Source of the DNA: Herpetosiphon geysericola
GTDB lineage: Bacteria; Chloroflexota; Chloroflexia; Chloroflexales; Herpetosiphonaceae
Assembly (NCBI RefSeq): GCF_001306135.1
Contig: NZ_LGKP01000006.1
Location: 1-64,000, forward strand
Length of the DNA: 64,000 bases
Direction: 5' to 3'
Shown here: positions 1 through 64,000 of the stretch, piece after piece
Position numbering within the stretch: the stretch's first letter is position 1
Layout of the letters: every line of letters starts with the position of its first letter
Position numbers and translations under genes: made by a program
Notes under the pieces: model-generated
What the model was told of the DNA's origin: nothing
The model's input: the letters and a program-made list of their open reading frames with translations, nothing else
Database searches by the model: none

Positions 1-720
1 TGCCGATTTATTTCCGACCCTGCCGCATCAAAGCCAATTCAATCGTCATGCTCGCCGCCTGTGTGGCCTGCTTGAACCATTACGCCAGTCGTGGCTCCGC
101 TCCTGGGCAACCATTACTCGTCCGCAGGTCATTCTGGATACCAAACCGATTCCCGTGGTTGGGTATGCCCGCCCCAAAACCCGCAGCGATTTTGCTGGCA
201 GTGCCAGCTATGGGTACTGTGTTAGCCGCAAATTGCATTATTTTGGCTATAAACTGGTCATGCTCACGACCCTGGATGGCATTCCCGTCGCCTATGATCT
301 CGTTCCTGCCCATACCGATGAGCGAGCCGCTGCGGACGAACTACTCGACCGAATCACGAATGCCGATGTCTGGGCGGATAAAGGCTTTCTTGGTCAACAA
401 TGGCAGCAGGCGGTGCGGAACACGACTACGAATCGCATCTGGACGGCCAAACGCCACAATCAACGACGGAATCCCGCGCCATTTGATGCGCTCCTCGGGT
501 CGATCCGTGAACGGATCGAAGGGACGTTTCATGAACTGCAAAACACCGGACGGCATGTCGAGCGCTTGTTGGCCAAAACCGTAGAAGGCTTGGCGACCCG
601 TATTGCGAGCAAGGTGACCCATCTGGTCTTAAAAGCCGTGTTGCGTGCACGCTTTGGGATCGATGTGCTCACCTTCACCATTCTTAAAGAAGCCTAACTC
701 ACATCAAGCGTATCTATAGT
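1..720 (+). mobile_element. IS982-family insertion sequence, right part
   Basis: The window opens inside an insertion sequence, recognised from its transposase. Base composition changes from about 55% G+C to strongly A+T-rich just after the transposase stop at 697, so the right end lies near 700-722. The left end is outside the window, so terminal repeats and target duplication cannot be read. The A+T-rich reading frame beyond it has no start codon of its own at the junction, which suggests the element landed inside a gene. Confidence 0.6.
2..697 (+). CDS. IS982-family DDE transposase, C-terminal 231 residues
   Basis: This is the C-terminal part of a cut-and-paste transposase; the frame is open from base 2, so the N-terminus lies upstream of the window. 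The visible part starts with a QSQFNRHARRL motif typical of IS982 transposases. It carries the three acidic catalytic positions: the D of DTKPIPV (codon at 137), the D of ADKGF and the E of RIEGTF. IS982 transposases are usually 270-300 residues, so about 50-60 residues are missing here. No frameshift or internal stop is seen, so the enzyme may be active if the rest is intact. It ends in LKEA shortly before the presumed right end of the element. Confidence 0.85.
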   Translation, partial: ADLFPTLPHQSQFNRHARRLCGLLEPLRQSWLRSWATITRPQVILDTKPIPVVGYARPKTRSDFAGSASYGYCVSRKLHYFGYKLVMLTTLDGIPVAYDLVPAHTDERAAADELLDRITNADVWADKGFLGQQWQQAVRNTTTNRIWTAKRHNQRRNPAPFDALLGSIRERIEGTFHELQNTGRHVERLLAKTVEGLATRIASKVTHLVLKAVLRARFGIDVLTFTILKEA

Positions 721-721
721 A

Positions 722-1381
722 AATTCGTTAAATAATCAAGATGCAACACGTATTAATCAAATTAATCAGGAACTGGAAAATAATGTTGTAATATCTTATG
801 ATAGGGCAAAAATAATATTAGGTGATACACTTTTAACAAAGGTTTTATCTATAGGATTATTTGATGTAAATAGTGTAAGCAATGATATATCGGAATATTA
901 TTTTATCACAAAGCCTTCTTCATTTGGAAAGTATGGTAATCCTTTACAGGATGATGCCTTAGATTTAGTAAAAGCATTTGTTACTTCTCTACATTATGGT
1001 ATAAACTATAGCGGTAATAATCGAGGAAGAATTACTATGTTACCACAATTGATGAAAAAGTTGATAGCTGGAGATTGGGTTGGGCCTGCTACAGCTATAG
1101 GACAGGATTATAAGGTGCTTGAGTTAAAGAGAGTTATTGAAGTAAAATCGTTAAATAATAATCTATACTTAATGAGATTATTAAAAAAGGAAGTAGGTCA
1201 GTTAGCATTGCAGGCGCTTCAAGAAGGTGATATAAGTGAGGCTTCGTTACCGAATTTTGGTAGCGCACAATTAATAAAATATGGTAATCCTGAGTATAAT
1301 CGTGAAATCATAAGAAGAAAACAATCTCATCAAAGCAAGAACTCAATTGTTAATATGTTAAGAACATTAAGGAGTAAATAA
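722..1381 (+). pseudogene. Truncated hypothetical protein interrupted by IS982
   Basis: The reading frame is open continuously from the IS boundary to the TAA at 1379-1381 (about 219 codons), but the first in-frame ATG is only at 1037. The segment before that ATG reads as normal protein (for example SYDRAKIILGD and ITKPSSFGKYGNPLQDD). The most economical explanation is the 3' part of a larger gene whose 5' part was separated by the insertion. I do not recognise the family. The C-terminus is lysine- and arginine-rich. Base composition is about 30% G+C, far below the host genes, pointing to acquisition by transfer. It overlaps the following nuclease gene by one base (TAATG), so the two were translated together. 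A shorter product from ATG 1037 (114 residues) is possible. Confidence 0.6.
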
Positions 1382-2415
1382 TGAATATTAATAAAGGTTA
1401 TGCAATGGAAGAACAATTAAGACAATACTTTAGAGAATTAGGTTATTTTGTTGTCAGGGGTGTAAATTTTAGATACGAAGGTTTTGACGTAACTGATATT
1501 GATTTATGGCTGTATATGAAACAATCAACTTTAACTAGGGAAAGAATCAATGTTGACATAAAGAATAAGAAAACCCCTCAAGCTATAGAAAGAATTTTCT
1601 GGAATAAAGGATTACAAATTGCTCTAGGTTTAGAGAAATGTATGATTGCTACTACAGATGATCGTTCCTCTGTAAATAATTTTGGCATAGATAATGATGT
1701 AATTGTGTTAGATGGAAGTTTTCTTTCGAGATTATCAAAAATACCATTAGATCCATCTCGTTTAATAGAAGAAGATTTTATACAAGTTATTGATATAGAT
1801 GATAAAGGAAAAAATAGTGTTTTTTGGAGAAAAAGAATAAATCAATCAAAAAGTTTTCTTTTAACTCAATTGGATTATAGTGGATGCAATTATTGGCTTG
1901 GGGAAATATATTTTTTCGCTAATCAAATACTTGTATCTCACCACAGAAGAGAATCTGCCTGTAGGATAATGTATCTACTAATATCATATCTTCTGATAGG
2001 AATAGATTTTATATATAAAGATTTATCTTCTTTAGATTCTCAGACAAGAATAAATATTTTAAATAATGGCTTTCTTCATGGATCTTTAGGAGAAGATGGA
2101 ACAAAAAAAATTGTGGAGATGGCATTACAGCTTATCAGAGATTATATGCCACAAAATACAGGTAGTATTTCTTCATTGAAAAGGAATTTAGAGGAAGTAT
2201 ACGATTCAATCCCTGTTAATATATTGAGTGACTATTTTAGTAAAAGTGATATTGTTAAAAATCTCTTTAGCCTAGCAATTATTTTCGAGAAATTAGCTTA
2301 TAGTAAAACCTTTTATCCATTAACATTGATTGATAGTGATTTACAATCAATAATAGGCGTAATTCTCGACTTCTACAATATAGAAAGAAGATCATTATTT
2401 GAGGCTTTTGAATAG
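1381..2415 (+). CDS. PD-(D/E)XK-like nuclease-domain protein
   Basis: The 344-residue protein begins with a restriction-endonuclease-like domain (about residues 1-115): a glutamate in MEEQLRQYF, an aspartate in DVTDIDLWLY and the D-x-K of NVDIKNKK follow the E...D...DxK order of PD-(D/E)XK nucleases. Residues 130-344 are mostly helical with no motif I recognise. AAGGAG at 1369-1374 precedes the ATG, which overlaps the upstream stop by one base. Base composition is about 30% G+C like its upstream partner and unlike the rest of the window, so the pair is a transferred unit. Nuclease plus unknown partner next to a transposase is typical of defence-island debris, but defence is inference. The fold assignment is from motif order only. 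Confidence 0.6.
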   Translation: MNINKGYAMEEQLRQYFRELGYFVVRGVNFRYEGFDVTDIDLWLYMKQSTLTRERINVDIKNKKTPQAIERIFWNKGLQIALGLEKCMIATTDDRSSVNNFGIDNDVIVLDGSFLSRLSKIPLDPSRLIEEDFIQVIDIDDKGKNSVFWRKRINQSKSFLLTQLDYSGCNYWLGEIYFFANQILVSHHRRESACRIMYLLISYLLIGIDFIYKDLSSLDSQTRINILNNGFLHGSLGEDGTKKIVEMALQLIRDYMPQNTGSISSLKRNLEEVYDSIPVNILSDYFSKSDIVKNLFSLAIIFEKLAYSKTFYPLTLIDSDLQSIIGVILDFYNIERRSLFEAFE

Positions 2416-2437
2416 GGTATGGCTTTATACCATACCC
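2415..2437. terminator. Stem-loop between convergent genes
   Basis: GGGTATGG (2415-2422) and CCATACCC (2430-2437) form a perfect 8-bp stem with a 7-base loop. It starts at the last base of the nuclease stop codon and lies 20 bases from the end of the convergent nucleotidase gene. There is no clean T-run on either side, so it is a likely but weak bidirectional terminator. Confidence 0.5.
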
Positions 2438-2457
2438 TAAATATTCATACTTTCTGT

Positions 2458-4359
2458 TTATCGTTGGCGCACAATCAAGCCCAACACGAGCAAGAGCATG
2501 GCAACCGAGGCCCAAACCCAGCCATAGCTTGGAGTGCTGCTGGTATCAGGCAAGGTAATTGGCACGCCTGGCGCTGGTGTGGCAGTTGGTGCTGCTGGCA
2601 CTGGCGTTGCGCTTGGTTGAGTCGCATTGCCATAGTAGTGCGCATACAAATCTGGCACTAAAGTAAAGTTGACTTTATTCACCACCGCTGGGTCAATTGT
2701 GCCAGCGTTTTTAACCGATTCTGCAATCAAATCGCGAATTTCGCTGGTCGATTGATATAAAATCTTGCCTTCGCGGAACATGGCAAAGCCGCCGCCGCCA
2801 CCAGCTCGATAGTTGTTGATTGCAATCCGCAGGGTTTGTTCAGGCGCGATGTCAACTCCATTCAATTGGAGTTTGGTCACGCGCTGGCCTGCTGGCTTGG
2901 TCAAATCGTAGCTATAGTCGATGTCGGTGTACAAATCCCAGTTGTAATCGCGGGCATTATCGTTGACCACAGCCTTTGGGTCATCGGGCAAGGCATTGGG
3001 ATCAAGTTGGCGGAAATATTCGGCGTTACGTTCCAAGGCGCGGCGCAGAATATCGCCATTAATTTCCATCACATACAGCGTATTGTCGTAAACATAAATG
3101 CTGTAGGCATCGCGCAGCGTAATTTGGCCTGCCGGAATCATGCCGCCATCGGTGAAAATTGCTGCCAGCGAGAGATCGACAGGGTAGCCTGCATCAGCGG
3201 CAGCTTGCTTTTGCACATTGTTGATCAAATCGGCCAAGGCGCTATCGCGATAACGAGCCTTAGGGCCGCCAGCAAATTCGGCGCTGGCTGTACCAACTGG
3301 CTGGCTGATGTAGCTCAAGGTTTGGTCGTGGTAAGGCTGGGCAATTACTTTGATCTCTTGATCTTCGGCAACATTGGTAACTGAAATGTTGGTTGAATCT
3401 TTGTTGATCACATTCCAGCTATCGCCATTTTTCTCAACCGTAATCGAAACCTTGCCCAACGAGCGGCCCCAGTATGATGGCTCGATCAGCAACACGTTGT
3501 TGATCACCGCTTTGGGTACGCTCAAGTGCGAGTGGCCAGTCAAAATCACATCAACGCCAGGCACTTCTTGAGCCAATTTGATCGAGACGTTTTCGCCTGG
3601 CAACGAGCCAGTATCACGCCATGTGCTGGGGTCGGTCAGCCATGCTTCAGGCTTGGTTGCATCAGCAGGCTGTTTTTCCCAGCCAGTGTGTTGCAACAAG
3701 ACCACGATGTTGGCCCCTTCGGCGCGAATTTGCGGCACATATTGCTTGGCAATTTCAACCGGATCGGCGAATTGCAAGCCAGCAATGTTGGCTGGTTTTT
3801 CCCAGGTTGGCACGGTTGGCGTAGTCAAAGCCAAAAAGCCAACTTTCACGCCATTAACATCTTTGATGATATACGGTTTGAAGGCTTCGCTACCATCGCT
3901 TTTGCGCACGTTAGCACTCATTACGGGGTATTGCGCTTGGCTAATATAACGATTCAGCACATCCAAGCCATAGTTGAATTCGTGGTTGCCTAACGAAGCA
4001 ACATCATATTTTAGTGCATTAAACACCGCAGCCATTGGATGGGCGGCATTTTGATCGATTGCGTTGTAGTAGTAGGTCAAGGGCGTGCCTTGAATCGTAT
4101 CGCCATTATCGACCAATAACAGATTGGGATCGAGCGCTCGTTCTTGTTTGATCAGGGTTGCAACCTTAGTCATACCCCATTCGGCAGGCTTGCCAGTGTA
4201 GTAATCCCACGCCATCAAATTGCCGTGAATATCGCTGGTTTCCAAAATTGTGACCGTGCGTTGCTCATTTTGGGCCTTGACGACACCGCTCTGTAAGCCG
4301 AGCGGAGCCAAAACAGCCACCAATAGCAACAACGCGAACGCACGTAGCAAACGCATCAT
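2458..4359 (-). CDS. Secreted 5'-nucleotidase / 2',3'-cyclic phosphodiesterase family metallophosphatase
   Basis: A 633-residue extracytoplasmic phosphoesterase. An N-terminal signal segment (residues 1-30) is followed by the calcineurin-like metallophosphoesterase domain with its metal ligands: D43 and H45 in SDIHGN, GDTIQG around 86, GNHEF at 124-128, a histidine in LLQHTG and GHSH at 275-278. The C-terminal 5'-nucleotidase domain (about 340-570) contains the INNYRAGGGGGFAMF substrate-loop region. The family hydrolyses nucleoside 5'-monophosphates and cyclic nucleotides outside the cell for phosphate and nucleoside recovery. After a Thr/Pro/Ala linker the protein ends with LPDTS (603-607), a membrane helix and RQR, resembling a wall- or membrane-sorting tail. 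AGGAGG lies five bases before the ATG at 4359. Confidence 0.92.
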   Translation of the reverse strand: MMRLLRAFALLLLVAVLAPLGLQSGVVKAQNEQRTVTILETSDIHGNLMAWDYYTGKPAEWGMTKVATLIKQERALDPNLLLVDNGDTIQGTPLTYYYNAIDQNAAHPMAAVFNALKYDVASLGNHEFNYGLDVLNRYISQAQYPVMSANVRKSDGSEAFKPYIIKDVNGVKVGFLALTTPTVPTWEKPANIAGLQFADPVEIAKQYVPQIRAEGANIVVLLQHTGWEKQPADATKPEAWLTDPSTWRDTGSLPGENVSIKLAQEVPGVDVILTGHSHLSVPKAVINNVLLIEPSYWGRSLGKVSITVEKNGDSWNVINKDSTNISVTNVAEDQEIKVIAQPYHDQTLSYISQPVGTASAEFAGGPKARYRDSALADLINNVQKQAAADAGYPVDLSLAAIFTDGGMIPAGQITLRDAYSIYVYDNTLYVMEINGDILRRALERNAEYFRQLDPNALPDDPKAVVNDNARDYNWDLYTDIDYSYDLTKPAGQRVTKLQLNGVDIAPEQTLRIAINNYRAGGGGGFAMFREGKILYQSTSEIRDLIAESVKNAGTIDPAVVNKVNFTLVPDLYAHYYGNATQPSATPVPAAPTATPAPGVPITLPDTSSTPSYGWVWASVAMLLLVLGLIVRQR

Positions 4360-4481
4360 TCAATCCTCCTAAAACACTGATATGCTCGTATTGAGATCCA
4401 AGCATATAGTGCTATAATACGCCGCTCCGGAGATTCGGTCAAAAATTTTAAGTTCTATTTAAGCAGATCATCCTCATTGGA

Positions 4482-4967
4482 TTAAGCAGCGATTGCTCTA
4501 ACACCCAATAAATCCCACGGGTCTAGATCATGCCAAATAGCCCAGATAACAGAGCCAACTTGGAGCAGCGCTGGCATGATTAATCCGCCAAAATACATAC
4601 TGAATCCAACCAGTTCTGCGCCCAAAGCTGGCTGTTTAAGTGGCCGATAGAGATAAACCCCAATGATTAAGAGCATTCCAATAATCGTACAAATGCTTGT
4701 TAATTGTTCTCGATTCTTATCGCCAAGAAGTTTAATGCAAAATGTTGTTAACAAGCTATGCGCAGTTACCACAACGAATCCTATTGGAACATACAAATAC
4801 ATACAATAGACAAACATAAGTATTGATAGAAAATAGTTATTGACGTAAACCATCAATATCCCAATTGGAATTGATGTCATTAATGAAATACTAAGTGTAT
4901 TTTTCACTATAAAACCGATAAACGATTTCCTTTTAGGCAATTTATCGATTTTTGGAAGAGTATACAT
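4482..4967 (-). CDS. Hypothetical multi-pass membrane protein
   Basis: A 161-residue protein I do not recognise. A short basic N-terminus (KLPKRK) is followed by about four hydrophobic segments (roughly residues 20-40, 48-75, 90-108 and 118-142) and a short C-terminal tail with HDLDPWDLLG. AAGGAA stands about nine bases before the ATG at 4967. The gene is more A+T-rich than its neighbours. It is separated by over 100 bases from genes on both sides, so it is probably transcribed alone. No enzymatic motif is visible. Confidence 0.65.
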   Translation of the reverse strand: MYTLPKIDKLPKRKSFIGFIVKNTLSISLMTSIPIGILMVYVNNYFLSILMFVYCMYLYVPIGFVVVTAHSLLTTFCIKLLGDKNREQLTSICTIIGMLLIIGVYLYRPLKQPALGAELVGFSMYFGGLIMPALLQVGSVIWAIWHDLDPWDLLGVRAIAA

Positions 4968-5094
4968 AGCTATAATTCCTTATAAATTAGAAACATCATG
5001 ACGAATCATATACTAAACGTAGTATTTTAAATACAAAAATTGTGCAACAAAACTGTTACACAATTCGATCTAGCGCTCAATTATTTGGATTTGA

Positions 5095-5604
5095 CTAAAT
5101 ATCAATATCGAGCATTTTGCGCAGTTGTTCGCGCCGTTTTGGTTTGCGCCGTGGGCGATAAAATGGATCGCTGGCTTGCAGATCGCGTTTGATTTTTTGC
5201 GAACGGCCATTAACCAAGCCTCGCACGTAAGCGGTCAAATCGGCCAATGAAGCAGCCTTATCGGCCAACGACAAAATCCAGCCTTCGCGGGTCATGGGGG
5301 CGGGGCCAATCGGGTACATATGGCCAACGATTGCTAGGCAGACAGCCGAATCTTCGCCTTGTTCTTCGGCCCAGCGTGCAGCCACAGCGCCATGATTTTC
5401 CAGCGTGCCATAACGCGAATCAATATCGTGCAGCAAGGCAGCCCGAGTACAAACTCGCACATCGGCTTTCAGCAAACGGGCAATGCGATATGAATAGCGG
5501 GTAACCCGCATTAGATGTTCGTATTTTGCAATCCCATGGTGCAGATGGGTTTGGGTTTCCAGCACTTTGGGATGGGCAAGTAGATCCTCAATCAAATCAT
5601 CCAT
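5095..5604 (-). CDS. HD-domain phosphohydrolase
   Basis: A 169-residue protein consisting of one HD domain. Metal-binding residues are visible in order: H30 in KYEHLMR, the HD pair H59-D60 in ALLHDID, a histidine in NHG (71), GH in IVGHMYP (94-95) and D115 in LADKAAS. The domain is followed by a basic tail (RPRRKPKRREQL). HD proteins of this kind hydrolyse nucleotides or phosphate esters; the substrate here is unknown. The start is supported by AGGAGG eight bases upstream of ATG 5604. A promoter can be read upstream at 5664-5693. Confidence 0.85.
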   Translation of the reverse strand: MDDLIEDLLAHPKVLETQTHLHHGIAKYEHLMRVTRYSYRIARLLKADVRVCTRAALLHDIDSRYGTLENHGAVAARWAEEQGEDSAVCLAIVGHMYPIGPAPMTREGWILSLADKAASLADLTAYVRGLVNGRSQKIKRDLQASDPFYRPRRKPKRREQLRKMLDIDI

Positions 5605-5663
5605 CGTTCTTTCCTCCTGGCCGATTCAATTGAATTGCGTCAATCGTGATCACAATATCACAA

Positions 5664-5693
5664 ACTGTACCATGCGTAACTTTTTATTGTCAA
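5664..5693 (-). promoter_or_regulatory. Sigma-70-type promoter of the HD-domain gene
   Basis: Reading the minus strand, TTGACA (complement of 5688-5693) is followed after 18 bases by TACAGT (complement of 5664-5669), with TGG just before the -10 (an extended -10). This places the transcription start about 50 bases before the ATG at 5604. Confidence 0.55.
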
Positions 5694-5774
5694 CCTATTT
5701 TTTAGTATCGTAAGATTTAGGAGCCTAGCAATAAGACGATAATTGGGCCACGCAGGATGCAAAGCGCGCAGTTT

Positions 5775-6039
5775 GAAACCACGAAGAACGCGAAGAGCAC
5801 GAAGGCTATTTTAGCCACAGATTCCACAGATTGTTTTAATTATGTTCCAAAAGTCCAGAGCCTGTAGCCATAATTTCTCTGCGCCTCTGCGTTAAAAATT
5901 CGATCGACGCAGGATTGAAACCGCGAAGAGCGCGAAGGACGCGAAGGTTGTTTTAGCCACAGATTTCACAGATTGTTTTAATTATGTGTCAAAAGCCCAT
6001 AGCCTGTAGCCATAATTTCTCTGCGCCTCTGCGTTAAAT
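5775..6039. repeat. Two tandem copies of a modular intergenic repeat
   Basis: Two copies of about 123 bases (5775-5897 and 5917-6039), 142 bases apart, each run GAAACC, a CGAAGA/CGCGAAGG block, TTTTAGCCACAGATT, CACAGATTGTTTTAATTATGT, a CATAGCCTGTAGCCATAATT block and CTCTGCGCCTCTGCGTTAAA. The same modules recur in eleven other gaps of this window. No gene is seen in 5605-6064 apart from this and the HD-gene promoter. Confidence 0.85.
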
Positions 6040-6064
6040 TTCTCCCTATGCTCTATGTTCTTTG

Positions 6065-8260
6065 CTAACGCACCTGATTCCCAACTAACGGCAAGAATAC
6101 CTTGCGCAACCCAATCGATTGGGTCGCAGTTGGCGTATTGGTTGGCGGTGTGGCCGAGATTGTTGGGGTTTGGCTCAGCGTCGCGGTTGGCGAATGGGTT
6201 GGCGTACTGCTCGGCGGCGTGGTTGTTATGGTTGGCGTTTGGCTATTGGTTGGGGTCGGGCTGATTGTTGCCGAGCTGGTCGCGGTTGGCGTTTGGCTGT
6301 TAGTCGGAGTTGGGCTGATTGTCGGCGAATTGATGTTGGTTGGCGTATTGGTCGCGGTTGGCATGCTAGTTGGCGTATTGGTCGCGGTTGCTGTGGCAGT
6401 ATTCGTATTAGTTGGCGTTGGCGTAGCCGTCGTTAGCACAAAACGACAAATTTGGAACGATTCGTTGCGACTGCTCATTGTAAAGCTATTGTTGGCAAAT
6501 TGGCGACCACCAATCACAAACACCGTATCGTTGATGCTATCTGCTTCTGCTCCATAGCGTGAACTGTTCAACAGCACTTCCGACCATTCGTTGGTCTGCT
6601 GATCGAAAATTAAGCTTGAATTTGAGGCCACAACTGGCATCGAATAGCCCGTTGTAATCACAAAAAAGCGATCGAGCATTTGGGCATCGCCGCCCTGCAT
6701 TTGGCGCCGAGGCAAATTAGGCGCAGCCAGCCAAGCATTTACATTTGGATCATAGAATTCCATCGTATCCAAGGCCGTTTGATTGCTAATTGTCGCCGTA
6801 CCGCCAGCCACATAAAGTTTGTTATCTACCACTCCAGCAGAGGCGAACGCCCGCGGCGTGCTCATCGCTGGCCCGGCAGTCCATGTTTGGCTGGCTGGGT
6901 CGAAAATCCAAACGCTGGCGAGAGCATTAGTGCCATTCGAGCCGCCAATAATATACAGTTTGCCAGCAAGCACCGCCGATTGATAATAAGCCAAGGGCGT
7001 TGGCAGGCTTAGGCCGCTACGCCATAGATCAAGGGTTGGCGAATAAATTTGCAGATCGCTAATCAAGCCAGTGGTGGTTGAACCGCCAGTACGATAGCCG
7101 CCAACCACATAAATTTCGCCATTGAGCGTAGCCGCATCAGTCCCAAAGGTTGCAATCGGCATTGGCGCACGTTGTTGCCAGCTATCAGTAATTGGCTGGT
7201 AGCGCAACGTATTGGGCAAGGCAGGAGAATTATTATTTGGCCCTTGCCCACCAATTTGAAATAGTGCCCCATCAGCACTAACGACCGACGAATAGCGAGC
7301 CGCCAGCAACGAATCTTCGCGATCAAGCCAATGCCCAAGGCTACAACTGGTCACAATTGCTTGATTAAGCTCAACCAATTGGTTGCTTAATTGCAATGTT
7401 GTTTGATCGCTGGTGCGTGGTTGGGCCGTTGCCGGAATACTTACGCTCACTGTAATTGGGCGACTACTTTGAGCAGGAATCGTCAGCGTATTAAAAGGTA
7501 AACTGCTTGGCCAAGCACTCGGTGCAAGATTAAGGTTAATCGTTTGCGAATTGGGATAATTATTGCGCACGCTTAATGGATAGAGCAAGGTATCACCAGC
7601 ACAGCCTTGGTTGCTGGTCGTGCCGAAAATTTCAATTGGCGGCGTGTCTTGAATCACCACGTCATCAATTAAGAGATTGGCGCCGAAATCGCTGATGCCC
7701 AAAAATCCTAGGTAAAACGGCTGGCCGACACTGGCAAATGGCAAATCAAGCTGATACTGCGTCCAGCCATCAGTTGCTCGATAGCGTGGATAGCTAGCGC
7801 GCGTCGTGTAGTTTTGGCCATCATTGCTGGTTTGCACCAACAGCGTATCAGCCGAGGTTGGAAAAATTGCGCTATGGTAATACCAAAAACTTGCCCGTAG
7901 CACATTGGTGGTTGGCGTAAGCACGGTTGATAAGCGCGCTGCATTGCCATTGCTCGTCGAATAACTATTGAAATGGGCCATACCTGCACCGCTATGAGGC
8001 TGGGCGGTTGGGCGAGTAGCACTGGTTACTTGGGTCCATTCAGGATCAGGCGTATCGGTTACAGTGATAATCGTGGTTGCCCAATTGGCAGGTGGAAAAA
8101 TGGCACTATCGAAGCTTTGGTTAATGTAAATTGTTGGGACAAGGGCAATTTGTGGGCGGGGCATTGGCCGTTGTAACTCACGCGCTTGCGTATTCGCGCC
8201 ACCAAAAAAAAGCAGCAATAACCCCAGCAGGAGCACAATCCGAAGGGTACGAGTAGTCAT
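6065..8260 (-). CDS. Secreted Kelch-repeat protein with LPLV-type C-terminal tail
   Basis: About 731 residues and extracellular. GGAGGC precedes the ATG at 8260, which gives a normal signal peptide (MTTRTLR plus hydrophobic core, cleaved near residue 27); an upstream in-frame ATG at 8284 has no such site. Residues about 45-200 resemble a MAM/choice-of-anchor-J carbohydrate-binding jelly roll. A short Ig-like spacer is followed by five or so Kelch blades (about 300-580) with paired-glycine motifs such as VVGGY and IIGGSN, which fold as a beta-propeller. A Thr/Pro/Asn-rich low-complexity stalk of about 110 residues follows, and the protein ends [13 protein letters not shown]. The ending is like tails I recall from other Chloroflexota secreted proteins. 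Role: probably surface adhesion; not established. Confidence 0.82.
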
Positions 8261-8384
8261 AGGCTTGCCTCCAAACAAGTACAATCGCCAAAAACGACAT
8301 TCGATAGTAGCTCATCAACTTAACAGAACAATGCGTAGCATCATTATACGCGCAATCTTTAGGCAAGTCGTGAGGGTTCAAGTT

Positions 8385-8600
8385 TTGATCCACGAAGGGC
8401 ACGAAGATGTGGCTATAGGCTATGGGCTTTGCTTTCATCCCTCATACTTCATAATTCATCCTTCGGTCGCTCTGCGCCGCTGCGTTAAAACTATGATTTT
8501 TGCCTTCTGCCTTTTGATTTTCGATTTCTGCCTTTATGTTCTATGCTCTTTGCTCTCTGTTCTTTTTGCCTTCTGCCTTCTGCCTTTTGATTTCGCTTTA
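8385..8600. repeat. Modular intergenic repeat block
   Basis: The gap between the Kelch gene and pxpC is filled with the same modules as elsewhere: GATCCACGAAGGGCACGAAG, GGCTATAGGCTATGGGCTTT, a CATCCCTCATACTTCAT run, GCTCTGCGCCGCTGCGTTAAA, repeated TTCTGCCTTTTGATTT, and a run of ATGTTCTATGCTCTTTGCTCT. The block ends about ten bases before the pxpC start, so it also contains or abuts the pxpC promoter. No gene is seen. Confidence 0.8.
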
Positions 8601-8604
8601 TACT
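8599..8604 (+). promoter_or_regulatory. -10 element directly before pxpC (possible leaderless start)
   Basis: TATACT at 8599-8604 ends seven bases before ATG 8612, and there is no Shine-Dalgarno sequence. A transcript starting the usual 6-8 bases after the -10 would begin at or next to the start codon. No convincing -35 is visible. Confidence 0.4.
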
Positions 8605-8611
8605 TAGATGT

Positions 8612-9550
8612 ATGTTGACGATTCGCCAAACGAGCATGTTGATAAGCTTGCAGGATACGGGGCGCGCTGGGCTGCGCCATTGGGGCGTGCCTGCCAGCGG
8701 CGCACTCGATTGGTTGGCGCATAGTCTCGCTAGTCGCTTGGTTGGTAATGCAGCTGAGTTGGCCAGCCTCGAAATTACGGGCCCAGGCGCGCGGCTACAT
8801 TTCAGCGAGTTAACAATCATTAGTTTGGTTGGGGCCGATTTAGGCGCTGAGCTTGATGGCCAACCAATCGCACTTGGCAGAGCTTGGTTGGTGCGACCCA
8901 ATAGCGAGTTGAGTTTTAACCAACGGCGGCACGGCGCACGCTGCTATTTGGCAGTTGCTGGTGGCTTCAACATTACACCCCAACTTGGCTCGCAAAGCTG
9001 TTTGCTTGGGGCACCATGGTCGGGCTACTTGGCACAACCATTGAGAATCGGCGATCAATTAAGCTATAACCAACCAGATCTAAGCATTGCAGGCCGCAGC
9101 CTGGACACAACGTCCATTGATTCGAGCCAAAGCCTAATTCGCTATCTACCCAATCGCCGACTGGCTAACAAAATTCAGCGCCAGTTTCAAGCCCAAACCT
9201 GGTGTATTAGCAGCAAAAGCAATCGGATGGGCTATCGTTGCGCAGGCCAAGCCTTAGCCGCCCCAGCCAAGCCAGTCCGTTCGTTTGGAGTTGTGCCAGG
9301 CACGATTCAGCTGCCACCAGATGGCCAGCCGATTGTGCTTTTGGCCGATGCCCAAACCACTGGCGGCTATCCGGTGCTTGGAGTGGTCATTCGAGCCGAT
9401 TTGCCAAAACTCGCCCAGCGTTTGCCTTCTGAGTATTTGCAATTTCAGCCAATTGGGCTTACACTAGCTGAACGCGCTTTTGCAGAACAACTGAATCTCC
9501 TCAAGGCCAACTTCGAGCTAGAACCACTCATTCTTGGGACACCAATTTAA
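8612..9550 (+). CDS. pxpC: 5-oxoprolinase subunit PxpC (biotin-dependent carboxylase-like, KipA family)
   Basis: PxpC works with PxpA and PxpB to hydrolyse 5-oxoproline (pyroglutamate), a spontaneous damage product of glutamine and glutamate, to glutamate using ATP. The 312 residues cover the whole family domain (E. coli YbgK is about 310). Characteristic segments are SLQDTGRAGLRHWGVPASGA near the N-terminus (family signature QDxGRxGxxxxGVxxSGAxD), NxAxLExTGPG-like LEITGPG, AVAGGF, and LADAQTTGGYPVLGVVI near the C-terminus. Unlike the usual pxpBCA cluster, pxpB lies at 26855 and pxpA at 38590, on the same strand. There is no clear ribosome-binding site before this ATG, and TATACT sits seven bases upstream. 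Confidence 0.9.
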   Translation: MLTIRQTSMLISLQDTGRAGLRHWGVPASGALDWLAHSLASRLVGNAAELASLEITGPGARLHFSELTIISLVGADLGAELDGQPIALGRAWLVRPNSELSFNQRRHGARCYLAVAGGFNITPQLGSQSCLLGAPWSGYLAQPLRIGDQLSYNQPDLSIAGRSLDTTSIDSSQSLIRYLPNRRLANKIQRQFQAQTWCISSKSNRMGYRCAGQALAAPAKPVRSFGVVPGTIQLPPDGQPIVLLADAQTTGGYPVLGVVIRADLPKLAQRLPSEYLQFQPIGLTLAERAFAEQLNLLKANFELEPLILGTPI

Positions 9551-9619
9551 GCTTAACCCCATGGTACTAACTCTCTATTCCCCAAAAAGATTGTGCAAAA
9601 ATAAACAATAGCCTAAAAA

Positions 9620-9835
9620 TGTGGGTAAGTGTGGGATAATGTGGGATAACTTTTTGGAATTTGTCAATTTAATTCTTTTTCTAGAGCCATAATAACACAA
9701 ATGTTTCAAATAATTATAAAACCCGCTTGTTAATAAAAACACATGTTCTGAATACTATCCCCAAATTGCTTAAGTTACCCCCAAAAATGTGGATAACCAT
9801 GTGGGATATGTGGGAAACTTGGGATATGTGGGATA
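9620..9835. repeat. Phased TGTGGGATA iterons upstream of pyrD
   Basis: Three head-to-tail units start at 9620, 9630 and 9640 (TGTGGGTAAG, TGTGGGATAA, TGTGGGATAA), spaced exactly 10 bp. A second group starts at 9788 (TGTGGATAA, a perfect DnaA-box consensus), 9800, 9809, about 9818 and 9827, spaced 9-12 bp. The 130 bases between the groups are A+T-rich. The second group ends 25 bases before the pyrD -10. This could be a protein-binding array (DnaA or a dedicated regulator). The 364-base gap has no gene. Confidence 0.75.
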
Positions 9836-9859
9836 TTTCATGGCCCGCAAATGATTGTG

Positions 9860-9865
9860 TATAAT
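9860..9865 (+). promoter_or_regulatory. -10 element of pyrD
   Basis: A perfect TATAAT at 9860-9865 has TTCATG as a weak -35 seventeen bases upstream (9837-9842), immediately after the iteron array. The implied 5' leader is about 43 bases. Confidence 0.5.
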
Positions 9866-9914
9866 CGCCAAGGCAAGCGAGTGTCGCTGCCATTCGCACC
9901 TATGTGAGGCTTTT

Positions 9915-10985
9915 ATGCATATCTATCAGCTTGCAAAGGCATTATTATTTCGTTTAGCACCAGAAAAAGCCCATCGAATTACGACTGTTGGGCTTGATTT
10001 AGCTACGTATTTACCATTTTCCTCAAATATATTCCGTTCTTTTCATCACAATGACCCAATACTTAATACACATTTGTGTGGGTTAACGTTCAATAATCCT
10101 GTTGGTTTAGCTGCTGGTTTCGATAAAGATGGTACACATATTCGTGGTATGCGCCAATTGGGCTTTGGTTTTTTGGAATTAGGCACAGTTACGCCCAAAC
10201 CACAAGCTGGCAACGAACAGCCGCGTTTATTTCGTTTAGTCGAAGATCAGGCATTAATTAACCGTATGGGATTTAATAATGCAGGGATTGAAGCCTTAGC
10301 CTTACGTTTAGCCAAACAGCCGCGTTTAATTCCACTGGGCATTAATTTGGGCAAAAATAAAAACACTCCCAATGAACAAGCAGCTGATGATTATCGCCAA
10401 GGAATTAACTTGCTTGGCGAATATGCAGATTATATTGTGATCAATATTTCTTCACCCAACACGCCAGGTTTACGTGAACTTAGTCGCCGCGAACCATTAA
10501 CCGAATTATTGCAGGTTGTGCAAACTGCCCGCCAACAATTACGCCATCAAGCGCCATTGTTCGTCAAACTCTCGCCCGACGAAGATCGCGCTGGTTTAGA
10601 TGCAGCACTTGGCGCAGCGCTTGATGCTGGGGTTGACGGGATTATCGCCACCAATACAACCATCAACCGCGAAAACTTACGTTCAGCTCAGCACACCGAA
10701 ACTGGCGGATTAAGTGGTGCGCCGCTCAAAACCAAAGCCTTGCAAACCCTCAAATATATCTATCAAAGCACAAATGGCAAGCTGCCATTGATTGGCGTTG
10801 GTGGCATTGCTAATGGCCACGATGCTTACGAACGGATTTTGGCTGGCGCGAGCGCAATCCAACTCTATACCAGCCTAATTTATGCTGGGCCACAATTGGT
10901 AAGTACAATCAACCGTGAGCTAGCTGCATTGTTGCGGCGCGATGGCTTTAATTCGATTCAAGCAGCGGTTGGGTCAGCAATTTAA
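9915..10985 (+). CDS. pyrD: Dihydroorotate dehydrogenase (quinone), class 2
   Basis: Membrane-associated flavoenzyme that oxidises dihydroorotate to orotate with quinone as acceptor, the fourth step of pyrimidine synthesis. The start is ATG 9915 (MHIYQLAKALLF), preceded by GTGAGG; an upstream in-frame ATG at 9855 overlaps the promoter. The 356 residues match class 2 enzymes, including the amphipathic N-terminal helix (residues 1-40, ending PEKAH) used for membrane binding. Visible motifs are VGLAAGFDKDG, NRMGFNN, GINLGKNKNT and NISSPNTPGLR with the catalytic-base serine of class 2 enzymes. FMN-phosphate contacts are in GVGGI and AIQLYTSLIY. It stands alone rather than in a pyr operon. Confidence 0.95.
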   Translation: MHIYQLAKALLFRLAPEKAHRITTVGLDLATYLPFSSNIFRSFHHNDPILNTHLCGLTFNNPVGLAAGFDKDGTHIRGMRQLGFGFLELGTVTPKPQAGNEQPRLFRLVEDQALINRMGFNNAGIEALALRLAKQPRLIPLGINLGKNKNTPNEQAADDYRQGINLLGEYADYIVINISSPNTPGLRELSRREPLTELLQVVQTARQQLRHQAPLFVKLSPDEDRAGLDAALGAALDAGVDGIIATNTTINRENLRSAQHTETGGLSGAPLKTKALQTLKYIYQSTNGKLPLIGVGGIANGHDAYERILAGASAIQLYTSLIYAGPQLVSTINRELAALLRRDGFNSIQAAVGSAI

Positions 10986-11074
10986 CGCTACAGAGGTGAA
11001 CATAAGTCACCCATATGGCAAAACCAAGATGACACCAGAGCATGACATAACTGGTTGCGCTGCTATAGGGGGCG

Positions 11075-11083
11075 TGGTAAGAT
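11075..11083 (+). promoter_or_regulatory. Extended -10 promoter of the bifunctional nuclease gene
   Basis: TGGTAAGAT (11075-11083) has the TGn-TAnnAT form of an extended -10. It lies about 70 bases before ATG 11152. No good -35 is seen. Confidence 0.4.
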
Positions 11084-11151
11084 GCAACGCAAGGGAGCGG
11101 CATTAATTCATAAGTATGCACCACGATGATGCATAGAAAGGTTTCAGCGTT

Positions 11152-11688
11152 ATGGTTCGTGTCCAGGTTGATAGCATACGCTTTAGTCTACTCACACAAC
11201 AACGGATTGTTGTCCTACGGGAGCTGAACAGCCGTCGCTATGTGACAATCTGGATCGGCCCGTTTGAAGCCGATGCAATTGCACTAGCCGTCCAAGGCCA
11301 TGAGCCACCTCGCCCAATGACCCACGACCTGCTTTTGGCCACCGTTAAAGCACTGGGCGGCACGATTCGCGAAGTTGTAGTTAGCGATTTTCGCGATAGC
11401 ACCTTTTTTGCCCGCTTAGTCATCGATAACAATGGCCAAGCGATCGAGCTTGATTCACGTTCTAGCGATGCAATTGCCTTGGCAGTTCGCGCCGAAGCCC
11501 CTATTTTCGTGGCCGACCATGTGATGGAAGAATTGGGCCATATGATGGACGACCAAGACGAAAGCGAAGATATTCCAACAACATCGGTTTCGCAGGCCGA
11601 GCCTGAGGCTGCCCCAACAACCGATGAAGAAGAGCTTTCGATCTTCCGTAAATTCATCGACTCAATCGATCCAGAATCGGATCAATAA
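11152..11688 (+). CDS. Bifunctional nuclease family protein (DUF151)
   Basis: 178 residues. The N-terminal 125 residues are the DUF151/BFN domain. It begins MVRVQVDSIRFSL, and contains the family pattern of IWIGPFEADAIAL, RPMTHDLL, ARLVIDNNG and ELDSRSSDAIALAVRAEAPIFV. Members were described as nucleases acting on DNA and RNA; the true role in bacteria is unsettled. The C-terminal 50 residues are acidic and low in complexity (MMDDQDESED... and TTDEEE). The gene is transcribed alone, between an extended -10 promoter and a strong terminator. Confidence 0.9.
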   Translation: MVRVQVDSIRFSLLTQQRIVVLRELNSRRYVTIWIGPFEADAIALAVQGHEPPRPMTHDLLLATVKALGGTIREVVVSDFRDSTFFARLVIDNNGQAIELDSRSSDAIALAVRAEAPIFVADHVMEELGHMMDDQDESEDIPTTSVSQAEPEAAPTTDEEELSIFRKFIDSIDPESDQ

Positions 11689-11711
11689 GAAACCCATTAT
11701 CCGCTCCTTTT

Positions 11712-11744
11712 GCCGTCACTGAAGCTTCAGTGGCGGCTTTTTTT
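11712..11744 (+). terminator. Rho-independent terminator of the bifunctional nuclease gene
   Basis: GCCGTCACTGAAG (11712-11724) pairs with CTTCAGTGGCGGC (11725-11737), with one T-G wobble and almost no loop, followed by seven Ts (11738-11744). Confidence 0.9.
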
Positions 11745-11765
11745 GGCTAAAATCAAGCCTGCATC

Positions 11766-12175
11766 TTATCCACAGCTATCCACAGCTATCCACAGGCTCA
11801 TGCAGCGCTCATGTTATCCAGAGGTTTTCCACCAAGTTATCAGCAGCTTTTCCACAAAACATCCACGATCAGGATCTACTATATCTAGGGCTATGCACAT
11901 GCTGAGTAGCCTAGATGTAGCGTTATCCCCGTTTATTCGCCAGTTATCCCCAAAATTATCCACAAATTGGGGATAACTAGCCCTTTGCTGTGGAAAACTA
12001 GCCAACATGTGGACAGACATGGGGAAACCATGTTGGCAGATCGTGCACAAGAATCCACAGCATGCGCCTATCCCCAAAAGCATGGGGAACATGGGGAAAC
12101 TCGTCCACGATCTATCCCGATCAAGCATGGCGCATTAGAAGAGCATGAAAAGCGATCTTTCCACAAATCCACATG
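11766..12175. other. DnaA-box cluster, candidate replication origin
   Basis: Three head-to-tail boxes at 11766, 11776 and 11786 (TTATCCACA, CTATCCACA, CTATCCACA) are spaced exactly 10 bp. More follow in both orientations: TTATCCAGA 11814, TTTTCCACC 11825, TTTTCCACA 11848, TTATCCCCG 11923, TTATCCCCA 11944, TTATCCACA 11956, TGGGGATAA 11968 and TGTGGAAAA 11989, then looser GTCCACGA and TTTCCACA sites to 12175. An A+T-rich stretch (12185-12400) follows and could unwind. This is the layout of a bacterial oriC, but dnaA is not adjacent in the window. The 745-base gap holds no credible gene. Confidence 0.55.
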
Positions 12176-12388
12176 CTCTACTGTTAACGTCTATTTCATG
12201 ATCCTTATTAAATAATATATTGGGGAAATCCCCAATGCTACGCATTGGATTAAGCCTAATTGAAATAAAGCGATTGAAGGTTCAAATCAACGAAATTAGC
12301 GTAGCCCTACCATATAATTTTTTACTTTATCTATATATTTAGATGCTTATTTGCCTGGATTTAATCTGTGTAAATGCTTTTTAAAGTA

Positions 12389-12397
12389 TGCTAGGAT
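12389..12397 (+). promoter_or_regulatory. Extended -10 promoter of the response-regulator gene
   Basis: TGCTAGGAT (12389-12397) matches the TGn extended -10 pattern seen before several genes here, and lies 36 bases before ATG 12434. Confidence 0.4.
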
Positions 12398-12433
12398 GTA
12401 GGTAGCCATTTCTAGTGAAGACGGAGCTTTGTT

Positions 12434-13030
12434 ATGTCTGATGAGCAGCGAGCCACGATTCGGATTTTATTGGCCGAAGATAACGAACTTGTGGCCTTGA
12501 CCATGGAAGAATATCTGACCGATTTGGGCTATCAGGTTGTGGGTGTTGCCCGCACCGGAACCCAAGCCTTAGAACTGGCGCGCCAATTAGACCCAGATAT
12601 GGCGATTCTTGATGTTAAGTTGCCAGAATTGGAAGGAACCGAGGTTGCCGCGCGCCTGTATGCTGAGCGTCCAATGCCAATTGTGATGGTTACCGCCTTT
12701 ACCGACCGTGACACGATTCGCAAAGCTGAACGAGCTGGAGCATTGGGCTACTTGGTCAAGCCAGTAACGATGGAAGCATTAACCCCAGCGATCGATATCG
12801 CCTTAGCGCGCTTTGCCGAAATTCGGGCCTTGCGCCAAGAAGTTGATGCCTTGCACGAATCGCTGGAAGCACGCAAATTGATTGAACGGGCCAAGGGTAT
12901 TTTGATGCAGCGCCTGAATATTAGCGAACACGATGCCTATGAGCGTTTGCGTCATCGTGCTCGTGAAAAGCGGGTTAAACTCAAAGATGTAGCCCAAACC
13001 ATTATCGATGCTGAAGCCTTGCTCTCATAA
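12434..13030 (+). CDS. Response regulator with ANTAR RNA-binding output domain
   Basis: 198 residues. Residues 10-125 form a CheY-like receiver: acidic pair E15-D16, phospho-acceptor D60 in AILDVKLPELEG, the TAFTD switch region and K in YLVKP. Residues about 140-195 form an ANTAR domain with the signature LIERAKGILMQR...AYERLRHRAREKR...DVAQTII. ANTAR proteins bind paired hexanucleotide hairpins in nascent RNA and prevent transcription termination. No histidine kinase gene is adjacent, so the partner is unknown. CGGAG precedes the ATG. The gene is alone between the origin-like region and a stem-loop. Confidence 0.93.
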   Translation: MSDEQRATIRILLAEDNELVALTMEEYLTDLGYQVVGVARTGTQALELARQLDPDMAILDVKLPELEGTEVAARLYAERPMPIVMVTAFTDRDTIRKAERAGALGYLVKPVTMEALTPAIDIALARFAEIRALRQEVDALHESLEARKLIERAKGILMQRLNISEHDAYERLRHRAREKRVKLKDVAQTIIDAEALLS

Positions 13031-13086
13031 TTGCCCCAGCATTGTTGTTGTTTGCATTTGGTCTTTTTGCGCTATTCAATAGGTTT

Positions 13087-13120
13087 GAAGCGCCCTTGTG
13101 GATTTCCACAAAGGCGCTTC
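13087..13120. terminator. Long stem-loop between convergent genes
   Basis: GAAGCGCCCTTGTGGA and TCCACAAAGGCGCTTC pair over 16 positions with a single C-A mismatch around a two-base loop. It separates the ANTAR gene from the convergent gene at 13127. Neither strand shows a T-run after it, so termination is inferred from position. Confidence 0.5.
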
Positions 13121-13126
13121 AAGCGA

Positions 13127-13570
13127 TTAAGCGAGCACAACTACCGTGGGGTTGTGTTGGTGAATTTTGACCTGTACCGTATCGCCAGCATCGGGAGCTT
13201 TGAGCAGCTCAAGGAAAGGATAGATTTTGAGGGTGGTTTGTTCGAGTTTTAATTCAAGCTCAAATTCGAAAATCCGGCGGCCATAAGTCCCGCGCAACCA
13301 ACCGGTTGGGGTTGCGCTCAGCACCGTTGCGGTTTGAATTTTGCCGTTGAGCTTGGCTTCGCATTCTGCTGGCGGGCTGTACAAGTGCATTCCATGGCGA
13401 ATTGCCTTGAATATTAAGCCCGCAATTAGGGCTAGCAGCAGCGTCATGGTGATGCCCAGCGAAAAGCCGGCCATTTGGGCCACCCCAACTGCTGGAATAA
13501 AGAGCGAAATCGCGAGCACTAACAACACTGCATCAACCCACAAGCCACGGAGGCGTTTGGCAACTGGCAT
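13127..13570 (-). CDS. Hypothetical membrane protein with C-terminal beta-rich domain
   Basis: About 147 residues, family not recognised. Two adjacent hydrophobic segments (roughly residues 10-30 and 34-54) are followed by a soluble part of about 85 residues containing PPAECEAKLNGK and ending in QVKIHQHNPTVVVLA. That part is rich in alternating beta-type residues and may be a small OB- or Sm-like fold. GAGGA is nine bases before ATG 13570; the ATG at 13579 sits directly on the same GAGGA and is less likely. The gene converges with the response regulator and has no functional partner nearby. Confidence 0.6.
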   Translation of the reverse strand: MPVAKRLRGLWVDAVLLVLAISLFIPAVGVAQMAGFSLGITMTLLLALIAGLIFKAIRHGMHLYSPPAECEAKLNGKIQTATVLSATPTGWLRGTYGRRIFEFELELKLEQTTLKIYPFLELLKAPDAGDTVQVKIHQHNPTVVVLA

Positions 13571-13608
13571 AACTAGCATTCCTCAGCATTTTATAAATCG
13601 AAGTATAT

Positions 13609-14730
13609 TTATCCACGAATAATTATATCGATGATCGGTCTACATGCATATGTACGCCCTTTTTGTTTACCAGAAATTTCTTCAATAATTTCTAGCGATT
13701 GAAGCTCATCAATGACTGGTTGAATAGATGTATGGTATCGTCCTGTATAATCAGTTATATCGCGGATAGTCCTGATAGGATGATGGAAAAAGACCTCTAA
13801 AACCTCTTGAGCAACTGATCGTTTGCGTGGTGAAATATCTTTTAATATTAGCTTCGGTAAATCAATAATAATATCTGTTAATTGAATTGTTGATTGGGCT
13901 TGGGTATAAATTCCATCAATAAAAAACTCAATCCATTCTAGCCAATTTCCCTCTTCGCGTACCGATTGTAGTAACCTATAGTATGTATCACGACGACTTT
14001 CAAAATATACGCTAGGATAAATTAGCGGTGCCGTAAGCAAGCCTTGTTGAATTAACTGAAGAATGATTAATAACCTTCCAACCCTACCATTACCGTCATG
14101 AAATGGATGAATAGTTTCGAATTGATAGTGAGTTAATGCGGATTGGATTAAGCGTGCTGAGCTTTGTTCACTATTAATATACTGTTCTAAGCCCGACATC
14201 AAGAATAAAACAAGTTCTGGTGGTGGTGGAACAAATGTAGCTTTATCGATGGTAATTTGATCTGTATTACCAATATAATTTTGAGCTTGCTTAAATGTTC
14301 CTGCTTGGCCTGATCCTCGAACACCATGTAAGAGGCGCTCATGAAGGCCCAAAATTAAATTAATTGAGATTGGAATACGTTCAAGTTCTGTGACTCCCCA
14401 GCGTAACGCTTCGGCATAATTCGCAACCTCACGTACTGCTTGACGTTCACTATCCTCAATTATTTGAAACCGAATAAGTTCATCAACTGAAGCAATTGTT
14501 CCCTCAATCGTAGAGCTTGCAATTGCCTCACGTTGTAATGAACTATAAATCAAAAGATCTGCATTTGGTAGTAATTTACGGCACATTTCTACTTTACCAA
14601 GAGCATGAGTTGTTTGCTCAATTTTATTCTGTAAAGCAGATGAGATGATTAATTCGGGGGGTAATGGATTTGGAAAAAATGTTTGATGCCCTGCCATTGA
14701 TCGAATATAGCGACCGCTTGGTGTTTCCAT
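13609..14730 (-). CDS. Fic-family protein with N-terminal inhibitory motif and winged-helix tail
   Basis: 373 residues. The Fic core carries HPFHDGNGRVGR (from H208), the active site that transfers AMP from ATP to hydroxyl groups of target proteins. N-terminal S72xxxE76-G77 in the SSTIEGT segment matches the class II inhibitory helix motif (S/T)xxxE(G/N), whose glutamate blocks ATP binding, so the enzyme is probably autoinhibited. The last 80 residues (from KRSVAQEVLEVF) look like a winged helix, which in such proteins can bind DNA. The gene is A+T-rich relative to its neighbours and probably transferred. A promoter overlapped by palindromes (14731-14837) suggests autoregulation. No antitoxin gene is adjacent. 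Confidence 0.9.
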   Translation of the reverse strand: METPSGRYIRSMAGHQTFFPNPLPPELIISSALQNKIEQTTHALGKVEMCRKLLPNADLLIYSSLQREAIASSTIEGTIASVDELIRFQIIEDSERQAVREVANYAEALRWGVTELERIPISINLILGLHERLLHGVRGSGQAGTFKQAQNYIGNTDQITIDKATFVPPPPELVLFLMSGLEQYINSEQSSARLIQSALTHYQFETIHPFHDGNGRVGRLLIILQLIQQGLLTAPLIYPSVYFESRRDTYYRLLQSVREEGNWLEWIEFFIDGIYTQAQSTIQLTDIIIDLPKLILKDISPRKRSVAQEVLEVFFHHPIRTIRDITDYTGRYHTSIQPVIDELQSLEIIEEISGKQKGRTYACRPIIDIIIRG

Positions 14731-14837
14731 AAAACTATCCTATTGACAAAAATACGCTAATTTGTCAATAGGATAGTTTTATTTAGGTTTAATGTCAATT
14801 TCTATTGACAGAAATAGGTACTTTTTGTCAATAGAAA
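14731..14837 (-). promoter_or_regulatory. Fic promoter with overlapping palindromic operators
   Basis: A 20-bp perfect inverted repeat (14731-14750 and 14761-14780; core CTATTGACAAA / TTTGTCAATAG) directly abuts the fic start codon. TGTCAAT/ATTGACA (14793-14799, 14804-14810) forms a second palindrome, and TTTCTATTGACA (14799-14810) with TGTCAATAGAAA (14826-14837) a third. Read on the minus strand, TTGACA (14793-14798) and TATCCT (14770-14775) with a 17-base spacer make a promoter. The operators therefore cover -35, -10 and the start region. Confidence 0.75.
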
Positions 14838-14869
14838 CAAGCTATTGAGTAATTCGCACAATAGCTTGT
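14837..14869 (-). terminator. Stem-loop after the lipoprotein gene
   Basis: ACAAGCTATTG (14837-14847) and CAATAGCTTGT (14859-14869) form a perfect 11-bp stem 15 bases past the lipoprotein stop codon. On the minus strand it is followed only by a weak TTTCTATT, and it touches the last Fic operator half-site. Confidence 0.55.
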
Positions 14870-14883
14870 CAGCTGAATTAAAT

Positions 14884-15918
14884 TTATTGGCAGCTTGTAG
14901 CTAGGGCTTGGTTAATTACGGCAGGGCTTTGTTCAATCGCTTCTAGGGCAAAACCTTGGATTTGCCAAGGCTGATCTGGCTCAGTGTTGTTGCGATGCAA
15001 CGTGACGCAGCCCACCTCAAATTGCAATTGCCCAGTTTTATCGGGGCTAAACCAAACCAGATTGGTCGAATAATAGATATTGCCAGCGCCAGCATCGCTT
15101 AAGCCTTGAGGGTTGATCAAGACTTGGTTGAACTGTTTGGTAGCAAATTGTTGGCTCCAAGCTGCCACATCGTTAGCTGGTTGCTCACGCCAATAGCTGA
15201 ATGCTTGAGCATAATCTGCTTGATTAAGCGCATTCGTGTAGAGTGTAAGCAATTGTTCTGGGGTTTGAGCTTCGTTTGGTTGGCTGGTTGCTGGGCAAAT
15301 TTGGCCAACGCGCTGATTTAATGTTTGCAAATCGTTGACCAGCTCGAATTGGCTGCCGCGGATTTGCCATGGCTCGCTTGGGCCATTGATGTTAACTCGA
15401 TGCAAATCGTAGCAACCAACAAAATATTGCCAACCTGCTTGGCGATCGTAGGCAATTAAGGCGGCGGCAACCCGCGCATGTTGATTGCCAGCTCCTACAT
15501 CAATCTCAACATTCGGATTGACTAAGACATCGACACTGAGCGTTTGCTCGTAGCCTTGCTCAAATTGATCAAACGGCATTGGCTCAAGCTCAAAATAGCT
15601 GTAGGCCCGTTGATATTCGGCGCGATTAACGGCGTTGTAAAAGCTGGCTAGCAAACTCAGCGGGCTTTGTTGATCGTCGAAAACAGCTAGATCTGCTTTG
15701 CTTGGTGGCGCTGGTTCAGTAACCACAACCGCAGTTTCAGCCACTGCGGGAGCGGCAGCGGCTTGGGTTGGGCTTGGCTGAGTTGGCTCGCTGCTGGCAG
15801 CAGGAATACTAGCGGTTGCTTGTTCCTGTAGAGGTTGTATTGGAGTTGGGGTGCTATTGCTACAGGCTGTGAGCAATCCAAGCCCCAAAATAAGCATCAG
15901 ACGTGAATAACGGTGCAC
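14884..15918 (-). CDS. Lipoprotein with two copies of an NTF2-like domain
   Basis: 344 residues, exported and lipid-anchored: a signal peptide ends in the lipobox LLTAC (C19). A Ser/Thr/Pro/Ala-rich linker (20-75) leads to two homologous domains of about 115 residues. Each has an LLxxFYNAVN/LLTLYTNALN start, a (R/Q)AYSYF / QAFSYW helix, an (N)P...(D)VGAGN / DAGAGN segment, and ends GC(Y/V)xLHR(V/N)N...PWQI(R/Q)G. This arrangement resembles the NTF2-like cone fold, but that assignment is an inference. Function is unknown. The start is GTG at 15918, chosen because AAAGGAGG lies five bases upstream. The site sits in the loop of a hairpin. Confidence 0.75.
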   Translation of the reverse strand: MHRYSRLMLILGLGLLTACSNSTPTPIQPLQEQATASIPAASSEPTQPSPTQAAAAPAVAETAVVVTEPAPPSKADLAVFDDQQSPLSLLASFYNAVNRAEYQRAYSYFELEPMPFDQFEQGYEQTLSVDVLVNPNVEIDVGAGNQHARVAAALIAYDRQAGWQYFVGCYDLHRVNINGPSEPWQIRGSQFELVNDLQTLNQRVGQICPATSQPNEAQTPEQLLTLYTNALNQADYAQAFSYWREQPANDVAAWSQQFATKQFNQVLINPQGLSDAGAGNIYYSTNLVWFSPDKTGQLQFEVGCVTLHRNNTEPDQPWQIQGFALEAIEQSPAVINQALATSCQ

Positions 15919-15940
15919 GATGGCCTCCTTTCATCGTGCA
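15914..15940 (-). promoter_or_regulatory. Hairpin presenting the ribosome-binding site of the lipoprotein gene
   Basis: On the minus strand TGCACGATG and CATCGTGCA form a perfect 9-bp stem whose nine-base loop is AAAGGAGGC, the Shine-Dalgarno sequence. The 3' arm contains the GTG start codon. Such a structure could limit or tune translation. Confidence 0.55.
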
Positions 15941-16001
15941 GTATACGCCGCCTTTGCTTGGTTGGGGGTGAGATTGCTATGATGCTATGCTGATAAGCTG
16001 A

Positions 16002-16445
16002 TTATGCTTCGACCAAACGCATAACGATTTCGCCATCTTCGACTTCGCCAGTTGCTTCGAAGCCAACTTTTTGATAGAGCTTTTCGGCAACCGCATTGCC
16101 TGGCACATAACTCAGGCGAATTTCGCTGCGATACGATTTATGTTTGAGATGATCAATGACTGCCAAAAGTGCTGGTTTGGAATAGCCTTTGCCTTGGTGT
16201 TCAGCGCCAATCATGAAACGAATAATCCAATCGTGGCCAGTGTCAGAATCACGACCCATCAGCACAAAGCCCACCAAATCGGTATCTGCATAAATTGCCC
16301 GTGGCTCCCAATCGGGGTGAACATAGGCTTCGGCGACCGAAAACATATTTTGGGCTACAAATTGAGTTTGATCGTCGCGGACTTTGAGTTTAAGCACAGG
16401 TCGAAAGTTTTCCTCAGTTATTGGTTCTAAGCGAATCGTCGCCAT
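16002..16445 (-). CDS. GNAT N-acetyltransferase, Blt/PaiA-like (polyamine acetyltransferase type)
   Basis: 147 residues of a single GNAT domain. The N-terminal IRLEPITEENFRPVLKLKV and FVAQNMFSVAEAYV segments and PRAIYADTDLVGFVLM resemble the Bacillus Blt/PaiA diamine and spermidine acetyltransferases. The acetyl-CoA loop is GAEHQGKGYSKPAL. The C-terminal SYVPGNAVAEKLYQKVGF is the usual motif B region. Substrate remains inferred. ATG 16445 is chosen because CAGGAG precedes it; the longer reading frame up to 16511 runs into the repeat block and is not coding. Confidence 0.85.
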   Translation of the reverse strand: MATIRLEPITEENFRPVLKLKVRDDQTQFVAQNMFSVAEAYVHPDWEPRAIYADTDLVGFVLMGRDSDTGHDWIIRFMIGAEHQGKGYSKPALLAVIDHLKHKSYRSEIRLSYVPGNAVAEKLYQKVGFEATGEVEDGEIVMRLVEA

Positions 16446-16690
16446 TTTAAAACTCCTGTTCCGAAGGATGAAGGATGAAGGATGAGGGATGAATCCAAAC
16501 GCAAAAGTCAAAAGTCAGAAAGCAAGAATCAAAAGCCAAGAACCCTCATATCTCTGTGCCGCTGTGTTAAAGCGAATGTCTTTTAGCCACAGATTGGCAC
16601 AGATTCGTATGATTATGTTCTCCTAGCCCAAAGCCAAGAGCACAAAGCTTTAACTTCTCTGCGCCTCTGCGTTAAAGCAAAAGCCAATAG
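16446..16690. repeat. Modular intergenic repeat block
   Basis: From about 16457 the gap contains GAAGGATGAAGGATGAAGG, AAAAGTCAAAAGTCAGAAAG, CTCTGTGCCGCTGTGTTAAAG, TTTTAGCCACAGATTGGCAC, a CCCAAAGCCAAGAGC run and CTCTGCGCCTCTGCGTTAAAG. These are the same modules as in the other gaps. The remaining bases to 16761 hold only the AIM24 terminator. Confidence 0.8.
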
Positions 16691-16707
16691 CCCAACCCCA
16701 AAGGCTT

Positions 16708-16746
16708 AAAAAAACAGCGATGAAGGTTGCTGGGCCTTCATCGCTG
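16708..16746 (-). terminator. Rho-independent terminator of the AIM24 gene
   Basis: CAGCGATGAAGG (16715-16726) and CCTTCATCGCTG (16735-16746) form a perfect 12-bp stem with an 8-base loop. On the minus strand the stem is followed by seven Ts (complement of 16708-16714). Confidence 0.92.
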
Positions 16747-16761
16747 GAATCGTGCTCCTGA

Positions 16762-17721
16762 TTAGTCGCCGCCGAGTAGGCCACCGATAACACCACCAAT
16801 ATTGCCACCGCCGCCACTGCCACTGGCTGGCATATATTCGGCCAGTTTCTTGGCAACGTTCATGACTGGCATAGTTTGCAGCCAAATTTTACCTGGGCCG
16901 CGCAAGGTTGCAAGGAACAAGCCTTCGCCACCAAACAACATATTTTTGAAGCCGCGTACCATTTCAATATCGAATTGGACGCTTGGCTCGTACATCGCCA
17001 CGTGGCCAGTATCAACCTTCATCACTTGGCCTGGTTGCAAGTAGTATTCAACCACTTCGCCATCAAGCTCAGCAAAAACCACGCCCGGGCCGGTGGCTCG
17101 TTGCATGATAAAACCTTCGCCACCAAACAAGCCTGCGCCTAATTTGCGGCGGAAGTGAATATCAAGCTGAACCGATTTTTCGGCACACATAAACGAGTCT
17201 TTTTGCATGATGATTTCTTGGCCAGGTGCGAGGTGTAATGGCACAACTTTGCCAGGCATTTCGCTGGCAAAACCGATCAAGCCAGTGCCACCAGCAACCG
17301 TGAAATCGACGATGAACAACGATTCGCCCGAGAAGGCGCGTTTGAACATCTTGCCGATGCCACCGCCAGAGTTGGTGTTCATCTGCACATTGCCGCTCAT
17401 CCACGACATGCCGCCGCTTTCCGAGAAGATCATTTGGCCTGGATCAAGCTCGATGATCACCGCTTGCAGCACTGATCCAATCACTTTGTAGCGCAAACCA
17501 GTGGTCATACCACGGCCACTCAAGGCAACTTGTGGTTCGGGCAAATCAAGTGGGCGACCTGGTTCGCTGGCCACGGTATATGCGCCTTCTGGCGGTGCGC
17601 CATAGTTTGGTTGGGGCGGTGGTGGTGGATAGCCACCTTGGGGCTGATTGTAGTTGGGCTGATTTGGAATTGGTTGACCCGTTTGGGGATCAAATTTAGG
17701 CCGATAGTCGTTCTCAGACAT
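16762..17721 (-). CDS. AIM24 / TIGR00266 family protein
   Basis: About 319 residues. The N-terminal 55 residues are Pro/Gln/Tyr/Gly-rich ([11 protein letters not shown]). The rest is the AIM24 domain, a double-psi-like beta fold of repeated glycine-turn strands: [82 protein letters not shown]. It ends in a Gly-rich tail. Bacterial members have no settled function; the yeast protein is mitochondrial. GAGGAG before ATG 17721 decides the start; the frame upstream to 17811 lacks such a site. It is transcribed alone and ends at a strong terminator. Confidence 0.88.
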
Positions 17722-17939
17722 CACACGCTCCTCAGCGCTAGCACAAAAAAGTGCAACACAATAGGTATTTTCATTGTACAACCTTCGTCTAGTACGTTGG
17801 TGCTTGGTCAAAGGTTGCTAGCTTGGTTACTGGCTTAGGTGGCAATTGCCATGCCTTCAGTAAGCAGCTAATTGAGGCTAAAGCTTAATCAGCAAAACTA
17901 TTGTAAGATGGCACCAAAATTTGAGCGAAGGAGATAGAA

Positions 17940-19376
17940 ATGGGCCGAGCAACATTTGGATATTGGCTCTTGATCGCTATTAACTGCCTTTTGGTTATTT
18001 TAACGCTGCGTGGTTTTTATCATATCTATGCGGTTATTTCGTTTCCGTATGATATTACCAACGGCGAAGGCTTTGTTCTGCGTGATGCTGCGCTGCTCTT
18101 GCAAGGCTCCCAAATTTATCAACCGATTGAACAAAGCCCATTTCTGGTTTCGAATTATCCACCACTCTTTGCTTGGCTAGCCTCAAAGATAATGCTGCTT
18201 ACTGGGCCGACATTTATTGCACCCAGACTGCTTTCAGCGCTCGCATTTATCGCTACATCAGGTTTAATCTTCTATCTGCTGCATAAAAAGAATGTTGCCC
18301 TGAGCTATTGTATATTCGCTGAATTGCTCTTTTTCAATTCGATCTACGTCTATTATTGGAGCGCTTGGAGCAGGGTTGATGGCTTGGCGGTTTGTTTTAG
18401 CTTGCTGGCAATTGTTGCAATTGAGATTAAATTAAATCTGCGTGCGGTGCTTTTGGCGGCGCTGGCATGTTTTGCGGCGGTTGCTACCAAACAAAGTGCC
18501 CTAGCTGCGGTGGCTGCAATTGGCTTATATTTACTCATTCACGATCGTAAACTATTAATAATTTTTTTGAGTGCTTGGGCAAGCCTGCTCATTCCATCAA
18601 TTTTGTGGTTAAATTCCAGTAGCAACGGTGAATTTCTGCGCCATATCATCACCTATAACCAATTAGAATGGTATCCGCGGGTGTTTCTTGGCCAAGCCAA
18701 AAATTTTGTAGCCACCCATTTTATATTTGTATTGGCCTATGCTTGGTTTGCAATTAAGTATTTCAAACGCGAGCAACTATTGCTAATCTATGCAACGATT
18801 GCATTAGTAACCACTATTTCGACGGGCCGCGACGGTGCTTCGACCAATTATTTTATTGAATCGATTGCAATTACTGCAATTATAGTGGGCTTTATCAGCA
18901 AAGATTTGCTGGAACAGCCCCATAATTATCGATTGCGCTATGCTTGGGCTAGTTTGATTCTGCTTCAGCTTGGCTTTTTTGCCTTCCCGAACATCAAACC
19001 AGTTAGCTGGTTTAATAAAACTACGCCAGATTTTGGCTTGAATCCAAGCCTTGCAGATCGTGAAGCCTGCGATCAACTCAACGCGCATATTCAAGTAGCA
19101 AAAGGGCCGATTCTGGTCGAAAACCCAGGTTTTGCGGTGATTAATCATAAGGATGTGATTGGCAATGCAGCAGTGCTTAAGTTTTTTCGGCACAAAGGCT
19201 GGGATGCTCCAGTCGATAATTTTATTCAAACAATTGATGCTAAAGCCTACGATTTGATTATTTTTCAGGGCGAGGCCTATGATCTTGATGTGTTGCAAGC
19301 AACTGATCGTAGCTACCACGAAATTGCGCGGATTGATTGTCTTGGTGAATACGAAATCAAAGCACCGAATCGTTAG
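17940..19376 (+). CDS. Multi-pass membrane glycosyltransferase (GT-C type)
   Basis: 478 residues with about ten hydrophobic segments through residue 345, then a soluble C-terminal part of about 125 residues. After the first helix, SFPYDITNGEGFVLRDAALL places acidic residues in the first outer loop, as in GT-C polyprenyl-phosphate-sugar-dependent transferases. SNYPPLFAWLAS is also typical of that group. It most resembles GT39/GT87-like proteins that move sugars from lipid carriers outside the membrane; donor and acceptor are unknown. AAGGAG precedes the ATG. The gene is monocistronic. Confidence 0.75.
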   Translation: MGRATFGYWLLIAINCLLVILTLRGFYHIYAVISFPYDITNGEGFVLRDAALLLQGSQIYQPIEQSPFLVSNYPPLFAWLASKIMLLTGPTFIAPRLLSALAFIATSGLIFYLLHKKNVALSYCIFAELLFFNSIYVYYWSAWSRVDGLAVCFSLLAIVAIEIKLNLRAVLLAALACFAAVATKQSALAAVAAIGLYLLIHDRKLLIIFLSAWASLLIPSILWLNSSSNGEFLRHIITYNQLEWYPRVFLGQAKNFVATHFIFVLAYAWFAIKYFKREQLLLIYATIALVTTISTGRDGASTNYFIESIAITAIIVGFISKDLLEQPHNYRLRYAWASLILLQLGFFAFPNIKPVSWFNKTTPDFGLNPSLADREACDQLNAHIQVAKGPILVENPGFAVINHKDVIGNAAVLKFFRHKGWDAPVDNFIQTIDAKAYDLIIFQGEAYDLDVLQATDRSYHEIARIDCLGEYEIKAPNR

Positions 19377-19539
19377 GTTTTTGGCCAAAACCGCTTTGAA
19401 CTGAAGCTTAGGCTGAAAATTGGCACAGCGGTTGCGCTTAATGCTGCTATGCGTTATGATGGTAGCGCGTTTCTACCGTTGGGGATGGGCAGAATCTGCC
19501 ATCACAATGGTCTCCACCGACACACAAGGAGTTTCCAGC

Positions 19540-19728
19540 ATGCGGCGTTTTGGAGCGATTCTAGCCTTTGTTATTGGCGCAGTTGTGGGTTTAGTTGGCG
19601 GCGCAGCCCTCTTGGCCTATGCCTATCAGGTGGCGGGTTTGTATCCCCCCGATGATGCCACGATTAAATTCATTGCCCAAGAACGGGGTTGGTTTGAAGC
19701 CAACGCAGAGGAAACACCTGCATCCTAA
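19540..19728 (+). CDS. Small single-pass membrane protein
   Basis: 62 residues starting MRRFGAIL with one glycine-rich hydrophobic helix (about residues 5-30) and a soluble tail ending EANAEETPAS. AAGGAG nine bases before ATG 19540 sets the start; the open frame back to 19420 has no such site. The gene lies 70 bases upstream of the acyl-CoA ligase and may share its transcript. Function is unknown. Confidence 0.6.
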   Translation: MRRFGAILAFVIGAVVGLVGGAALLAYAYQVAGLYPPDDATIKFIAQERGWFEANAEETPAS

Positions 19729-19798
19729 ACCCACCCACCCTGTTCGCCCTGTTGCCTCACTAAATCTTTTGCTTGTCCGCTGTTGAGGAGGTATCATT

Positions 19799-21535
19799 GT
19801 GGATACGCCATGGACAACACACTACGAGCCAACGGTCAAGCCCTCATTGCAATACTCCAGCGAGCCGTTGATTTCGTTATTGGATAACGCCGTTGCCAAT
19901 TATCCCAATCAGGTGGCGACAAACTTTGTGCTGAAATATGTACTTGGTGGTCGGGTGGCAATTGGCGGTTCGCTGACCTATCGGCAATTGAAGGAAGCTG
20001 TTGATCGATTCGCGACGGCATTGCATGGGTTGGGCGTGCGCAAGGGCGATCGTTTTGCGATTATGCTGCCCAATACGCCGCAATTTGTGATTGGTTTTTT
20101 TGCTGCACTCCGCTTAGGCGCAACCGTCGTCAACATCAACCCAACCTACTCACCCCGCGAACTCAAACACCAATTGGCCGATTCTGGAGCCGAGTCGATT
20201 TTCGTGCTCAGTTCGTTCTACCCCAAAGTGCAAGAAATTTTGGCTGAAACGCCGCTCAAGCGGGTGATTGTGACCTACGTTCACGATGTTTTAGCCTTCC
20301 CTCAAAGCATGCTCGTGCGCCGAACCCAACAAAAAGACCCAACCTGGGTTGACATTACGCCTGATCGCACGACGCTCTTATTTAGCACCTTGTTGGCTGA
20401 ATATCCACCAGCTCCGCCCAAAGTTGTGGTCGAAGGCCAAGATGTGGCGCTGTTTCAATATACTGGCGGCACAACTGGCGCACCCAAAGCTGCAATGCTG
20501 ACCCACTACAACATTATGGCCAACACCAGCCAATTGTTGAATTGGATGAATGGCCTCAAGCAAGGCCAAGAGCGAGTGATGTGTGCAATTCCGTTTTTCC
20601 ATGTCTATGGCATGACGGTTGGCATGTGTTTCGCGGTCGCAATTGGCGCCGAAATGGTCATCATTCCTAATCCACGGCCTGTGGATGGCGTGCTCGAAGC
20701 CTTGCACAACGAGCGGGCGACGATCTTCCCGGGCGTGCCAGCACTCTACATTGGGATTATCAACCATAAAGATATTGACAAATACAATTTGCGCTCGATC
20801 AAAGCCTGTATCAGTGGCTCGGCAGCCTTGCCAATGGAAGTGCAAGAGAAATTTGGCGATCTCACGGGCGGACGTTTGGTCGAAGGCTATGGCCTGACCG
20901 AAGCCGCGCCAGTAACCCACTGTAATCCAGTATTTGGGGTGCGTAAATCTGGCTCAATTGGCGTGCCAATGCCCGATGTTGAAGTGCAAATTTTGGATCT
21001 TGAGACCGAAGAGCCGCTGCCGATTGGCTCGGAGCGCGAAGGTGAATTGCTGATTCGTGCGCCGCAAATTATGAAGGGCTATTGGGGCCGCGATGATGAA
21101 ACCGCCAAGGTGCTTACCGAAGATGGTTGGCTGCGGACTGGCGATATTGTCAAAACCGATAGCGATGGCTACTTCTATGTTGTCGATCGCAAAAAAGACT
21201 TAATTATCGCTTCAGGCTATAATATTGTGCCACGCGAAGTTGAGGAAGTGCTGTTTATGCACCCAGCCGTGCTCGAAGCGGCGGTGGCCGGCATTCCCGA
21301 TACCTATCGTGGGGAAACAGTTAAGGCCTTTGTGGTGCTCAAACCAGATTCAGCAGCCACGGCGAAAGAAATTCGCGACTTCTGCAAAGAAAATCTCGCG
21401 CCTTATAAAGTTCCTACTCAAGTCGAGTTTATCGAGGAACTGCCCAAAACCCAAGTTGGCAAAGTGCTCCGGCGGGTTTTGGTCGAGATGGAAAAGCAAA
21501 AGCAGGCTCAGCAAGTTCAACAGGAGGCAAGTTAG
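19799..21535 (+). CDS. fadD: Long-chain fatty-acid-CoA ligase (AMP-binding)
   Basis: 578 residues. Activates fatty acids to acyl-CoA via an acyl-adenylate in the cytoplasm. Adenylate-forming motifs are in order: the ATP P-loop YTGGTTGAPKAAML (about 225), PFFHVYGMT, GYGLTEAAP (about 363), GWLRTGDIV (about 445), the linker DRKKDLIIASGYN and the catalytic lysine region TQVGKVLRRVL near the C-terminus. Length fits FadD-type enzymes. The start is GTG 19799 with GAGGAGG eight bases upstream. With the thiolase (31194) and SDR (32522) it suggests fatty-acid degradation genes spread along this region. Confidence 0.92.
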   Translation: MDTPWTTHYEPTVKPSLQYSSEPLISLLDNAVANYPNQVATNFVLKYVLGGRVAIGGSLTYRQLKEAVDRFATALHGLGVRKGDRFAIMLPNTPQFVIGFFAALRLGATVVNINPTYSPRELKHQLADSGAESIFVLSSFYPKVQEILAETPLKRVIVTYVHDVLAFPQSMLVRRTQQKDPTWVDITPDRTTLLFSTLLAEYPPAPPKVVVEGQDVALFQYTGGTTGAPKAAMLTHYNIMANTSQLLNWMNGLKQGQERVMCAIPFFHVYGMTVGMCFAVAIGAEMVIIPNPRPVDGVLEALHNERATIFPGVPALYIGIINHKDIDKYNLRSIKACISGSAALPMEVQEKFGDLTGGRLVEGYGLTEAAPVTHCNPVFGVRKSGSIGVPMPDVEVQILDLETEEPLPIGSEREGELLIRAPQIMKGYWGRDDETAKVLTEDGWLRTGDIVKTDSDGYFYVVDRKKDLIIASGYNIVPREVEEVLFMHPAVLEAAVAGIPDTYRGETVKAFVVLKPDSAATAKEIRDFCKENLAPYKVPTQVEFIEELPKTQVGKVLRRVLVEMEKQKQAQQVQQEAS

Positions 21536-21555
21536 GCTCAACCTAACGTTGGAAT

Positions 21556-22188
21556 ATGCGTTCTCGCCATGAAGTTGCCGTGGTGCAATGCCCCGCTTGT
21601 GGGGCGCAATTCGATGCGCCCCTTTGGCTGATTCTCGATGGCGAGGAGCAGCCTGGTTTGTTGCAACAGCTGCTTGATGGTCGTTTGCGTGAAACCCAAT
21701 GTCCCTATTGCGACGCGCTTGGCTCGTTAATTGCGCCACTGCTCTACCACGATGCACGCTATGAGCAATTGATTTTGGCCTTGCCATTGTCGGTTGCGAG
21801 TGCTAGCGAGGCTGAGTCTTTGGCGCAGCATCTGGTTGGCTTGTTGCATCAGCAATTGCTACTCGAACAGTTGGCTGAGGCTGAATATTTGGGCCATGTG
21901 CATCTTGCTGCTGACCTTGACGATTTGCAATTGATGCTTGATCATGCTGCCAAACAGCGCGCATTAAATACTTTTATGGCAAGCGCAGCATGGTCGTGGC
22001 CGCAACCAGCAACGATTGAATTGCTAAAAGATTTAGTCCAAAGCCATGACCCTGATCAGCAACAAGCATTCTGGCAAAGCTTAACTGTTGCCCAACAATC
22101 TGACTTAACGTTGATGCTCGATCGCTTAGCCACAGTTGTGCCAATGGACAGTGGGCTTGGCGATTTTTTGCGTCGATTCATAGCCTAG
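21556..22188 (+). CDS. CpXC-domain zinc-binding protein
   Basis: 210 residues. The N-terminal part is a CpXC domain: two cysteine pairs, CPACG (12-16) and CPYC (49-52), separated by FDAPLWLILDGEEQPGLLQQLL. This is followed by LYHDARYEQLILALPLS and a helical C-terminal half. The domain is thought to bind zinc; its role is unknown. A homologue follows after 12 bases, so this is a duplication and a two-gene unit, probably cotranscribed with the ligase 20 bases upstream. No strong ribosome-binding site is seen before this ATG. Confidence 0.82.
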   Translation: MRSRHEVAVVQCPACGAQFDAPLWLILDGEEQPGLLQQLLDGRLRETQCPYCDALGSLIAPLLYHDARYEQLILALPLSVASASEAESLAQHLVGLLHQQLLLEQLAEAEYLGHVHLAADLDDLQLMLDHAAKQRALNTFMASAAWSWPQPATIELLKDLVQSHDPDQQQAFWQSLTVAQQSDLTLMLDRLATVVPMDSGLGDFLRRFIA

Positions 22189-22200
22189 CGAGAGCCGCAT

Positions 22201-23148
22201 ATGCCAATTTCATATAGCCAACCCTACGAACTTGTTTGCCCAACCTGCCAAACGCCGTTTGTGGCCGAAGCGTGGTTGATTGTTGATGCCGAGGAACGGC
22301 CTGATTTGGTGCAGGCGATTCGTGATGTAACCTTGCACGATACCCGTTGCTCAAGCTGTGGCCAAACTGGGGTTGTGCCTGCTCCCGTTCTGCTCCACGA
22401 TCGGCGGGCGCGGGCGGTGTTGTTTGGCGTGCCCTACGAAATGCCCGAGGCCGAATGGAATGAATTGGCCCAAGGCTTATTGTGGATGTTGATTGGAGCC
22501 TTGCCGCGCGAAGATCAATTGCCCTACCTTGGCAATGTGCAAGCAGAAGCTGGGGTTGCTGGCGTGGCCGAGGCCTTAGATCAACTTAATTACACGCCGC
22601 AATCGGCTGCTGAAGCAATTGGCGATGCGCTTGGCTCCGATGATTCAGAAGAGTTGCCGCCTCTGGCCGAAGCAATTATGCGCATGCTGGACGCCGATAC
22701 ACCAGAAGAATTGCAAGCAGTGTTGCATGAATATCCCTTCTTGCTTGATGAAGCGATGGACGAGGGCTTGGCTGGTTTGGCCGAAGCAGCAGTTGATGCT
22801 GGCGAATTTGAAATTAGCCAAGCCTTTGAGCGAGCCAGAATGAGCTTAACTCAATTGCGCCAAACCCTTGATCAATCGAGCCAAAGCCGTGCTAATCCGA
22901 AGCCAACTGCTACGGTTGCGCAAGCAAGCGCGCCGCCGCCAGCCAATTGGAATACGATTCGACGGGCAGTTTTGGCCTGTGAAGATGCAAGCGAGCTGGC
23001 AGCCTTGCGCGCCGAATATCCAATTTTGGCCAGTGCTGATGCTGATGCGTGGCTTGCCGAAGATCAACAAGCGTTGCGCGATGTTGGCGATTTAGGCGGC
23101 GCCCAATTGATTGGCGAGGCCCGCGCAGTTTTGCGCGGCGAACGCTAA
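22201..23148 (+). CDS. CpXC-domain zinc-binding protein, longer paralogue
   Basis: 315 residues. Residues 1-120 repeat the CpXC layout of the gene before it: CPTCQ and CSSCG pairs, AWLIVDAEERPDLVQAI between them, and LLHDRRARAVLFGVPYE after. The remaining 195 residues are acidic and helical. They contain two similar segments (EELQAVLHEYPFLLDEAMDEGL and SELAALRAEYPILASADADAWL) that look like a repeat, separated by a Pro/Ala-rich linker. Function unknown. A repeat block follows directly. Confidence 0.82.
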   Translation: MPISYSQPYELVCPTCQTPFVAEAWLIVDAEERPDLVQAIRDVTLHDTRCSSCGQTGVVPAPVLLHDRRARAVLFGVPYEMPEAEWNELAQGLLWMLIGALPREDQLPYLGNVQAEAGVAGVAEALDQLNYTPQSAAEAIGDALGSDDSEELPPLAEAIMRMLDADTPEELQAVLHEYPFLLDEAMDEGLAGLAEAAVDAGEFEISQAFERARMSLTQLRQTLDQSSQSRANPKPTATVAQASAPPPANWNTIRRAVLACEDASELAALRAEYPILASADADAWLAEDQQALRDVGDLGGAQLIGEARAVLRGER

Positions 23149-23149
23149 A

Positions 23150-23340
23150 TTGAGAACATAGAGCAAAGAACATAGAACATGGGGTTTGGGGATCGGATAG
23201 GGAGAACATAGAGCAAAGAACATAGATCTAGGGTTCAGGGATTAGGGTTCAGGGGCACGCAAAAATGTGGATAAATAGTCCTTCGTGCGCTTCGTGTTCT
23301 TCGTGGTTTCAGCTTCTAGTCCCCAGCCCCTAAAACCCGA
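23150..23340. repeat. Modular intergenic repeat block
   Basis: Contains GAACATAGAGCAAAGAACAT three times, a GGGTTTGGGGATCGGATAGGG run, GGGTTCAGGGATTAGGGTTC and CTTCGTGCGCTTCGTGTTCTTCGTGG. It sits between the CpXC pair and the alcohol dehydrogenase. Confidence 0.8.
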
Positions 23341-23364
23341 TCCCCAACATACAAGGAGTTGATT

Positions 23365-24522
23365 ATGCAAGAATTTTTTGAGTTTCGGTTAATTCCACGG
23401 GTGCTGTATAAAGCTGGCTTGGTGGCTGAAATGGGCGCTGAATTAAGCTCGCTTGGCGCAACCAAAGGCTTTATTGTGACCGATGCTGGGCTGGTGAAGT
23501 CGGGTTTGGTTGCGCAAGTGCAACAAGCCTTGGCCGAAACGATCGAGATTGTTGGCGTGTATAGCGATGTGCCACCGAATTCATCAGTTGCGGTCGTTGA
23601 AGCTGCTGCTGCTCAAGCTCGCGAGGCGGGAGCCGATTTGTTGATTGCGCTTGGTGGCGGCTCGCCGATTGATACCGCCAAAGCGATGCGAATTGTGATT
23701 ACCGAAGGCGGCAACTTGCTCGATTACGAAGGAATTAATGTGCTTGAGCGGCGCTTAATTCCGATGGTGGCGATTCCAACGACTGCTGGTACTGGCTCCG
23801 AGGCCAGCAATTTTGCTGTGATCAAAGATGAAGTTAATAACGTTAAGCTCTCGTTTACCAGCCCCTATCTTGCGCCAGAGTTGGCAATTCTCGACCCGCA
23901 AGTGACCCAAAGCCTGCCACCACATTTGGCTGCCGCCACGGGCATGGATGCGCTGACCCATTGTTTTGAAACTTATGTCTCGACCGAAGCCGAGCCAATG
24001 AGCGATGCCTTGGCACTGGGCGCAATCGAGATCGTTTCCAATTACCTGCGCGATGCAACCCATCATGGCTCAACCAACGAGGAAGCGCGGGGCCAGATGT
24101 TGATTGCCTCGTGTATGGCAGGGATTGCCTTCACCAACTCCTATTTGGGCGCGGTGCATGCCTTGGCCCATGCTACTGGCGGCCATTTTCCCTTGCATCA
24201 TGGCTTGCTGAATTCAATTTTCTTGCCGCATGTGGTAGCATTCAACGCCAACACCGTGCCTGATCGCTATGCGCGAATTGCGCGAGCCTTTGGGATCAAC
24301 ACTGGTGGGCGGCCTCGCGAAGAAGTAATTGATGATTTGATTGCAGGCTTGCGTCAGTTGGCCAGCGATTGTGGCCTGATTACCCAATTGCGCGATTTGG
24401 GCATTCCCGAGGATGCCTTGCCGATGTTGGCAGAACAGGCATTTAGCGATGGGGCGGTCTATCATAACCCGTTGGCACCATCAGTTGAAGATTTACTGGG
24501 GATTTTGCAAGCAGCATGGTAG
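23365..24522 (+). CDS. Iron-containing alcohol dehydrogenase
   Basis: 385 residues of the group III metal-dependent dehydrogenases, which reduce aldehydes or oxidise alcohols with NAD(P). The NAD-binding GGGSPIDTAKAMR is around residue 95. TTAGTGSEAS and the metal-binding histidine region (ALAHATGGHFPLHHGLLNS) follow as expected, with an aspartate in TGMDALTH. AGGAG sits seven bases before ATG 23365; a TTG six bases earlier is too close. The next gene overlaps its end by seven bases, so the two are coupled. Substrate is not evident from the sequence. Confidence 0.92.
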   Translation: MQEFFEFRLIPRVLYKAGLVAEMGAELSSLGATKGFIVTDAGLVKSGLVAQVQQALAETIEIVGVYSDVPPNSSVAVVEAAAAQAREAGADLLIALGGGSPIDTAKAMRIVITEGGNLLDYEGINVLERRLIPMVAIPTTAGTGSEASNFAVIKDEVNNVKLSFTSPYLAPELAILDPQVTQSLPPHLAAATGMDALTHCFETYVSTEAEPMSDALALGAIEIVSNYLRDATHHGSTNEEARGQMLIASCMAGIAFTNSYLGAVHALAHATGGHFPLHHGLLNSIFLPHVVAFNANTVPDRYARIARAFGINTGGRPREEVIDDLIAGLRQLASDCGLITQLRDLGIPEDALPMLAEQAFSDGAVYHNPLAPSVEDLLGILQAAW

Positions 24523-26408
24523 TTGACAAGCTGAATGTATTAAGCCAGCGTCGCCAATGGTTGACGCTGGTTACGTTGTTAAGTGGCCTATTAATTGGCT
24601 TGGGGCTTGTCTCCAATCGCCAATGGCAAGTGCCGTTGAATATTGGCTTAGAAGAGGGCATCAACAACGATGCTCCGTTTGTTGTGGGCTTTAATGCTGG
24701 CGAACAATTGCCTGATCGCTCAGCGCGCTACCGTTGGTCAAGCCTGAATGCAGAATTGCGCTTTCCGTATGTGGCGCAACGCAACTATTGGCTCGATTTG
24801 CCGCAACTTACGGGCAATCCAGCTACGTTGATCATCGGCACCAGCCAATTTTCCAGCACTTCTGGGCGGGTGCTGCACCTGTTGCTGCCTGCTGATGCAG
24901 CTGGTAAGGTGGCGATTAAGGTTGATCAGCCGATTGCTACCGACGACCCTCGTGAGTTGGGGGCGGCGTTTAGTGGCGGGCAATTGAGCAGCAGCGGCTG
25001 GGCTTGGCCAGCACTTTGGCCTACTTTAGCGTGGCTCTTTTTGCTCACAACGCTTGGCCTAAGCATTCTCTGGCTTGGTGGTTCGAGCCTTGAAATTGGC
25101 TTGGCGCTTGGCTTAACTGGCTTCGGGATTGTGGCGGCGACCTGGTTTGCGCCGTTGCGGGCCAGCTATGCAGCGCCAGCGGTTGCCCAAACAGCCGTAT
25201 ATGGTTTGGCTGCACTGTTGCTATTGCGCTGGGCCTTGCCGCCAATGTTGCAGCGCTTGGGCTTAGCAGTAAATCGCGATCTGTTGCGCTGGCTGATTTT
25301 GGCAACCGTGCTGGTGTGGGCACTCAAGTTGGGTGGACGGTTGCTGCTCGAACATATGCCGGGCGATATTGGCTTTCATCGCAACCGGATTCATGCAACC
25401 AATCTTGGCGATTTGTTTCGGCCATCGCGCCATCGCGGCATCGATTTTCCGTATCCACCAGTCTTGTATGCGTTGTTGCAACCGCTGACTCTGACCGGAA
25501 TTACGGCTGAATGGTTGTTGCAATTAACCGCAGCTGCTTGCGAAGCCTTGGCTTTGCCCGTGTTGTTTTGCTTAGGCTTGCGGGCAACTGGCTCACAGCG
25601 CGGGTCGCTGATTGGCGCAATCATCTATGGGCTGGTGCCAGCTGGCTTTATGACCAACGCTTGGTCGTTTGATTCGCATATTTTTAGCCAATTTGTGGCC
25701 TTGCTGTTGGCTGCGTTTATGGTTTGGACGTGGGAACATTGGCATGAGCGACGAAATTGGCTTTGGATCACGCTTGGTTTGAGCACGATTGCCCTCGGCC
25801 ACTTTGGCTTTTATCTCAACACTAGCTTGATGGGCGGTTTGTTGGTGCTGTGGCTGTGGTGGCGCGGCCCACGTTCGCAGGGTTGGGCACTCTTAGCCTG
25901 CCTTGTGGCAACCCAAGTGCTGGTCTGGGCGGTCTATTATTCTAGCTTTATCGGGCTATTTTTGCAGCAAGGCCAATCGTTTGCCGAAGGCGGCATGAAC
26001 GCGGTCAATCAGCGCGAAGCTGTGCCGCGTATGCAATTGCTGTGGGATATGATTGAGCTTGGTTTTTGGCGGCACTATGGCTTGTTGCCCGTGCTAATTG
26101 CACCATTTGGCTGGTGGCTGGCACGCAAGCATCGTGGTTTGCAATTGGTAGCTGGCGCAACCTTTGTGGTTAGCCTCATTTTGGCGGCCTTTCCAATTAT
26201 TAATGGCTCGACCATTACCACCCGCTGGTTGATGTTTAGCGCTTGGGCGATTGCCCTCACTACGGGAATTGCGCTCGATTGGCTGTGGCAACGCACACGC
26301 TGGGGCCGTTGGCCAGCAATTCTCATTACTAGTGGTTGTGCAATTTTTGGCATGATTGTTTGGTTTGCTGCAATGGTCTATAAAATTCGCCCACCGGAAC
26401 CGTTTTAA
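24516..26408 (+). CDS. Large multi-pass membrane protein, GT-C glycosyltransferase-like
   Basis: 630 residues. A first helix (about 15-33) is followed by an outer domain of about 125 residues, then some twelve hydrophobic segments. EHMPGDIGFHRNRIHA after an early core helix provides acidic and basic residues in a loop, as in GT-C enzymes, and FPYPPVLYALL is typical of that group. It probably transfers a sugar from a lipid carrier on the outer face, but no family is certain. It overlaps the alcohol dehydrogenase gene by seven bases, an odd pairing that may reflect coupling rather than shared function. Confidence 0.65.
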   Translation: MVVDKLNVLSQRRQWLTLVTLLSGLLIGLGLVSNRQWQVPLNIGLEEGINNDAPFVVGFNAGEQLPDRSARYRWSSLNAELRFPYVAQRNYWLDLPQLTGNPATLIIGTSQFSSTSGRVLHLLLPADAAGKVAIKVDQPIATDDPRELGAAFSGGQLSSSGWAWPALWPTLAWLFLLTTLGLSILWLGGSSLEIGLALGLTGFGIVAATWFAPLRASYAAPAVAQTAVYGLAALLLLRWALPPMLQRLGLAVNRDLLRWLILATVLVWALKLGGRLLLEHMPGDIGFHRNRIHATNLGDLFRPSRHRGIDFPYPPVLYALLQPLTLTGITAEWLLQLTAAACEALALPVLFCLGLRATGSQRGSLIGAIIYGLVPAGFMTNAWSFDSHIFSQFVALLLAAFMVWTWEHWHERRNWLWITLGLSTIALGHFGFYLNTSLMGGLLVLWLWWRGPRSQGWALLACLVATQVLVWAVYYSSFIGLFLQQGQSFAEGGMNAVNQREAVPRMQLLWDMIELGFWRHYGLLPVLIAPFGWWLARKHRGLQLVAGATFVVSLILAAFPIINGSTITTRWLMFSAWAIALTTGIALDWLWQRTRWGRWPAILITSGCAIFGMIVWFAAMVYKIRPPEPF

Positions 26409-26840
26409 GAAGGATGAAGTATGAGGGATGAAAGAAAAGGCAAAAATCAGAAGTCAGAAGGCAAAAGTCAAAAGGACGAGTCTATAGGCTATGGGCTAGT
26501 GGAGCATAATCAAAACAATCTGGGCAATCTGTGGCTAAAATGAAGGATGAAGGATGAAAGAGAAGCCAGAAGTCAAAATTGGGGATCGGCCATTTGGGAA
26601 TTAAATCAAAATCCCGCAAATCTTTGGCAAAACGTTCTTCGTGCCCTTCGTGTGCCTTCGTGGATCAGATGTTTAACGCAGAGGCTCAGAGAACAGTAGG
26701 CTCTTGGCTCTTGGCTTTGGGCTATGGGAAAGCAAGAAGCAAATCATAAAAATCTGTGCCAATCTGTGGCTAAATCGCGGTTGCTGGCTTCGTGCTCTTC
26801 GTGCTCTTCGTGGATCAATAACAATTCCTATGTTTTTTGC
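26409..26840. repeat. Modular intergenic repeat block
   Basis: The 446-base gap is almost entirely repeats. It has GAAGGATGAAGTATGAGGG, several AAGTCAGAAGGCAAAAGTCA, ATAATCAAAACAATCTGGGC, TCTTCGTGCCCTTCGTG, TTTAACGCAGAGGCTCAGAG, TCTTGGCTCTTGGCTTTGGG, AATCTGTGCCAATCTGTGGC and TTCGTGCTCTTCGTGCTCTT. It ends about 15 bases before pxpB. No gene is seen. Confidence 0.85.
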
Positions 26841-26854
26841 TCTAGGTTCTACGT

Positions 26855-27460
26855 ATGCTAAAGATTGAAGTATTTGGCGATAGTGCCTTGTTGATTACAA
26901 CCGCGCAGCCAGCCCAATTGGCCTTGACGCTGCGCAATGCCCAATTATTTGGGGTTCTTGATGTGGTTGCAGGGTTAGAAACAGTCACTGTTGTATTTAA
27001 TTTGGCTAAGACCAATGCTCGCCAAGTGCGACGGAGCATTCATCGGCTCCAAGTCACCCAGCAAACCTTGCCAACGCCGACCATCCATCGAATTCCAATA
27101 CGTTACGATGGTATTGATTTGGCTGAAGTTGCTGAGCGCTGCCAATTAACCGTTAATCAAGTGATTGAGTTGCATGCTAGCGCCGAATATCGAGTGGCGA
27201 TGGTTGGCTTTTTGCCTGGCTTTCCCTATCTCGATGGCTTGCCAACAGCGTTGCATTTGCCGCGTCGCGCCACCCCACGAGCCAAAGTTGCTGCTGGATC
27301 AGTTGCAATTGCCAACGATCAAACTGGGATTTACCCGCAAAGCTCACCTGGCGGCTGGCATATTTTAGGCACAACCCCCTTGCACTTGTTTGACCCACAA
27401 GCTTCCCCTCCAGCTCTGCTCAATGCTGGCGATATTGTCTATTTTGAAAATATGAAATAA
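26855..27460 (+). CDS. pxpB: 5-oxoprolinase subunit PxpB (KipI family)
   Basis: 201 residues, the ATP-site partner of PxpC in 5-oxoproline hydrolysis. Family segments are FGDSALLI at the N-terminus, IPIRYDGIDLAEVA, MVGFLPGFPYLDGLP in the centre, and RATPRAKVAAGSVAIA followed by GIYPQSSPGGWHILGTTP near the C-terminus. Length is slightly below the usual 210-240. No Shine-Dalgarno is visible before the ATG; TAGGTT six bases upstream could be a -10, so the transcript may be leaderless. It lies about 17 kb from pxpC and 11 kb from pxpA, all on the plus strand, with unrelated genes between. Confidence 0.9.
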   Translation: MLKIEVFGDSALLITTAQPAQLALTLRNAQLFGVLDVVAGLETVTVVFNLAKTNARQVRRSIHRLQVTQQTLPTPTIHRIPIRYDGIDLAEVAERCQLTVNQVIELHASAEYRVAMVGFLPGFPYLDGLPTALHLPRRATPRAKVAAGSVAIANDQTGIYPQSSPGGWHILGTTPLHLFDPQASPPALLNAGDIVYFENMK

Positions 27461-27640
27461 AGGCAAAAGGCAGAAAGCAAAAAGCAAAACAATAACGCAG
27501 AGGCGCAGAGAAAGGATGAAGGATGAAATAGAGAATTTGTGCAATTCGTGGTGAAAAAATAAAGCTTGGTAGTTTTTGCCCTTCGCGCTCTTCGCGTGCT
27601 TCGCGGTTCCCATCCTTCGTGGCCTTCGTGGATCAATCGA
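27461..27640. repeat. Modular intergenic repeat block
   Basis: AAGGCAAAAGGCAGAAAGCAA, TAACGCAGAGGCGCAGAGAAA, GGATGAAGGATGAAATAG, AATTTGTGCAATTCGTGGTG and CCTTCGCGCTCTTCGCGTGC. It separates pxpB from the serS T-box promoter. Confidence 0.8.
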
Positions 27641-27698
27641 ATCGGTCTTTTGGCGGAACCAGCATCGCCAATAAGCCTCACGGGCTGCTGAGGCTTCG

Positions 27699-27707
27699 TG
27701 GTATAAT
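27699..27707 (+). promoter_or_regulatory. Extended -10 promoter of the T-box/serS operon
   Basis: TGGTATAAT at 27699-27707 is a perfect extended -10. The expected start (about 27714) lies just before the first pairing strand of the T-box Stem I. No -35 match is seen. Confidence 0.65.
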
Positions 27708-27718
27708 GGGCCTATTGA

Positions 27719-27945
27719 CGTTGACGAAATCCGTGGTTTGGGTATTTTTGTTCTTCAGAGAGCCGCAGCTGCTGCGATTGCGGCGAACATTGCCAAACTA
27801 TCCAATTTCCGAGTCTTAACGCCCCGCGTTCGGGTTGCTTCCGTTAGCAAGCTTTTCGAGGTCGTTGCATGCAACGACGAACGAAGGTGGCACCACGAGA
27901 GTTTTACGCTCTTCGTCCTTCTCTAGGGACGAGGGGCGTTTTTTT
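27719..27945 (+). ncRNA. T-box riboswitch, serine (UCC specifier)
   Basis: Stem I pairs as follows. CGTT-GAC (27719-27725) pairs with GTC..AACG (27813-27821), with CGA bulged. GAAAT (27726-27730) pairs with ATTTC (27805-27809). GTTTGG (27736-27741) pairs with CCAAAC (27793-27798). GTTC pairs with GAAC, and CCGCA with TGCGG. AGAGAG (27757-27762) is the AG bulge. The loop strand TATCCA (27799-27804) holds the codon UCC (27801-27803) followed by a purine. After a palindromic stem GTCGTTGCATGCAACGAC (27861-27878) comes the T-box GAAGGTGGCACCACGA (27883-27898). A terminator hairpin (27906-27945) follows with seven Ts. Uncharged tRNA-Ser would favour the antiterminator and turn on the operon ending in serS. 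Confidence 0.93.
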
Positions 27946-27985
27946 ATGGCGAAATGGTTGCGCAACCACATGTTTGAGGTTTTGT

Positions 27986-28501
27986 ATGTCATGGGAAATT
28001 GGATTAGTTACATTCGGTAGCATTCTTGGGTTGGTCATTATTCTCTGGATTTTTAGCCGTTTGGCTTGGGGTGGTGGCATGCAACAACCATCATACGTTT
28101 TGCTCAAACCAACCAAAGAGCGGCCAATCAGTACCCAATTTGCCCAACCAGATCAAGAATCGATTGTTGTGCGCTGTAAACAATGTAATTTTAGTCATGC
28201 GCTGCCTGATATTAGCAAAATGCCAGCTTTTTTGGCCTCAGTTGCCCAATCCAGTAGCGAAAGTGGCGAGCTTAAATCGATCTGTCCGCATTGTGAAGGT
28301 GTGTTGCAAAGCTGGATTCGCCAAGCAATCCTACATCAAGGCAGCCACCAAGTGCTTGAATTTGCAGTCTTGCGGCGCGGTCAACGCCGCCTGTACGAAA
28401 TCGAAACAATCATCTATAGCTCATTGAGCGCAATTCCCCAGCCCCAGCGGAGCTTGGTAGCAGAAGCGCTGAATGAGCCAGAACCAGAGGAACATGTATG
28501 A
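27986..28501 (+). CDS. Membrane-anchored zinc-ribbon protein
   Basis: 171 residues, first gene after the Ser T-box. One N-terminal membrane helix (about 5-25) is followed by a soluble part with two cysteine pairs, CKQC and CPHC, separated by about 45 residues. This spacing resembles the CpXC/zinc-ribbon proteins elsewhere in the window. TGAGGT sits seven bases before ATG 27986; the longer open frame from 27869 lies inside the T-box and is not translated. The stop overlaps the next start by four bases (ATGA). Function is unknown. Confidence 0.7.
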   Translation: MSWEIGLVTFGSILGLVIILWIFSRLAWGGGMQQPSYVLLKPTKERPISTQFAQPDQESIVVRCKQCNFSHALPDISKMPAFLASVAQSSSESGELKSICPHCEGVLQSWIRQAILHQGSHQVLEFAVLRRGQRRLYEIETIIYSSLSAIPQPQRSLVAEALNEPEPEEHV

Positions 28502-28959
28502 TTATTCGTGGCGCTGCAGCCGATTTAATTCATAATCGCGAAGGCCGACTTGCCCCCGACCAACAACGCCAGCTCCAAGCAATGCGAGCCTTTCGCGTGC
28601 CATTCTTGCCAATGCTGTTGGTTGGGCTTGCCCTGATCAGTTTTGGCATATCGCGCGCCGATGTGCTTGGCTGGGTTGTAGTGGCTTTAGGTGCGGTGCT
28701 GCTTTTCAATGCTTGGACGCGCCGCCAAAGCCAAGCTGCGCTCAAAACTGGGGTTGTGCAGGCCATTACCGGCCAGCTAGAAAAAATTCGCCCAGTGCCC
28801 TTTGCCATGTTTGAATCGGAGTTGGTGATCAACAAACGCTCGTATGCGCTTTTGGCCAAATTAGGCGATCAGCCGCTGACCGTCGGCCAAAACTATACAA
28901 TCTATGTCGCCAAAGGCGTTTCACGTATGGGCATTATTGTGGCGGTTGAAACAGCATGA
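28498..28959 (+). CDS. Hypothetical two-helix membrane protein
   Basis: 153 residues. A polar N-terminus (NREGRLAPDQQRQLQ) is followed by two adjacent membrane helices (about 33-52 and 56-72). A C-terminal domain ends YTIYVAKGVSRMGIIVAVE. The next gene has the same plan: N-terminal REGxLxPDQ / RRGELHPDQ, two helices, then a C-terminus with IRPGIVVAIE, so the two are paralogues. ATGA overlaps join it to both neighbours. The family is not recognised; the C-terminal part could be a small PH- or OB-like fold. Serine-responsive control comes from the T-box. Confidence 0.62.
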   Translation: MIIRGAAADLIHNREGRLAPDQQRQLQAMRAFRVPFLPMLLVGLALISFGISRADVLGWVVVALGAVLLFNAWTRRQSQAALKTGVVQAITGQLEKIRPVPFAMFESELVINKRSYALLAKLGDQPLTVGQNYTIYVAKGVSRMGIIVAVETA

Positions 28960-29537
28960 GCAAGCGTCAATCCAAACGCCCAAGCGGCGAAGCACTAACC
29001 AGAATTCTCGAACACAACGCCCAAATCGCCCCGCAACAAGCAACTGATCTGGTTTGGGGCATCAAGGCCGAGTTGCAAAGCAATCGGCGGGGCGAGCTGC
29101 ACCCTGATCAAATCAAGCGGATTTTGAAAATTTCGATTTTTGATATTTGGATTCGCTTGGCCTTTGGTGGCTTCTTTCTGGTTTTTGCTCTGACCCAACG
29201 CACCAATTCGTGGCAATTTTGGGTTCCTTTGGCAATTGCTTTGTTTCCATTAATCAGTGCAATTAATGGTGCTTTAGCTCGCCAGCGCTTGAAAAAAGCC
29301 AAAGTCGAAACCATCGATGGTAGCGTTAATCAGGTTAAGGTGCATCGTTCTGAGGCCGTTTCGGCCACCTTGCACCGCGATAGTTTATATATGTTTTTGC
29401 TCAACGATCAACACAGCAAAACCCTGCCTAAGCCCGAGCAAGCCTATCGCTTCTATGTGGCATTTGGCGTGATTCGGCCAGGAATTGTGGTTGCAATTGA
29501 AGCATTAGATCAAGATCCCGCGTCAATCGATGCATAG
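28956..29537 (+). CDS. Hypothetical two-helix membrane protein, paralogue of the preceding gene
   Basis: 193 residues with a basic N-terminus (KRQSKRPSG), then a helix-rich segment with NRRGELHPDQIKRIL, two membrane helices (about 65-83 and 90-107), and a C-terminal domain ending FYVAFGVIRPGIVVAIEAL. The shared REG/RGEL-PDQ element and the ending show common descent with the gene upstream. It starts within an ATGA overlap. The serS start lies 20 bases after its stop. Confidence 0.62.
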   Translation: MSKRQSKRPSGEALTRILEHNAQIAPQQATDLVWGIKAELQSNRRGELHPDQIKRILKISIFDIWIRLAFGGFFLVFALTQRTNSWQFWVPLAIALFPLISAINGALARQRLKKAKVETIDGSVNQVKVHRSEAVSATLHRDSLYMFLLNDQHSKTLPKPEQAYRFYVAFGVIRPGIVVAIEALDQDPASIDA

Positions 29538-29556
29538 CTATGCAAGGAGTTTCATT

Positions 29557-30837
29557 ATGCTTGATATTCGTTTATTTCGTGAACAGCCCGATGTTGTGCG
29601 TGAAGGTTTTGCCAAAGTTGGCCGCGACCCTGGCTTAGTCGATCAAGTGCTCGACTTGGATGTGAAACGGCGCGAGGCGATTACCGAAGTTGAACGGCTC
29701 AAGGCCGAGCGCAACGCTGGCTCGAAAGATGTTGCCCGCACCAAAGATAAAGCAGAACGCGATGCGAAAATTGCTGCCATGAAACTGGTTGGCGATCAAA
29801 TTAGCGAGCTTGATGCCCAAGCCAACGCAATTGATCTTGAGCTTCATAATTTGATGCTCGATTTGCCCAACTTGCCGTTGCCCGAAGTACCTGTTGGCAA
29901 GGATGAACACGATAATGTGGTGGTGCGCGTCGAAGGTGAAATCAAAGAAGCCGATTTTGCGGTGAAGCCACACTGGGAGCTTGGTGAAGAGCTAGGAATT
30001 CTCGATTTCGAGCGTGGCGTGCGTATGAGCGGAACCCGCTTTTTCGTGATGAAGGGCTTGGGCGTGCGCTTGCAACGGGCCTTGATTAGCTGGATGATCG
30101 ATATGCACGTCGATCAACATGGCTATACCGAATTGGCAGTGCCCTACTTGGTGAAGGCCGATGCTATGGTTGGCACTGGCAATTTGCCCAAATTTGCCGA
30201 CACGATTTTTCATATCGAAGATACTGATTTGTGGCTGATTCCAACTGCTGAAGTGCCAGTAACCAACTTGCATCGTGAAGAAATTTTGGATAAAGCTCAA
30301 TTGCCATTGCGCTACGTTGCCCACACCCCATGTTTCCGTAACGAGCAAATGAGCGCTGGACGCGATGTCCGTGGCATCAAGCGGCTGTATCAATTCGATA
30401 AGGTCGAAATGGTTAAATTGGTCGAGCCTGCTACCAGCTACGATGAGCTGTTCTCGCTGATTAGCAACGCCGAAGATGTGTGCAAAGGCTTGAATATTCC
30501 CTATCGTTTGTTGCAATTGTGCACCGCCGATTTGGGCACTGCGACCATCAAATACGATTTGGAAATGTGGGCACCTGGCATGAACGAATGGCTTGAAGTT
30601 TCGTCGTGTGGCCTGTTTGGCGATTATCAATCGCGGCGTGCTAACATTCGCTATCGTCCAGAAGCTGGGGCAAAACCAGAGTTTGTGCATACCCTGAATG
30701 GTTCAGGCTTGGCCTTGCCCCGGGTGATTATTTCAATTCTCGAAAATTACCAAAATGCCGATGGCAGCGTGACGATTCCCGAAGTGCTGCGGCCATACAT
30801 GGGCGGTATCGAACGGATTATTAAATCGAAAGCATAA
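29557..30837 (+). CDS. serS: Seryl-tRNA synthetase
   Basis: 426 residues. Charges tRNA-Ser (and tRNA-Sec where present) with serine in the cytoplasm. The N-terminal antiparallel coiled coil that grips the long variable arm spans about residues 27-105 (Lys/Glu/Ala-rich). The class II core has motif 2 (CFRNEQMSAGRDVRGI, with FRNE) and motif 3 (GSGLALPRVI). AEVP and SSCGLFGDYQSRR line the active site. AAGGAG eight bases before ATG 29557 sets the start. It is the last gene of a four-gene unit under a Ser T-box. Confidence 0.97.
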   Translation: MLDIRLFREQPDVVREGFAKVGRDPGLVDQVLDLDVKRREAITEVERLKAERNAGSKDVARTKDKAERDAKIAAMKLVGDQISELDAQANAIDLELHNLMLDLPNLPLPEVPVGKDEHDNVVVRVEGEIKEADFAVKPHWELGEELGILDFERGVRMSGTRFFVMKGLGVRLQRALISWMIDMHVDQHGYTELAVPYLVKADAMVGTGNLPKFADTIFHIEDTDLWLIPTAEVPVTNLHREEILDKAQLPLRYVAHTPCFRNEQMSAGRDVRGIKRLYQFDKVEMVKLVEPATSYDELFSLISNAEDVCKGLNIPYRLLQLCTADLGTATIKYDLEMWAPGMNEWLEVSSCGLFGDYQSRRANIRYRPEAGAKPEFVHTLNGSGLALPRVIISILENYQNADGSVTIPEVLRPYMGGIERIIKSKA

Positions 30838-31075
30838 AGCAAAGAACATAGAGCATAGGGGAAGGTATGAAGGATGAAGTATGAGGGATGAAGTATGAGA
30901 GCAACTCTTAACGCAGAGGCGAGAATGGCTATGGGCTTTGGGCTATAAGCTATGAAAACAATCATCTGGGCTAATCTGGGCCAATCTGTGGCTAAAGAAC
31001 CTTCGTGGAACGATTTTTTAACGCAGAGGCACAGAGCGACCGAAGGGTGAGAACAAAAAACAAAGAACATAGCTA
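30838..31075. repeat. Modular intergenic repeat block
   Basis: GCAAAGAACATAGAGCATAGG, a GAAGGATGAAGTATGAGGG run, TTAACGCAGAGGCGAGAATGG, CTATGGGCTTTGGGCTATAAG, TCTGGGCTAATCTGGGCC, CCTTCGTGGAACG and TTTAACGCAGAGGCACAGAG. It lies between serS and a stem-loop. Confidence 0.8.
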
Positions 31076-31086
31076 TTGCTGAATCA

Positions 31087-31117
31087 ATCGTCCCTCACTG
31101 CTTCGGTGAGGGACGAT
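31087..31117. terminator. Perfect 12-bp stem-loop upstream of the thiolase
   Basis: ATCGTCCCTCAC (31087-31098) and GTGAGGGACGAT (31106-31117) pair perfectly around TGCTTCG. No T-run follows (AAACC), so it may end the serS operon or act as an mRNA or operator element; the choice is open. Confidence 0.45.
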
Positions 31118-31141
31118 AAACCCCAGCCTCGCGCTAGAATC

Positions 31142-31150
31142 TGCTATACT
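31142..31150 (+). promoter_or_regulatory. Extended -10 promoter of the thiolase gene
   Basis: TGCTATACT (31142-31150) fits the TGn extended -10 consensus, 43 bases before the GTG start at 31194. Confidence 0.5.
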
Positions 31151-31193
31151 CGCTCATAACACAGGTGGTCAGTAGCTCCAAGGAGGTAGCCTC

Positions 31194-32348
31194 GTGGCTG
31201 AAGCAGTGTTAATTGATGCAGTTCGCACGCCGATTGGTCGCCAACAGGGCAGCTTGCGCGACGTGCGCCCCGATGTTTTGTATGGTCATGTGCTCAATGC
31301 CCTCATTGAACGCACTGGAATCGACCCAAGCTTAATTGAAGATGTGATGACTGGTTGCGTTACCAACACTGGTGAACAAGGCGCAAATATTGGCCGTTTG
31401 GGCGTGATGCTTTCAAACTTACCAATTACGGTGCCTGCGGTTACGCTCAACCGCATGTGTGGCTCGGCTCAACAGGCGATTCATTTTGGCTCGCAAGCAG
31501 TTGCTGCAGGCGATGCAAATTACGTCATTGCTGGCGGCGTCGAATCGATGAGCCGCGTGCCGATGTTTAGCGATGTAACTGGCGATTTCGCCACCTTCAA
31601 TCCTGCAATTAACGAAAAACATCAGCTTGTGCATCAAGGCGAATCCGCCGAATTGATTGCCGAGAAATATCAATTGTCGCGCACTGAGCTTGATGATTGG
31701 AGTTTCGAGAGCCATCAGCGTGCAGCTGACGCAACCAAGGCTGGTTGGTTTAGTAGCCAAATTATGCCAATTGTTGGCAGCGATAAAGCTGGTAATGCCC
31801 ACGAATTGCTCTACGATGAAGGCATTCGCTTTGAGGCTGATCGCGCCAAAATGGGCACGCTCAGAACCGTGTTTCGCGCCGATGGCGTGGTGACTGCCGC
31901 TAATGCTAGCCAAATTTCCGATGGTGCTGCAGTGGTATTAATTGGCGAACGTGAACAAGCCCTCGCCGATGGTTTCAAGCCGCGTGCCAAATTTCGGGCA
32001 CGAGTGGTTGCCGCTGGCGATCCACGCATGCAGTTGCTCGAAGTGATTCCTGCAACCCACAAAGCGCTTGCCAAAGCAGGCTTGAGCATCAACGATATTG
32101 ATATAGTGGAAATTAACGAGGCGTTTGCTTCGGTGGTATTGGCATGGTTGCGCGAATTCAAGCTTGATCCAAATCGAGTCAATCCTAATGGCGGCGCTAT
32201 TGCCCATGGCCATCCCTTGGGCGCAACTGGCGCGGTGTTGATGAGCAAAATGCTCAACGAACTCGAACGCCGCGATGCTCAATTTGGCTTGCAAGTGATG
32301 TGCATCGGCCATGGTCAAGCAACCGCCACGATTATTGAGCGAGTATAG
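31194..32348 (+). CDS. Thiolase (acetyl-CoA acyltransferase)
   Basis: 384 residues. Catalyses reversible condensation or thiolytic cleavage of acyl-CoA. Nucleophilic C89 lies in NRMCGSAQ. The catalytic histidine is in NPNGGAIAHGHPLGATGA and the second cysteine in MCIGHGQA near the C-terminus. The usual GGG of the last motif is GHG here, a mild deviation. The start is GTG 31194 with AAGGAGG ahead of it. It sits next to an HSD10-like SDR, matching successive beta-oxidation steps, with a repeat block of 170 bases between the two. Confidence 0.93.
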   Translation: MAEAVLIDAVRTPIGRQQGSLRDVRPDVLYGHVLNALIERTGIDPSLIEDVMTGCVTNTGEQGANIGRLGVMLSNLPITVPAVTLNRMCGSAQQAIHFGSQAVAAGDANYVIAGGVESMSRVPMFSDVTGDFATFNPAINEKHQLVHQGESAELIAEKYQLSRTELDDWSFESHQRAADATKAGWFSSQIMPIVGSDKAGNAHELLYDEGIRFEADRAKMGTLRTVFRADGVVTAANASQISDGAAVVLIGEREQALADGFKPRAKFRARVVAAGDPRMQLLEVIPATHKALAKAGLSINDIDIVEINEAFASVVLAWLREFKLDPNRVNPNGGAIAHGHPLGATGAVLMSKMLNELERRDAQFGLQVMCIGHGQATATIIERV

Positions 32349-32505
32349 ATCGGGGATCGGTTGTTGGGGATTGGGGACTGGTAGAGCATAGAGCAAAGAA
32401 CATAGAACATAGCAGAATAATCAAATAAAGAGATATCTGCACTTCGTGCTCTTCGTGTTCTTCGTGGTTAAAAACCCTATCTCCAGCCCCAATAACCAGC
32501 TCCAT
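32349..32505. repeat. Modular intergenic repeat block
   Basis: GATCGGGGATCGGTTGTTGG, a GGGGATTGGGGACTGG run, GAGCATAGAGCAAAGAACAT and CTTCGTGCTCTTCGTGTTCT lie between thiolase and SDR. Confidence 0.75.
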
Positions 32506-32521
32506 TAAATAAGGAAACCTC

Positions 32522-33289
32522 ATGGAAATTCAAGCTTTAAGTGTTGTGGTAACTGGTGGGGCTTCGGGCTTGGGTGGCGCGACCGTGCGCCGCTTGCATA
32601 GCGCTGGAGCCAAGGTTGTGATTGCCGATCGCAATGCAGAGGTTGGGATGGCATTGGCCAGTGAATTAGGCGCAAATGCCCAATTTGTGGCTTGCGATGT
32701 AACCGATGAAGCCTCGCTGGCTGCTGCATTAGATCAAGCGATTGCGATAAATGGGCGCTTGCAAGCAGTCATTAGCTGCGCTGGCGTTGGGAGTGCCGAG
32801 AAAATTCTGGGCCGTAATGGCGTGCATAGCCTCGAATCATTCAATCGAGTCATGCAAGTTAACTTAAATGGTGTGTTTAATGCGCTACGTTTGGGCGCTG
32901 AACGAATCATCCAAAACGAGCCAAATGCCGCAGGCGAACGTGGAGTTATTATCAACACAGCTTCAATTGCTGCCTTCGACGGCCAAATTGGCCAAGTGGC
33001 TTATAGTGCCTCGAAGGGCGCGATTGTTGGCCTAACCTTGCCTGCCGCCCGCGAACTGGCGCGCCATGGCATTCGGGTGATGACGATTGCTCCAGGCACG
33101 TTTGACACGCCATTGTTGGCTGGCTTGCCAGAACCAGCGCGCCAAACTTTAGCTGCGCAAGTGCCCTTTCCGCCGCGCTTGGGCGACCCTGCTGAGTTTG
33201 CCATGTTGGCCCAGCATATTCTCGAAAACCCAATGTTAAATGGTGAGACCATTCGCTTAGATGGCGCATTGCGAATGGGTTATAAGTAA
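32522..33289 (+). CDS. Short-chain dehydrogenase, 3-hydroxyacyl-CoA dehydrogenase type 2-like
   Basis: 255 residues. Rossmann glycine motif TGGASGLGG (11-19), ACDVTD for the adenine ring, SCAGVG, catalytic serine in [10 protein letters not shown], and Y161-x3-K165 in [17 protein letters not shown] near the C-terminus is characteristic of the HSD10 branch, which oxidises 3-hydroxyacyl-CoA with NAD. The neighbouring thiolase supports that role. A terminator follows at once, so the transcript ends here. The start ATG follows AAGGAAACCTC. Confidence 0.9.
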
Positions 33290-33301
33290 AACGTAAGCGT
33301 G

Positions 33302-33336
33302 GGCAGTGGTCCAAGCTACCACTGCCTTGGTTTTTT
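33302..33336 (+). terminator. Rho-independent terminator of the SDR gene
   Basis: GGCAGTGGT (33302-33310) and ACCACTGCC (33318-33326) pair around CCAAGCT, followed by TTGG and six Ts (33331-33336). Confidence 0.88.
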
Positions 33337-33348
33337 AGGAGCATGCTG

Positions 33349-33663
33349 ATGAATGGCAGCCAATTATTCTTAACTGCCTTGATTTTGGCTGGGAATGTGC
33401 TGTGGTGGTTGCGTGGGGTTCGTGCCAGCGAAAATTGGTTTTTTGGTCAATGGCTGAGCCAGCGTTGGCAGGTAGAAATTCGGCGGAGCGAGCGCTTTAA
33501 AGGCAAAACTTGGGAAATTCATCCGAATGACGCTGCCAAATTGAGCACTGGCAAACGGGCAAGCTTTCAGGTGCTACAAAGTATTTTTCCATTAATTACC
33601 GCTATTCCAACGATTCTCTCAATTTTTCTAATCACTTGGGTTGTCGCAATGTTTGGCCAATAG
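33349..33663 (+). CDS. Small hypothetical membrane protein
   Basis: About 104 residues with a hydrophobic segment at each end (roughly 6-22 and 77-100) and a basic middle part (RRSERFKGKTW...). ATG 33349 is chosen because AGGAG is eight bases upstream; the ATG at 33343 is too close to it. The family is unknown. It lies alone between a terminator and the glycosyltransferase promoter. Confidence 0.55.
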   Translation: MNGSQLFLTALILAGNVLWWLRGVRASENWFFGQWLSQRWQVEIRRSERFKGKTWEIHPNDAAKLSTGKRASFQVLQSIFPLITAIPTILSIFLITWVVAMFGQ

Positions 33664-33682
33664 CAGCAATCGGCCTGAGCAC

Positions 33683-33691
33683 TGGTATAAT
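33683..33691 (+). promoter_or_regulatory. Extended -10 promoter of the GT4 gene
   Basis: TGGTATAAT (33683-33691) is identical to the promoter before the T-box. It lies 36 bases before the GTG at 33728. Confidence 0.6.
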
Positions 33692-33727
33692 GCAGCCTGA
33701 TCGCTTGCAGCAATGGGAGTATTTATT

Positions 33728-34864
33728 GTGCGGATTGGGATTAGTGGCACGTTCTGGGCTGAACCAATGGTGGGCAGCGGCCAATATTTACGCCATTTAA
33801 TTGAACATTTGCCCCATGTTGGGCCACAGCATGAATATGTGCTCTTCTTGCCCGCCTATACTCAAGCCGAAATTCCCCAAATTCCGCATATTGCTGTCGA
33901 TTTGGTGCCAACTCCATTCGATAAGCTGCACCCAAAATTGGCCAAGCTCTGGTATGAGCAAATCGAGTTGCCCCGCGCTGCTTTGCGCCTGGCAGTTGAT
34001 ATGTTGCATGTGCCCTATTATGCACCGCCACGCCGCCAATTAGTGCCAACCGTGGTCACGGTGCACGATCTGATTCCATTAATTTTGCCAGTTTATCGTG
34101 GCTCGATGATGATGCGGGCGTATACTGCGCTGGCCACAAGCGCTGTGCGGCGTTGCCGCCAATTAGTCGCGGTCTCCGACCATACCCGCGATGATATTAT
34201 TGATATTTTGAAGGTTAATGCCTTACAAGTGCATACAATTTATGAAGGTGTTGCCCCTGATTATCAACCGCAGAGCGAAGCCCAAATTAGCCAAACCCTG
34301 CAACGATTTAATATTACCCAGCCCTATTTTTATTATATTGGCGGTTTTGATGTGCGTAAAAATCTCACGACCTTGTTACGCGCATTTGGCCGCGTGCGTC
34401 GCCGCATCGATCAACCAATTAAATTAGTGATTGCTGGCAACCGCCCCAAAGTAACTTCAGCATTTTTCCCTGCTTTAGAAACCACAATCCTCGATGAAGA
34501 TTTAGCTGCTGATATTATTTTTACTGGTCGCGTATCGAATGCAGAAAATGCGGCGTTATTTGCTGGCGCGCATGCATTTGTTTGGCCCTCCACCTATGAA
34601 GGTTTTGGCTTGCCACCATTAGAAGCGATGAGTTGTGGCACGCCTGTTATTTCTTCAAACACCAGTAGCATGCCCGAAATCATTGGCGAAGCTGGAATTT
34701 TGCTGCCGCCGCATGATACTGAAGCGTGGGCCATGGCAATGCTGCGCATGTTAAATGATCAAGCATTAAATACCGAATATCGCCAACGTGGTTTGCAACG
34801 AGCCAGCCAATTTAATTGGCATAGCTTTGCAGCCCAGATGATTAAGGTTTATGAGAAAGCCTAG
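33728..34864 (+). CDS. GT4-family glycosyltransferase
   Basis: 378 residues with a GT-B fold and retaining mechanism, transferring a sugar from a nucleotide donor in the cytoplasm. The acceptor-side loop is GSGQYLRHL near the N-terminus. The C-terminal domain starts at YFYYIGGFDVRKNL. The E-x7-E donor motif is EGFGLPPLE (about 288), followed by AMSCGTPVISSNTSSMPE. GGGAG eight bases before GTG 33728 favours that start; ATG 33713 (five residues longer) overlaps this site. Product unknown; probably cell-surface polysaccharide. Confidence 0.9.
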   Translation: MRIGISGTFWAEPMVGSGQYLRHLIEHLPHVGPQHEYVLFLPAYTQAEIPQIPHIAVDLVPTPFDKLHPKLAKLWYEQIELPRAALRLAVDMLHVPYYAPPRRQLVPTVVTVHDLIPLILPVYRGSMMMRAYTALATSAVRRCRQLVAVSDHTRDDIIDILKVNALQVHTIYEGVAPDYQPQSEAQISQTLQRFNITQPYFYYIGGFDVRKNLTTLLRAFGRVRRRIDQPIKLVIAGNRPKVTSAFFPALETTILDEDLAADIIFTGRVSNAENAALFAGAHAFVWPSTYEGFGLPPLEAMSCGTPVISSNTSSMPEIIGEAGILLPPHDTEAWAMAMLRMLNDQALNTEYRQRGLQRASQFNWHSFAAQMIKVYEKA

Positions 34865-35318
34865 ATCATGATCATGTTTGGATGATTGCAAAGCCCTAAA
34901 TCCTTTAAATTGCCACTTTTTCCGCTGAGCATGGGGCCAAAAAGCTGCTTATTGTAGTTAAATAATATTAATAAAACTACGAAAATTAGTAAAAAAGAGC
35001 TTAATTTTGCAACTAAATTATGGTCAACTTTGTGCTTAGCATCACATAATGATTAGAGTTTTCTCATCCATTTTCAAGAAAGTATGTGCTAAAAAGAGCG
35101 AAAATGGGCTGATTTATGGCTTTGGAATGGGCTAAAAGTCCTATCTGATAAGCAGCTGAAAAGCTTAAGCGAGGAGTCTGAAAAATAGCTGAGATTTGCA
35201 AACATGGAACAAATATGTTAACTTCCCTTTCGGCATTGCACGATGCATAAACGTTAATTATTTAATTGTCAGCGCGATATCATTAAGCCGCGTTTGATAA
35301 TAGGGAGGTTACAGCTGC
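34865..35318. other. A+T-rich leader without a recognised element
   Basis: The 454-base gap before the NlpC/P60 gene has no credible reading frame. It is A+T-rich with several short local palindromes (for example AAAAGCTT around 35160). I looked for the c-di-AMP (ydaO) riboswitch often found before such hydrolases and did not find its conserved core. It may hold a long leader and promoter that I cannot define. Confidence 0.4.
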
Positions 35319-36989
35319 ATGCAAGATGCTAAGTCCTCGAATGATCTGATCCAAGAAGATCATGATCTCCAAGACTTCCAGCAGCGGGCTGTGAACAACG
35401 AAAATTCGCTTTTACGAACGACCGGTTTACGCCAACGCGTAAATGCCCGTTCTGTTTCTGCACTTCGTGCGGTTCCATCGTACCTGCGCAAAGCTCCACG
35501 TCGCTACCTACTTCATCTTATGGTGCTTTCGCTGTTACCTGTTGGTTTAGTGGTCAACAAAAACGCCACCACGCCTCAGGTCGATACAGCAATTCTGGTC
35601 AGCGCATCGCCAACTGCTGAACGCCAAGTTCGGCCAGCCCTTGGTTTGATGACCATGACCCACCGTAACGAACCAGCACCGTTGACAGCCCTCAATGATT
35701 CAGAGGCCACGCCTGATCCAGGTGTTGGCGATGGGCCAATTACGAGCCCAGACTTTGATGATTCGTTGGTTATTCCTGTAGGCCGACCTGTCAATAATAC
35801 TCCGACCTATCCCGAAGCAGTGATTAGCGGCGATATTGCCAATTTGCGCAATGGCCCTAGCACTGAATTTGATCGCTTAGATAAATTAGATTCTGGCACC
35901 AAGGTAAAGGTTGTGGCTCGCCACGCCGATTGGGTGCAAGTGCGCACCGAAGGTGGTCAAGAAGGCTGGCTCGCCGCTGATTTGGTTGATTTAGACCAAG
36001 CAGTGATCGATGCTTTGCCCGATGCGCCAAACGTGCCAACTCCACCACCAGCCAAAGTGGGCAAAATCACCCAAGACAATTTGAACTTGCGTGATGGCCC
36101 CGGTACTGACTATATCAGTATGAAGAAGCTGGGCCTTGATAGCCAAGTTTCATTGTTGGCCCGCTACCAAGGTTGGTATCAAATTGAAACTGGTGAAGGC
36201 ACTGTTGGTTGGGTTTCAGCAGAATTCTTGAATCTTGAAGCTGGCGTTGCCGAGCGCATCGCCGAAGCCGAATCGATTCCATCAGCCAACCCAGCTTTGG
36301 TTGGTTGGGCAACTGACGAAGGCGTAAACCTGCGCTCTGGCCCAAGCACCAAGTTCGATTCATTGGGTAAACTGAGCAAAGGTGCTGAATTAGGCTTGTT
36401 GGCTCGTTACAAAGAATGGGTCAAAGTCGAAACAGCGAAGGGAACCAAAGGCTGGATCTCACAAGATTTGGTTGATGTCAGCAACTTTGTGTTCCGCCGG
36501 GTGCCATTTACCGATAATGTTCCTTCACTTCCTGCTGCACCTGCTCCTAAAAAGAGCAATCCCGCTAAGCCTCAACCTGCTGGTGGCGGCGGTGGTGGTG
36601 GCACTGCTAGCGGTGATGTTGCCTCGATGGCTTGGGCCTATGTTGGCTACAGCTATCGCTGGGGCGGCGAAAGCCCAAGTGGCGGCTTTGATTGTAGTGG
36701 CTTGACCAAGTATTTGTATCGCCAAGTTGGCGTGAGCTTGCCTCACAGTGCTGCTGGCCAATATAGCAGCGCCTATGGCACCTTCATTGGTAGCATGAGC
36801 AACTTGCAACCAGGCGACTTGTTGTTCTACGCTGGCACTGCTGGCCCTGGTATCACTCACGTAGGCATCTACGTTGGCGATGGTATTATGGTCAACGCAA
36901 TGACTCCCGCTTCGGGTGTTGGTGCTGTCAGCATCTATAGCAGCTACTGGCTCAATCACTATTACGGCGCGCTGCGGCCTTATCGCTAG
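35319..36989 (+). CDS. Cell-wall hydrolase: three SH3b domains and NlpC/P60 peptidase
   Basis: 556 residues. A cytoplasmic N-terminus of about 60 residues and one membrane helix (about 64-80) anchor it; a spacer follows. Three bacterial SH3 domains come next, at about 165-230, 250-310 and 325-390. Each has an NLRxGPxT turn (NLRNGPSTE, NLRDGPGTD, NLRSGPSTK) and ends in a GWL/GWV/GWI strand, and they probably bind peptidoglycan. After a Pro/Gly linker the NlpC/P60 domain (about 435-556) has the catalytic cysteine in FDCSGL (about 458), histidine in THVGIYVG (about 513), and a third polar residue downstream. It should cleave peptide stems of peptidoglycan. GGGAGG precedes the ATG. Confidence 0.93.
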   Translation: MQDAKSSNDLIQEDHDLQDFQQRAVNNENSLLRTTGLRQRVNARSVSALRAVPSYLRKAPRRYLLHLMVLSLLPVGLVVNKNATTPQVDTAILVSASPTAERQVRPALGLMTMTHRNEPAPLTALNDSEATPDPGVGDGPITSPDFDDSLVIPVGRPVNNTPTYPEAVISGDIANLRNGPSTEFDRLDKLDSGTKVKVVARHADWVQVRTEGGQEGWLAADLVDLDQAVIDALPDAPNVPTPPPAKVGKITQDNLNLRDGPGTDYISMKKLGLDSQVSLLARYQGWYQIETGEGTVGWVSAEFLNLEAGVAERIAEAESIPSANPALVGWATDEGVNLRSGPSTKFDSLGKLSKGAELGLLARYKEWVKVETAKGTKGWISQDLVDVSNFVFRRVPFTDNVPSLPAAPAPKKSNPAKPQPAGGGGGGGTASGDVASMAWAYVGYSYRWGGESPSGGFDCSGLTKYLYRQVGVSLPHSAAGQYSSAYGTFIGSMSNLQPGDLLFYAGTAGPGITHVGIYVGDGIMVNAMTPASGVGAVSIYSSYWLNHYYGALRPYR

Positions 36990-37018
36990 TTGCTGTTCCA
37001 TAGATAACCATAGAAGCA

Positions 37019-37060
37019 AGAAGCGTTCCACAATATTGTGGGACGCTTCTTTTGTTTTTT
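37019..37060 (+). terminator. Rho-independent terminator of the NlpC/P60 gene
   Basis: AGAAGCGTTCCACAAT (37019-37034) pairs with ATTGTGGGACGCTTCT (37035-37050) with one T-G wobble, followed by TTTGTTTTTT. Confidence 0.92.
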
Positions 37061-37077
37061 GGCTTAATCTCGGCTAC

Positions 37078-37083
37078 TATAAT
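37078..37083 (+). promoter_or_regulatory. -10 element of the DUF4230 gene
   Basis: A perfect TATAAT (37078-37083) lies 38 bases before ATG 37122, just after the terminator. Confidence 0.45.
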
Positions 37084-37121
37084 TGCGCGTAAGGCTATTT
37101 CATAGTGGGGAGGATAACCCT

Positions 37122-37784
37122 ATGCGAATTCGGACGACGCTCATGTTGGTGTTGGTGTTGGCGCTGATTGGCGTGGTTGGCTATGCGTTTCTATCACCAT
37201 CATTTGGTGTTGATGGAATTATGGCCAAACCAACCTCAACAATTAAGCCAGGTATGACCGTGCTCCAAGCAATCCGCCGCCAAGCTAAACTTTCAACCCT
37301 CTCGATGAGCTTCACCAAAGACACCACAATTATTCGTGAACATGGCGTTTTGGGCGCTTGTACAGAGGAAATTACCTATCTTGGCTATTTCAATGTGCAA
37401 GCAGGCATCGATTTGAGCAAAATTAGCGAAGAACGCTTAATTGTCAGCAACGATGGCTACCCCGACCAAGCAACCGTCGAAATTGTGTTGCCCGATGCCG
37501 AACTATTGAGCAACGAGCTTGATACCCAAAATAGTCGGCTGATTGCTCAAGATACGCCCAAGTGGTTGCCTGGTTGTTCACACGAAATTGCCGACATGAC
37601 CATCGAAGCCCAAAATACGCTGCGTGAGCAAGTTCGTCAAGATGCGCTGGAAAAAGGCATTCTCTCACAATCGCAGCAACAAGCTAGCGAAGAACTTGGG
37701 CGTTTATTAACTGATGTTGGCTATACAAACATCACTATTCGGGCCTCAAACGGCTCAATTCTCTACTCAACCAAACCGCAATAA
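37122..37784 (+). CDS. DUF4230 membrane-anchored protein
   Basis: 220 residues. One N-terminal helix (MRIRTTLMLVLVLALIGVV) anchors an outer domain of the DUF4230 type. The hallmark YFNVQAGIDLSKI segment is followed by VEIVLPDAELLSNELD. A long helical region (MTIEAQNTLREQVRQDALEKG) precedes the final strand YTNITIRAS. Such proteins have no known function. GGGAGG eight bases before ATG 37122 fixes the start. The MscS gene follows after 20 bases, and pxpA overlaps that, suggesting one transcript. Confidence 0.8.
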   Translation: MRIRTTLMLVLVLALIGVVGYAFLSPSFGVDGIMAKPTSTIKPGMTVLQAIRRQAKLSTLSMSFTKDTTIIREHGVLGACTEEITYLGYFNVQAGIDLSKISEERLIVSNDGYPDQATVEIVLPDAELLSNELDTQNSRLIAQDTPKWLPGCSHEIADMTIEAQNTLREQVRQDALEKGILSQSQQQASEELGRLLTDVGYTNITIRASNGSILYSTKPQ

Positions 37785-37804
37785 GCCAAGTATGAGGATC
37801 GTCT

Positions 37805-38593
37805 ATGGATTGGAATCTATGGGGGCAGCAGGCGCAGGAGTTTGCAATTCGGGTGTTGCCACGAGTGCTGGCCGCAATCGTTATCTTATTAACCTTGCGC
37901 TATGGCATTCGGCTGGCCAACGGTGCAACCAATCGCGTACTTAAACGCGTTGAGCTACCGAGTGAAGCCGAAAGCTTAATTTTGCGCTTGGTGCGCATTT
38001 TGGTGATCGTTGCAGGTTTGGTGATTGTATTGCTGGTGATGGGCTGGGGCCAGCTGGCGCTTTCGTTTGTGGCTGGCTTAGGTGTGAGTGGCTTAATCAT
38101 CGGTTTTGCTTTGCAAGATATCACCAAAAATTTGGCTGCTGGAATTTTGTTATTGTTTCAGCGCCCGTTTCGAGTTGGCGATCGGATTTTAATTGGCAAT
38201 GATGAGGGCACTGTGACCGATATTGCAGTGCGAGCCACGACTATGCGCACTGCTGATGGCCGCGAGGTGATGGTGCCGAATGCCACGATTTACACTGGCA
38301 CAATCACCAATTTGACCCGCTACGTGCAACGCCGCCATAGCGTTGAATTAACCCTCAAACGTGATGTTGATTTTGCCCCTGTTTTACAAGCCTTAACTGA
38401 AATTGCCCGCACCACTGAGCATGTGCTCGAAAAACCTGCCGCCGAAGTGTTGATTACTGCGATAAAAGCTGATGGCCTGATTGTCGAAACTCGTTTTTGG
38501 TTGCCATCGAAGGGCGTGGATAGTAATCTCGTGCGCTCTAATTTGGCTGGGCGTTTACGGGCCAAAGCCCTAGCCGAGGATTGGCTGGCATGA
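37805..38593 (+). CDS. Small-conductance mechanosensitive channel (MscS family)
   Basis: 262 residues, close to the minimal MscS core (E. coli MscS is 286). Three membrane helices: about 22-40, 62-85 and the pore-lining helix 90-118 with GLGVSGLIIGFALQDITKNL. The beta domain follows: RPFRVGDRILI, GTVTDIAVRATTMRTADGRE and VMVPNATIYTGTITNL. Opens on membrane tension to release solutes during osmotic downshock. Its stop overlaps the pxpA start by four bases (ATGA), so the two are translationally coupled. Confidence 0.93.
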   Translation: MDWNLWGQQAQEFAIRVLPRVLAAIVILLTLRYGIRLANGATNRVLKRVELPSEAESLILRLVRILVIVAGLVIVLLVMGWGQLALSFVAGLGVSGLIIGFALQDITKNLAAGILLLFQRPFRVGDRILIGNDEGTVTDIAVRATTMRTADGREVMVPNATIYTGTITNLTRYVQRRHSVELTLKRDVDFAPVLQALTEIARTTEHVLEKPAAEVLITAIKADGLIVETRFWLPSKGVDSNLVRSNLAGRLRAKALAEDWLA

Positions 38594-39330
38594 GCATCGA
38601 TCTCAATGCAGATTTGGGCGAAGGTGGTGCATTTGATACCCAGTTGATGCCGCTGCTTTCGTCATGCAACATTGCCTGCGGCGGCCATGCTGGCGACGAA
38701 CAAAGCATGCGCACAGCCTTGCGTTTGGCCCAGCAGCATGATGTTTGTGTTGGCGCTCATCCAAGCTACCCTGATCGGGCGCACTTTGGGCGGGTGGTGA
38801 TTGCGCTTGAACCAAGCCAACTCCAAGCGAGCATCATTGAGCAAATTATCCAGTTACAACGTTTGGCGAGTGAGCAAGGGACTAAGGTACGCTATGTTAA
38901 ACCGCATGGCGCTTTATATAATCAAGCTGCGATTGATGCGGATTTGGCGCAGTTGCTGATTACAACAATTCAAAACATCGATCCAAGCCTTGTGCTGATG
39001 GGGTTGGCTGGCAGTGTGTTGCTTAAACAAGCGGCAGCGGCAGGCGTGCAGACGATCGCCGAAGGCTTTATCGACCGAGCCTATGAAACTGATGGCCAAT
39101 TGCGTTCGCGCAGCTTGGCTGGGGCCGTGCATCACGACCAGACGGTGGCACTCCAACAGGCTTTAGCGCTTGCCAAAGGCATGCCGTTTCCAAGTTATAC
39201 TAATGTACCAATCAGATTAACCGTACAAAGTTTGTGCTTGCATAGCGATACGCCGCAAGCACTGGCTTTTGCCCAAGCGGTTCGTACTGCGCTAGTAGCC
39301 GACGCTATGACGATTCGGGCAGCATGCTGA
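38590..39330 (+). CDS. pxpA: 5-oxoprolinase subunit PxpA (LamB/YcsF family)
   Basis: 246 residues, full length for the family. PxpA carries the metal-like active-site barrel that hydrolyses 5-oxoproline together with PxpB and PxpC. Signatures are IDLNADLGEG at the N-terminus, SCNIACGGHAGD, VGAHPSYPDRAHFGR, VKPHGALYN and FIDRAYETDGQLRSRS. The start at ATG 38590 lies in an ATGA overlap with the MscS gene. Its partners pxpC (8612) and pxpB (26855) are on the same strand but far away. The pairing with a mechanosensitive channel is unexpected. Confidence 0.94.
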   Translation: MSIDLNADLGEGGAFDTQLMPLLSSCNIACGGHAGDEQSMRTALRLAQQHDVCVGAHPSYPDRAHFGRVVIALEPSQLQASIIEQIIQLQRLASEQGTKVRYVKPHGALYNQAAIDADLAQLLITTIQNIDPSLVLMGLAGSVLLKQAAAAGVQTIAEGFIDRAYETDGQLRSRSLAGAVHHDQTVALQQALALAKGMPFPSYTNVPIRLTVQSLCLHSDTPQALAFAQAVRTALVADAMTIRAAC

Positions 39331-39355
39331 GCAACTTGCGATGGCGTGTTGGCTA

Positions 39356-39364
39356 TGCTAGACT
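39356..39364 (+). promoter_or_regulatory. Extended -10 promoter upstream of the 39396 gene
   Basis: TGCTAGACT (39356-39364) fits the TGn extended -10 pattern and lies 31 bases before ATG 39396. Confidence 0.4.
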
Positions 39365-39395
39365 CGCTATAGCACAATCCAGACAGGAGTAGCCT

Positions 39396-39833
39396 ATGAC
39401 AATCACTGATCGCATGTTGATTGGGGCAATTGCCAGCAATCCCGGCGATTATGAGAAGGCAGGTCAGGCACGCTATTGTTTTACTACCCAAACAATTTAC
39501 TTTTCGAGCGCCAAAAACCCTGCGCCGGAAGATGCCAATAATAACTATTTCGACTTGCCCGCACTCAACGCTGATGGCTCCAAAAAATTAGTAACTGCCT
39601 TTCAACGCTATATCAAGCGCTGGCCCGAAGATCGCCAAGCGATTATCGAAAAATTTGCTTTACGCCGTGGCTGGGAGCTAGCCATGGAGCTGCATTATGG
39701 CGGCGGCGCATTAACTGATCAAGAATCAGCTGAATGGCGCAAAATTGTTGATGGTCGGCTAACCCAATTGGTGGCTGCTGCTCGTCGTTATATTGAAGCT
39801 GGGCCGGGTTCGGCCAAGGAAATTATTGAATGA
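39396..39833 (+). CDS. Hypothetical protein upstream of apt
   Basis: 145 residues, soluble, not recognised. Its N-terminal part includes MLIGAIASNPGDYEKAG and CFTTQTIYFSSA. The C-terminal half is helical, with QRYIKRWPEDRQAII and a run ending RRYIEAGPGSAKEIIE. CAGGAG precedes the ATG. Its stop overlaps the apt start by four bases (ATGA), so it is expressed with the purine-salvage enzyme and may share a metabolic role, but the sequence gives no direct evidence. Confidence 0.65.
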   Translation: MTITDRMLIGAIASNPGDYEKAGQARYCFTTQTIYFSSAKNPAPEDANNNYFDLPALNADGSKKLVTAFQRYIKRWPEDRQAIIEKFALRRGWELAMELHYGGGALTDQESAEWRKIVDGRLTQLVAAARRYIEAGPGSAKEIIE

Positions 39834-40348
39834 GCCTCGATTTAACCCAGTTTGTTCGCAATATCCCCGATTTTCCAATCCCTGGGGTTCAATTTAAAGA
39901 TATTACGCCGTTGTTGGGCAATGCAGCAGCCTTCGATGCAGCAATTGAGCACTTTGCCCAGCGCTATGCCAACCAGCAATTACAAGCGATTGTCGGGATT
40001 GAATCACGGGGCTTTATTTTTGGTGCACCGTTAGCCTTGCGCTTGGGGATTGGCTTTGTGCCCATTCGCAAGCCAGGCAAATTGCCAGCCCAAACTATCG
40101 GCGTCGATTATAGCTTGGAATATGGCACCAATCGTTTGGAAATTCACCACGATGCCTTGCAAGCTGGCGATCGCGTAGTCGTGATCGACGATCTTTTGGC
40201 GACTGGCGGAACCGTGGTTGCGGCCTGCGATTTGCTCAATCAGCTTGGGGCCGAGGTGGTTGAGGCAGCATTTTTAATTGAATTGACCTTTTTAGGTGGG
40301 CGCGAAAAACTTGGCGATCGGCCATATTACGCCCAAATTCAATACTAA
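39830..40348 (+). CDS. apt: Adenine phosphoribosyltransferase
   Basis: 172 residues, the normal length. Converts adenine and PRPP to AMP in purine salvage. DFPIPGVQFKDITPLL at the N-terminus, GIESRGFIFGAPLAL, FVPIRKPGKLPA (the flexible loop) and the PRPP-binding motif VVVIDDLLATGGT are all present in order. It is coupled by ATGA to the hypothetical gene upstream. A short imperfect stem-loop follows at 40360-40388. Confidence 0.96.
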   Translation: MSLDLTQFVRNIPDFPIPGVQFKDITPLLGNAAAFDAAIEHFAQRYANQQLQAIVGIESRGFIFGAPLALRLGIGFVPIRKPGKLPAQTIGVDYSLEYGTNRLEIHHDALQAGDRVVVIDDLLATGGTVVAACDLLNQLGAEVVEAAFLIELTFLGGREKLGDRPYYAQIQY

Positions 40349-40359
40349 ACCGACAATGA

Positions 40360-40388
40360 GGCCAGCACGCGCCACAAGCATGCTGGTC
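40360..40388 (+). terminator. Weak stem-loop after apt
   Basis: GGCCAGCA (40360-40367) and TGCTGGTC (40381-40388) pair over eight positions with one wobble. No T-run follows, so readthrough into the TPR gene at 40420 is possible. Confidence 0.3.
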
Positions 40389-40419
40389 TTAGGTTGTCCA
40401 ATGGCGGGAGGTTGGTGCG

Positions 40420-41508
40420 ATGGGGTACGCCGCCGATCTTTGTAATCAAGCAACTCAGCTTTTTCGGCAAGGCCAGTTTCGCAGCGCTGCGAGTTTGTTG
40501 GAGCAGGGAATTGTCGTCGCGCGCCAAGAAGCCGATAAAGATAATGAATTGCTGTGCTACCAAAAGCTGACCGCAGCCCTGATGAACTTGGACGAAAGTC
40601 AACAGGCCTTGGAGTTGGCAACCACGATGTTGGCGCGCGCGCGACAGCTGAACGAGCCACACTATGAATTAGTAGCCACGATTCGGCTCTGTAGCGCGTT
40701 GATCGACCTTGATCTCAAAGGTCGTTGGCCTGAAATTAAGTTGTTGTTGCTCGATTGTTTGCAACAAGCCGAAGCCCGCGAGACCAGTGCTTGGCAACTC
40801 GATTGTTTGCGCTTGCTTGCTGGCAACGCTATGACCATGCAAGAGTATGATGATGCCCTGAGCTATGCCCAACAGGGCTTGAGCATCATTCGCCACGATA
40901 CCTACTCCGCCGATTTCTACCGCTATGTCTTTTATCGCGTGCTCCAACGCCTGCATTCGCAGCGCGAAGAACATGCCGATGCCTTACGCTATGGCTTGCT
41001 CTCGTTTGAGTATGCTCAACGCGAAGGCAACCCTGCTTGGGTTGTGCTGGCACGGCGTTATTTGGCTCATCTCCACTATCAACAAGGCAATTTGCAAGAA
41101 GCATTTAATTTGTTTAGCGAAAATGTTGCCACAGCCTTAGCCTACGATTGTGCCAACGATCATCAAGATGCGACCATGTGGCGCGCCGAAATTGCCCTAC
41201 AATTAGAGATGGGCGAACAAGCCTTGGAGTTTGCCCGCGAAGCGCTGGCCTTGGCCCGCCAACGCTTGCACGCTCGCGATGAGGCTTGGGCGTTGTTAGC
41301 TAATGTGCGGGCGTTGTACAAATTGAATCGCAGCGATGAAGCTTGGTATTTTGCCAACGAAGCCTATTATTTTGCCCAAACCCAACAGTTTGAGCATCGG
41401 CTGAAAGAAGCCCGCGAATGGATCGAAACGCTGACCAAAAAACAAGCAGCGCCCATCGCCGCCAAGACCCAAGGCTCATGGTTTGATCGTCTAATCGGAA
41501 AGCGCTGA
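40420..41508 (+). CDS. TPR-repeat protein
   Basis: 362 residues, almost wholly helical. It starts with ADLCNQATQLFRQGQFRSAASLLEQGI, a clear TPR unit, and continues with about seven more helix-turn-helix units. Examples are ALELATTMLARARQL, ALSYAQQGLSII, ALRYGLLSFEYAQREG, AFNLFSENVATALAYD, ALEFAREALALARQRL and AWYFANEAYYFAQTQ. It ends in a basic tail. TPR proteins act as scaffolds. Only three bases separate its stop from the first HSP90-like gene, and a second follows, so the three form one unit; a co-chaperone-like role is inference. GGGAGG precedes the ATG. Confidence 0.85.
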   Translation: MGYAADLCNQATQLFRQGQFRSAASLLEQGIVVARQEADKDNELLCYQKLTAALMNLDESQQALELATTMLARARQLNEPHYELVATIRLCSALIDLDLKGRWPEIKLLLLDCLQQAEARETSAWQLDCLRLLAGNAMTMQEYDDALSYAQQGLSIIRHDTYSADFYRYVFYRVLQRLHSQREEHADALRYGLLSFEYAQREGNPAWVVLARRYLAHLHYQQGNLQEAFNLFSENVATALAYDCANDHQDATMWRAEIALQLEMGEQALEFAREALALARQRLHARDEAWALLANVRALYKLNRSDEAWYFANEAYYFAQTQQFEHRLKEAREWIETLTKKQAAPIAAKTQGSWFDRLIGKR

Positions 41509-41511
41509 GTG

Positions 41512-43296
41512 ATGAGTACTGGAACATTTCAAGTTGATTTTGAACATTTGATTCGTTTGTTGGCTGAAAATTTGTATAGCGACCCGCATGTTGCAATTCG
41601 CGAGTTGATTCAGAATGCCAGCGATTCGTGTGTGCGGCGGATTGCCCAACAAGCGCTGTTTAAGCCAGCAATTCATGTGCGCATCGAGCCAAACCAACGC
41701 TTGTTGATTGTTGAAGATAATGGCACTGGCATGGCTCGCGACGATGTGGTGCGCTATTTAGCCACAATTGGAGCCAGCCAAACCCGCCAAGTCAAATTCT
41801 CAACCGCCGATCAGAATGCTGCCCAAATGTTAATTGGCCAATTTGGGATTGGCTTTCTCTCGACCTTTGTAATTGGCCAGCAAGTAACCGTCGATACCTT
41901 GGCCGAAGGCAGCGAGCAAGCGGTGTTATGGCGCTCGCAGGGCAGCGCCGATTATAGCCTTGAGCTAGGTACGCGCCAAACCATCGGCACCACGGTCACA
42001 ATTGAGTTGGAGCCAGCCTTCTATAATTTGCTCGATGAAAGTACGTTGCGCTCGACGATCATTTGCTATGCAGATTTTATTCAATTTCCGGTTTATCTTG
42101 GCGACGATGCGCGCCCAATCAATCGCATGAACGGGCCATGGCACTTGGATGGCTCGGAGCATGAATATATCGACTATGTGCAGCATCGCTTTGGCGCTGT
42201 GCCGTTGGCAGTCGAGCCAATCGCCATTAAACAGCACAATGCAGAATGTAGCGGGGTTTTGGCAATTATGCCAAGCTCAGCAGCGCTGAAAATTCACCCC
42301 CGCAAGCTCGATGTCTTTCAGCGACGTATGTATGTTTGCGAAGATATGCAATTGTTGCCCGCTTGGGCGACGTTTGTGTGTGGCATTATCGATGCGCCGT
42401 TGCTCGAATTGGTTGCCAGTCGCGAAGGCTTTATGATCGAGCGGCCCAACTATCGGGCCTTGCGTGAAGCATTGGCCGATGCTGTGCGTTCGTTCTTAAT
42501 TCGTTTGGCCCAGCGCGAGCCAGCCACGTTTCTGCAAGTGGTCAAACAACACAATAGCGGCATAAAGCAAGCAGCGGTGAATGATAATCAATTTTTTGCA
42601 GCAGTCGCTGATTTGCTGACCTTCGAGAGCGATCTTGGCCCAATTACCTTAACCCGCTATCTTGAGCGGATTCCAGTGCGCGGTGCTGGCGAACGCACAA
42701 TTTTTTATGTGCTCAACGATTTGCCACCTAGTGCCCAGCAGCGTGCGATCGTCGGCGCACGCGGCGTGCCAGTGCTGCACGTTAATTTAATCGAAGAAAA
42801 GTTTCTGAAAAAATATTGTGCAGCCCGTCATGGCGTAAGTTTTCAGCCGCTCACCGCTGGAATCGCCGAATTGCTCGAAGCTGAAACCGACCCCCAATGG
42901 CGCAAACTCGAACAACACTGCGAACAATTGGGCATGCACGTCTATGCGATGCGCTTCGAGCCAAGCAATTTGGCGGCGTTGGCAATGCGCGCCAGCGATT
43001 ATAAACGTGAACAAGTTGTGGATAGCTTGTTGAAAGGTAGCGGAAGCCTGCTCAACTTCGTCCAATCGGTGGGGCGTAAGCGCAGCGATGATTATGTGCT
43101 GTGTCTCAACACGCTCAATCCGCTGATTCAGCAATTGCGCGATGGCCAACCGAGCGACCAACGCTGGGCAACTGTTATTCGGGCTTTGTGGGGCTATGCC
43201 TTGCTTTCTAGCGGCATCGAACTAACCCCTGAGCTAGGCGAGGCGGTGCAACATGCCCAAATGTCGCTGCTAGAGTTGGCGCTTACTCAAGGCTAA
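41512..43296 (+). CDS. Divergent HSP90 (HtpG-like) ATPase, copy 1
   Basis: 594 residues. The N-terminal GHKL ATP-binding domain has E31, N35 and D38 in ELIQNASDS, DNGTGM (69-74) and GQFGIGF (109-115), the HSP90 forms of the three nucleotide boxes. The middle domain keeps the HSP90 SRE motif (SREGFMIERP, near 303), whose arginine contacts ATP gamma-phosphate in HSP90. The C-terminal part (about 380-594) shows no clear similarity to the HtpG dimerisation domain. Total length is near HtpG (about 620), but the sequence is far diverged. ATG 41512 follows the TPR stop directly. A longer homologue follows after nine bases. Confidence 0.85.
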   Translation: MSTGTFQVDFEHLIRLLAENLYSDPHVAIRELIQNASDSCVRRIAQQALFKPAIHVRIEPNQRLLIVEDNGTGMARDDVVRYLATIGASQTRQVKFSTADQNAAQMLIGQFGIGFLSTFVIGQQVTVDTLAEGSEQAVLWRSQGSADYSLELGTRQTIGTTVTIELEPAFYNLLDESTLRSTIICYADFIQFPVYLGDDARPINRMNGPWHLDGSEHEYIDYVQHRFGAVPLAVEPIAIKQHNAECSGVLAIMPSSAALKIHPRKLDVFQRRMYVCEDMQLLPAWATFVCGIIDAPLLELVASREGFMIERPNYRALREALADAVRSFLIRLAQREPATFLQVVKQHNSGIKQAAVNDNQFFAAVADLLTFESDLGPITLTRYLERIPVRGAGERTIFYVLNDLPPSAQQRAIVGARGVPVLHVNLIEEKFLKKYCAARHGVSFQPLTAGIAELLEAETDPQWRKLEQHCEQLGMHVYAMRFEPSNLAALAMRASDYKREQVVDSLLKGSGSLLNFVQSVGRKRSDDYVLCLNTLNPLIQQLRDGQPSDQRWATVIRALWGYALLSSGIELTPELGEAVQHAQMSLLELALTQG

Positions 43297-43305
43297 GGAG
43301 TTGGT

Positions 43306-45822
43306 ATGCAACGACCTCATGGAATTCGCCAAGGTCAAATGACGATTAACGTGCCTGGCGTGATTCGCACGCTTGGCGAAAGTTTATACGCCGATCCGCA
43401 TGTGGCAATTCGCGAGTTGTTGCAAAACGCTCACGATACCTGCCTGGTGCGCCAAGCCGATGATCCAAATGCGCCGTTGCCCGAAATTCATGTGCGCTAC
43501 GACCCATTTGGCCGCAGCCTGACCATCGAAGATAACGGCACAGGCATGACCGAGGCCGAAGTCGAGCAGTTTCTCTCGGTAATTGGCGCGAGTAACACCG
43601 ATGCTGTGCGCTCGCGGCTTGAGGCTCTTGGCGAGCGCAGTTTGGCCGAGCGCTTGATTGGGCGCTTTGGCTTGGGCATGCTGGCGGCGTTTATTATTGG
43701 CGAGCGAATTGAGTTTGTAACCCGTTCGTTTCGTAGCGAAGGCGAGGCGGCAGTTTGGTGGGAATGTACTGGCGAGCAATCGTACCGAATGGGCCAAACT
43801 ACCCGCGCTACTGCTGGCACAACCGTTACGGTCGCAATCAAGCCAGGCCAAGTGCATTTGCTGCGCGAAGATGAGCTGAGTAGGCTGATTCGCTTGTTTG
43901 CCGATTTGCTTAGCGTGCCGATTTATCTTGATCCATCGCCGCGCCCAGTCAATGTGATGCAAGCACCATGGCATAGTGAAGCCAGCGACAGCGACTACAT
44001 TCGCTATTTGAACGAGCTGTATCCTAGCGAATCGGTGTTAGCGGTGATTCCGCTGAATGTCGAGGAAGATAACGGAGCTTTCAAGCTTGGCGGGGTCTTG
44101 TTTATTCCCAAACAGCCCTATTTGAATGTACGCGAACATGGCGATTTAATTGTCTATGTGCGGCGTATGTTTGTCTGTCGTGGCGAGCGCAGCTTGCTGC
44201 CAGAGTGGGCAAAGTTCGTCAAAGGTGTGGTCGAAAGCCCCAATTTACGCGAAACTACCTCGCGCGAGGCTTTGCGCCGCGATGAATATTTCGAGCGGGT
44301 GCAGCGCACCCTTGGCCAAGTGATTCTTAATTATCTTGAGCAACTGGCGCTCAACGATCAACGCTTGTTCCGCGAGATCGTCACCCAGCACAATCGGGTG
44401 ATTAAGTCGTGGGCCTTGATCTCCGACGAACTGTTTGCGCGCATAAAAGATATTGTGCTGTTTGACACTGATGCAGGGCGCATGAATTTGCCACGCTATT
44501 TTGAGCAATCGCAACTTTCGCGTAGCGGCATCAACAGCGACGATCCCCATCAACGGCTGTTGTTCTATTTCACCACGCCTGGTGGCATTGGCCAACATGC
44601 GGTGTTGTTTGCGGCCAAAGGATTGCGGGTGATCGATGCCCAATATTTTCCCGATGAACCGTTTTTGCGCCGTTATGCTGAGCTAACCGAAAATATTGGC
44701 CTGCGGCGCTTAGATGTTGGCGGCGATTTCATCTTCGAGGCGCTGACCAACAAAGATGAGCGTTGGCTTGAACTCGAAGAACGCTACGCTGAAATGGGCG
44801 TGCAAGCCCAAGTTGCGCAATATCTGCCCGAATCGATTCCTGCGGTTTTGATTTTCGCCGAAAACTCGGAAACGACCGAGCAGGTTGATACACTTTTAGC
44901 CGACCCCAATTTGAGCCAATCGATTAAGCAATTGCTGCGGGCGATGCTCGATGAGCGCAAAGCTGAGCGCAAAAGTTCTGCCAACAAAGGCATGCTCTAT
45001 TTGAATGCGCGCAATCCAGTCATTAATCAAGTGGCAACATTAAACCACTATAGCGACCCACAAATGCGCGATGTATTGATTTTTCTCTACAACAATGCGC
45101 TGATGTTGAGTGCTCAAGGCGCGCAGCGGCTCGTCAAGCCCGAACATGCCAAGCAAATTTTCGATGCGAATAATCGGGTGGCCAGCGCTTTGATGAATGC
45201 AATTACTGGCACTCCTAGCGTGATCAATCTGCCGCCAGCAACTGTTGCGCCCTATGTCTTGTTGATTAATACGCTTGGCAATGCTCAAGTTAATCAAGAA
45301 GTCCGTTCTGTGCTGGAGAGTGCGCCGTTTTTCCTGCGCGTGGTGGGAATTGACGCGGCGCTTTCGTTGACTGAACATAGTTTGCAGAGCCTACAACAGG
45401 CAGCCTGTATTGTGGTCGATGCCAGCGAGCCTGCCCAAGCAAGTTTGCTGGCGTTGGGTGCGGTTTGGGCGCTTGCCCCAAATGTGCCAATTATCGCCTT
45501 GCGTGCTGGCGAAGCTGATCGCTTGGCGATTCCGGCGATTGATGCGGTTTACGATTTGGGCGTGCGGGGTGATTCATTGCGCCACGCTTTGCAGGAACTA
45601 AATCTGGCCCAAGCAGCTAGCCGCCTGAGTGCCGCCGATTTTCTGCGCTACGAATTTGTGAGCGAGCGCTTGGCCCAAGCCTTGGCCGAACACTTCCGCA
45701 GCATCGACGAAGTGCTAAACGCCGATCCAGCAGAAGTCAGTAATTTGCTGGGTGTGCGCTTAGCGCCATTGGGCTTAATCGAGGAATTACAACGGGCGTT
45801 GCAGGAAGATCGCGACGCTTAG
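43306..45822 (+). CDS. Divergent HSP90 (HtpG-like) ATPase, copy 2, with extra C-terminal domain
   Basis: 838 residues. ATP-binding boxes are E37, N41 and D44 in ELLQNAHDT, DNGTGM (76-81) and GRFGLGM (119-125); the middle-domain SRE occurs near 319-321 (TSREALRRDEYF). It is about 240 residues longer than its upstream paralogue. Around 700-755, ACIVVDASEPAQASLLALG and NVPIIALRAGE resemble the Rossmann core of TIR-like or nucleoside deoxyribosyltransferase domains, but the usual catalytic Glu (as in YELG) is replaced by Ala. The last 60 residues look like a helix-hairpin module. Its stop codon overlaps that of the convergent phosphatase gene. GGAG precedes the ATG. Confidence 0.82.
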   Translation: MQRPHGIRQGQMTINVPGVIRTLGESLYADPHVAIRELLQNAHDTCLVRQADDPNAPLPEIHVRYDPFGRSLTIEDNGTGMTEAEVEQFLSVIGASNTDAVRSRLEALGERSLAERLIGRFGLGMLAAFIIGERIEFVTRSFRSEGEAAVWWECTGEQSYRMGQTTRATAGTTVTVAIKPGQVHLLREDELSRLIRLFADLLSVPIYLDPSPRPVNVMQAPWHSEASDSDYIRYLNELYPSESVLAVIPLNVEEDNGAFKLGGVLFIPKQPYLNVREHGDLIVYVRRMFVCRGERSLLPEWAKFVKGVVESPNLRETTSREALRRDEYFERVQRTLGQVILNYLEQLALNDQRLFREIVTQHNRVIKSWALISDELFARIKDIVLFDTDAGRMNLPRYFEQSQLSRSGINSDDPHQRLLFYFTTPGGIGQHAVLFAAKGLRVIDAQYFPDEPFLRRYAELTENIGLRRLDVGGDFIFEALTNKDERWLELEERYAEMGVQAQVAQYLPESIPAVLIFAENSETTEQVDTLLADPNLSQSIKQLLRAMLDERKAERKSSANKGMLYLNARNPVINQVATLNHYSDPQMRDVLIFLYNNALMLSAQGAQRLVKPEHAKQIFDANNRVASALMNAITGTPSVINLPPATVAPYVLLINTLGNAQVNQEVRSVLESAPFFLRVVGIDAALSLTEHSLQSLQQAACIVVDASEPAQASLLALGAVWALAPNVPIIALRAGEADRLAIPAIDAVYDLGVRGDSLRHALQELNLAQAASRLSAADFLRYEFVSERLAQALAEHFRSIDEVLNADPAEVSNLLGVRLAPLGLIEELQRALQEDRDA

Positions 45823-47369
45823 TTACGGCGCAGCACGACGACGGTCATATCGTCTTGATATTGGCCGTCGCTCCAATGGTTAGCTGCGCTCATAATTTCG
45901 TTGACCAACTGGGCTGCCGGGCGTTGGCTGAGCATACTAATTAAATTGCGCAGCCGATTCAGGCCAAATAATTCGCGTTGGCTGTTGGCGGCTTCAACCA
46001 CGCCATCGCTGACGAAAATTAAGCTCTCACCAGCTTGTAGCTCCAAGGCCGCTTCGTGGTACTGAGCGTTGGCCACAGCGCCCAAGGGAAACCCCGTCAA
46101 ATCAAGATACTCGCATTGGCCGTCTTTGCGCATATGCAAGGGCGAAATCAAGCCTGCATTGCCCAATTGCAGCTGGCCAGATTTGGCATCGAGCATGGCA
46201 TAGGCCAAGCCGGTATTGATTTTTTGCTGCGCCATGCGCCGATAAAACAGCGGATTAAGCCGATTGGCAAGGCTCAATTGGTTGCTGGGAGGGCTGTCGT
46301 GCAAGTATAAATCGATCACGCTCATGGCGATGGCCATAAAAAACGCCCCGACCACACCTTTGCCCGAAACATCGCCAACCCCAAGATACCAACGATCATC
46401 GCTCAAATCGATGACATTGAAGAAATCGCCGCCAACTTCGCGCGCTGGTTGGGTAAAGCCCGCAATTTCGTAGCCGCTGATGGCTGGCAATTGCTGGGGC
46501 AAAAAGCGTTGCTGCACCTCAGCCGCCAAGTCAAACTCGCGTTGCAAACGAGCACGCTCCGAGCGTTCCTCAATTTGGCGGAAGTTCTCCAAGACAACTT
46601 CGACTTTGCTGCCCATGGCTTCGACGGTGGCTTGCTCTTGTTTGCTAAAGCCGCCAAGCCGATTGTAGAAGGCCAATAAGCCGATTGGCTTGCCCTCTAA
46701 GCGCAGTGGCACGGCCAAGGCTGCATCGATACGCTGGCCAAAGCCAACCCGCTGAAAATCGCTGTTATTTTCGAGGCTAGTCGCCGACCAAGGCTCGTTG
46801 CGTTTGAGAATATAGGCAGCCAAGCTGGTTTGATAGGCGGCGGTGGCTTGGGCTTCAAAGCCCCAACTGGCGGCAATTCGGGCTTGGCCTTGTTCAAGCA
46901 AAATGATCTCGCCTGCTTGCGCATCGATCAATGTGCCGCCCTGTTGCAAAATCTCGCCAAGCAGTTGATCGCGCGGCAACGAACGGCCAAATAAATCGCC
47001 CATGCGGCTCAAAAATTGATACAGCTCGCGCTGGCGACTCAGCCGCCCCCAACCGCTGCCAGCAAAATAGGCCAAGACTGGCATCAAAACTAAAGTCACA
47101 ATAATTTCGATCGTTGGTGCGCCAACCAAGCCATATTTCGTTAACGAGGTTGCGACGAGCGGCGCAAACAGCAGATCGGCCAAAATGGCCACCGCCATGC
47201 TGCCCATCACGCCAAAACCCATCGCGGCGTGGGCAATTGGAATCAAATAGAGGTAGCGCAAGGCAGGCGCAGCCGCCCAACGACCTTCGCCAAGGTACAT
47301 CACAATCGTAATGGCCAAGAGCAAAAGGCTGATGCTAATCACATCACGCTGGCGGTGAGCACGATTCAT
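45819..47369 (-). CDS. Membrane GAF-PP2C (RsbU/SpoIIE-type) serine phosphatase
   Basis: 516 residues. About four membrane helices (residues 10-110) and a short linker lead to a GAF-like sensor domain (about 120-275), a coiled linker (QIEERSERARLQREFDLAAEVQQRFLPQ), and a PP2C-type phosphatase domain (about 300-516). Metal-binding motifs EVGGDFFNV, GDVSGKG, SDGVVEA and QDDMTVVVL are intact. Such enzymes dephosphorylate anti-anti-sigma factors or similar switch proteins; no such partner is in the window. Its ATG overlaps the stop of the upstream CPBP gene (TGATG), so expression is coupled. Its stop overlaps the stop of the convergent HSP90-like gene. Confidence 0.9.
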   Translation of the reverse strand: MNRAHRQRDVISISLLLLAITIVMYLGEGRWAAAPALRYLYLIPIAHAAMGFGVMGSMAVAILADLLFAPLVATSLTKYGLVGAPTIEIIVTLVLMPVLAYFAGSGWGRLSRQRELYQFLSRMGDLFGRSLPRDQLLGEILQQGGTLIDAQAGEIILLEQGQARIAASWGFEAQATAAYQTSLAAYILKRNEPWSATSLENNSDFQRVGFGQRIDAALAVPLRLEGKPIGLLAFYNRLGGFSKQEQATVEAMGSKVEVVLENFRQIEERSERARLQREFDLAAEVQQRFLPQQLPAISGYEIAGFTQPAREVGGDFFNVIDLSDDRWYLGVGDVSGKGVVGAFFMAIAMSVIDLYLHDSPPSNQLSLANRLNPLFYRRMAQQKINTGLAYAMLDAKSGQLQLGNAGLISPLHMRKDGQCEYLDLTGFPLGAVANAQYHEAALELQAGESLIFVSDGVVEAANSQRELFGLNRLRNLISMLSQRPAAQLVNEIMSAANHWSDGQYQDDMTVVVLRRN

Positions 47370-48247
47370 CAGCGTAAAAGCGCACTAAAACTAAATACGA
47401 TATTACACAGGTAGCCTGGCACGACGCTTTGATAGCGGCGAAATAAGAGCGAGGCGGCAATCGATATCATCGACAAATAAATGACCACACCTGCCATTTG
47501 AATGGGATTTTGCCATTGGCTGCGAATTAAATAAATGCTCAAATTGGCAAGCGTGGTGACGGCGGTAGCAAGCCAAAAATTGAGCTTATAGATCGTTTGC
47601 AACGAACGCAAGAGCACGCCGCGAAAAAATAATTCTTCGCCGAGCGATTGAAAAACCTCAAAGCCCAGCGACCAAAACATATATTGCCAAGGTTTGATGC
47701 TGAGGCCAACGATGCCACTAAAGCGCACGGTCGATAAAAAATGCAGCGCGATGAACACTCCTGCCAACAAGCCAAGCAGCACTTGATCGCGCCATTTGCG
47801 CAGGTGCAGGCCATGATGTTGCAATTGTTGATCGTGTTGTGAGTACCAAAGCAGCAACATTGGGGGAATAAAAAATAAGCCAGCCCAATACAAGCGTGGC
47901 GAATCGCCCAAACCTGCGGCCAAAAAATGCTGGTTTAGGCCATGTTTGGCCGCCACATTGACTACAATTGCCACCGCAGCCCAAAATCCAAATAGCACTG
48001 CTGTCCGGCGTTTGGCATGCGGCTGGCGAAACCAGGCTAGCCCACAAAAAACAGCAACAAATAGCACCCACGAACCAACCTCGGTCACAATCCCTTGCAT
48101 AACCTGGCCTTCAAACGTCGCACCCCACAACATCATGGCCGAGGCACAAAGCAGGGTTAAGCCAATTGTCAGCCCGTAGCGCCATGGCGGGCGTTGCAAC
48201 AAACGGCGTTCTGGGGTTTCAAGTTGATGAAAAGCAAGCAGCGACAT
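47369..48247 (-). CDS. CPBP-family intramembrane metalloprotease
   Basis: About 292 residues with eight or so membrane helices. The Abi/CPBP motif EExxxR is in LGEELFFRGVLL (from the glutamate pair), with conserved polar residues in following helices. The family includes Rce1-type CAAX proteases and bacteriocin-immunity proteins; the substrate here is unknown. GGAGG before ATG 48247 sets the start; the open frame to 48343 lies in repeat sequence. The stop overlaps the phosphatase start (TGATG), so membrane protease and phosphatase form a two-gene unit. Confidence 0.85.
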   Translation of the reverse strand: MSLLAFHQLETPERRLLQRPPWRYGLTIGLTLLCASAMMLWGATFEGQVMQGIVTEVGSWVLFVAVFCGLAWFRQPHAKRRTAVLFGFWAAVAIVVNVAAKHGLNQHFLAAGLGDSPRLYWAGLFFIPPMLLLWYSQHDQQLQHHGLHLRKWRDQVLLGLLAGVFIALHFLSTVRFSGIVGLSIKPWQYMFWSLGFEVFQSLGEELFFRGVLLRSLQTIYKLNFWLATAVTTLANLSIYLIRSQWQNPIQMAGVVIYLSMISIAASLLFRRYQSVVPGYLCNIVFSFSALLR

Positions 48248-48274
48248 AGGGCCTCCGTTGGTCGTGAGCGCTAT

Positions 48275-48690
48275 TGTAGCATAGGGCAAAGAACATAGAA
48301 CAAAGAGCATAGAACAAGGATGAAGGATGAAGGTTGAAGTCAATAATCAAACCTATCTGTGGAATCTGTGGCAAAAAAATCGTGCTTCGTGGATGATAGG
48401 TTTAACGCAGAGGCGCAGAGCAATGATGGCTATGGGCTTTGGGCTATCGGAATATTTTTCGTGCAATTCGTGCAATTCGTGGCTAAAAACGAAACCTTCG
48501 TACGCTTTGTGTTCTTCGTCGTTAAAAAAAGCCCTTATCACTCGTAATTTTAACCCAGCGGCGCAGAACAATGATGGCTATCGGCTATTGGCTTTGGGCT
48601 AGGAGGACATAATCAACAATAATCTGTGCAATCTGTGTCTAAAAGCTAGCTCTCAATTCTATGTTCTATGCTCTATGCCCTATGTTCTAA
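48275..48690. repeat. Modular intergenic repeat block
   Basis: The 504-base gap is mostly repeats: GGGCAAAGAACATAGAACAAA, GGATGAAGGATGAAGG, CTATCTGTGGAATCTGTGGC, TTTAACGCAGAGGCGCAGAGC, GGCTATGGGCTTTGGGCTATC, GTGCAATTCGTGCAATTCGTG, TTTAACCCAGCGGCGCAG, TAATCTGTGCAATCTGTGTC and ATGTTCTATGCTCTATGCC. No gene is seen; the promoter of the 48752 gene follows. Confidence 0.85.
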
Positions 48691-48736
48691 ATATAGAAAT
48701 TATGTGCTAAAATATTATGTTAGAATAGGGCTTTTG

Positions 48737-48745
48737 TGGTATAAT
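48737..48745 (+). promoter_or_regulatory. Extended -10 promoter, probably giving a leaderless mRNA
   Basis: TGGTATAAT (48737-48745) ends six bases before ATG 48752, and there is no Shine-Dalgarno sequence between. A start site 6-7 bases after the -10 would fall on the ATG itself. Confidence 0.6.
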
Positions 48746-48751
48746 AAAGCC

Positions 48752-49705
48752 ATGAATAGACGTTTACAACCACAAGCTCAAGAGCCACAACGACGTAATC
48801 TTCCGGAACGTCTAAGCCAAGGATTTCGCATCGTTCGTCGCGCACCTTGGGTTATTTTAATGCCCATTTTGCTTGACCTCTGGCTGAGGTTACTGCCAGC
48901 TTTAGCGCCTAATCGTTGGCTTGCCAGCATTAGCAGCGTGGTCAATCGATTTAGCCGCGCTCAGAGCCAACAACTTTGGGCGCAGGCCAACGAGCTGTTG
49001 CAAACTGTCGATTTGCGTTCGAGCGCAGTCGGAACTTACCTTGTGCCAAGTTTGTTTAGCGGTGCTGGCTCGCCCTCGCTGCATAATGATGCTCCATGGC
49101 TGTTCGATGGCTGGTTGACCTTGCTCTTGGTGCTTGGGTTGAATGTGCTTGGGCTTGGCTTTAGCGCAATCGTTTTGTTCTGGCTGGGGCGCAATCTCGA
49201 TCAGGCGCAGCCTGCATGGGCAGCCCTGCCCAAACAGCTCTGGAATTTGGCCAAACTGAGCCTGATTATTGTTGGCTTAGGTTTGTTATTTGGCATCCCT
49301 GCGTTGGTTGCTGCCAGCTTTTTGCTTTCTGCCAGCGCGTTTGGGGCGCAATTGGTGCTTGCCGCCTTTGGGGTGGTGCTGATTACCCTCTGGGTTTATG
49401 CCAGCCTTGCGCCAGCAGCAATTATGCTTGGCCAACAATCTGCCTTGATTGCGCTCTATCAGAGCTACAACTTGGTACGTCAACAACCACGCGAAGCCCT
49501 CCCGCTGATTATCGCTAGCGGAGTTTTGATTCATGGGACGGCCTTTTTGCTGCGGCCACTGGCCACCAACATGATCAGCATTCTTGCAGCAAGCGCCCTG
49601 TTTGGGTTGCTGAGCTGTAGTTTACAAGCAGCCAAATTAGTCTTTTATAACGAACGTGTTGGCTCACTTGCCCACCGTTTTCCTGTTGCCCTAACACAAA
49701 AGTGA
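48752..49705 (+). CDS. Hypothetical multi-pass membrane protein upstream of gyrB
   Basis: 317 residues. A basic N-terminus (RRLQPQAQEPQRRN) is followed by a hydrophobic segment (about 35-50), an amphipathic stretch, then four to five long hydrophobic segments (about 130-160, 185-240, 265-300). The family is unknown. Translation probably starts at ATG 48752 without a leader. Its TGA (49703-49705) lies just before the gyrB ribosome-binding region, so gyrB is probably on the same transcript. Confidence 0.65.
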   Translation: MNRRLQPQAQEPQRRNLPERLSQGFRIVRRAPWVILMPILLDLWLRLLPALAPNRWLASISSVVNRFSRAQSQQLWAQANELLQTVDLRSSAVGTYLVPSLFSGAGSPSLHNDAPWLFDGWLTLLLVLGLNVLGLGFSAIVLFWLGRNLDQAQPAWAALPKQLWNLAKLSLIIVGLGLLFGIPALVAASFLLSASAFGAQLVLAAFGVVLITLWVYASLAPAAIMLGQQSALIALYQSYNLVRQQPREALPLIIASGVLIHGTAFLLRPLATNMISILAASALFGLLSCSLQAAKLVFYNERVGSLAHRFPVALTQK

Positions 49706-49716
49706 GGTTCGATTCG

Positions 49717-52700
49717 ATGGCGACAAATCCTAATCAGAGTACATACGATGCCGCTCAGATTCAAATGTTGCGTGGCTTGGAAGCAGTACGCGAAAACATG
49801 GGGATGTATCTCGGTGGCCAAGACACATCGGCCTTGCATCACTTGGTCTATGAAGTTGTCGATAACTCGGTTGACGAGGCTTTAGCTGGCTACTGCGATA
49901 CGATTATCGTCGAAATGCGCACTGACGGTTCAATTGCTGTCGTCGATAATGGGCGCGGGATTCCTACCGATATTCACCCCGTCGAAGGTCGCTCAGCGCT
50001 CGAAATTGTGCTGACTGAGCTGCACGCTGGCGGTAAATTCAAAGGCTCGCAAGGCTACAAAGTCTCAGGTGGTTTGCACGGGGTCGGGGTTTCGGCAGTT
50101 AACGCGGTTTCCGAATTTTTGCGCGCCGAAGTTAAACGCGATGGTAAATTATGGGCCCAAGATTTTCGTCTTGGCATGCCTCAAGCTCCTGTTCATCAGG
50201 TTGGCGATGCTACTGGCACGGGCACGACGATTATCTTTAAACCAGATGCCCAATTATTTACCACCGTCGAATTCAACTATCGCACCTTGTCGAACCGTTT
50301 GCGCGATATGGCCTACCTCAACAAGAGCCTACGCTTCAAGCTGATCGATTATAACAACGATCGCGAAGTAACCTACTATTTCGATGGTGGGATTGTCTCG
50401 TTCGTGCGCCATCTGACCCGCGAAAAAGGCCCATTGCTCGCGCAACCGTTCTATGTTGAAAAAGCTCATGAAAATGTTAATGTTGAAATTGCCATGCAAT
50501 ACACTGGCGATTTCAACGAAAATCTTTTAGCCTTTACCAACAACATTGCTAATCCCGATGGTGGCACGCACGTTACTGGCTATCGCGCTGCCCTAACCCG
50601 AACGATCAATGCCTATGGCCGCAGCAAAGGCTTGCTCAAAGAAGGCGATACGCTCTCTGGCGAAGATGTGCGCGAAGGTTTGACTGCAATTATTAGCATC
50701 AAACTGTTCCGCCCTCAATTCGAAAGCCAAACCAAATCGAAGTTGGCCACGCCAGAAGCTAAAACCGCAGTCGAAACGGTGCTCAATGAAGCCCTGTCGG
50801 GCTTTTTGGATGAAAATCCCAACGAAGCCCGCCGGATCATCGAAAAATCGCTTTTGGCTTCGCGTGCGCGTGATGCAGCCCGCAAGGCCCGCGATTTGGT
50901 GCAACGCAAAGGCGCACTCGAAGGCTTCGCCTTGCCTGGCAAGCTTGCTGACTGCTCGGATAAAGAGCCAGCCCACTGCGAAATCTTCATCGTCGAAGGC
51001 GATAGTGCAGGTGGAAGCGCGAAACAAGGCCGTGATCGGCGGTTCCAAGCAATTTTGCCTTTGCGCGGTAAAATTCTGAACGTAGAAAAATCACGTTTGG
51101 ATAAAATGCTTGCCAATAACGAAGTTCGTGCATTAATTACTGCACTTGGCACTGGTATTGGCGAAACATTCGATATTTCGCGCTTGCGCTACCATCGCAT
51201 CTTGATTATGAGCGTTGCTGGCGATGAACCAACCCTGATTCGTAATGGTCAAGGCCATACTGAATTTGTACGGATTGGCGAATTTATCGATCAATGTATT
51301 GCAGGCCAACGCCAGGCAAGCGAGTACGAAGTCATTAGCTTCGACCAAAAACGCAATCTTGCGCGCTTCCGCCCACTCAAAGCAGTGATGCGTCACGCCA
51401 ACCACGAGCCAATGTACAAACTTAGCACGCGCTATGGCCGTTCAGTCAAAGTAACTGCCTCGCATAGTGTGTTTGTGCTTGAAAATGGCCAGCCAGTCTT
51501 GAAAAAAGGCAATCAGATCAAACTTGGTGATCAATTGGTTGCCAGTCGCCGCATTCCACGGCCAGCAATTCAACCTCGCGAAATCGACCTGATCAAGTTG
51601 TTTGCTGAAGCAGGCTTGATTGATAATCTTTATCTGCGGGGTGAAAGTGTGCGCGCGATTGCTGCTCAGCGAGTGCTAAACAATGTTTCGCAGCCTGAGC
51701 AATGGAACGAAGCCCGCATTAGCTTGCATACTGCTGCGTGGGAACGTTTGGTTGAATATCGCCAAGCCCATGGCTTAAGCCAAAAAATGGTTGCTCAACG
51801 GCTTGGGGTGAAGCAAGCAATTACGATTAGCCAATGGGAACGTGGCATGTTGCGGCCTATTCAATCGCAATTTGATAACTACTTGGCAACGATTGGCTGG
51901 GAAGAACCAATTAGCTATGAGCTAGTGCCTTCGAAGCTTGAGCGTTTGTTGTTGCAAGATGATAGCAGTGCCAATGCACGTTGGCGTGAAGTCAGTAACT
52001 ACAAAGCTTTTAATAGCTTCAACAACGATGAGCTAGATTTGCTTGATCGTGATGTCGAGCTTGTGCCGCAAGCCCACGACGATCGCGCCTTCCCTCGGAT
52101 GTTGGCGATCACGCCAGAATTGCTGTGGTTCTTGGGCTGGTTTACTGCCGAAGGTTCCTTGAGCAAACATCAAGTTAGTTTATCGTTAGGCCAAAAAGAT
52201 GCAGCCTTCTTCGCTGAGCTAAAAACCACAATTGAACAGCTTTTTGGTGAAACGCCACGTTTCTATCAATCGCCCGATAATGGCGGCATTAAATGCTACT
52301 TCCATAGCGTTTTGGCAGCTCGTTTGATTCGTGCTTTGGGCTTGGGTGCGGTTGCCCATCAAAAACAAGTGCCTAATATGCTCTTCAGCTTGAGCAGCGA
52401 TTTACAGCGCAGCTATCTCGAAGGCTATTTTCTTGGTGATGGCACGCTCTGTGATAGCACCATTAGCATGACAACCAACTCGCCTGAACTCAAAGATGGC
52501 TTACTCTACTTATTTGGTCAACTTGGCATTTTTGCTGGCGTGAGCAACATCAAGCCCAACTTGCCAGCCGATGCACCAATTCAAACTGTGCACGACTACT
52601 ACAACATTGCAATTAGTGGCAAGCAACAGCTAGAACAATTGCGTAGCGTTTGGCAACGCCATCATCTGGCCGCCAAAGTCGAAGCCCATTTGGCTAAACC

Positions 52701-53283
52701 AACCACCAAAGCCCAAGCCTTCACGCCAATCAGCGACGATATGGTTGGCTTAGAAGTCTTAGCGGTTGAAGAATTAGCCCCAACTGGTGAGTTTGTCTAC
52801 GACTTCTCAGTCGAAGAAGACGAAAACTTCTTGTGTGGCACTGGTGGTTTGTATGCTCACAATACCGATGCTGATGTGGATGGAAGTCACATCCGCACCT
52901 TGCTGCTGACCTTCTTCTTCCGCCATATGCGTGATTTGATTACCAATGGCCACTTGTATGTTGCCCAACCACCACTGTTCCGGGTGCAACATGGCAAGGC
53001 CTACAAATATGTCTACGATGAAGCAACCCGCGATGAATATATTCGTTCATTGCCAGCTGGCACTAAAGTCATCGTTCAGCGCTTTAAAGGGCTTGGCGAA
53101 ATGAACCCCGACCAATTGTGGGACACGACGCTCAACCCTGGCAATCGCATGATTTTGCAGGTGACGATTGAAGATGCGCTAGCTGCCGATGAAACCTTCT
53201 CAATGTTGATGGGTGAAATTGTTTTGCCGCGCAAACGCTTTATCCAAACCCACGCCGCCGACGTGAAAAACTTGGATGTTTAG
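49717..53283 (+). CDS. gyrB: DNA gyrase subunit B containing an intein
   Basis: 1188 codons: a 637-residue GyrB interrupted by a 551-residue intein. The ATPase domain has EVVDNSVDEALAGY, DNGRGIPTDIHP and GGLHGVGVSAVNAVS. The TOPRIM domain has VEGDSAGGSAKQGRD, PLRGKILNVEK and, after the intein, TDADVDGSHIRTLLLTFFFR with the magnesium-binding DxDxD. It ends RKRFIQTHAADVKNLDV, typical of GyrB. With GyrA it introduces negative supercoils. Without splicing the active site would be split, so splicing is needed for activity. GTGAGG nine bases before ATG 49717 supports that start; a GTG at 49702 is the alternative. Confidence 0.96.
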   Translation: MATNPNQSTYDAAQIQMLRGLEAVRENMGMYLGGQDTSALHHLVYEVVDNSVDEALAGYCDTIIVEMRTDGSIAVVDNGRGIPTDIHPVEGRSALEIVLTELHAGGKFKGSQGYKVSGGLHGVGVSAVNAVSEFLRAEVKRDGKLWAQDFRLGMPQAPVHQVGDATGTGTTIIFKPDAQLFTTVEFNYRTLSNRLRDMAYLNKSLRFKLIDYNNDREVTYYFDGGIVSFVRHLTREKGPLLAQPFYVEKAHENVNVEIAMQYTGDFNENLLAFTNNIANPDGGTHVTGYRAALTRTINAYGRSKGLLKEGDTLSGEDVREGLTAIISIKLFRPQFESQTKSKLATPEAKTAVETVLNEALSGFLDENPNEARRIIEKSLLASRARDAARKARDLVQRKGALEGFALPGKLADCSDKEPAHCEIFIVEGDSAGGSAKQGRDRRFQAILPLRGKILNVEKSRLDKMLANNEVRALITALGTGIGETFDISRLRYHRILIMSVAGDEPTLIRNGQGHTEFVRIGEFIDQCIAGQRQASEYEVISFDQKRNLARFRPLKAVMRHANHEPMYKLSTRYGRSVKVTASHSVFVLENGQPVLKKGNQIKLGDQLVASRRIPRPAIQPREIDLIKLFAEAGLIDNLYLRGESVRAIAAQRVLNNVSQPEQWNEARISLHTAAWERLVEYRQAHGLSQKMVAQRLGVKQAITISQWERGMLRPIQSQFDNYLATIGWEEPISYELVPSKLERLLLQDDSSANARWREVSNYKAFNSFNNDELDLLDRDVELVPQAHDDRAFPRMLAITPELLWFLGWFTAEGSLSKHQVSLSLGQKDAAFFAELKTTIEQLFGETPRFYQSPDNGGIKCYFHSVLAARLIRALGLGAVAHQKQVPNMLFSLSSDLQRSYLEGYFLGDGTLCDSTISMTTNSPELKDGLLYLFGQLGIFAGVSNIKPNLPADAPIQTVHDYYNIAISGKQQLEQLRSVWQRHHLAAKVEAHLAKPTTKAQAFTPISDDMVGLEVLAVEELAPTGEFVYDFSVEEDENFLCGTGGLYAHNTDADVDGSHIRTLLLTFFFRHMRDLITNGHLYVAQPPLFRVQHGKAYKYVYDEATRDEYIRSLPAGTKVIVQRFKGLGEMNPDQLWDTTLNPGNRMILQVTIEDALAADETFSMLMGEIVLPRKRFIQTHAADVKNLDV
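51211..52863 (+). other. Intein within gyrB, with LAGLIDADG endonuclease and HTH insert
   Basis: 551 codons. It starts with Ser (AGC 51211) in SVAGDEPTLIR (block A) and ends GLYAHN (AAT 52861-52863), followed by Thr +1 of the extein. Block B is KVTASHSVFVL with the conserved T-x-x-H. Block F/G is EFVYDFSVEEDENFLCGTGGLYAHN. Two LAGLIDADG motifs are LLWFLGWFTAEGS (about 52120) and YLEGYFLGDGT (about 52420), so a homing endonuclease is present and looks intact. Between block B and the endonuclease lies an XRE-type helix-turn-helix (GLSQKMVAQRLGVKQAITISQWERG). It is inserted immediately before the TOPRIM TDADVDG. Confidence 0.93.
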
Positions 53284-53302
53284 GCTACAAAAATAGTCAT
53301 TC

Positions 53303-53345
53303 AAAACGCAGCAGGGCTGGAAATTGCTAGCCCTGCTGCGTTTTT
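53303..53345. terminator. Bidirectional terminator between gyrB and the KTSC gene
   Basis: AAAACGCAGCAGGGCT (53303-53318) and AGCCCTGCTGCGTTTT (53329-53344) form a perfect 16-bp stem with a 10-base loop. T-runs occur on both strands. It reaches the stop codon of the minus-strand gene. Confidence 0.9.
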
Positions 53346-53559
53346 AGCGCGAAACTTTACGATACATAAAAGCGCCTCTGATATAGCCGTTGAAATAACT
53401 GCCGTGAGAATCGGCCTGCATCAACTCGTTATACATATCCTCGGGTACCTCAAAATACTGATAGATTGAGCGGTTTTGAAATTCGATCTCTAAGGTCTGA
53501 TTAGTCGCGTCATAGCCAACCGAAGCCAAATTTGATGAATCAACTGGAGTTCGTTTCAT
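53344..53559 (-). CDS. KTSC-domain protein
   Basis: 71 residues, one KTSC domain: VDSSNLASVGYDATNQTLEIEF, then SIYQYFEVPEDMYNELMQA and GSYFNGYIRGAFMYRKV. The domain is found alone or fused to lysyl-tRNA-synthetase-like and nuclease proteins; its function is not established. GGAGG precedes the ATG at 53559. The gene is transcribed alone and ends at the terminator shared with gyrB. Confidence 0.88.
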   Translation of the reverse strand: MKRTPVDSSNLASVGYDATNQTLEIEFQNRSIYQYFEVPEDMYNELMQADSHGSYFNGYIRGAFMYRKVSR

Positions 53560-53694
53560 ACCCTGCCTCCGTTAGGGACGCTAATTGGCTCATTGTATAA
53601 ATTTTCTATCAGTTTGGCTACTAGATCAAGGCCGAGGGGCCAGTGCGCAGGGGCTATTTTTCAGAGAGCCGTCAAAAGCTTCAGTATCCTGAGG

Positions 53695-53735
53695 TCATAT
53701 GCTCTATGCTCTTTGTTCTTTGTTCTTTTGCTAGT
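53695..53735. repeat. Short copy of an intergenic repeat module
   Basis: ATATGCTCTATGCTCTTTGTTCTTTGTTCTTTTG is the same ATGTTCTATGCTCT module as in the longer blocks. It ends next to the tRNA promoter. Confidence 0.6.
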
Positions 53736-53738
53736 GTC

Positions 53739-53767
53739 TTGACCAAACCACGATTCATGCGTATAAT
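53739..53767 (+). promoter_or_regulatory. Promoter of the tRNA-Thr gene
   Basis: TTGACC (53739-53744), a 17-base spacer and TATAAT (53762-53767): close to the sigma-70 consensus. The start would be near 53774, six bases before the tRNA. Confidence 0.8.
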
Positions 53768-53779
53768 AATTCGCGTTAA

Positions 53780-53855
53780 GCCGCATTAGCTCAGTTGGTA
53801 GAGCAACCGCCTTGTAAGTGGTAGGTCGTCGGTTCAAGTCCGACATGCGGCTCCA
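53780..53855 (+). tRNA. tRNA-Thr (anticodon TGT)
   Basis: 76 bases including encoded CCA. The acceptor stem is GCCGCAT / ATGCGGC, the D-arm GCTC / GAGC, the anticodon stem ACCGC / GTGGT with loop CTTGTAA giving anticodon TGT (reads ACA), and the T-arm GTCGG-TTCAAGT-CCGAC. It has its own promoter and terminator. Confidence 0.97.
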
Positions 53856-53861
53856 AACATC

Positions 53862-53899
53862 AAAGCCCTCAGCAAATCTGCTGAGGGCTTTGGTTTTTT
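53862..53899 (+). terminator. Terminator of tRNA-Thr
   Basis: AAAGCCCTCAGCA (53862-53874) and TGCTGAGGGCTTT (53879-53891) pair perfectly around AATC, followed by GG and six Ts. It also lies at the end of the convergent ssb gene. Confidence 0.92.
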
Positions 53900-53903
53900 A
53901 GGC

Positions 53904-54263
53904 TTATTCGTCGTTGCTATAGCTATCGAGAAACAAGACTTCATCGGCGCGAACGACGGTTTTGGAGCGGCGCTGACCGCTGTCTTTGTCTTCCCACGAG
54001 CGGGTGTGCAAGCTGCCAACTACTCGAACCCGACTGCCTTTGTGCAAACGATCTTGGCAAATATCGCCAAGCCCGTTCCAAGCTTCGATCGTCGTCCATT
54101 CGGTGTCGAAGGTTTGCTCGCCTTGTTCGTCTTTGCTGCCAAAGCGCTTGGTCGCCACATTGAAATCGCAGACCCCAACTCCCGATGGCAAGAAGCGTTG
54201 GGTTGGTTCGCCGCCAAGCCAGCCGATCAATTCAACTCGATTTACGGTTCCTTTAACGTTCAT
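53904..54263 (-). CDS. ssb: Single-stranded DNA-binding protein, short form
   Basis: 119 residues with one OB fold: VNRVELIGWLGGEPTQRFLPSG, CDFNVATKRFG, TEWTTIEAWNGLGD and GSRVRVVGSLHTRSWEDKDSGQRR are the usual SSB strands. It lacks the Gly/Pro-rich linker and acidic DDDIPF-type tip that recruits partner proteins, ending instead at LFLDSYSNDE. It may be a specialised or secondary SSB. AGAGGAG precedes ATG 54263; the frame upstream to 54341 has no such site. A gene of unknown function lies 124 bases upstream on the same strand. Confidence 0.9.
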   Translation of the reverse strand: MNVKGTVNRVELIGWLGGEPTQRFLPSGVGVCDFNVATKRFGSKDEQGEQTFDTEWTTIEAWNGLGDICQDRLHKGSRVRVVGSLHTRSWEDKDSGQRRSKTVVRADEVLFLDSYSNDE

Positions 54264-54387
54264 TTGAAACTCCTCTGGTTTAGTGTACTTACTCAGTTGC
54301 CCATAGTTAGAGACGCAGATTGTGAATTTTTGGCTAGCCAATAGTCATTGTTTTTGCTGGTGCATGGGCTAGCCTGCGATAGGACTT

Positions 54388-55068
54388 TTAGCGCCGTAAG
54401 CTGCGTTGTTGCAGTTCTTGCAAGAGTGCGCCTGCTTCGTTGACCGAAAGATCATCAAGCTGTTGCGCGCCAAAGCGTTGGCGAATTTCAGCGTTCAGAT
54501 CAACGCCTTGCTGACCGGCGACTCGTTGCAGCGCTGCCAATTGGCGCGTGCTGGCTGGTGGCTCGCTCGCCGTCGATTCGAGCATGTTGCTGGTGCCGTT
54601 GGCATTTGGGCTAGCAGCGACCGCAGCCGCAGCGCTCGCTTGGCTGGTTGCAGGCTTTTGATCTAATTGCTGTTTCAAGCCATCGATAATTTCTGAGGCT
54701 TGGCCTTTGGTAAGCGTTTCATAGCTTGCATTGTGTTCTTGCAAGGTTGCTTGCATCTGACCATCATTAATCGCCAATGTATTGATCAAATACTCTAAGT
54801 ACGAGCGTTGTTTTTCGCTCGCAGGCGAATCGGGGTCGGCGATGCGTGGCGTATTGATCGCAGGGTGGGCATCACGCAAGGCATTAATTTGGGCCTCGAC
54901 CGCTGCTTGCTGGGCGCGAAAGATGCGCCAGCCAGTTTCGACAGCTTGACTGATTGCTGCATCATCAGCCGTTGGAGGGAGTGCAATTGTTTCTTCAATC
55001 GTTATATAATCATCTCCAGAGCGAATTGCAGCGCGGTAGGTGCGGGTTACTAAAGCTTCCTGTTCCAT
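54388..55068 (-). CDS. Hypothetical protein with two similar helical repeats, upstream of ssb
   Basis: 226 residues. An N-terminal beta-type part (LVTRTYRAAIRSGDDYITIEETIAL) is followed by a helical segment. Then come two related units: SEKQRSYLEYLINTLAIN...LTKGQASEIIDGLKQ (about 80-135) and STRQLAALQRVAGQQGVD...LSVNEAGALLQELQ (about 170-220), separated by an Ala/Ser/Asn linker. Each unit resembles small repeats seen in phage- and plasmid-type proteins near SSB or recombination genes, but I cannot name the family. TGGAG precedes the ATG. Position upstream of ssb suggests a DNA-processing role (inference). Confidence 0.65.
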   Translation of the reverse strand: MEQEALVTRTYRAAIRSGDDYITIEETIALPPTADDAAISQAVETGWRIFRAQQAAVEAQINALRDAHPAINTPRIADPDSPASEKQRSYLEYLINTLAINDGQMQATLQEHNASYETLTKGQASEIIDGLKQQLDQKPATSQASAAAAVAASPNANGTSNMLESTASEPPASTRQLAALQRVAGQQGVDLNAEIRQRFGAQQLDDLSVNEAGALLQELQQRSLRR

Positions 55069-55222
55069 CGTTTGTACTCCAGTTCAATCGTTAATACTCA
55101 TCCCAGCGTTTACTATCACGACCCGCTTGGTTTTGAGATGAGTATAGCTGACAGTTGTGTCAAATAACGTCACAAATCGATCTTGCTGGCCGTGAAACAC
55201 CCCTAAACTATGGAGGAATGCT

Positions 55223-56056
55223 ATGTCAAGCTTTTTAGCCGATGATCAAAACCCGATTTTTTATACTGATACTGGTGGCCAAAAGCCAGCAATTATCTTT
55301 ATTCATGGCTGGACGAGCGCTGGCTCGCACTGGGTTGGCATTACCACAGCCTTGCGCCGTTGGTATCGCTGTATCGCGATCGACCTACGTGGCCATGGCC
55401 GCACTCCAGGCCAAGGCGAACTGACGATTGCCCGCTTAGCCCAAGATTTGCATCAATTAATCGAGCACCTCAAGCTTGAAAAACCAACAATCGTTGGTTG
55501 GTCGATGGGCGGCTTGACCACCTTTGAATATGTGCGCCAATTTGGAGTCGATAACCTCAAAAGTATTGTCTTAGTTGATCAGACCCCGTGTATGCAAACC
55601 AGCACAGAATGGACCATGGGTTTGTTTGGGGCCTATACCGCCGACCATATCACCAGCATGCGCCAATTGTTCGCAAGCCAGCAGCGCCGAGTATTGCGCC
55701 GTTTTGCGATGGGTGTCGTCCATCCTAATCGGCCACTGTTGCGCTTTGCCACTTGGTTCACCTCGCCCTATCGCCGCAACTACGATCCCAAAGCGCTTTT
55801 GCCCTTGGCCGAAGATATGGCCGATCGTGATTATCGTGATTTGTTGGCAAGTATGAATGTGCCAATTTTGTTGTGCTATGGCGGGCAAAGCTGGCTTTAC
55901 CCAGGCAAGGTTGGCGAATATTTGCACGAACATTTGCCCCAATCAACCTTGATTCACTTCGAACGTAGCGGCCATTGCCCACCGTTTGAGGAACCAGTTA
56001 AATTTATTCGTACAATTTTTCAATTTATGCGCCAACAACCAGTAAGCCACGTATAA
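55223..56056 (+). CDS. Alpha/beta hydrolase
   Basis: 277 residues with the alpha/beta hydrolase fold. The oxyanion region is IFIHGWTSAGSHW, DLRGHG follows strand 4, the nucleophile serine is in GWSMGG (about 95), an acidic residue follows ILLCYGG, and the catalytic histidine is in RSGHCPPFEEP. The family includes esterases, haloperoxidase-like enzymes and others; substrate unknown. ATGGAGGAATGCT precedes the ATG, giving a strong GGAGG site. The lipoprotein gene follows after 23 bases, so they may be cotranscribed. Confidence 0.88.
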   Translation: MSSFLADDQNPIFYTDTGGQKPAIIFIHGWTSAGSHWVGITTALRRWYRCIAIDLRGHGRTPGQGELTIARLAQDLHQLIEHLKLEKPTIVGWSMGGLTTFEYVRQFGVDNLKSIVLVDQTPCMQTSTEWTMGLFGAYTADHITSMRQLFASQQRRVLRRFAMGVVHPNRPLLRFATWFTSPYRRNYDPKALLPLAEDMADRDYRDLLASMNVPILLCYGGQSWLYPGKVGEYLHEHLPQSTLIHFERSGHCPPFEEPVKFIRTIFQFMRQQPVSHV

Positions 56057-56079
56057 ACACTATGCTGAGAGGAGAACGA

Positions 56080-57831
56080 ATGTTGTTTCAACGTCTAGCG
56101 CGCTGTTTTAGCGTGGCAATCTGCCTAAGCTTGATCGCTGCCTGCGCCAGCCAAAATGCCACTCCTGCACCGCCAACTGAGCTTGCTAATAAGCCGACTG
56201 CGGAGCAAAAGCGCGCCGATAAAGATAGTCCAAATCAAAACCCAACCAAAACGCCGCGTCCAGCTGCCACCGCAACGCCAATTATCACTGGCCCGCACTT
56301 TGAGCAAGTTGGCGGCTTGCAGCTCAAGCCACCAACCGAGGGTCGCCACGCCGATCTTACCCTTTACAACGATTTGATTTTGTTGGGCATGCAGCCAAGT
56401 TCATGCCAACTCGAAAATCGCATCACATTAATTGATGTGAGTGATCCACGCCAGCCAGAAGTTGCTGGCTACTCGCCAGTGGTCAAAAATGTGTCGCTCG
56501 AAGATATGGATGTAGCGCGGATTGGCGAACAGGATATTGCAATTGTGGGCATGCAGCCGTGTAGCGGTGAAACCAAGCCAGGCATCCAAATTTTGGATAT
56601 TACTGATCCAAGCAAGCCTGTCGAATTGGCTCGTTTTGCAACCACCCTCGGCGTGCATGAGCTTGATCTGACCGTCAACTCAAGCGGCCAAGCCTTGGCT
56701 CTGCTTGCAGCGCCAACCAACAACGTGTTTGGCTCAACACCTATGGCTGAGCATCGAGCCGAATTGTGGATTGTCGATCTGAGCACGCCGAGCAAACCAA
56801 CCAAGCTCAGCCGCTGGGGCATCGATCAAAAGCTCGATTGGCAAATGCTTGATTATGCCGACCGAGCGCGTGGTAATTTTCCTGGCATCTTTTTGCATAG
56901 CGTGCGCGCCAGCAGCAATAGCCAACGCGCCTATCTCTCTTACTGGGATGCAGGCGTGATTATTTTGGATATTCAAGATCCTGCCCAACCAGTCTACCTT
57001 GGTCAAACGCCTTATCCAGCGCTCGCCGAGGGCGATGCGCACTCGGTTGTCGATTGGAATGATGGGCAATTTTTGGCCTTGAATAACGAAGATTTTAGCA
57101 ATGGTCAAGCCAAAATTAGCCACCCAGCGCTTGCCGAGCCAGCCTACGCCCATGCGCTGCCTTTTGGCGAAAAGCTTGATCAACCCTTGAGTGCCGAGTT
57201 TGTGGCGCTTGAGCAAGCCTGCGATCCCAAGGCCGACTATCCCGATTTTGCTGGGCGCTTTGTGCTGATCGAAATAGCGGGCTGTTCGATTGAGCGTAAG
57301 TTTATCGTGGCTCAAACTGGCAAGGCAGCAGGCTTGTTGCTCTATGCCAACAAGCCTTACCAAGAGCTACCATTTGGCGATGATGTTGATTTGATCACTG
57401 AGTTTAATTTGCCAATGTATTTGCTGAGCAGCACAACCGCTGCGGCCTTGCTGAGCCAACCTGAGGCCAAGGCAACAATCGAACAGTATTTTGATGGTGG
57501 TGGGGCAATTCAATTCTTTGATCTCAGCGATCCCAGCAAGCCAGTTGAAATTGGCCGTTATAACACGCCAAATTCGATTGATGCGAAGCGCGCTACCAAC
57601 CCAACTGTGCATAATTCCGAGGTGCAAGGCCAATATCTGTATGCTTCGTGGTATCGCGATGGCTTGCGCATGCTCGATATTAGCGATCCCAGCCAGCCCC
57701 AAGAGGTTGCCGCATGGCCAAACGGCAACTCGCCGAGCGTCAATTTGTGGGGCGTGCAAGTGCGCGATCAATATGTCTATGTCAGCGATTTGAGCTATGG
57801 TTTGTATGTATTGGAGTTTCACGCCGAATAA
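56080..57831 (+). CDS. LVIVD-repeat lipoprotein with PA-like insert
   Basis: 583 residues. A signal peptide with lipobox LSLIAAC (C22) directs lipid anchoring outside the membrane. A Pro/Thr/Lys-rich linker is followed by a beta-propeller of LVIVD-type repeats. Each has a (L/I)xxIDIxDPxxPxxxG pattern: TLIDVSDPRQPEVAGY, QILDITDPSKPVELAR, WIVDLSTPSKPTKLS, IILDIQDPAQPVYLGQ, QFFDLSDPSKPVEIGR and RMLDISDPSQPQEVA. Between the fourth and fifth repeats a segment of about 110 residues (GRFVLIEIAGCSIERKF...GKAAGLLLYAN) resembles a protease-associated (PA) domain. GAGAGGAG precedes ATG 56080. A substrate-binding or surface role is likely. Confidence 0.85.
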   Translation: MLFQRLARCFSVAICLSLIAACASQNATPAPPTELANKPTAEQKRADKDSPNQNPTKTPRPAATATPIITGPHFEQVGGLQLKPPTEGRHADLTLYNDLILLGMQPSSCQLENRITLIDVSDPRQPEVAGYSPVVKNVSLEDMDVARIGEQDIAIVGMQPCSGETKPGIQILDITDPSKPVELARFATTLGVHELDLTVNSSGQALALLAAPTNNVFGSTPMAEHRAELWIVDLSTPSKPTKLSRWGIDQKLDWQMLDYADRARGNFPGIFLHSVRASSNSQRAYLSYWDAGVIILDIQDPAQPVYLGQTPYPALAEGDAHSVVDWNDGQFLALNNEDFSNGQAKISHPALAEPAYAHALPFGEKLDQPLSAEFVALEQACDPKADYPDFAGRFVLIEIAGCSIERKFIVAQTGKAAGLLLYANKPYQELPFGDDVDLITEFNLPMYLLSSTTAAALLSQPEAKATIEQYFDGGGAIQFFDLSDPSKPVEIGRYNTPNSIDAKRATNPTVHNSEVQGQYLYASWYRDGLRMLDISDPSQPQEVAAWPNGNSPSVNLWGVQVRDQYVYVSDLSYGLYVLEFHAE

Positions 57832-57841
57832 ATTAAAATAC

Positions 57842-57874
57842 AGCTCGCATGAAAAAATCATGCGAGCTATTTTT
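57842..57874. terminator. Terminator between convergent genes
   Basis: AGCTCGCATGA (57842-57852) and TCATGCGAGCT (57858-57868) pair perfectly, with an A-rich loop and TTTTT after. It serves the lipoprotein gene, and probably the convergent PH-domain gene ending at 57877. Confidence 0.88.
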
Positions 57875-57876
57875 AT

Positions 57877-58254
57877 TTAACGAGCAACAAAGGCAGCCAA
57901 AACAGCTTGCAATTGATAAATATTGATCCGGCTATTGAATTGTTTTTGAATCGGCACAGGATTGCCCGAAATCCAAATTTTCAACTCTGCATCGAGATCA
58001 AAATGGCCAGCGGTTTCGATGCTAAAGTGGGTGATACTGCGATAGGGAATCGAATGATATTCGACTTTGCTGCCAGTAATGCCCTGTTTATCGACCAAAA
58101 TCAAGCGTTTATCGGTAAAAATAAAGAAATCACGAATGAGCTGATAGGCTCGTTGAACTTGTTCGCCCCACGCCAGCAGTTGGCCAAAATCGCGTTGCGC
58201 TACTTGCGGATCGACTTCCGAAGCGTTGCCCATTAATCCATCAAATAAGCCCAT
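57877..58254 (-). CDS. Bacterial PH-domain protein
   Basis: 125 residues of a bacterial pleckstrin-homology (bPH_1) fold: FGQLLAWGEQVQRAYQLIRDFFIFTDKRLILVDKQG, then EYHSIPYRSITHFSIETAG and ELKIWISGNP, ending in a C-terminal helix (INIYQLQAVLAAFV). Members form rings or bind membranes; the role is unknown. An AGGAGGAACC site precedes the ATG. It is followed on the same strand (upstream side) by the two zinc-ribbon paralogues, possibly in one region of related function. Confidence 0.85.
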   Translation of the reverse strand: MGLFDGLMGNASEVDPQVAQRDFGQLLAWGEQVQRAYQLIRDFFIFTDKRLILVDKQGITGSKVEYHSIPYRSITHFSIETAGHFDLDAELKIWISGNPVPIQKQFNSRINIYQLQAVLAAFVAR

Positions 58255-58315
58255 AGTGGTTCCTCCTGTTGTGGTTCGCTATGGGGTTATACGCCGCACG
58301 CTGGCGATTGTTGCG

Positions 58316-58618
58316 TTAGCGGCCTAGCTCTGGCTCGAATAATTCGCAGCGGCCACATTGTGGGCAAACATACATTTCAAGCCGTTCGCGCTTGATGAAG
58401 TTGCCAACTGCACCAACCAAGGCTCCAGTTAAGGATAAACCTTCGTGGAAATATTTTACGCCACGAAATTCGAGCGCCGTATCGCAGCGCAAACAAGCGA
58501 CTTGGCGCTCACCAATTGGGCTAGCTAAGGCCAATGAGCCATCGCGCAGCCAGCCACAGGTTGCGCATTCTTGCCAATCGTCGGCAACGTCAGCGCCACA
58601 ATAACTACACTGTTGCAT
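58316..58618 (-). CDS. Zinc-ribbon protein with a WLRDGSL module
   Basis: 100 residues. It starts with a four-cysteine module, CSYCGADVADDWQECATCGWLRDGSL (residues 4-29), identical in layout to modules in the next gene. A second part follows: CLRCDTALEFRGVKYFHEG and CPQCGRCELFEPELG, another two cysteine pairs. The family is not recognised. About eight cysteines suggest two zinc sites. It is probably a duplicate of the gene at 58744, separated by a short repeat module. Confidence 0.78.
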   Translation of the reverse strand: MQQCSYCGADVADDWQECATCGWLRDGSLALASPIGERQVACLRCDTALEFRGVKYFHEGLSLTGALVGAVGNFIKRERLEMYVCPQCGRCELFEPELGR

Positions 58619-58743
58619 TCTCAGCTCCCTTCAACTTCATTAAATTCTTGTGAATCGCTATTTGATCTTATTTAAAAGATGGCTTTTCACCACGATTGAT
58701 CGCCTTCGTGGCCTTCGCATTCTTCGCGGTTGCTAATTTGTAA
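58619..58743. repeat. Short repeat module between zinc-ribbon paralogues
   Basis: CGCCTTCGTGGCCTTCGCATTCTTCGCGG (about 58701-58729) is a single copy of the CTTCGTG module found in the longer intergenic blocks. Confidence 0.6.
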
Positions 58744-59160
58744 CTAACTACCAATATGGGGCAAGGCCAATTCTGCATAGCCACAATAGCCACAGCCATG
58801 TAATTCTAAAATTTGAAAATCGTGGCGAAACGAACCAAAGCGACCTTGCAAAATATCCAGCGAGTTCGAGCTTTCGCGAAATTGTTTGAAGCCCAAAAAG
58901 GTCATTTGAGCCTGACAGCGCAAGCAGATCAATTGGCGTACACTTGGCGGCGCTGGTTCTGGTGGGGTAATGCCCAATGAGCCATCGCGCAGCCAACCAC
59001 AGCTTGGGCATTCTTCCCAATCTTCGGAAACTTCATCGTCGCAATAGGGGCATTTGGTAGGCTCAAGCGGCAACGCCAACGAGCCATCGCGCAGCCATCC
59101 ACAAGTTTTACACTCTTCCCAATCATCGGGGACATTGCCGCCACAATAGGTACATGCTTG
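58744..59160 (-). CDS. Zinc-ribbon protein with two WLRDGSL modules
   Basis: About 138 residues. Two tandem modules with CTYCGGNVPDDWEECKTCGWLRDGSL and CPYCDDEVSEDWEECPSCGWLRDGSL, each four cysteines followed by the invariant WLRDGSL, precede a C-terminal part with CLRCQAQMTFLGFKQF and CGYCGYAEL. The C-terminal part is homologous to that of the 58316 gene, so the two genes are paralogues that differ in module number. Start at ATG 59160 is set by alignment with the paralogue; ATG 59163 is adjacent. Function unknown; six cysteine pairs suggest zinc binding. Confidence 0.78.
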   Translation of the reverse strand, partial: QACTYCGGNVPDDWEECKTCGWLRDGSLALPLEPTKCPYCDDEVSEDWEECPSCGWLRDGSLGITPPEPAPPSVRQLICLRCQAQMTFLGFKQFRESSNSLDILQGRFGSFRHDFQILELHGCGYCGYAELALPHIGS

Positions 59161-59281
59161 CATCATCAATCTCTCGCTAGTAGATGCTCGTTTCAAGCAA
59201 AAACTATACGCTGCCAGCAAGCGAGTGTTGCAAGCCAAAGCAACAACGGCGCAAGCTCAATGCTCACGCCGTTGACGGTCG

Positions 59282-61357
59282 TTATCTGCTGCCACCAACT
59301 TCGAGTGGCATTTCGCTGGCGAGAGTTTCTGCCTCGGTGGTTACTGGCAAACCCAAATCCCTGCGCCGCTGATCGGCTAAGCGGCGTTTTTCGGCCACCA
59401 TCTCGGGTGTTACATACTCGTCGAAGGTGCGCAAACCAGCTAATTTCAGCCCATGCTTTTTGAATAAACGATACATTTCCTTGACCCGATCCATTTCGAT
59501 GTTGCGGCCAAGGGTATAATCGTCGAATTTGCCATCAAGCGCCAAGAGGGCTGTCTCAGAGAGGCAGGCATAGGCTGTACCTGCTGGCAAGCCAATATCA
59601 AAGCCAAAATCGACCTCGCCGGGCAAGGTAATTTCGCCCGATTCGATCACCAACACATCTGGGCGTTTGGCTGCATCTTCTTCTTTGATGTCTGGTGGGC
59701 GGGCCACGTCGCAGACTACCGCGCCTGGTTTTAGGCGCTCAATATCGACAATTTTGGTATTAAGTGCGGTCGTGGTGGTAACAATTAAGTCGGCGCTGCC
59801 AACATAATCATCAGCTTTGGTGGCAATTGTCACTTTGGCATTGGGCGTTTCAGCTTCGATTTGCTTCTTCAAGGCAATCAAGCGCTCAGGCCGGGGCGCA
59901 ATCAATACTACGTCGCCAATGGCTTGGGCTAGCAAGCGCGAACAAACCGCGCCAATCGAGCCAGTTGCCCCAATCACGACAGCAGTGCCTTGATCAACCC
60001 GCCCGCCCATCAAAATGACTGCTTGTTTTGCAGCTTCGAGGGTTGCGGCGACAGTTAGCGAGTTGCCCGAGGTAATCCCAATATCCGATTTTTGGGCCAC
60101 GGTGATCCCAGCATCGCCAACTACCGAGGTAAATGCGCCCAATCCCATGAGTTTTGCGCCCATGCGTTCGGCCATGCGCGCTGCTTTGATCAAGCGGCGA
60201 TAGGTAAATGCGGTTGGGCGGCGCATTAATTCGCGTGGCGTAGCGCCTAAGGTCAATAAAATACCCTCAATCTCTTTGCCCGTGCCCGTCGATTTGATGC
60301 CCTTCATCTTTGAAAGATAGAGCGGTGGCAAATGGGCCATGGCGCGTTCGACCCAGCGCTGCGGCACATATTTGAGCACCTTGAAGCGCGGATCTTTATA
60401 GATAAATTTGGTCGAGAGCGGGTGAATCACAAAGGCAAATTTTTCTAATTCTTCGTCGTTGGTCAGGCGCTGAATGTGCGGCTCCCAATTGGCATCGGCG
60501 GTAATTTGCAAGACGGTTGCTTCATCAAGCTCGCGCTTGCCCGTTACGGCCAAAATCATGGCTTCAAGCACATCTGCTGAAACAAACGGATGCTCTTCGC
60601 TAATTTTTGGCGTGAGCGTAATTAAGGTATGCGCTCCACGTTGGCGCAAATCTTCAATCTCAGCAGGCGAAGGATCGTCGGTCAAAATCGTGCGGCCACG
60701 CAAATCTTGGGGCGCGTAGCGTCGAATGAAGGCAAAATCACCAGCCAACACATCGGCCCAAGCGCAATCTTTTTCCAGGCGGCTATCGTGGGTTGCACCC
60801 TTGCCAATTGGGTGAATGCGCCGATAGGGCTTTTTGGCCAAATCGGGCATGGCAAATTTAGCGTAGCGCTCCAATTGGCTCAACGAGCTAAGCGTAAACG
60901 GCAAACCATAATGCACCTTGGGATCGGCAAAGCGTAAATCGACGTTATAGTTGCTCAGCGATTCGGCCAATGAATAGCGTTCGATGCCCGAAAAAACCAA
61001 GACCCGCCGATAGTTGAAGCGACCAGGTTCGCGGGCAACAGCTTGGGCAACCGTCCAGCGTTCGAGGGTCGATTTGAGCAACACACCGTCGGCGGTTGGG
61101 GTGGTGCGGGCTTGGTTGACGATTGTATAGGCTTGGTTATGCTGATAAGTGGCCTTGCCAACCCGAAAATCAGCAATCACCCCACCAAGCGCAATTGCAT
61201 CGACCTTGCCATCGTGCTCGCGAATCAACTGCTTGACCCGTTCGACATCGCCATCGGCTCCAATGCGGCGCACCCGTATTTCTTCGCCCAACAGCGTTGT
61301 TGTAAAGCTAAAGTCACGCCGCGAACGACCGAGCGTGATACAGACTACTTCTTTCAT
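59282..61357 (-). CDS. Acyl-ACP reductase-like dehydrogenase with N-terminal extension
   Basis: 691 residues. The C-terminal half (about 355-691) follows the cyanobacterial long-chain acyl-ACP reductase plan. LTLGATPRELMRRPTAFTYRRLIKAAR is followed by GAKLMGLGAFTSVVGDAG, a Rossmann site GATGSIGAVCSRLL (about 462), VTTTTALNTKI, ESGEITLPGEVDFGFDIG and ACLSETALLAL. The cysteine of ACLSETA (about 595) aligns with the reductase's catalytic cysteine (ACFAEAML). In cyanobacteria the enzyme makes fatty aldehydes. The N-terminal half (1-340) is not recognised; it has alpha/beta segments (DAIALGG, VLVFSG). Substrate is inferred. GAGG precedes ATG 61357. Confidence 0.72.
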   Translation of the reverse strand: MKEVVCITLGRSRRDFSFTTTLLGEEIRVRRIGADGDVERVKQLIREHDGKVDAIALGGVIADFRVGKATYQHNQAYTIVNQARTTPTADGVLLKSTLERWTVAQAVAREPGRFNYRRVLVFSGIERYSLAESLSNYNVDLRFADPKVHYGLPFTLSSLSQLERYAKFAMPDLAKKPYRRIHPIGKGATHDSRLEKDCAWADVLAGDFAFIRRYAPQDLRGRTILTDDPSPAEIEDLRQRGAHTLITLTPKISEEHPFVSADVLEAMILAVTGKRELDEATVLQITADANWEPHIQRLTNDEELEKFAFVIHPLSTKFIYKDPRFKVLKYVPQRWVERAMAHLPPLYLSKMKGIKSTGTGKEIEGILLTLGATPRELMRRPTAFTYRRLIKAARMAERMGAKLMGLGAFTSVVGDAGITVAQKSDIGITSGNSLTVAATLEAAKQAVILMGGRVDQGTAVVIGATGSIGAVCSRLLAQAIGDVVLIAPRPERLIALKKQIEAETPNAKVTIATKADDYVGSADLIVTTTTALNTKIVDIERLKPGAVVCDVARPPDIKEEDAAKRPDVLVIESGEITLPGEVDFGFDIGLPAGTAYACLSETALLALDGKFDDYTLGRNIEMDRVKEMYRLFKKHGLKLAGLRTFDEYVTPEMVAEKRRLADQRRRDLGLPVTTEAETLASEMPLEVGGSR

Positions 61358-61489
61358 AGTGAATCCTCATTGCAAGCCTAGCGAATCGGAGGTTGGATCG
61401 ATCGCGCTTGAGATTAGGGAGTGAGCATAGCGAAGTACAGCAATGTTTCTACATCGATTATAGCCGATTATTGCATGTCAAGGCAATGC

Positions 61490-61690
61490 AAGGTGAAAAT
61501 CAGAAGTCAAAAGTCAAAAAAGAACAGAGAGCATAAGCATGAAGTCAGAAATCAAAAATCAAAAGTCAAATTGTAGGGATAAATGGCTGGGTATCGGGTA
61601 TCGGGCGTTGGGCTATTGGCTTTCATCCTTCATCCTTCATAATTTCGCTATGTTCTATGCTCTGTGTTCTATGCTCTATGCTCTGCGCTA
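61490..61690. repeat. Modular intergenic repeat block
   Basis: ATCAGAAGTCAAAAGTCAAAA, AACAGAGAGCATAAGC, AAATCAAAAATCAAAAGTCAA, GGGTATCGGGTATCGGGC, TTTCATCCTTCATCCTTCAT and TATGTTCTATGCTCTGTGTTC lie between the reductase-like gene and topA. The rest of the 508-base gap (61691-61865) has no gene; TTGACA at 61693 may be a -35 of topA but lacks a good -10. Confidence 0.8.
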
Positions 61691-61865
61691 TATTGACAGA
61701 AGTGGATAGTTGTGGCACTGTACTTCACGCCGCACGAATTCCCGCTCGTGCCTCAACGAGGCCACCTAAGCGACGCTGCTCCAGTACACGTCAACTTTGA
61801 ACTGATTCGCCGCGTTTTGAATGCGTCGGTTGGTGGCACAGTGTGAACTTTTAAGGAAAAACCCT

Positions 61866-64000
61866 ATGGATACTAAATTGGTGATTGTTGAGTCGCCAGC
61901 TAAAGCAAAAACGATTCAAAAATATCTGGGCGCTGGCTATCGCGTCACCGCGAGCATGGGCCATGTGCGCGATTTGCCCAAGAGTAAAATTGGCATTGAT
62001 ATTGACAATGATTTTACCCCGGTCTATGAAATTAGCGCGGGCAAAGATAAGCTCATTGCCGACTTGAAACGCGAAATCAAAGCTGCTTCTGCAATTTACC
62101 TCGCAACCGACCACGACCGCGAAGGCGAAGCAATTGCTTGGCATATTTTGCAAGCAGCCAATATTGGCAAACGCAAGCCCGTCTATCGAATTACCTTTAA
62201 TGAAATTACCAAGGAAGCGATTCAGAACGCAATTCGCAATCCACGCGAAATTGATGCCAACTTGGTCGATGCCCAACAAGCGCGGCGGGTGCTCGACCGC
62301 TTAGTTGGCTACAAAATTTCACCAATTTTGTGGGCCAAAGTGCGTCGCGGGCTTTCAGCTGGCCGCGTGCAATCGGTTGCTGTGCGCATGGTCGTCGAAC
62401 GCGAACGCGAAATCGAAGGCTTTGAACCCAAAGAATATTGGACGATCGAGGCCGATTTATCGCCAACTGGCCTGAAAAAGCTGGCTAAAAACGATATTTT
62501 TCGCGCAATTCTCTACGCCCGCAATGGCAAAAAACTCGATAAATTTGCGATTCCTAGCAAAGACGATGCTGATGCTGTGTTGAATGCCTTGGAAGGCGCA
62601 AATTATATTGTCGGGGCGATTACGCGCAAGGATAAACGCCGCTCGCCTTCGCCACCATTTATCACCAGTACCTTGCAACAAGAGGCCAGCCGCAAGCTGG
62701 GCTTTAGCTCCAAACGCACCATGCAAGTGGCCCAAAAGCTCTATGAAGGGGTCGATGTTGGCGGCAAGGATGGCACGGTTGGGTTGATTACCTATATGCG
62801 TACCGACTCGACCAACGTTGCTGTCGATGCGCAAAACGAGGCTCGCAGCTTAATTACCGAGCTATATGGCAAGGAATATGCGCCAGCCAAACCCAATATC
62901 TACAAAACCAAGGCCAAAGGCGCGCAAGAAGCTCACGAAGCGATTCGCCCAACTAGCGTGATGCGCCGTCCTGATCAATTAAAAGCCACGATTGGCCGCG
63001 ATGAGCTGCGCTTATACGATTTGATCTGGAAGCGCTTTATGGCTTCGCAGATGGCAGCGGCAATTTTTGATAGCACCAGCATCGATATTGGCGCTGGAGT
63101 TGGCATCAAAACTGCTGCTGGCGCGCCCTTTACCTTTCGCGCAACTGGCTCGGTGCTCAAATTCAATGGCTTCTTGGCCGTCTATAACGTGAGCCTTGAT
63201 GAAGGCGACGAGGACGAAGACAAAGAGGCCTTGTTGCCGCAACTCAACGAAGGCCAAGCCCTCGATTTGCATGATCTGTTTGGCGAGCAACACTTTACTA
63301 CGCCACCGCCGCGCTATACCGAGGCAACCTTGGTCAAGCAGATGGAAAGCGAAGGCATTGGCCGCCCATCAACCTACGCGCCAACAATTTCGACGATTGT
63401 TGCCCGCGAGTATGTTGAGTTGGTTGAAAAGAAATTGATGCCAACGACCTTAGGCCGCGTGGTGACCGATTTGCTGGTTGAACACTTCAAAGATATTGTC
63501 GATTACAACTTTACCTCGGATATGGAACAGCGGCTTGATGATATTGCTGAAGGCCAGCGCCGTTGGGTGCCTGTGCTGCGCGAATTCTACGATCCGTTTG
63601 CTGTGCGCTTGCATGCTGCCGAAACCGAGATGCGCAATGTCAAGCGCGAAGAAATCAAAACCGAGCTGCCATGTCCGTTATGTAGCAATCATTTGGTGAT
63701 CAAATGGGGCCGTAATGGCGAGTTCTTGGCTTGTTCGCAATATCCAGAATGTAGCTGGACTGGCGATTTGGAGCGTGATGGCGAAGGTGGCATTCACATT
63801 GCCACTCAGCCCGAGATTTTCGGCAACACCACCTGCCCAGAATGTGGCAACCCAATGAGCCTGAAAAAAGGCCGTTTTGGCCCATTCTTGGCATGTACCA
63901 ACTACCCAACCTGCAAAGGCATTCGCAAAGTGCGCGCTCAGGGCAAGGATTTTGTGGTGATTCCGCCGCCCAAGCCAACCGAAGAAAAATGCCCCAAATG
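61866..64000 (+). CDS. topA: DNA topoisomerase I (5' part, cut by window end)
   Basis: 711 codons are visible and the frame is open at the window edge. Relaxes negative supercoils with a transient single-strand break. The TOPRIM domain starts KLVIVESPAKAKTIQKYL and contains ATDHDREGEAIAWHI (DxD-type acidic residues). VDAQQARRVLDRLVGYKISP, RGLSAGRVQSVAVRMVVE and the active-site tyrosine in ITYMRTDS follow, then GTF-like TPPPRYTEATLVKQMESEGIGRPSTYAPTIS. Near the edge, zinc ribbons begin: CPLCSNHL...CSQYPEC and CPECGNPM...CTNYPTC, and a third starts at EKCPK. AAGGA precedes ATG 61866. With gyrB in the same window it balances supercoiling. Confidence 0.96.
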   Translation, partial: MDTKLVIVESPAKAKTIQKYLGAGYRVTASMGHVRDLPKSKIGIDIDNDFTPVYEISAGKDKLIADLKREIKAASAIYLATDHDREGEAIAWHILQAANIGKRKPVYRITFNEITKEAIQNAIRNPREIDANLVDAQQARRVLDRLVGYKISPILWAKVRRGLSAGRVQSVAVRMVVEREREIEGFEPKEYWTIEADLSPTGLKKLAKNDIFRAILYARNGKKLDKFAIPSKDDADAVLNALEGANYIVGAITRKDKRRSPSPPFITSTLQQEASRKLGFSSKRTMQVAQKLYEGVDVGGKDGTVGLITYMRTDSTNVAVDAQNEARSLITELYGKEYAPAKPNIYKTKAKGAQEAHEAIRPTSVMRRPDQLKATIGRDELRLYDLIWKRFMASQMAAAIFDSTSIDIGAGVGIKTAAGAPFTFRATGSVLKFNGFLAVYNVSLDEGDEDEDKEALLPQLNEGQALDLHDLFGEQHFTTPPPRYTEATLVKQMESEGIGRPSTYAPTISTIVAREYVELVEKKLMPTTLGRVVTDLLVEHFKDIVDYNFTSDMEQRLDDIAEGQRRWVPVLREFYDPFAVRLHAAETEMRNVKREEIKTELPCPLCSNHLVIKWGRNGEFLACSQYPECSWTGDLERDGEGGIHIATQPEIFGNTTCPECGNPMSLKKGRFGPFLACTNYPTCKGIRKVRAQGKDFVVIPPPKPTEEKCPK

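What the first reader, a model, noticed from the sequence alone, without database searches (positions are those of the whole stretch)
40420..45822. TPR gene plus two divergent HSP90-type ATPases as one unit
Three bases separate the TPR gene from HSP90-like copy 1, and nine bases separate copy 1 from copy 2. Both keep all ATP-site boxes and the middle-domain SRE but lack a recognisable HtpG dimerisation end. In eukaryotes TPR proteins are HSP90 co-chaperones, and a bacterial operon pairing TPR with two unequal HSP90-like ATPases could be a heteromeric chaperone or a defence/stress module. I know no described system of this shape.
Basis: partly seen in the sequence, partly recalled or inferred. 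Interest (0 to 1): 0.75.

Follow-up and report, generated by a model that had tools for sequence, protein, structure and literature searches.

The report
Bacterial HSP90 operon with TPR partner
A soil bacterium carries, side by side, a repeat-protein gene and two unusual relatives of the HSP90 folding machine, and a similar partnership turns up across many bacterial phyla, often with a nucleotide-cutting type of domain attached, which hints at a little-studied bacterial HSP90 system.

Summary
The unit is real and is not ordinary HtpG. TPR (40420-41508), copy 1 (41512-43296) and copy 2 (43306-45822) are packed with 3- and 9-base gaps and kept in 6 of 6 sampled Herpetosiphon genomes. TPR-HSP90-HSP90 recurs in a Thermoflexus-like lineage; another lineage has HSP90-HSP90-TPR. 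The copies lie outside HtpG (support 100/100); the genome has a separate HtpG. A TPR-family gene adjoins 52 of 80 relatives, in 12 phyla, against 0 of 37 HtpG genes; homologous pairs occur in E. coli, Salmonella, Xanthomonas and Pseudomonas. Its active-site Glu is kept in 24 of 24 aligned tails from other lineages but is Ala in 4 of 4 Herpetosiphon tails. Best reading: a dedicated HSP90-TPR machine, in some lineages gating a nucleotide-cleaving effector; in Herpetosiphon a domesticated form with that domain dead. Defence is plausible but untested; sampled neighbourhoods show no defence enrichment.

The parts
40420..41508 (+). TPR protein, 362 aa, alpha-solenoid
   Evidence: Pfam TPR_12 7.4e-9; AlphaFold2 pLDDT 91, about 16 antiparallel helices; nearest solved folds listed: LGN/Pins Z 29.7; also Tom71 Z 22.7, NprR Z 22.4
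41512..43296 (+). HSP90-family ATPase copy 1, 594 aa (595 aa if GTG 41509 is the start)
   Evidence: groups with HSP90-1 of the Thermoflexus-like lineage L047/L077, support 100/99
43297..43300 (+). GGAG, Shine-Dalgarno-like site before copy 2
   Evidence: read from the sequence
43306..45822 (+). HSP90-family ATPase copy 2 with C-terminal extension, 838 aa
   Evidence: groups with L047 HSP90-2, support 100/98
43306..45219 (+). copy 2 residues 1-638: N, middle and C-terminal (dimerisation) domains of the HSP90 fold
   Evidence: model aligned to TRAP1 over 14-638 (Z 28.2) and E. coli HtpG over 4-635 (Z 23.5, rmsd 14.8)
45250..45600 (+). copy 2 residues about 649-765: degenerate TIR/DRHyd-superfamily domain (motif PAQASLLALG from residue 709, Glu replaced by Ala)
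   Evidence: profile of this part made without Herpetosiphon rows: 19.3 bits, E 3.9e-5, best of 1000 shuffles 6.0; whole tail 34.4 bits, E 8e-10; Glu in 24 of 24 other tails, Ala in 4 of 4. No Pfam TIR or NDT hit for copy 2 itself at E up to 1
45631..45819 (+). copy 2 residues about 776-838: helical tail, helix-hairpin-helix-like
   Evidence: 24.5 bits, E 1.3e-6, best of 1000 shuffles 6.2; Pfam HHH_2 0.011 and HHH_5 0.016, below cut-off

Best explanation
The unit encodes a dedicated HSP90-family machine that is separate from the cell's housekeeping HtpG. Two diverged HSP90 subunits, each with the ATP-site residues and a C-terminal dimerisation domain, act with a TPR superhelix encoded in the same operon. 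Inferred mechanism: the TPR protein recruits or senses a peptide, client or ligand and couples it to the ATP-driven open/close cycle of the HSP90 dimer (homo- or heterodimers of copies 1 and 2). In about a third of the relatives examined the HSP90 carries at its dimer end a TIR/nucleotide N-hydrolase (DRHyd) domain, so the clamp cycle would bring two such domains together or apart and thereby gate cleavage of a nucleotide or NAD: a chaperone-gated signalling or conflict module. In Herpetosiphon the DRHyd domain of copy 2 has lost its active-site Glu but is under purifying selection, so there it most likely works as a binding or regulatory domain in a domesticated version. Shown here: gene unit, predicted fold, ATP-site residues, family separation, TPR linkage, DRHyd homology and loss of Glu. 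Inferred: operon transcription, physical complex, heterodimer, gating, client.
For: Unit and spacing. Conserved in 6 of 6 sampled same-genus genomes, HSP90s 88.7-98.0% identical; the 34 other sampled genomes of the order show at most one match, at HtpG level. TPR-HSP90-HSP90 in L047/L077 (near-identical, one lineage) and HSP90-HSP90-TPR in L048. Copies fall outside HtpG; separate HtpG in the same genome. TPR-family gene on the same strand within 400 nt: 52 of 80 relatives, 0 of 37 HtpG, 0 of 4 NF010683-positive genes, Fisher 4.9e-13. In E. coli the HSP90-like gene and its TPR-type neighbour are each found in 245 of 5,426 complete genomes, adjacent in both loci opened. DRHyd/TIR assignment of 28 tails at E up to 0.1: Pfam CAP12-PCTIR_TIR 11 and Nuc_deoxyrib_tr 9, PADLOC TIR effector 14, best 8e-15; solved DNPH1/Rcl with the ELG motif aligned, 6.4e-7. 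dN/dS 0.01-0.035 for the HSP90 part of copy 2, 0.07-0.09 for its tail, 0.06-0.07 copy 1, 0.11 TPR, against 0.01-0.04 for the phosphoribosyltransferase and 0.16-0.18 for the YcsF gene.
Against: 28 of 80 relatives have no TPR-family gene at the 400-nt, score-150 setting, among them most Competibacteraceae; some contigs end close by, but several have about 10 kb on both sides. TPR genes are common in Herpetosiphon (48 matched stretches), so adjacency in one genome alone would be weak. The TPR families were defined from neighbours of the HSP90-like genes, which favours them over the HtpG control, and most of the control loci are from Chloroflexota. No evidence of a physical complex or of transcription; the promoter scan was near shuffle level. 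About two thirds of the HSP90-like ORFs have no tail of 150 residues, so DRHyd gating cannot be the shared core function. The part of copy 2 beyond 640 is modelled at block pLDDT 43-83. dS near or above 1 in most comparisons makes the dN/dS values rough.
Confidence: 0.6

Rival explanations
1. Anti-phage or conflict system: the HSP90-TPR pair is a threshold-setting sensor that releases a TIR/DRHyd nucleotide-cleaving effector on infection; the Herpetosiphon copy is a decayed or decoy form.
For: TIR/DRHyd tails with the Glu in 24 of 24 aligned tails outside Herpetosiphon, matching CBASS/Pycsar TIR effector profiles. Operons with TIR_2 proteins (L076, L077), DRHyd-EAD8-trypsin (L186) and trypsin-DRHyd (L097, L118). 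A cyanobacterial plasmid copy near TIR, vWA and AAA ATPase genes. EAD8, trypsin, TIR and DRHyd are named among conflict-system domains in PMC7159879 and PMC8195603 (passages). Patchy spread over phyla and in 245 of 5,426 E. coli.
Against: No defence-gene enrichment: PADLOC matched 17 families in 121 sampled neighbour ORFs of relatives against 20 families in 121 neighbour ORFs of HtpG. In Herpetosiphon the locus is fixed, under strong purifying selection, and its Glu is lost. The DRHyd fused to trypsin in L097 also lacks the Glu. In the three E. coli and Salmonella loci opened the pair lies near fdhD. No phage data.
Confidence: 0.25
2. Stress chaperone: a specialised heat or redox HSP90 with its own TPR co-chaperone, folding particular clients; the DRHyd tail is incidental.
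For: HSP90 fold and ATP-site residues; strong constraint; Tom70/Tom71, TPR receptors for chaperones (recalled), are among the nearest folds of the TPR model (Z 22.2 and 22.7); in the Xanthomonas plasmid copy the pair lies upstream of STAS and anti-sigma-factor genes.
Against: In P. aeruginosa heat-shock RNA-seq htpG rose (log2 2.83) while PA1069 fell (log2 -1.98) (PMC4957987, passage); that PA1069 is the TPR-type partner is my recall of the PAO1 gene order.
Confidence: 0.25
3. Ordinary HtpG duplication beside an unrelated TPR gene.
For: HSP90 domains are plainly homologous; TPR genes are common in the genome.
Against: Tree separates HtpG with 100/100; order conserved in other lineages; TPR linkage 52 of 80 against 0 of 37.
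Confidence: 0.03

Closest known systems
HtpG, bacterial HSP90 (NF003555 / PRK05218; E. coli b0473)
   Same: N, middle and C-terminal domain fold, ATP-site residues, Arg of SRE
   Different: separate clade with 100/100 support; below the curated cut-off (260 and 263 against 371 bits); TPR gene alongside; extra DRHyd domain in copy 2
NF010683 / PRK14083 'HSP90 family protein' (probably within what PMC1525184 calls HTPG Group C; that equation is my inference)
   Same: best curated match over most of the length (300.7 and 303.3 bits); same side of the tree as the family
   Different: below the cut-off of 455; four true members form their own clade and have no TPR neighbour found (0 of 4)
Eukaryotic HSP90 with TPR co-chaperones (Hop/Sti1, FKBP51)
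   Same: HSP90 linked with TPR proteins; Tom70/Tom71 are among the folds listed near the TPR model
   Different: no C-terminal EEVD; top-ranked folds are LGN/Pins superhelices; partner gene adjoins the HSP90 gene
TIR / DRHyd (DNPH1/Rcl, Nuc_deoxyrib_tr) and CBASS/Pycsar TIR effectors
   Same: domain and ELG motif in relatives; weaker but significant match in copy 2
   Different: fused to HSP90; catalytic Glu lost in Herpetosiphon
Ternary and EAD conflict systems (PMC7159879, PMC8195603)
   Same: ATPase chaperone theme, TIR/DRHyd, EAD8, trypsin, TPR
   Different: cores there are MoxR-vWA, STAND and others; 'HSP90' and 'HtpG' do not occur in the held main texts

Membership tests
HtpG | three-domain HSP90 fold with C-terminal dimerisation domain | tested here: met
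   copy 2 model against TRAP1 and HtpG; copy 1 only by near full-length profile match
HtpG | curated score of NF003555 (371 bits) | tested here: not met
   260 and 263 bits
HtpG | groups with HtpG in a tree | tested here: not met
   100/100 branch between them;
NF010683 / PRK14083 | curated score 455 bits | tested here: not met
   300.7 and 303.3 bits; no match over cut-off in the genome
HSP90-family ATPase | ATP-site Glu, Asn, Asp, lid glycines and middle-domain Arg (roles recalled) | tested here: met
   invariant in 45 rows
Eukaryotic HSP90-TPR co-chaperone pair | MEEVD tail on HSP90 | tested here: not met
   EEVD in 0 of 98 HSP90-like ORFs, a set that includes three NF010683 proteins and a few duplicate loci; window copies end LALTQG and QEDRDA
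Eukaryotic HSP90-TPR co-chaperone pair | physical TPR-HSP90 interaction | not testable with these tools
   needs pull-down
TIR/DRHyd enzymes | sequence homology of the domain | tested here: met
   DRHyd part alone 19.3 bits, E 3.9e-5, shuffles at most 6.0; whole tail 34.4 bits
TIR/DRHyd enzymes | catalytic Glu in the ELG motif | tested here: not met
   Ala in 4 of 4 Herpetosiphon tails; Glu in 24 of 24 others
Known anti-phage defence systems (PADLOC 2.0.0) | matches a listed HSP90-TPR system | tested here: inconclusive
   only ATPase-domain hits to TmtA and REase_II models and a generic TPR model
Known anti-phage defence systems (PADLOC 2.0.0) | lies among defence genes | tested here: inconclusive
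   family level: no enrichment over HtpG neighbours in samples of 121 ORFs each; the window's own neighbours were scanned with Pfam only

The most novel reading that the evidence does not exclude
Bacteria have their own HSP90-TPR systems, spread over at least 12 phyla and with homologous pairs in E. coli and Pseudomonas, in some of which an HSP90 clamp gates a TIR/DRHyd nucleotide-cleaving effector. This would be a chaperone-controlled immune or cell-suicide switch, parallel to HSP90 control of TIR-NLR receptors in plants (recalled). Herpetosiphon keeps a domesticated two-subunit version.
Probability: 0.27. Interest if true: 0.88.

Novelty: new variant of a known kind. Interest (0 to 1): 0.68.

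Why it matters
Bacterial HSP90 is usually discussed as HtpG, without TPR co-chaperones (my general knowledge). A second HSP90 family with an adjoining TPR partner gene, found from Planctomycetes to E. coli, would give a simple system for asking how TPR proteins steer an HSP90 clamp. In the DRHyd-bearing members it would test whether an HSP90 cycle can switch a nucleotide-cleaving enzyme. The presence of homologous pairs in E. coli strains and in Pseudomonas makes it testable with ordinary genetics.

Tried and rejected
Rejected: plain HtpG duplication. Rejected: MEEVD-type TPR binding. Corrected on the way: hits of my HSP90 profile in the trypsin ORFs of L097, L118 and in L186 first looked like GHKL domains; they are the DRHyd tail, because the profile contained it. 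Dropped as spurious: 'TPR' hits beside HtpG in L142 and L165 at score 100-145 are methyltransferase-like by eye and come from jackhmmer drift; they count as 2 of 37 at score 100 and 0 of 37 at 150. Greedy ORF picking hid genes in GC-rich loci, so counts are quoted; an earlier count on greedy ORFs gave 45 of 79 within 330 nt against 0 of 32. Pfam scored seven cluster-1 TPR proteins weakly (three) or without any TPR hit (four); profile-profile comparison placed the cluster with the Herpetosiphon TPR (97.8% probability, E 1.2e-12). phmmer with one DRHyd tail alone found nothing significant among solved structures; the profile did. The whole-model fold comparison tested residues 1-638 only; no solved fold was listed for the tail, which is not evidence of absence. 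The PADLOC neighbour comparison (17 against 20 families) gave no defence enrichment.

Led nowhere: literature for this arrangement. Searches showed no paper describing a bacterial HSP90-TPR operon or an HSP90-DRHyd fusion in their listings. The library lacks most subscription papers, and Burroughs 2015 was not held. A promoter and terminator scan was near the level of shuffles (10 against 6.1 and 10 against 10.8).
Full report
What is there. The window lies in a genome (handle G000) whose nearest named loci are Herpetosiphon giganteus, H. llansteffanensis and H. aurantiacus. Three genes run in one direction: a 362-aa TPR protein (40420-41508), an HSP90-like protein of 594 or 595 aa (ATG 41512 or GTG 41509 to 43296) and a second of 838 aa (43306-45822). 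They follow a phosphoribosyltransferase gene by 71 bases and overlap by 4 bases a convergent GAF-SpoIIE phosphatase gene. The housekeeping HtpG is on another contig and falls among HtpG rows (L127).

ATP-site boxes and the SRE arginine are kept. The claim that the dimerisation end is missing does not hold: copy 1 matches NF010683 almost end to end (6-598 of 604), and the model of copy 2 aligns with TRAP1 and HtpG through their C-terminal domains, the latter with a large rmsd of 14.8. The TPR model is confident and lies nearest LGN/Pins; Tom71/Tom70, the RNPP sensor NprR and Rap proteins are also listed.

A distinct family. Neither copy reaches the HtpG or NF010683 cut-off. In a 129-row quick tree and a 47-row careful tree (LG+C20), HtpG rows, E. 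coli HtpG among them, are separated from the HSP90-like rows with support 100. In the quick tree two further rows, L147 and L150, fall on the HtpG side. Four NF010683 proteins over cut-off form their own clade on the HSP90-like side; whether the TPR-linked rows are one clade without them is open (p-AU 0.366). Some genomes carry HtpG, NF010683 and a member of this family together (G404). Copy 1 and copy 2 are old paralogues: each groups with its own counterpart in the MAGs L047/L077 (near-identical to each other, so one lineage; L077's second HSP90 is cut by the contig end and was not in the tree), and copy 2 also with an L048 protein.

TPR linkage. One scan gave 350 matching stretches, 316 of them relatives; the best 80 loci were kept, so counts are of that capped set. 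Neighbouring ORFs fell into two large TPR clusters of 29 and 13 proteins; profile comparison links cluster 1, and nine members of cluster 0, to the Herpetosiphon TPR. On six-frame ORFs, a same-strand TPR-family ORF within 400 nt was found in 52 of 80 loci at score 150 (51 of 80 at 300), 0 of 37 HtpG loci and 0 of 4 NF010683 loci. The script put it upstream in seven (three Herpetosiphon, L047, L077, L118, L122) and downstream in 44 at score 300; L097, whose TPR overlaps the HSP90 start from upstream, was among the 44. The 12 phyla are read from the tree labels, and each has a TPR-positive locus. Caveat: TPR seeds came from HSP90-like neighbours. Support from annotation: TPR genes follow the relatives on the Pseudanabaena and Xanthomonas plasmids, and the 764-774-aa partners in Pseudomonas, Salmonella and Xanthomonas are homologous to partners in Ktedonobacteria, Anaerolineae or Planctomycetes. 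In E. coli each gene occurs in 245 of 5,426 complete genomes, between fdhD and yiiG in the two loci opened; Salmonella Infantis SARB27 has its copy about 3 kb after an FdhD gene.

The extra domain. 28 tails of 150 residues or more were collected (24 from other lineages, 4 Herpetosiphon); they come from 27 of 82 HSP90-like ORFs plus the window. Pfam, PADLOC and solved structures agree on the TIR/nucleotide N-hydrolase superfamily. Copy 2 alone shows no such Pfam hit, but a profile built without Herpetosiphon recognises its tail (E 8e-10), and the DRHyd part and the helical part each do so on their own (19.3 and 24.5 bits, shuffles at most 6.2). The active-site Glu is E in 24 of 24 others and A in 4 of 4 Herpetosiphon. 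The genome holds only one weak further match to the tail profile (E 0.005). dN/dS in the tail is 0.07-0.09, so it is kept although the Glu is gone.

Function. Some operons add TIR_2 (L076, L077), DRHyd-EAD8-trypsin (L186) or trypsin-DRHyd (L097, L118) proteins; the L097 trypsin-DRHyd has Met in place of the Glu. TIR_2-like ORFs also lie in L096 and L119, weakly in L115 (E 8.5e-4), and none was found in HtpG control loci. These are domains of predicted conflict systems in PMC7159879 and PMC8195603 (passages seen). Against this, PADLOC families among 121 of 428 eligible neighbour ORFs were no richer than among 121 of 237 HtpG-neighbour ORFs, and the Herpetosiphon locus looks like a stable, constrained locus. 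I therefore put the general claim (dedicated HSP90-TPR machine) well above the defence claim.

Literature. PMC1525184 (passages) divides HTPG into groups A-C; 'TPR' does not occur in its held text. PMC11687934 (passages) describes MEEVD as the TPR motif of cytosolic eukaryotic HSP90. PMC7688965 (start of abstract in a listing) says bacteria lack a Hop orthologue. PMC13092281 (passages) names HATPase and TPR domains among predicted defence systems in a figure legend, without HSP90; whether that is this pair I cannot tell. That PA1068-PA1069 are the PAO1 pair is recalled; in the three papers of that search that I opened, PA1069 appears in expression or pull-down tables (passages).

Noticed in passing
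window 49702-53283: GyrB ORF of 1193 aa looks interrupted by an intein-like insert (from SVAGDEP after RILIM to HN before TDADVDGSH), seemingly with a helix-turn-helix stretch; judged by eye from the translation.
   Followed up: no
window 45819-47369: GAF-SpoIIE phosphatase gene converges on copy 2 with a 4-base overlap; the same arrangement is kept in the five other Herpetosiphon loci fetched.
   Followed up: partly
L191 (Xanthomonas vasicola plasmid pXVH29): HSP90-like plus TPR pair upstream of two STAS genes, an anti-sigma factor and ATP-binding proteins, stressosome-like.
   Followed up: no
L190 (Pseudanabaena plasmid ABRG53a): HSP90-DRHyd, a stand-alone 232-aa DRHyd protein, a TPR protein, then vWA and AAA ATPase genes, with a TIR gene on the other side.
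   Followed up: partly
L116:6437-12607: Nonomuraea ORF of 2056 aa has about 1170 residues without any Pfam match at E 0.01 before the HSP90-DRHyd part; it may be a fusion or an ORF artefact.
   Followed up: partly
L034:2933-4318: The H. llansteffanensis contig has two tandem versions of the gene at window 37083-37784 (32% and 62% identity).
   Followed up: no
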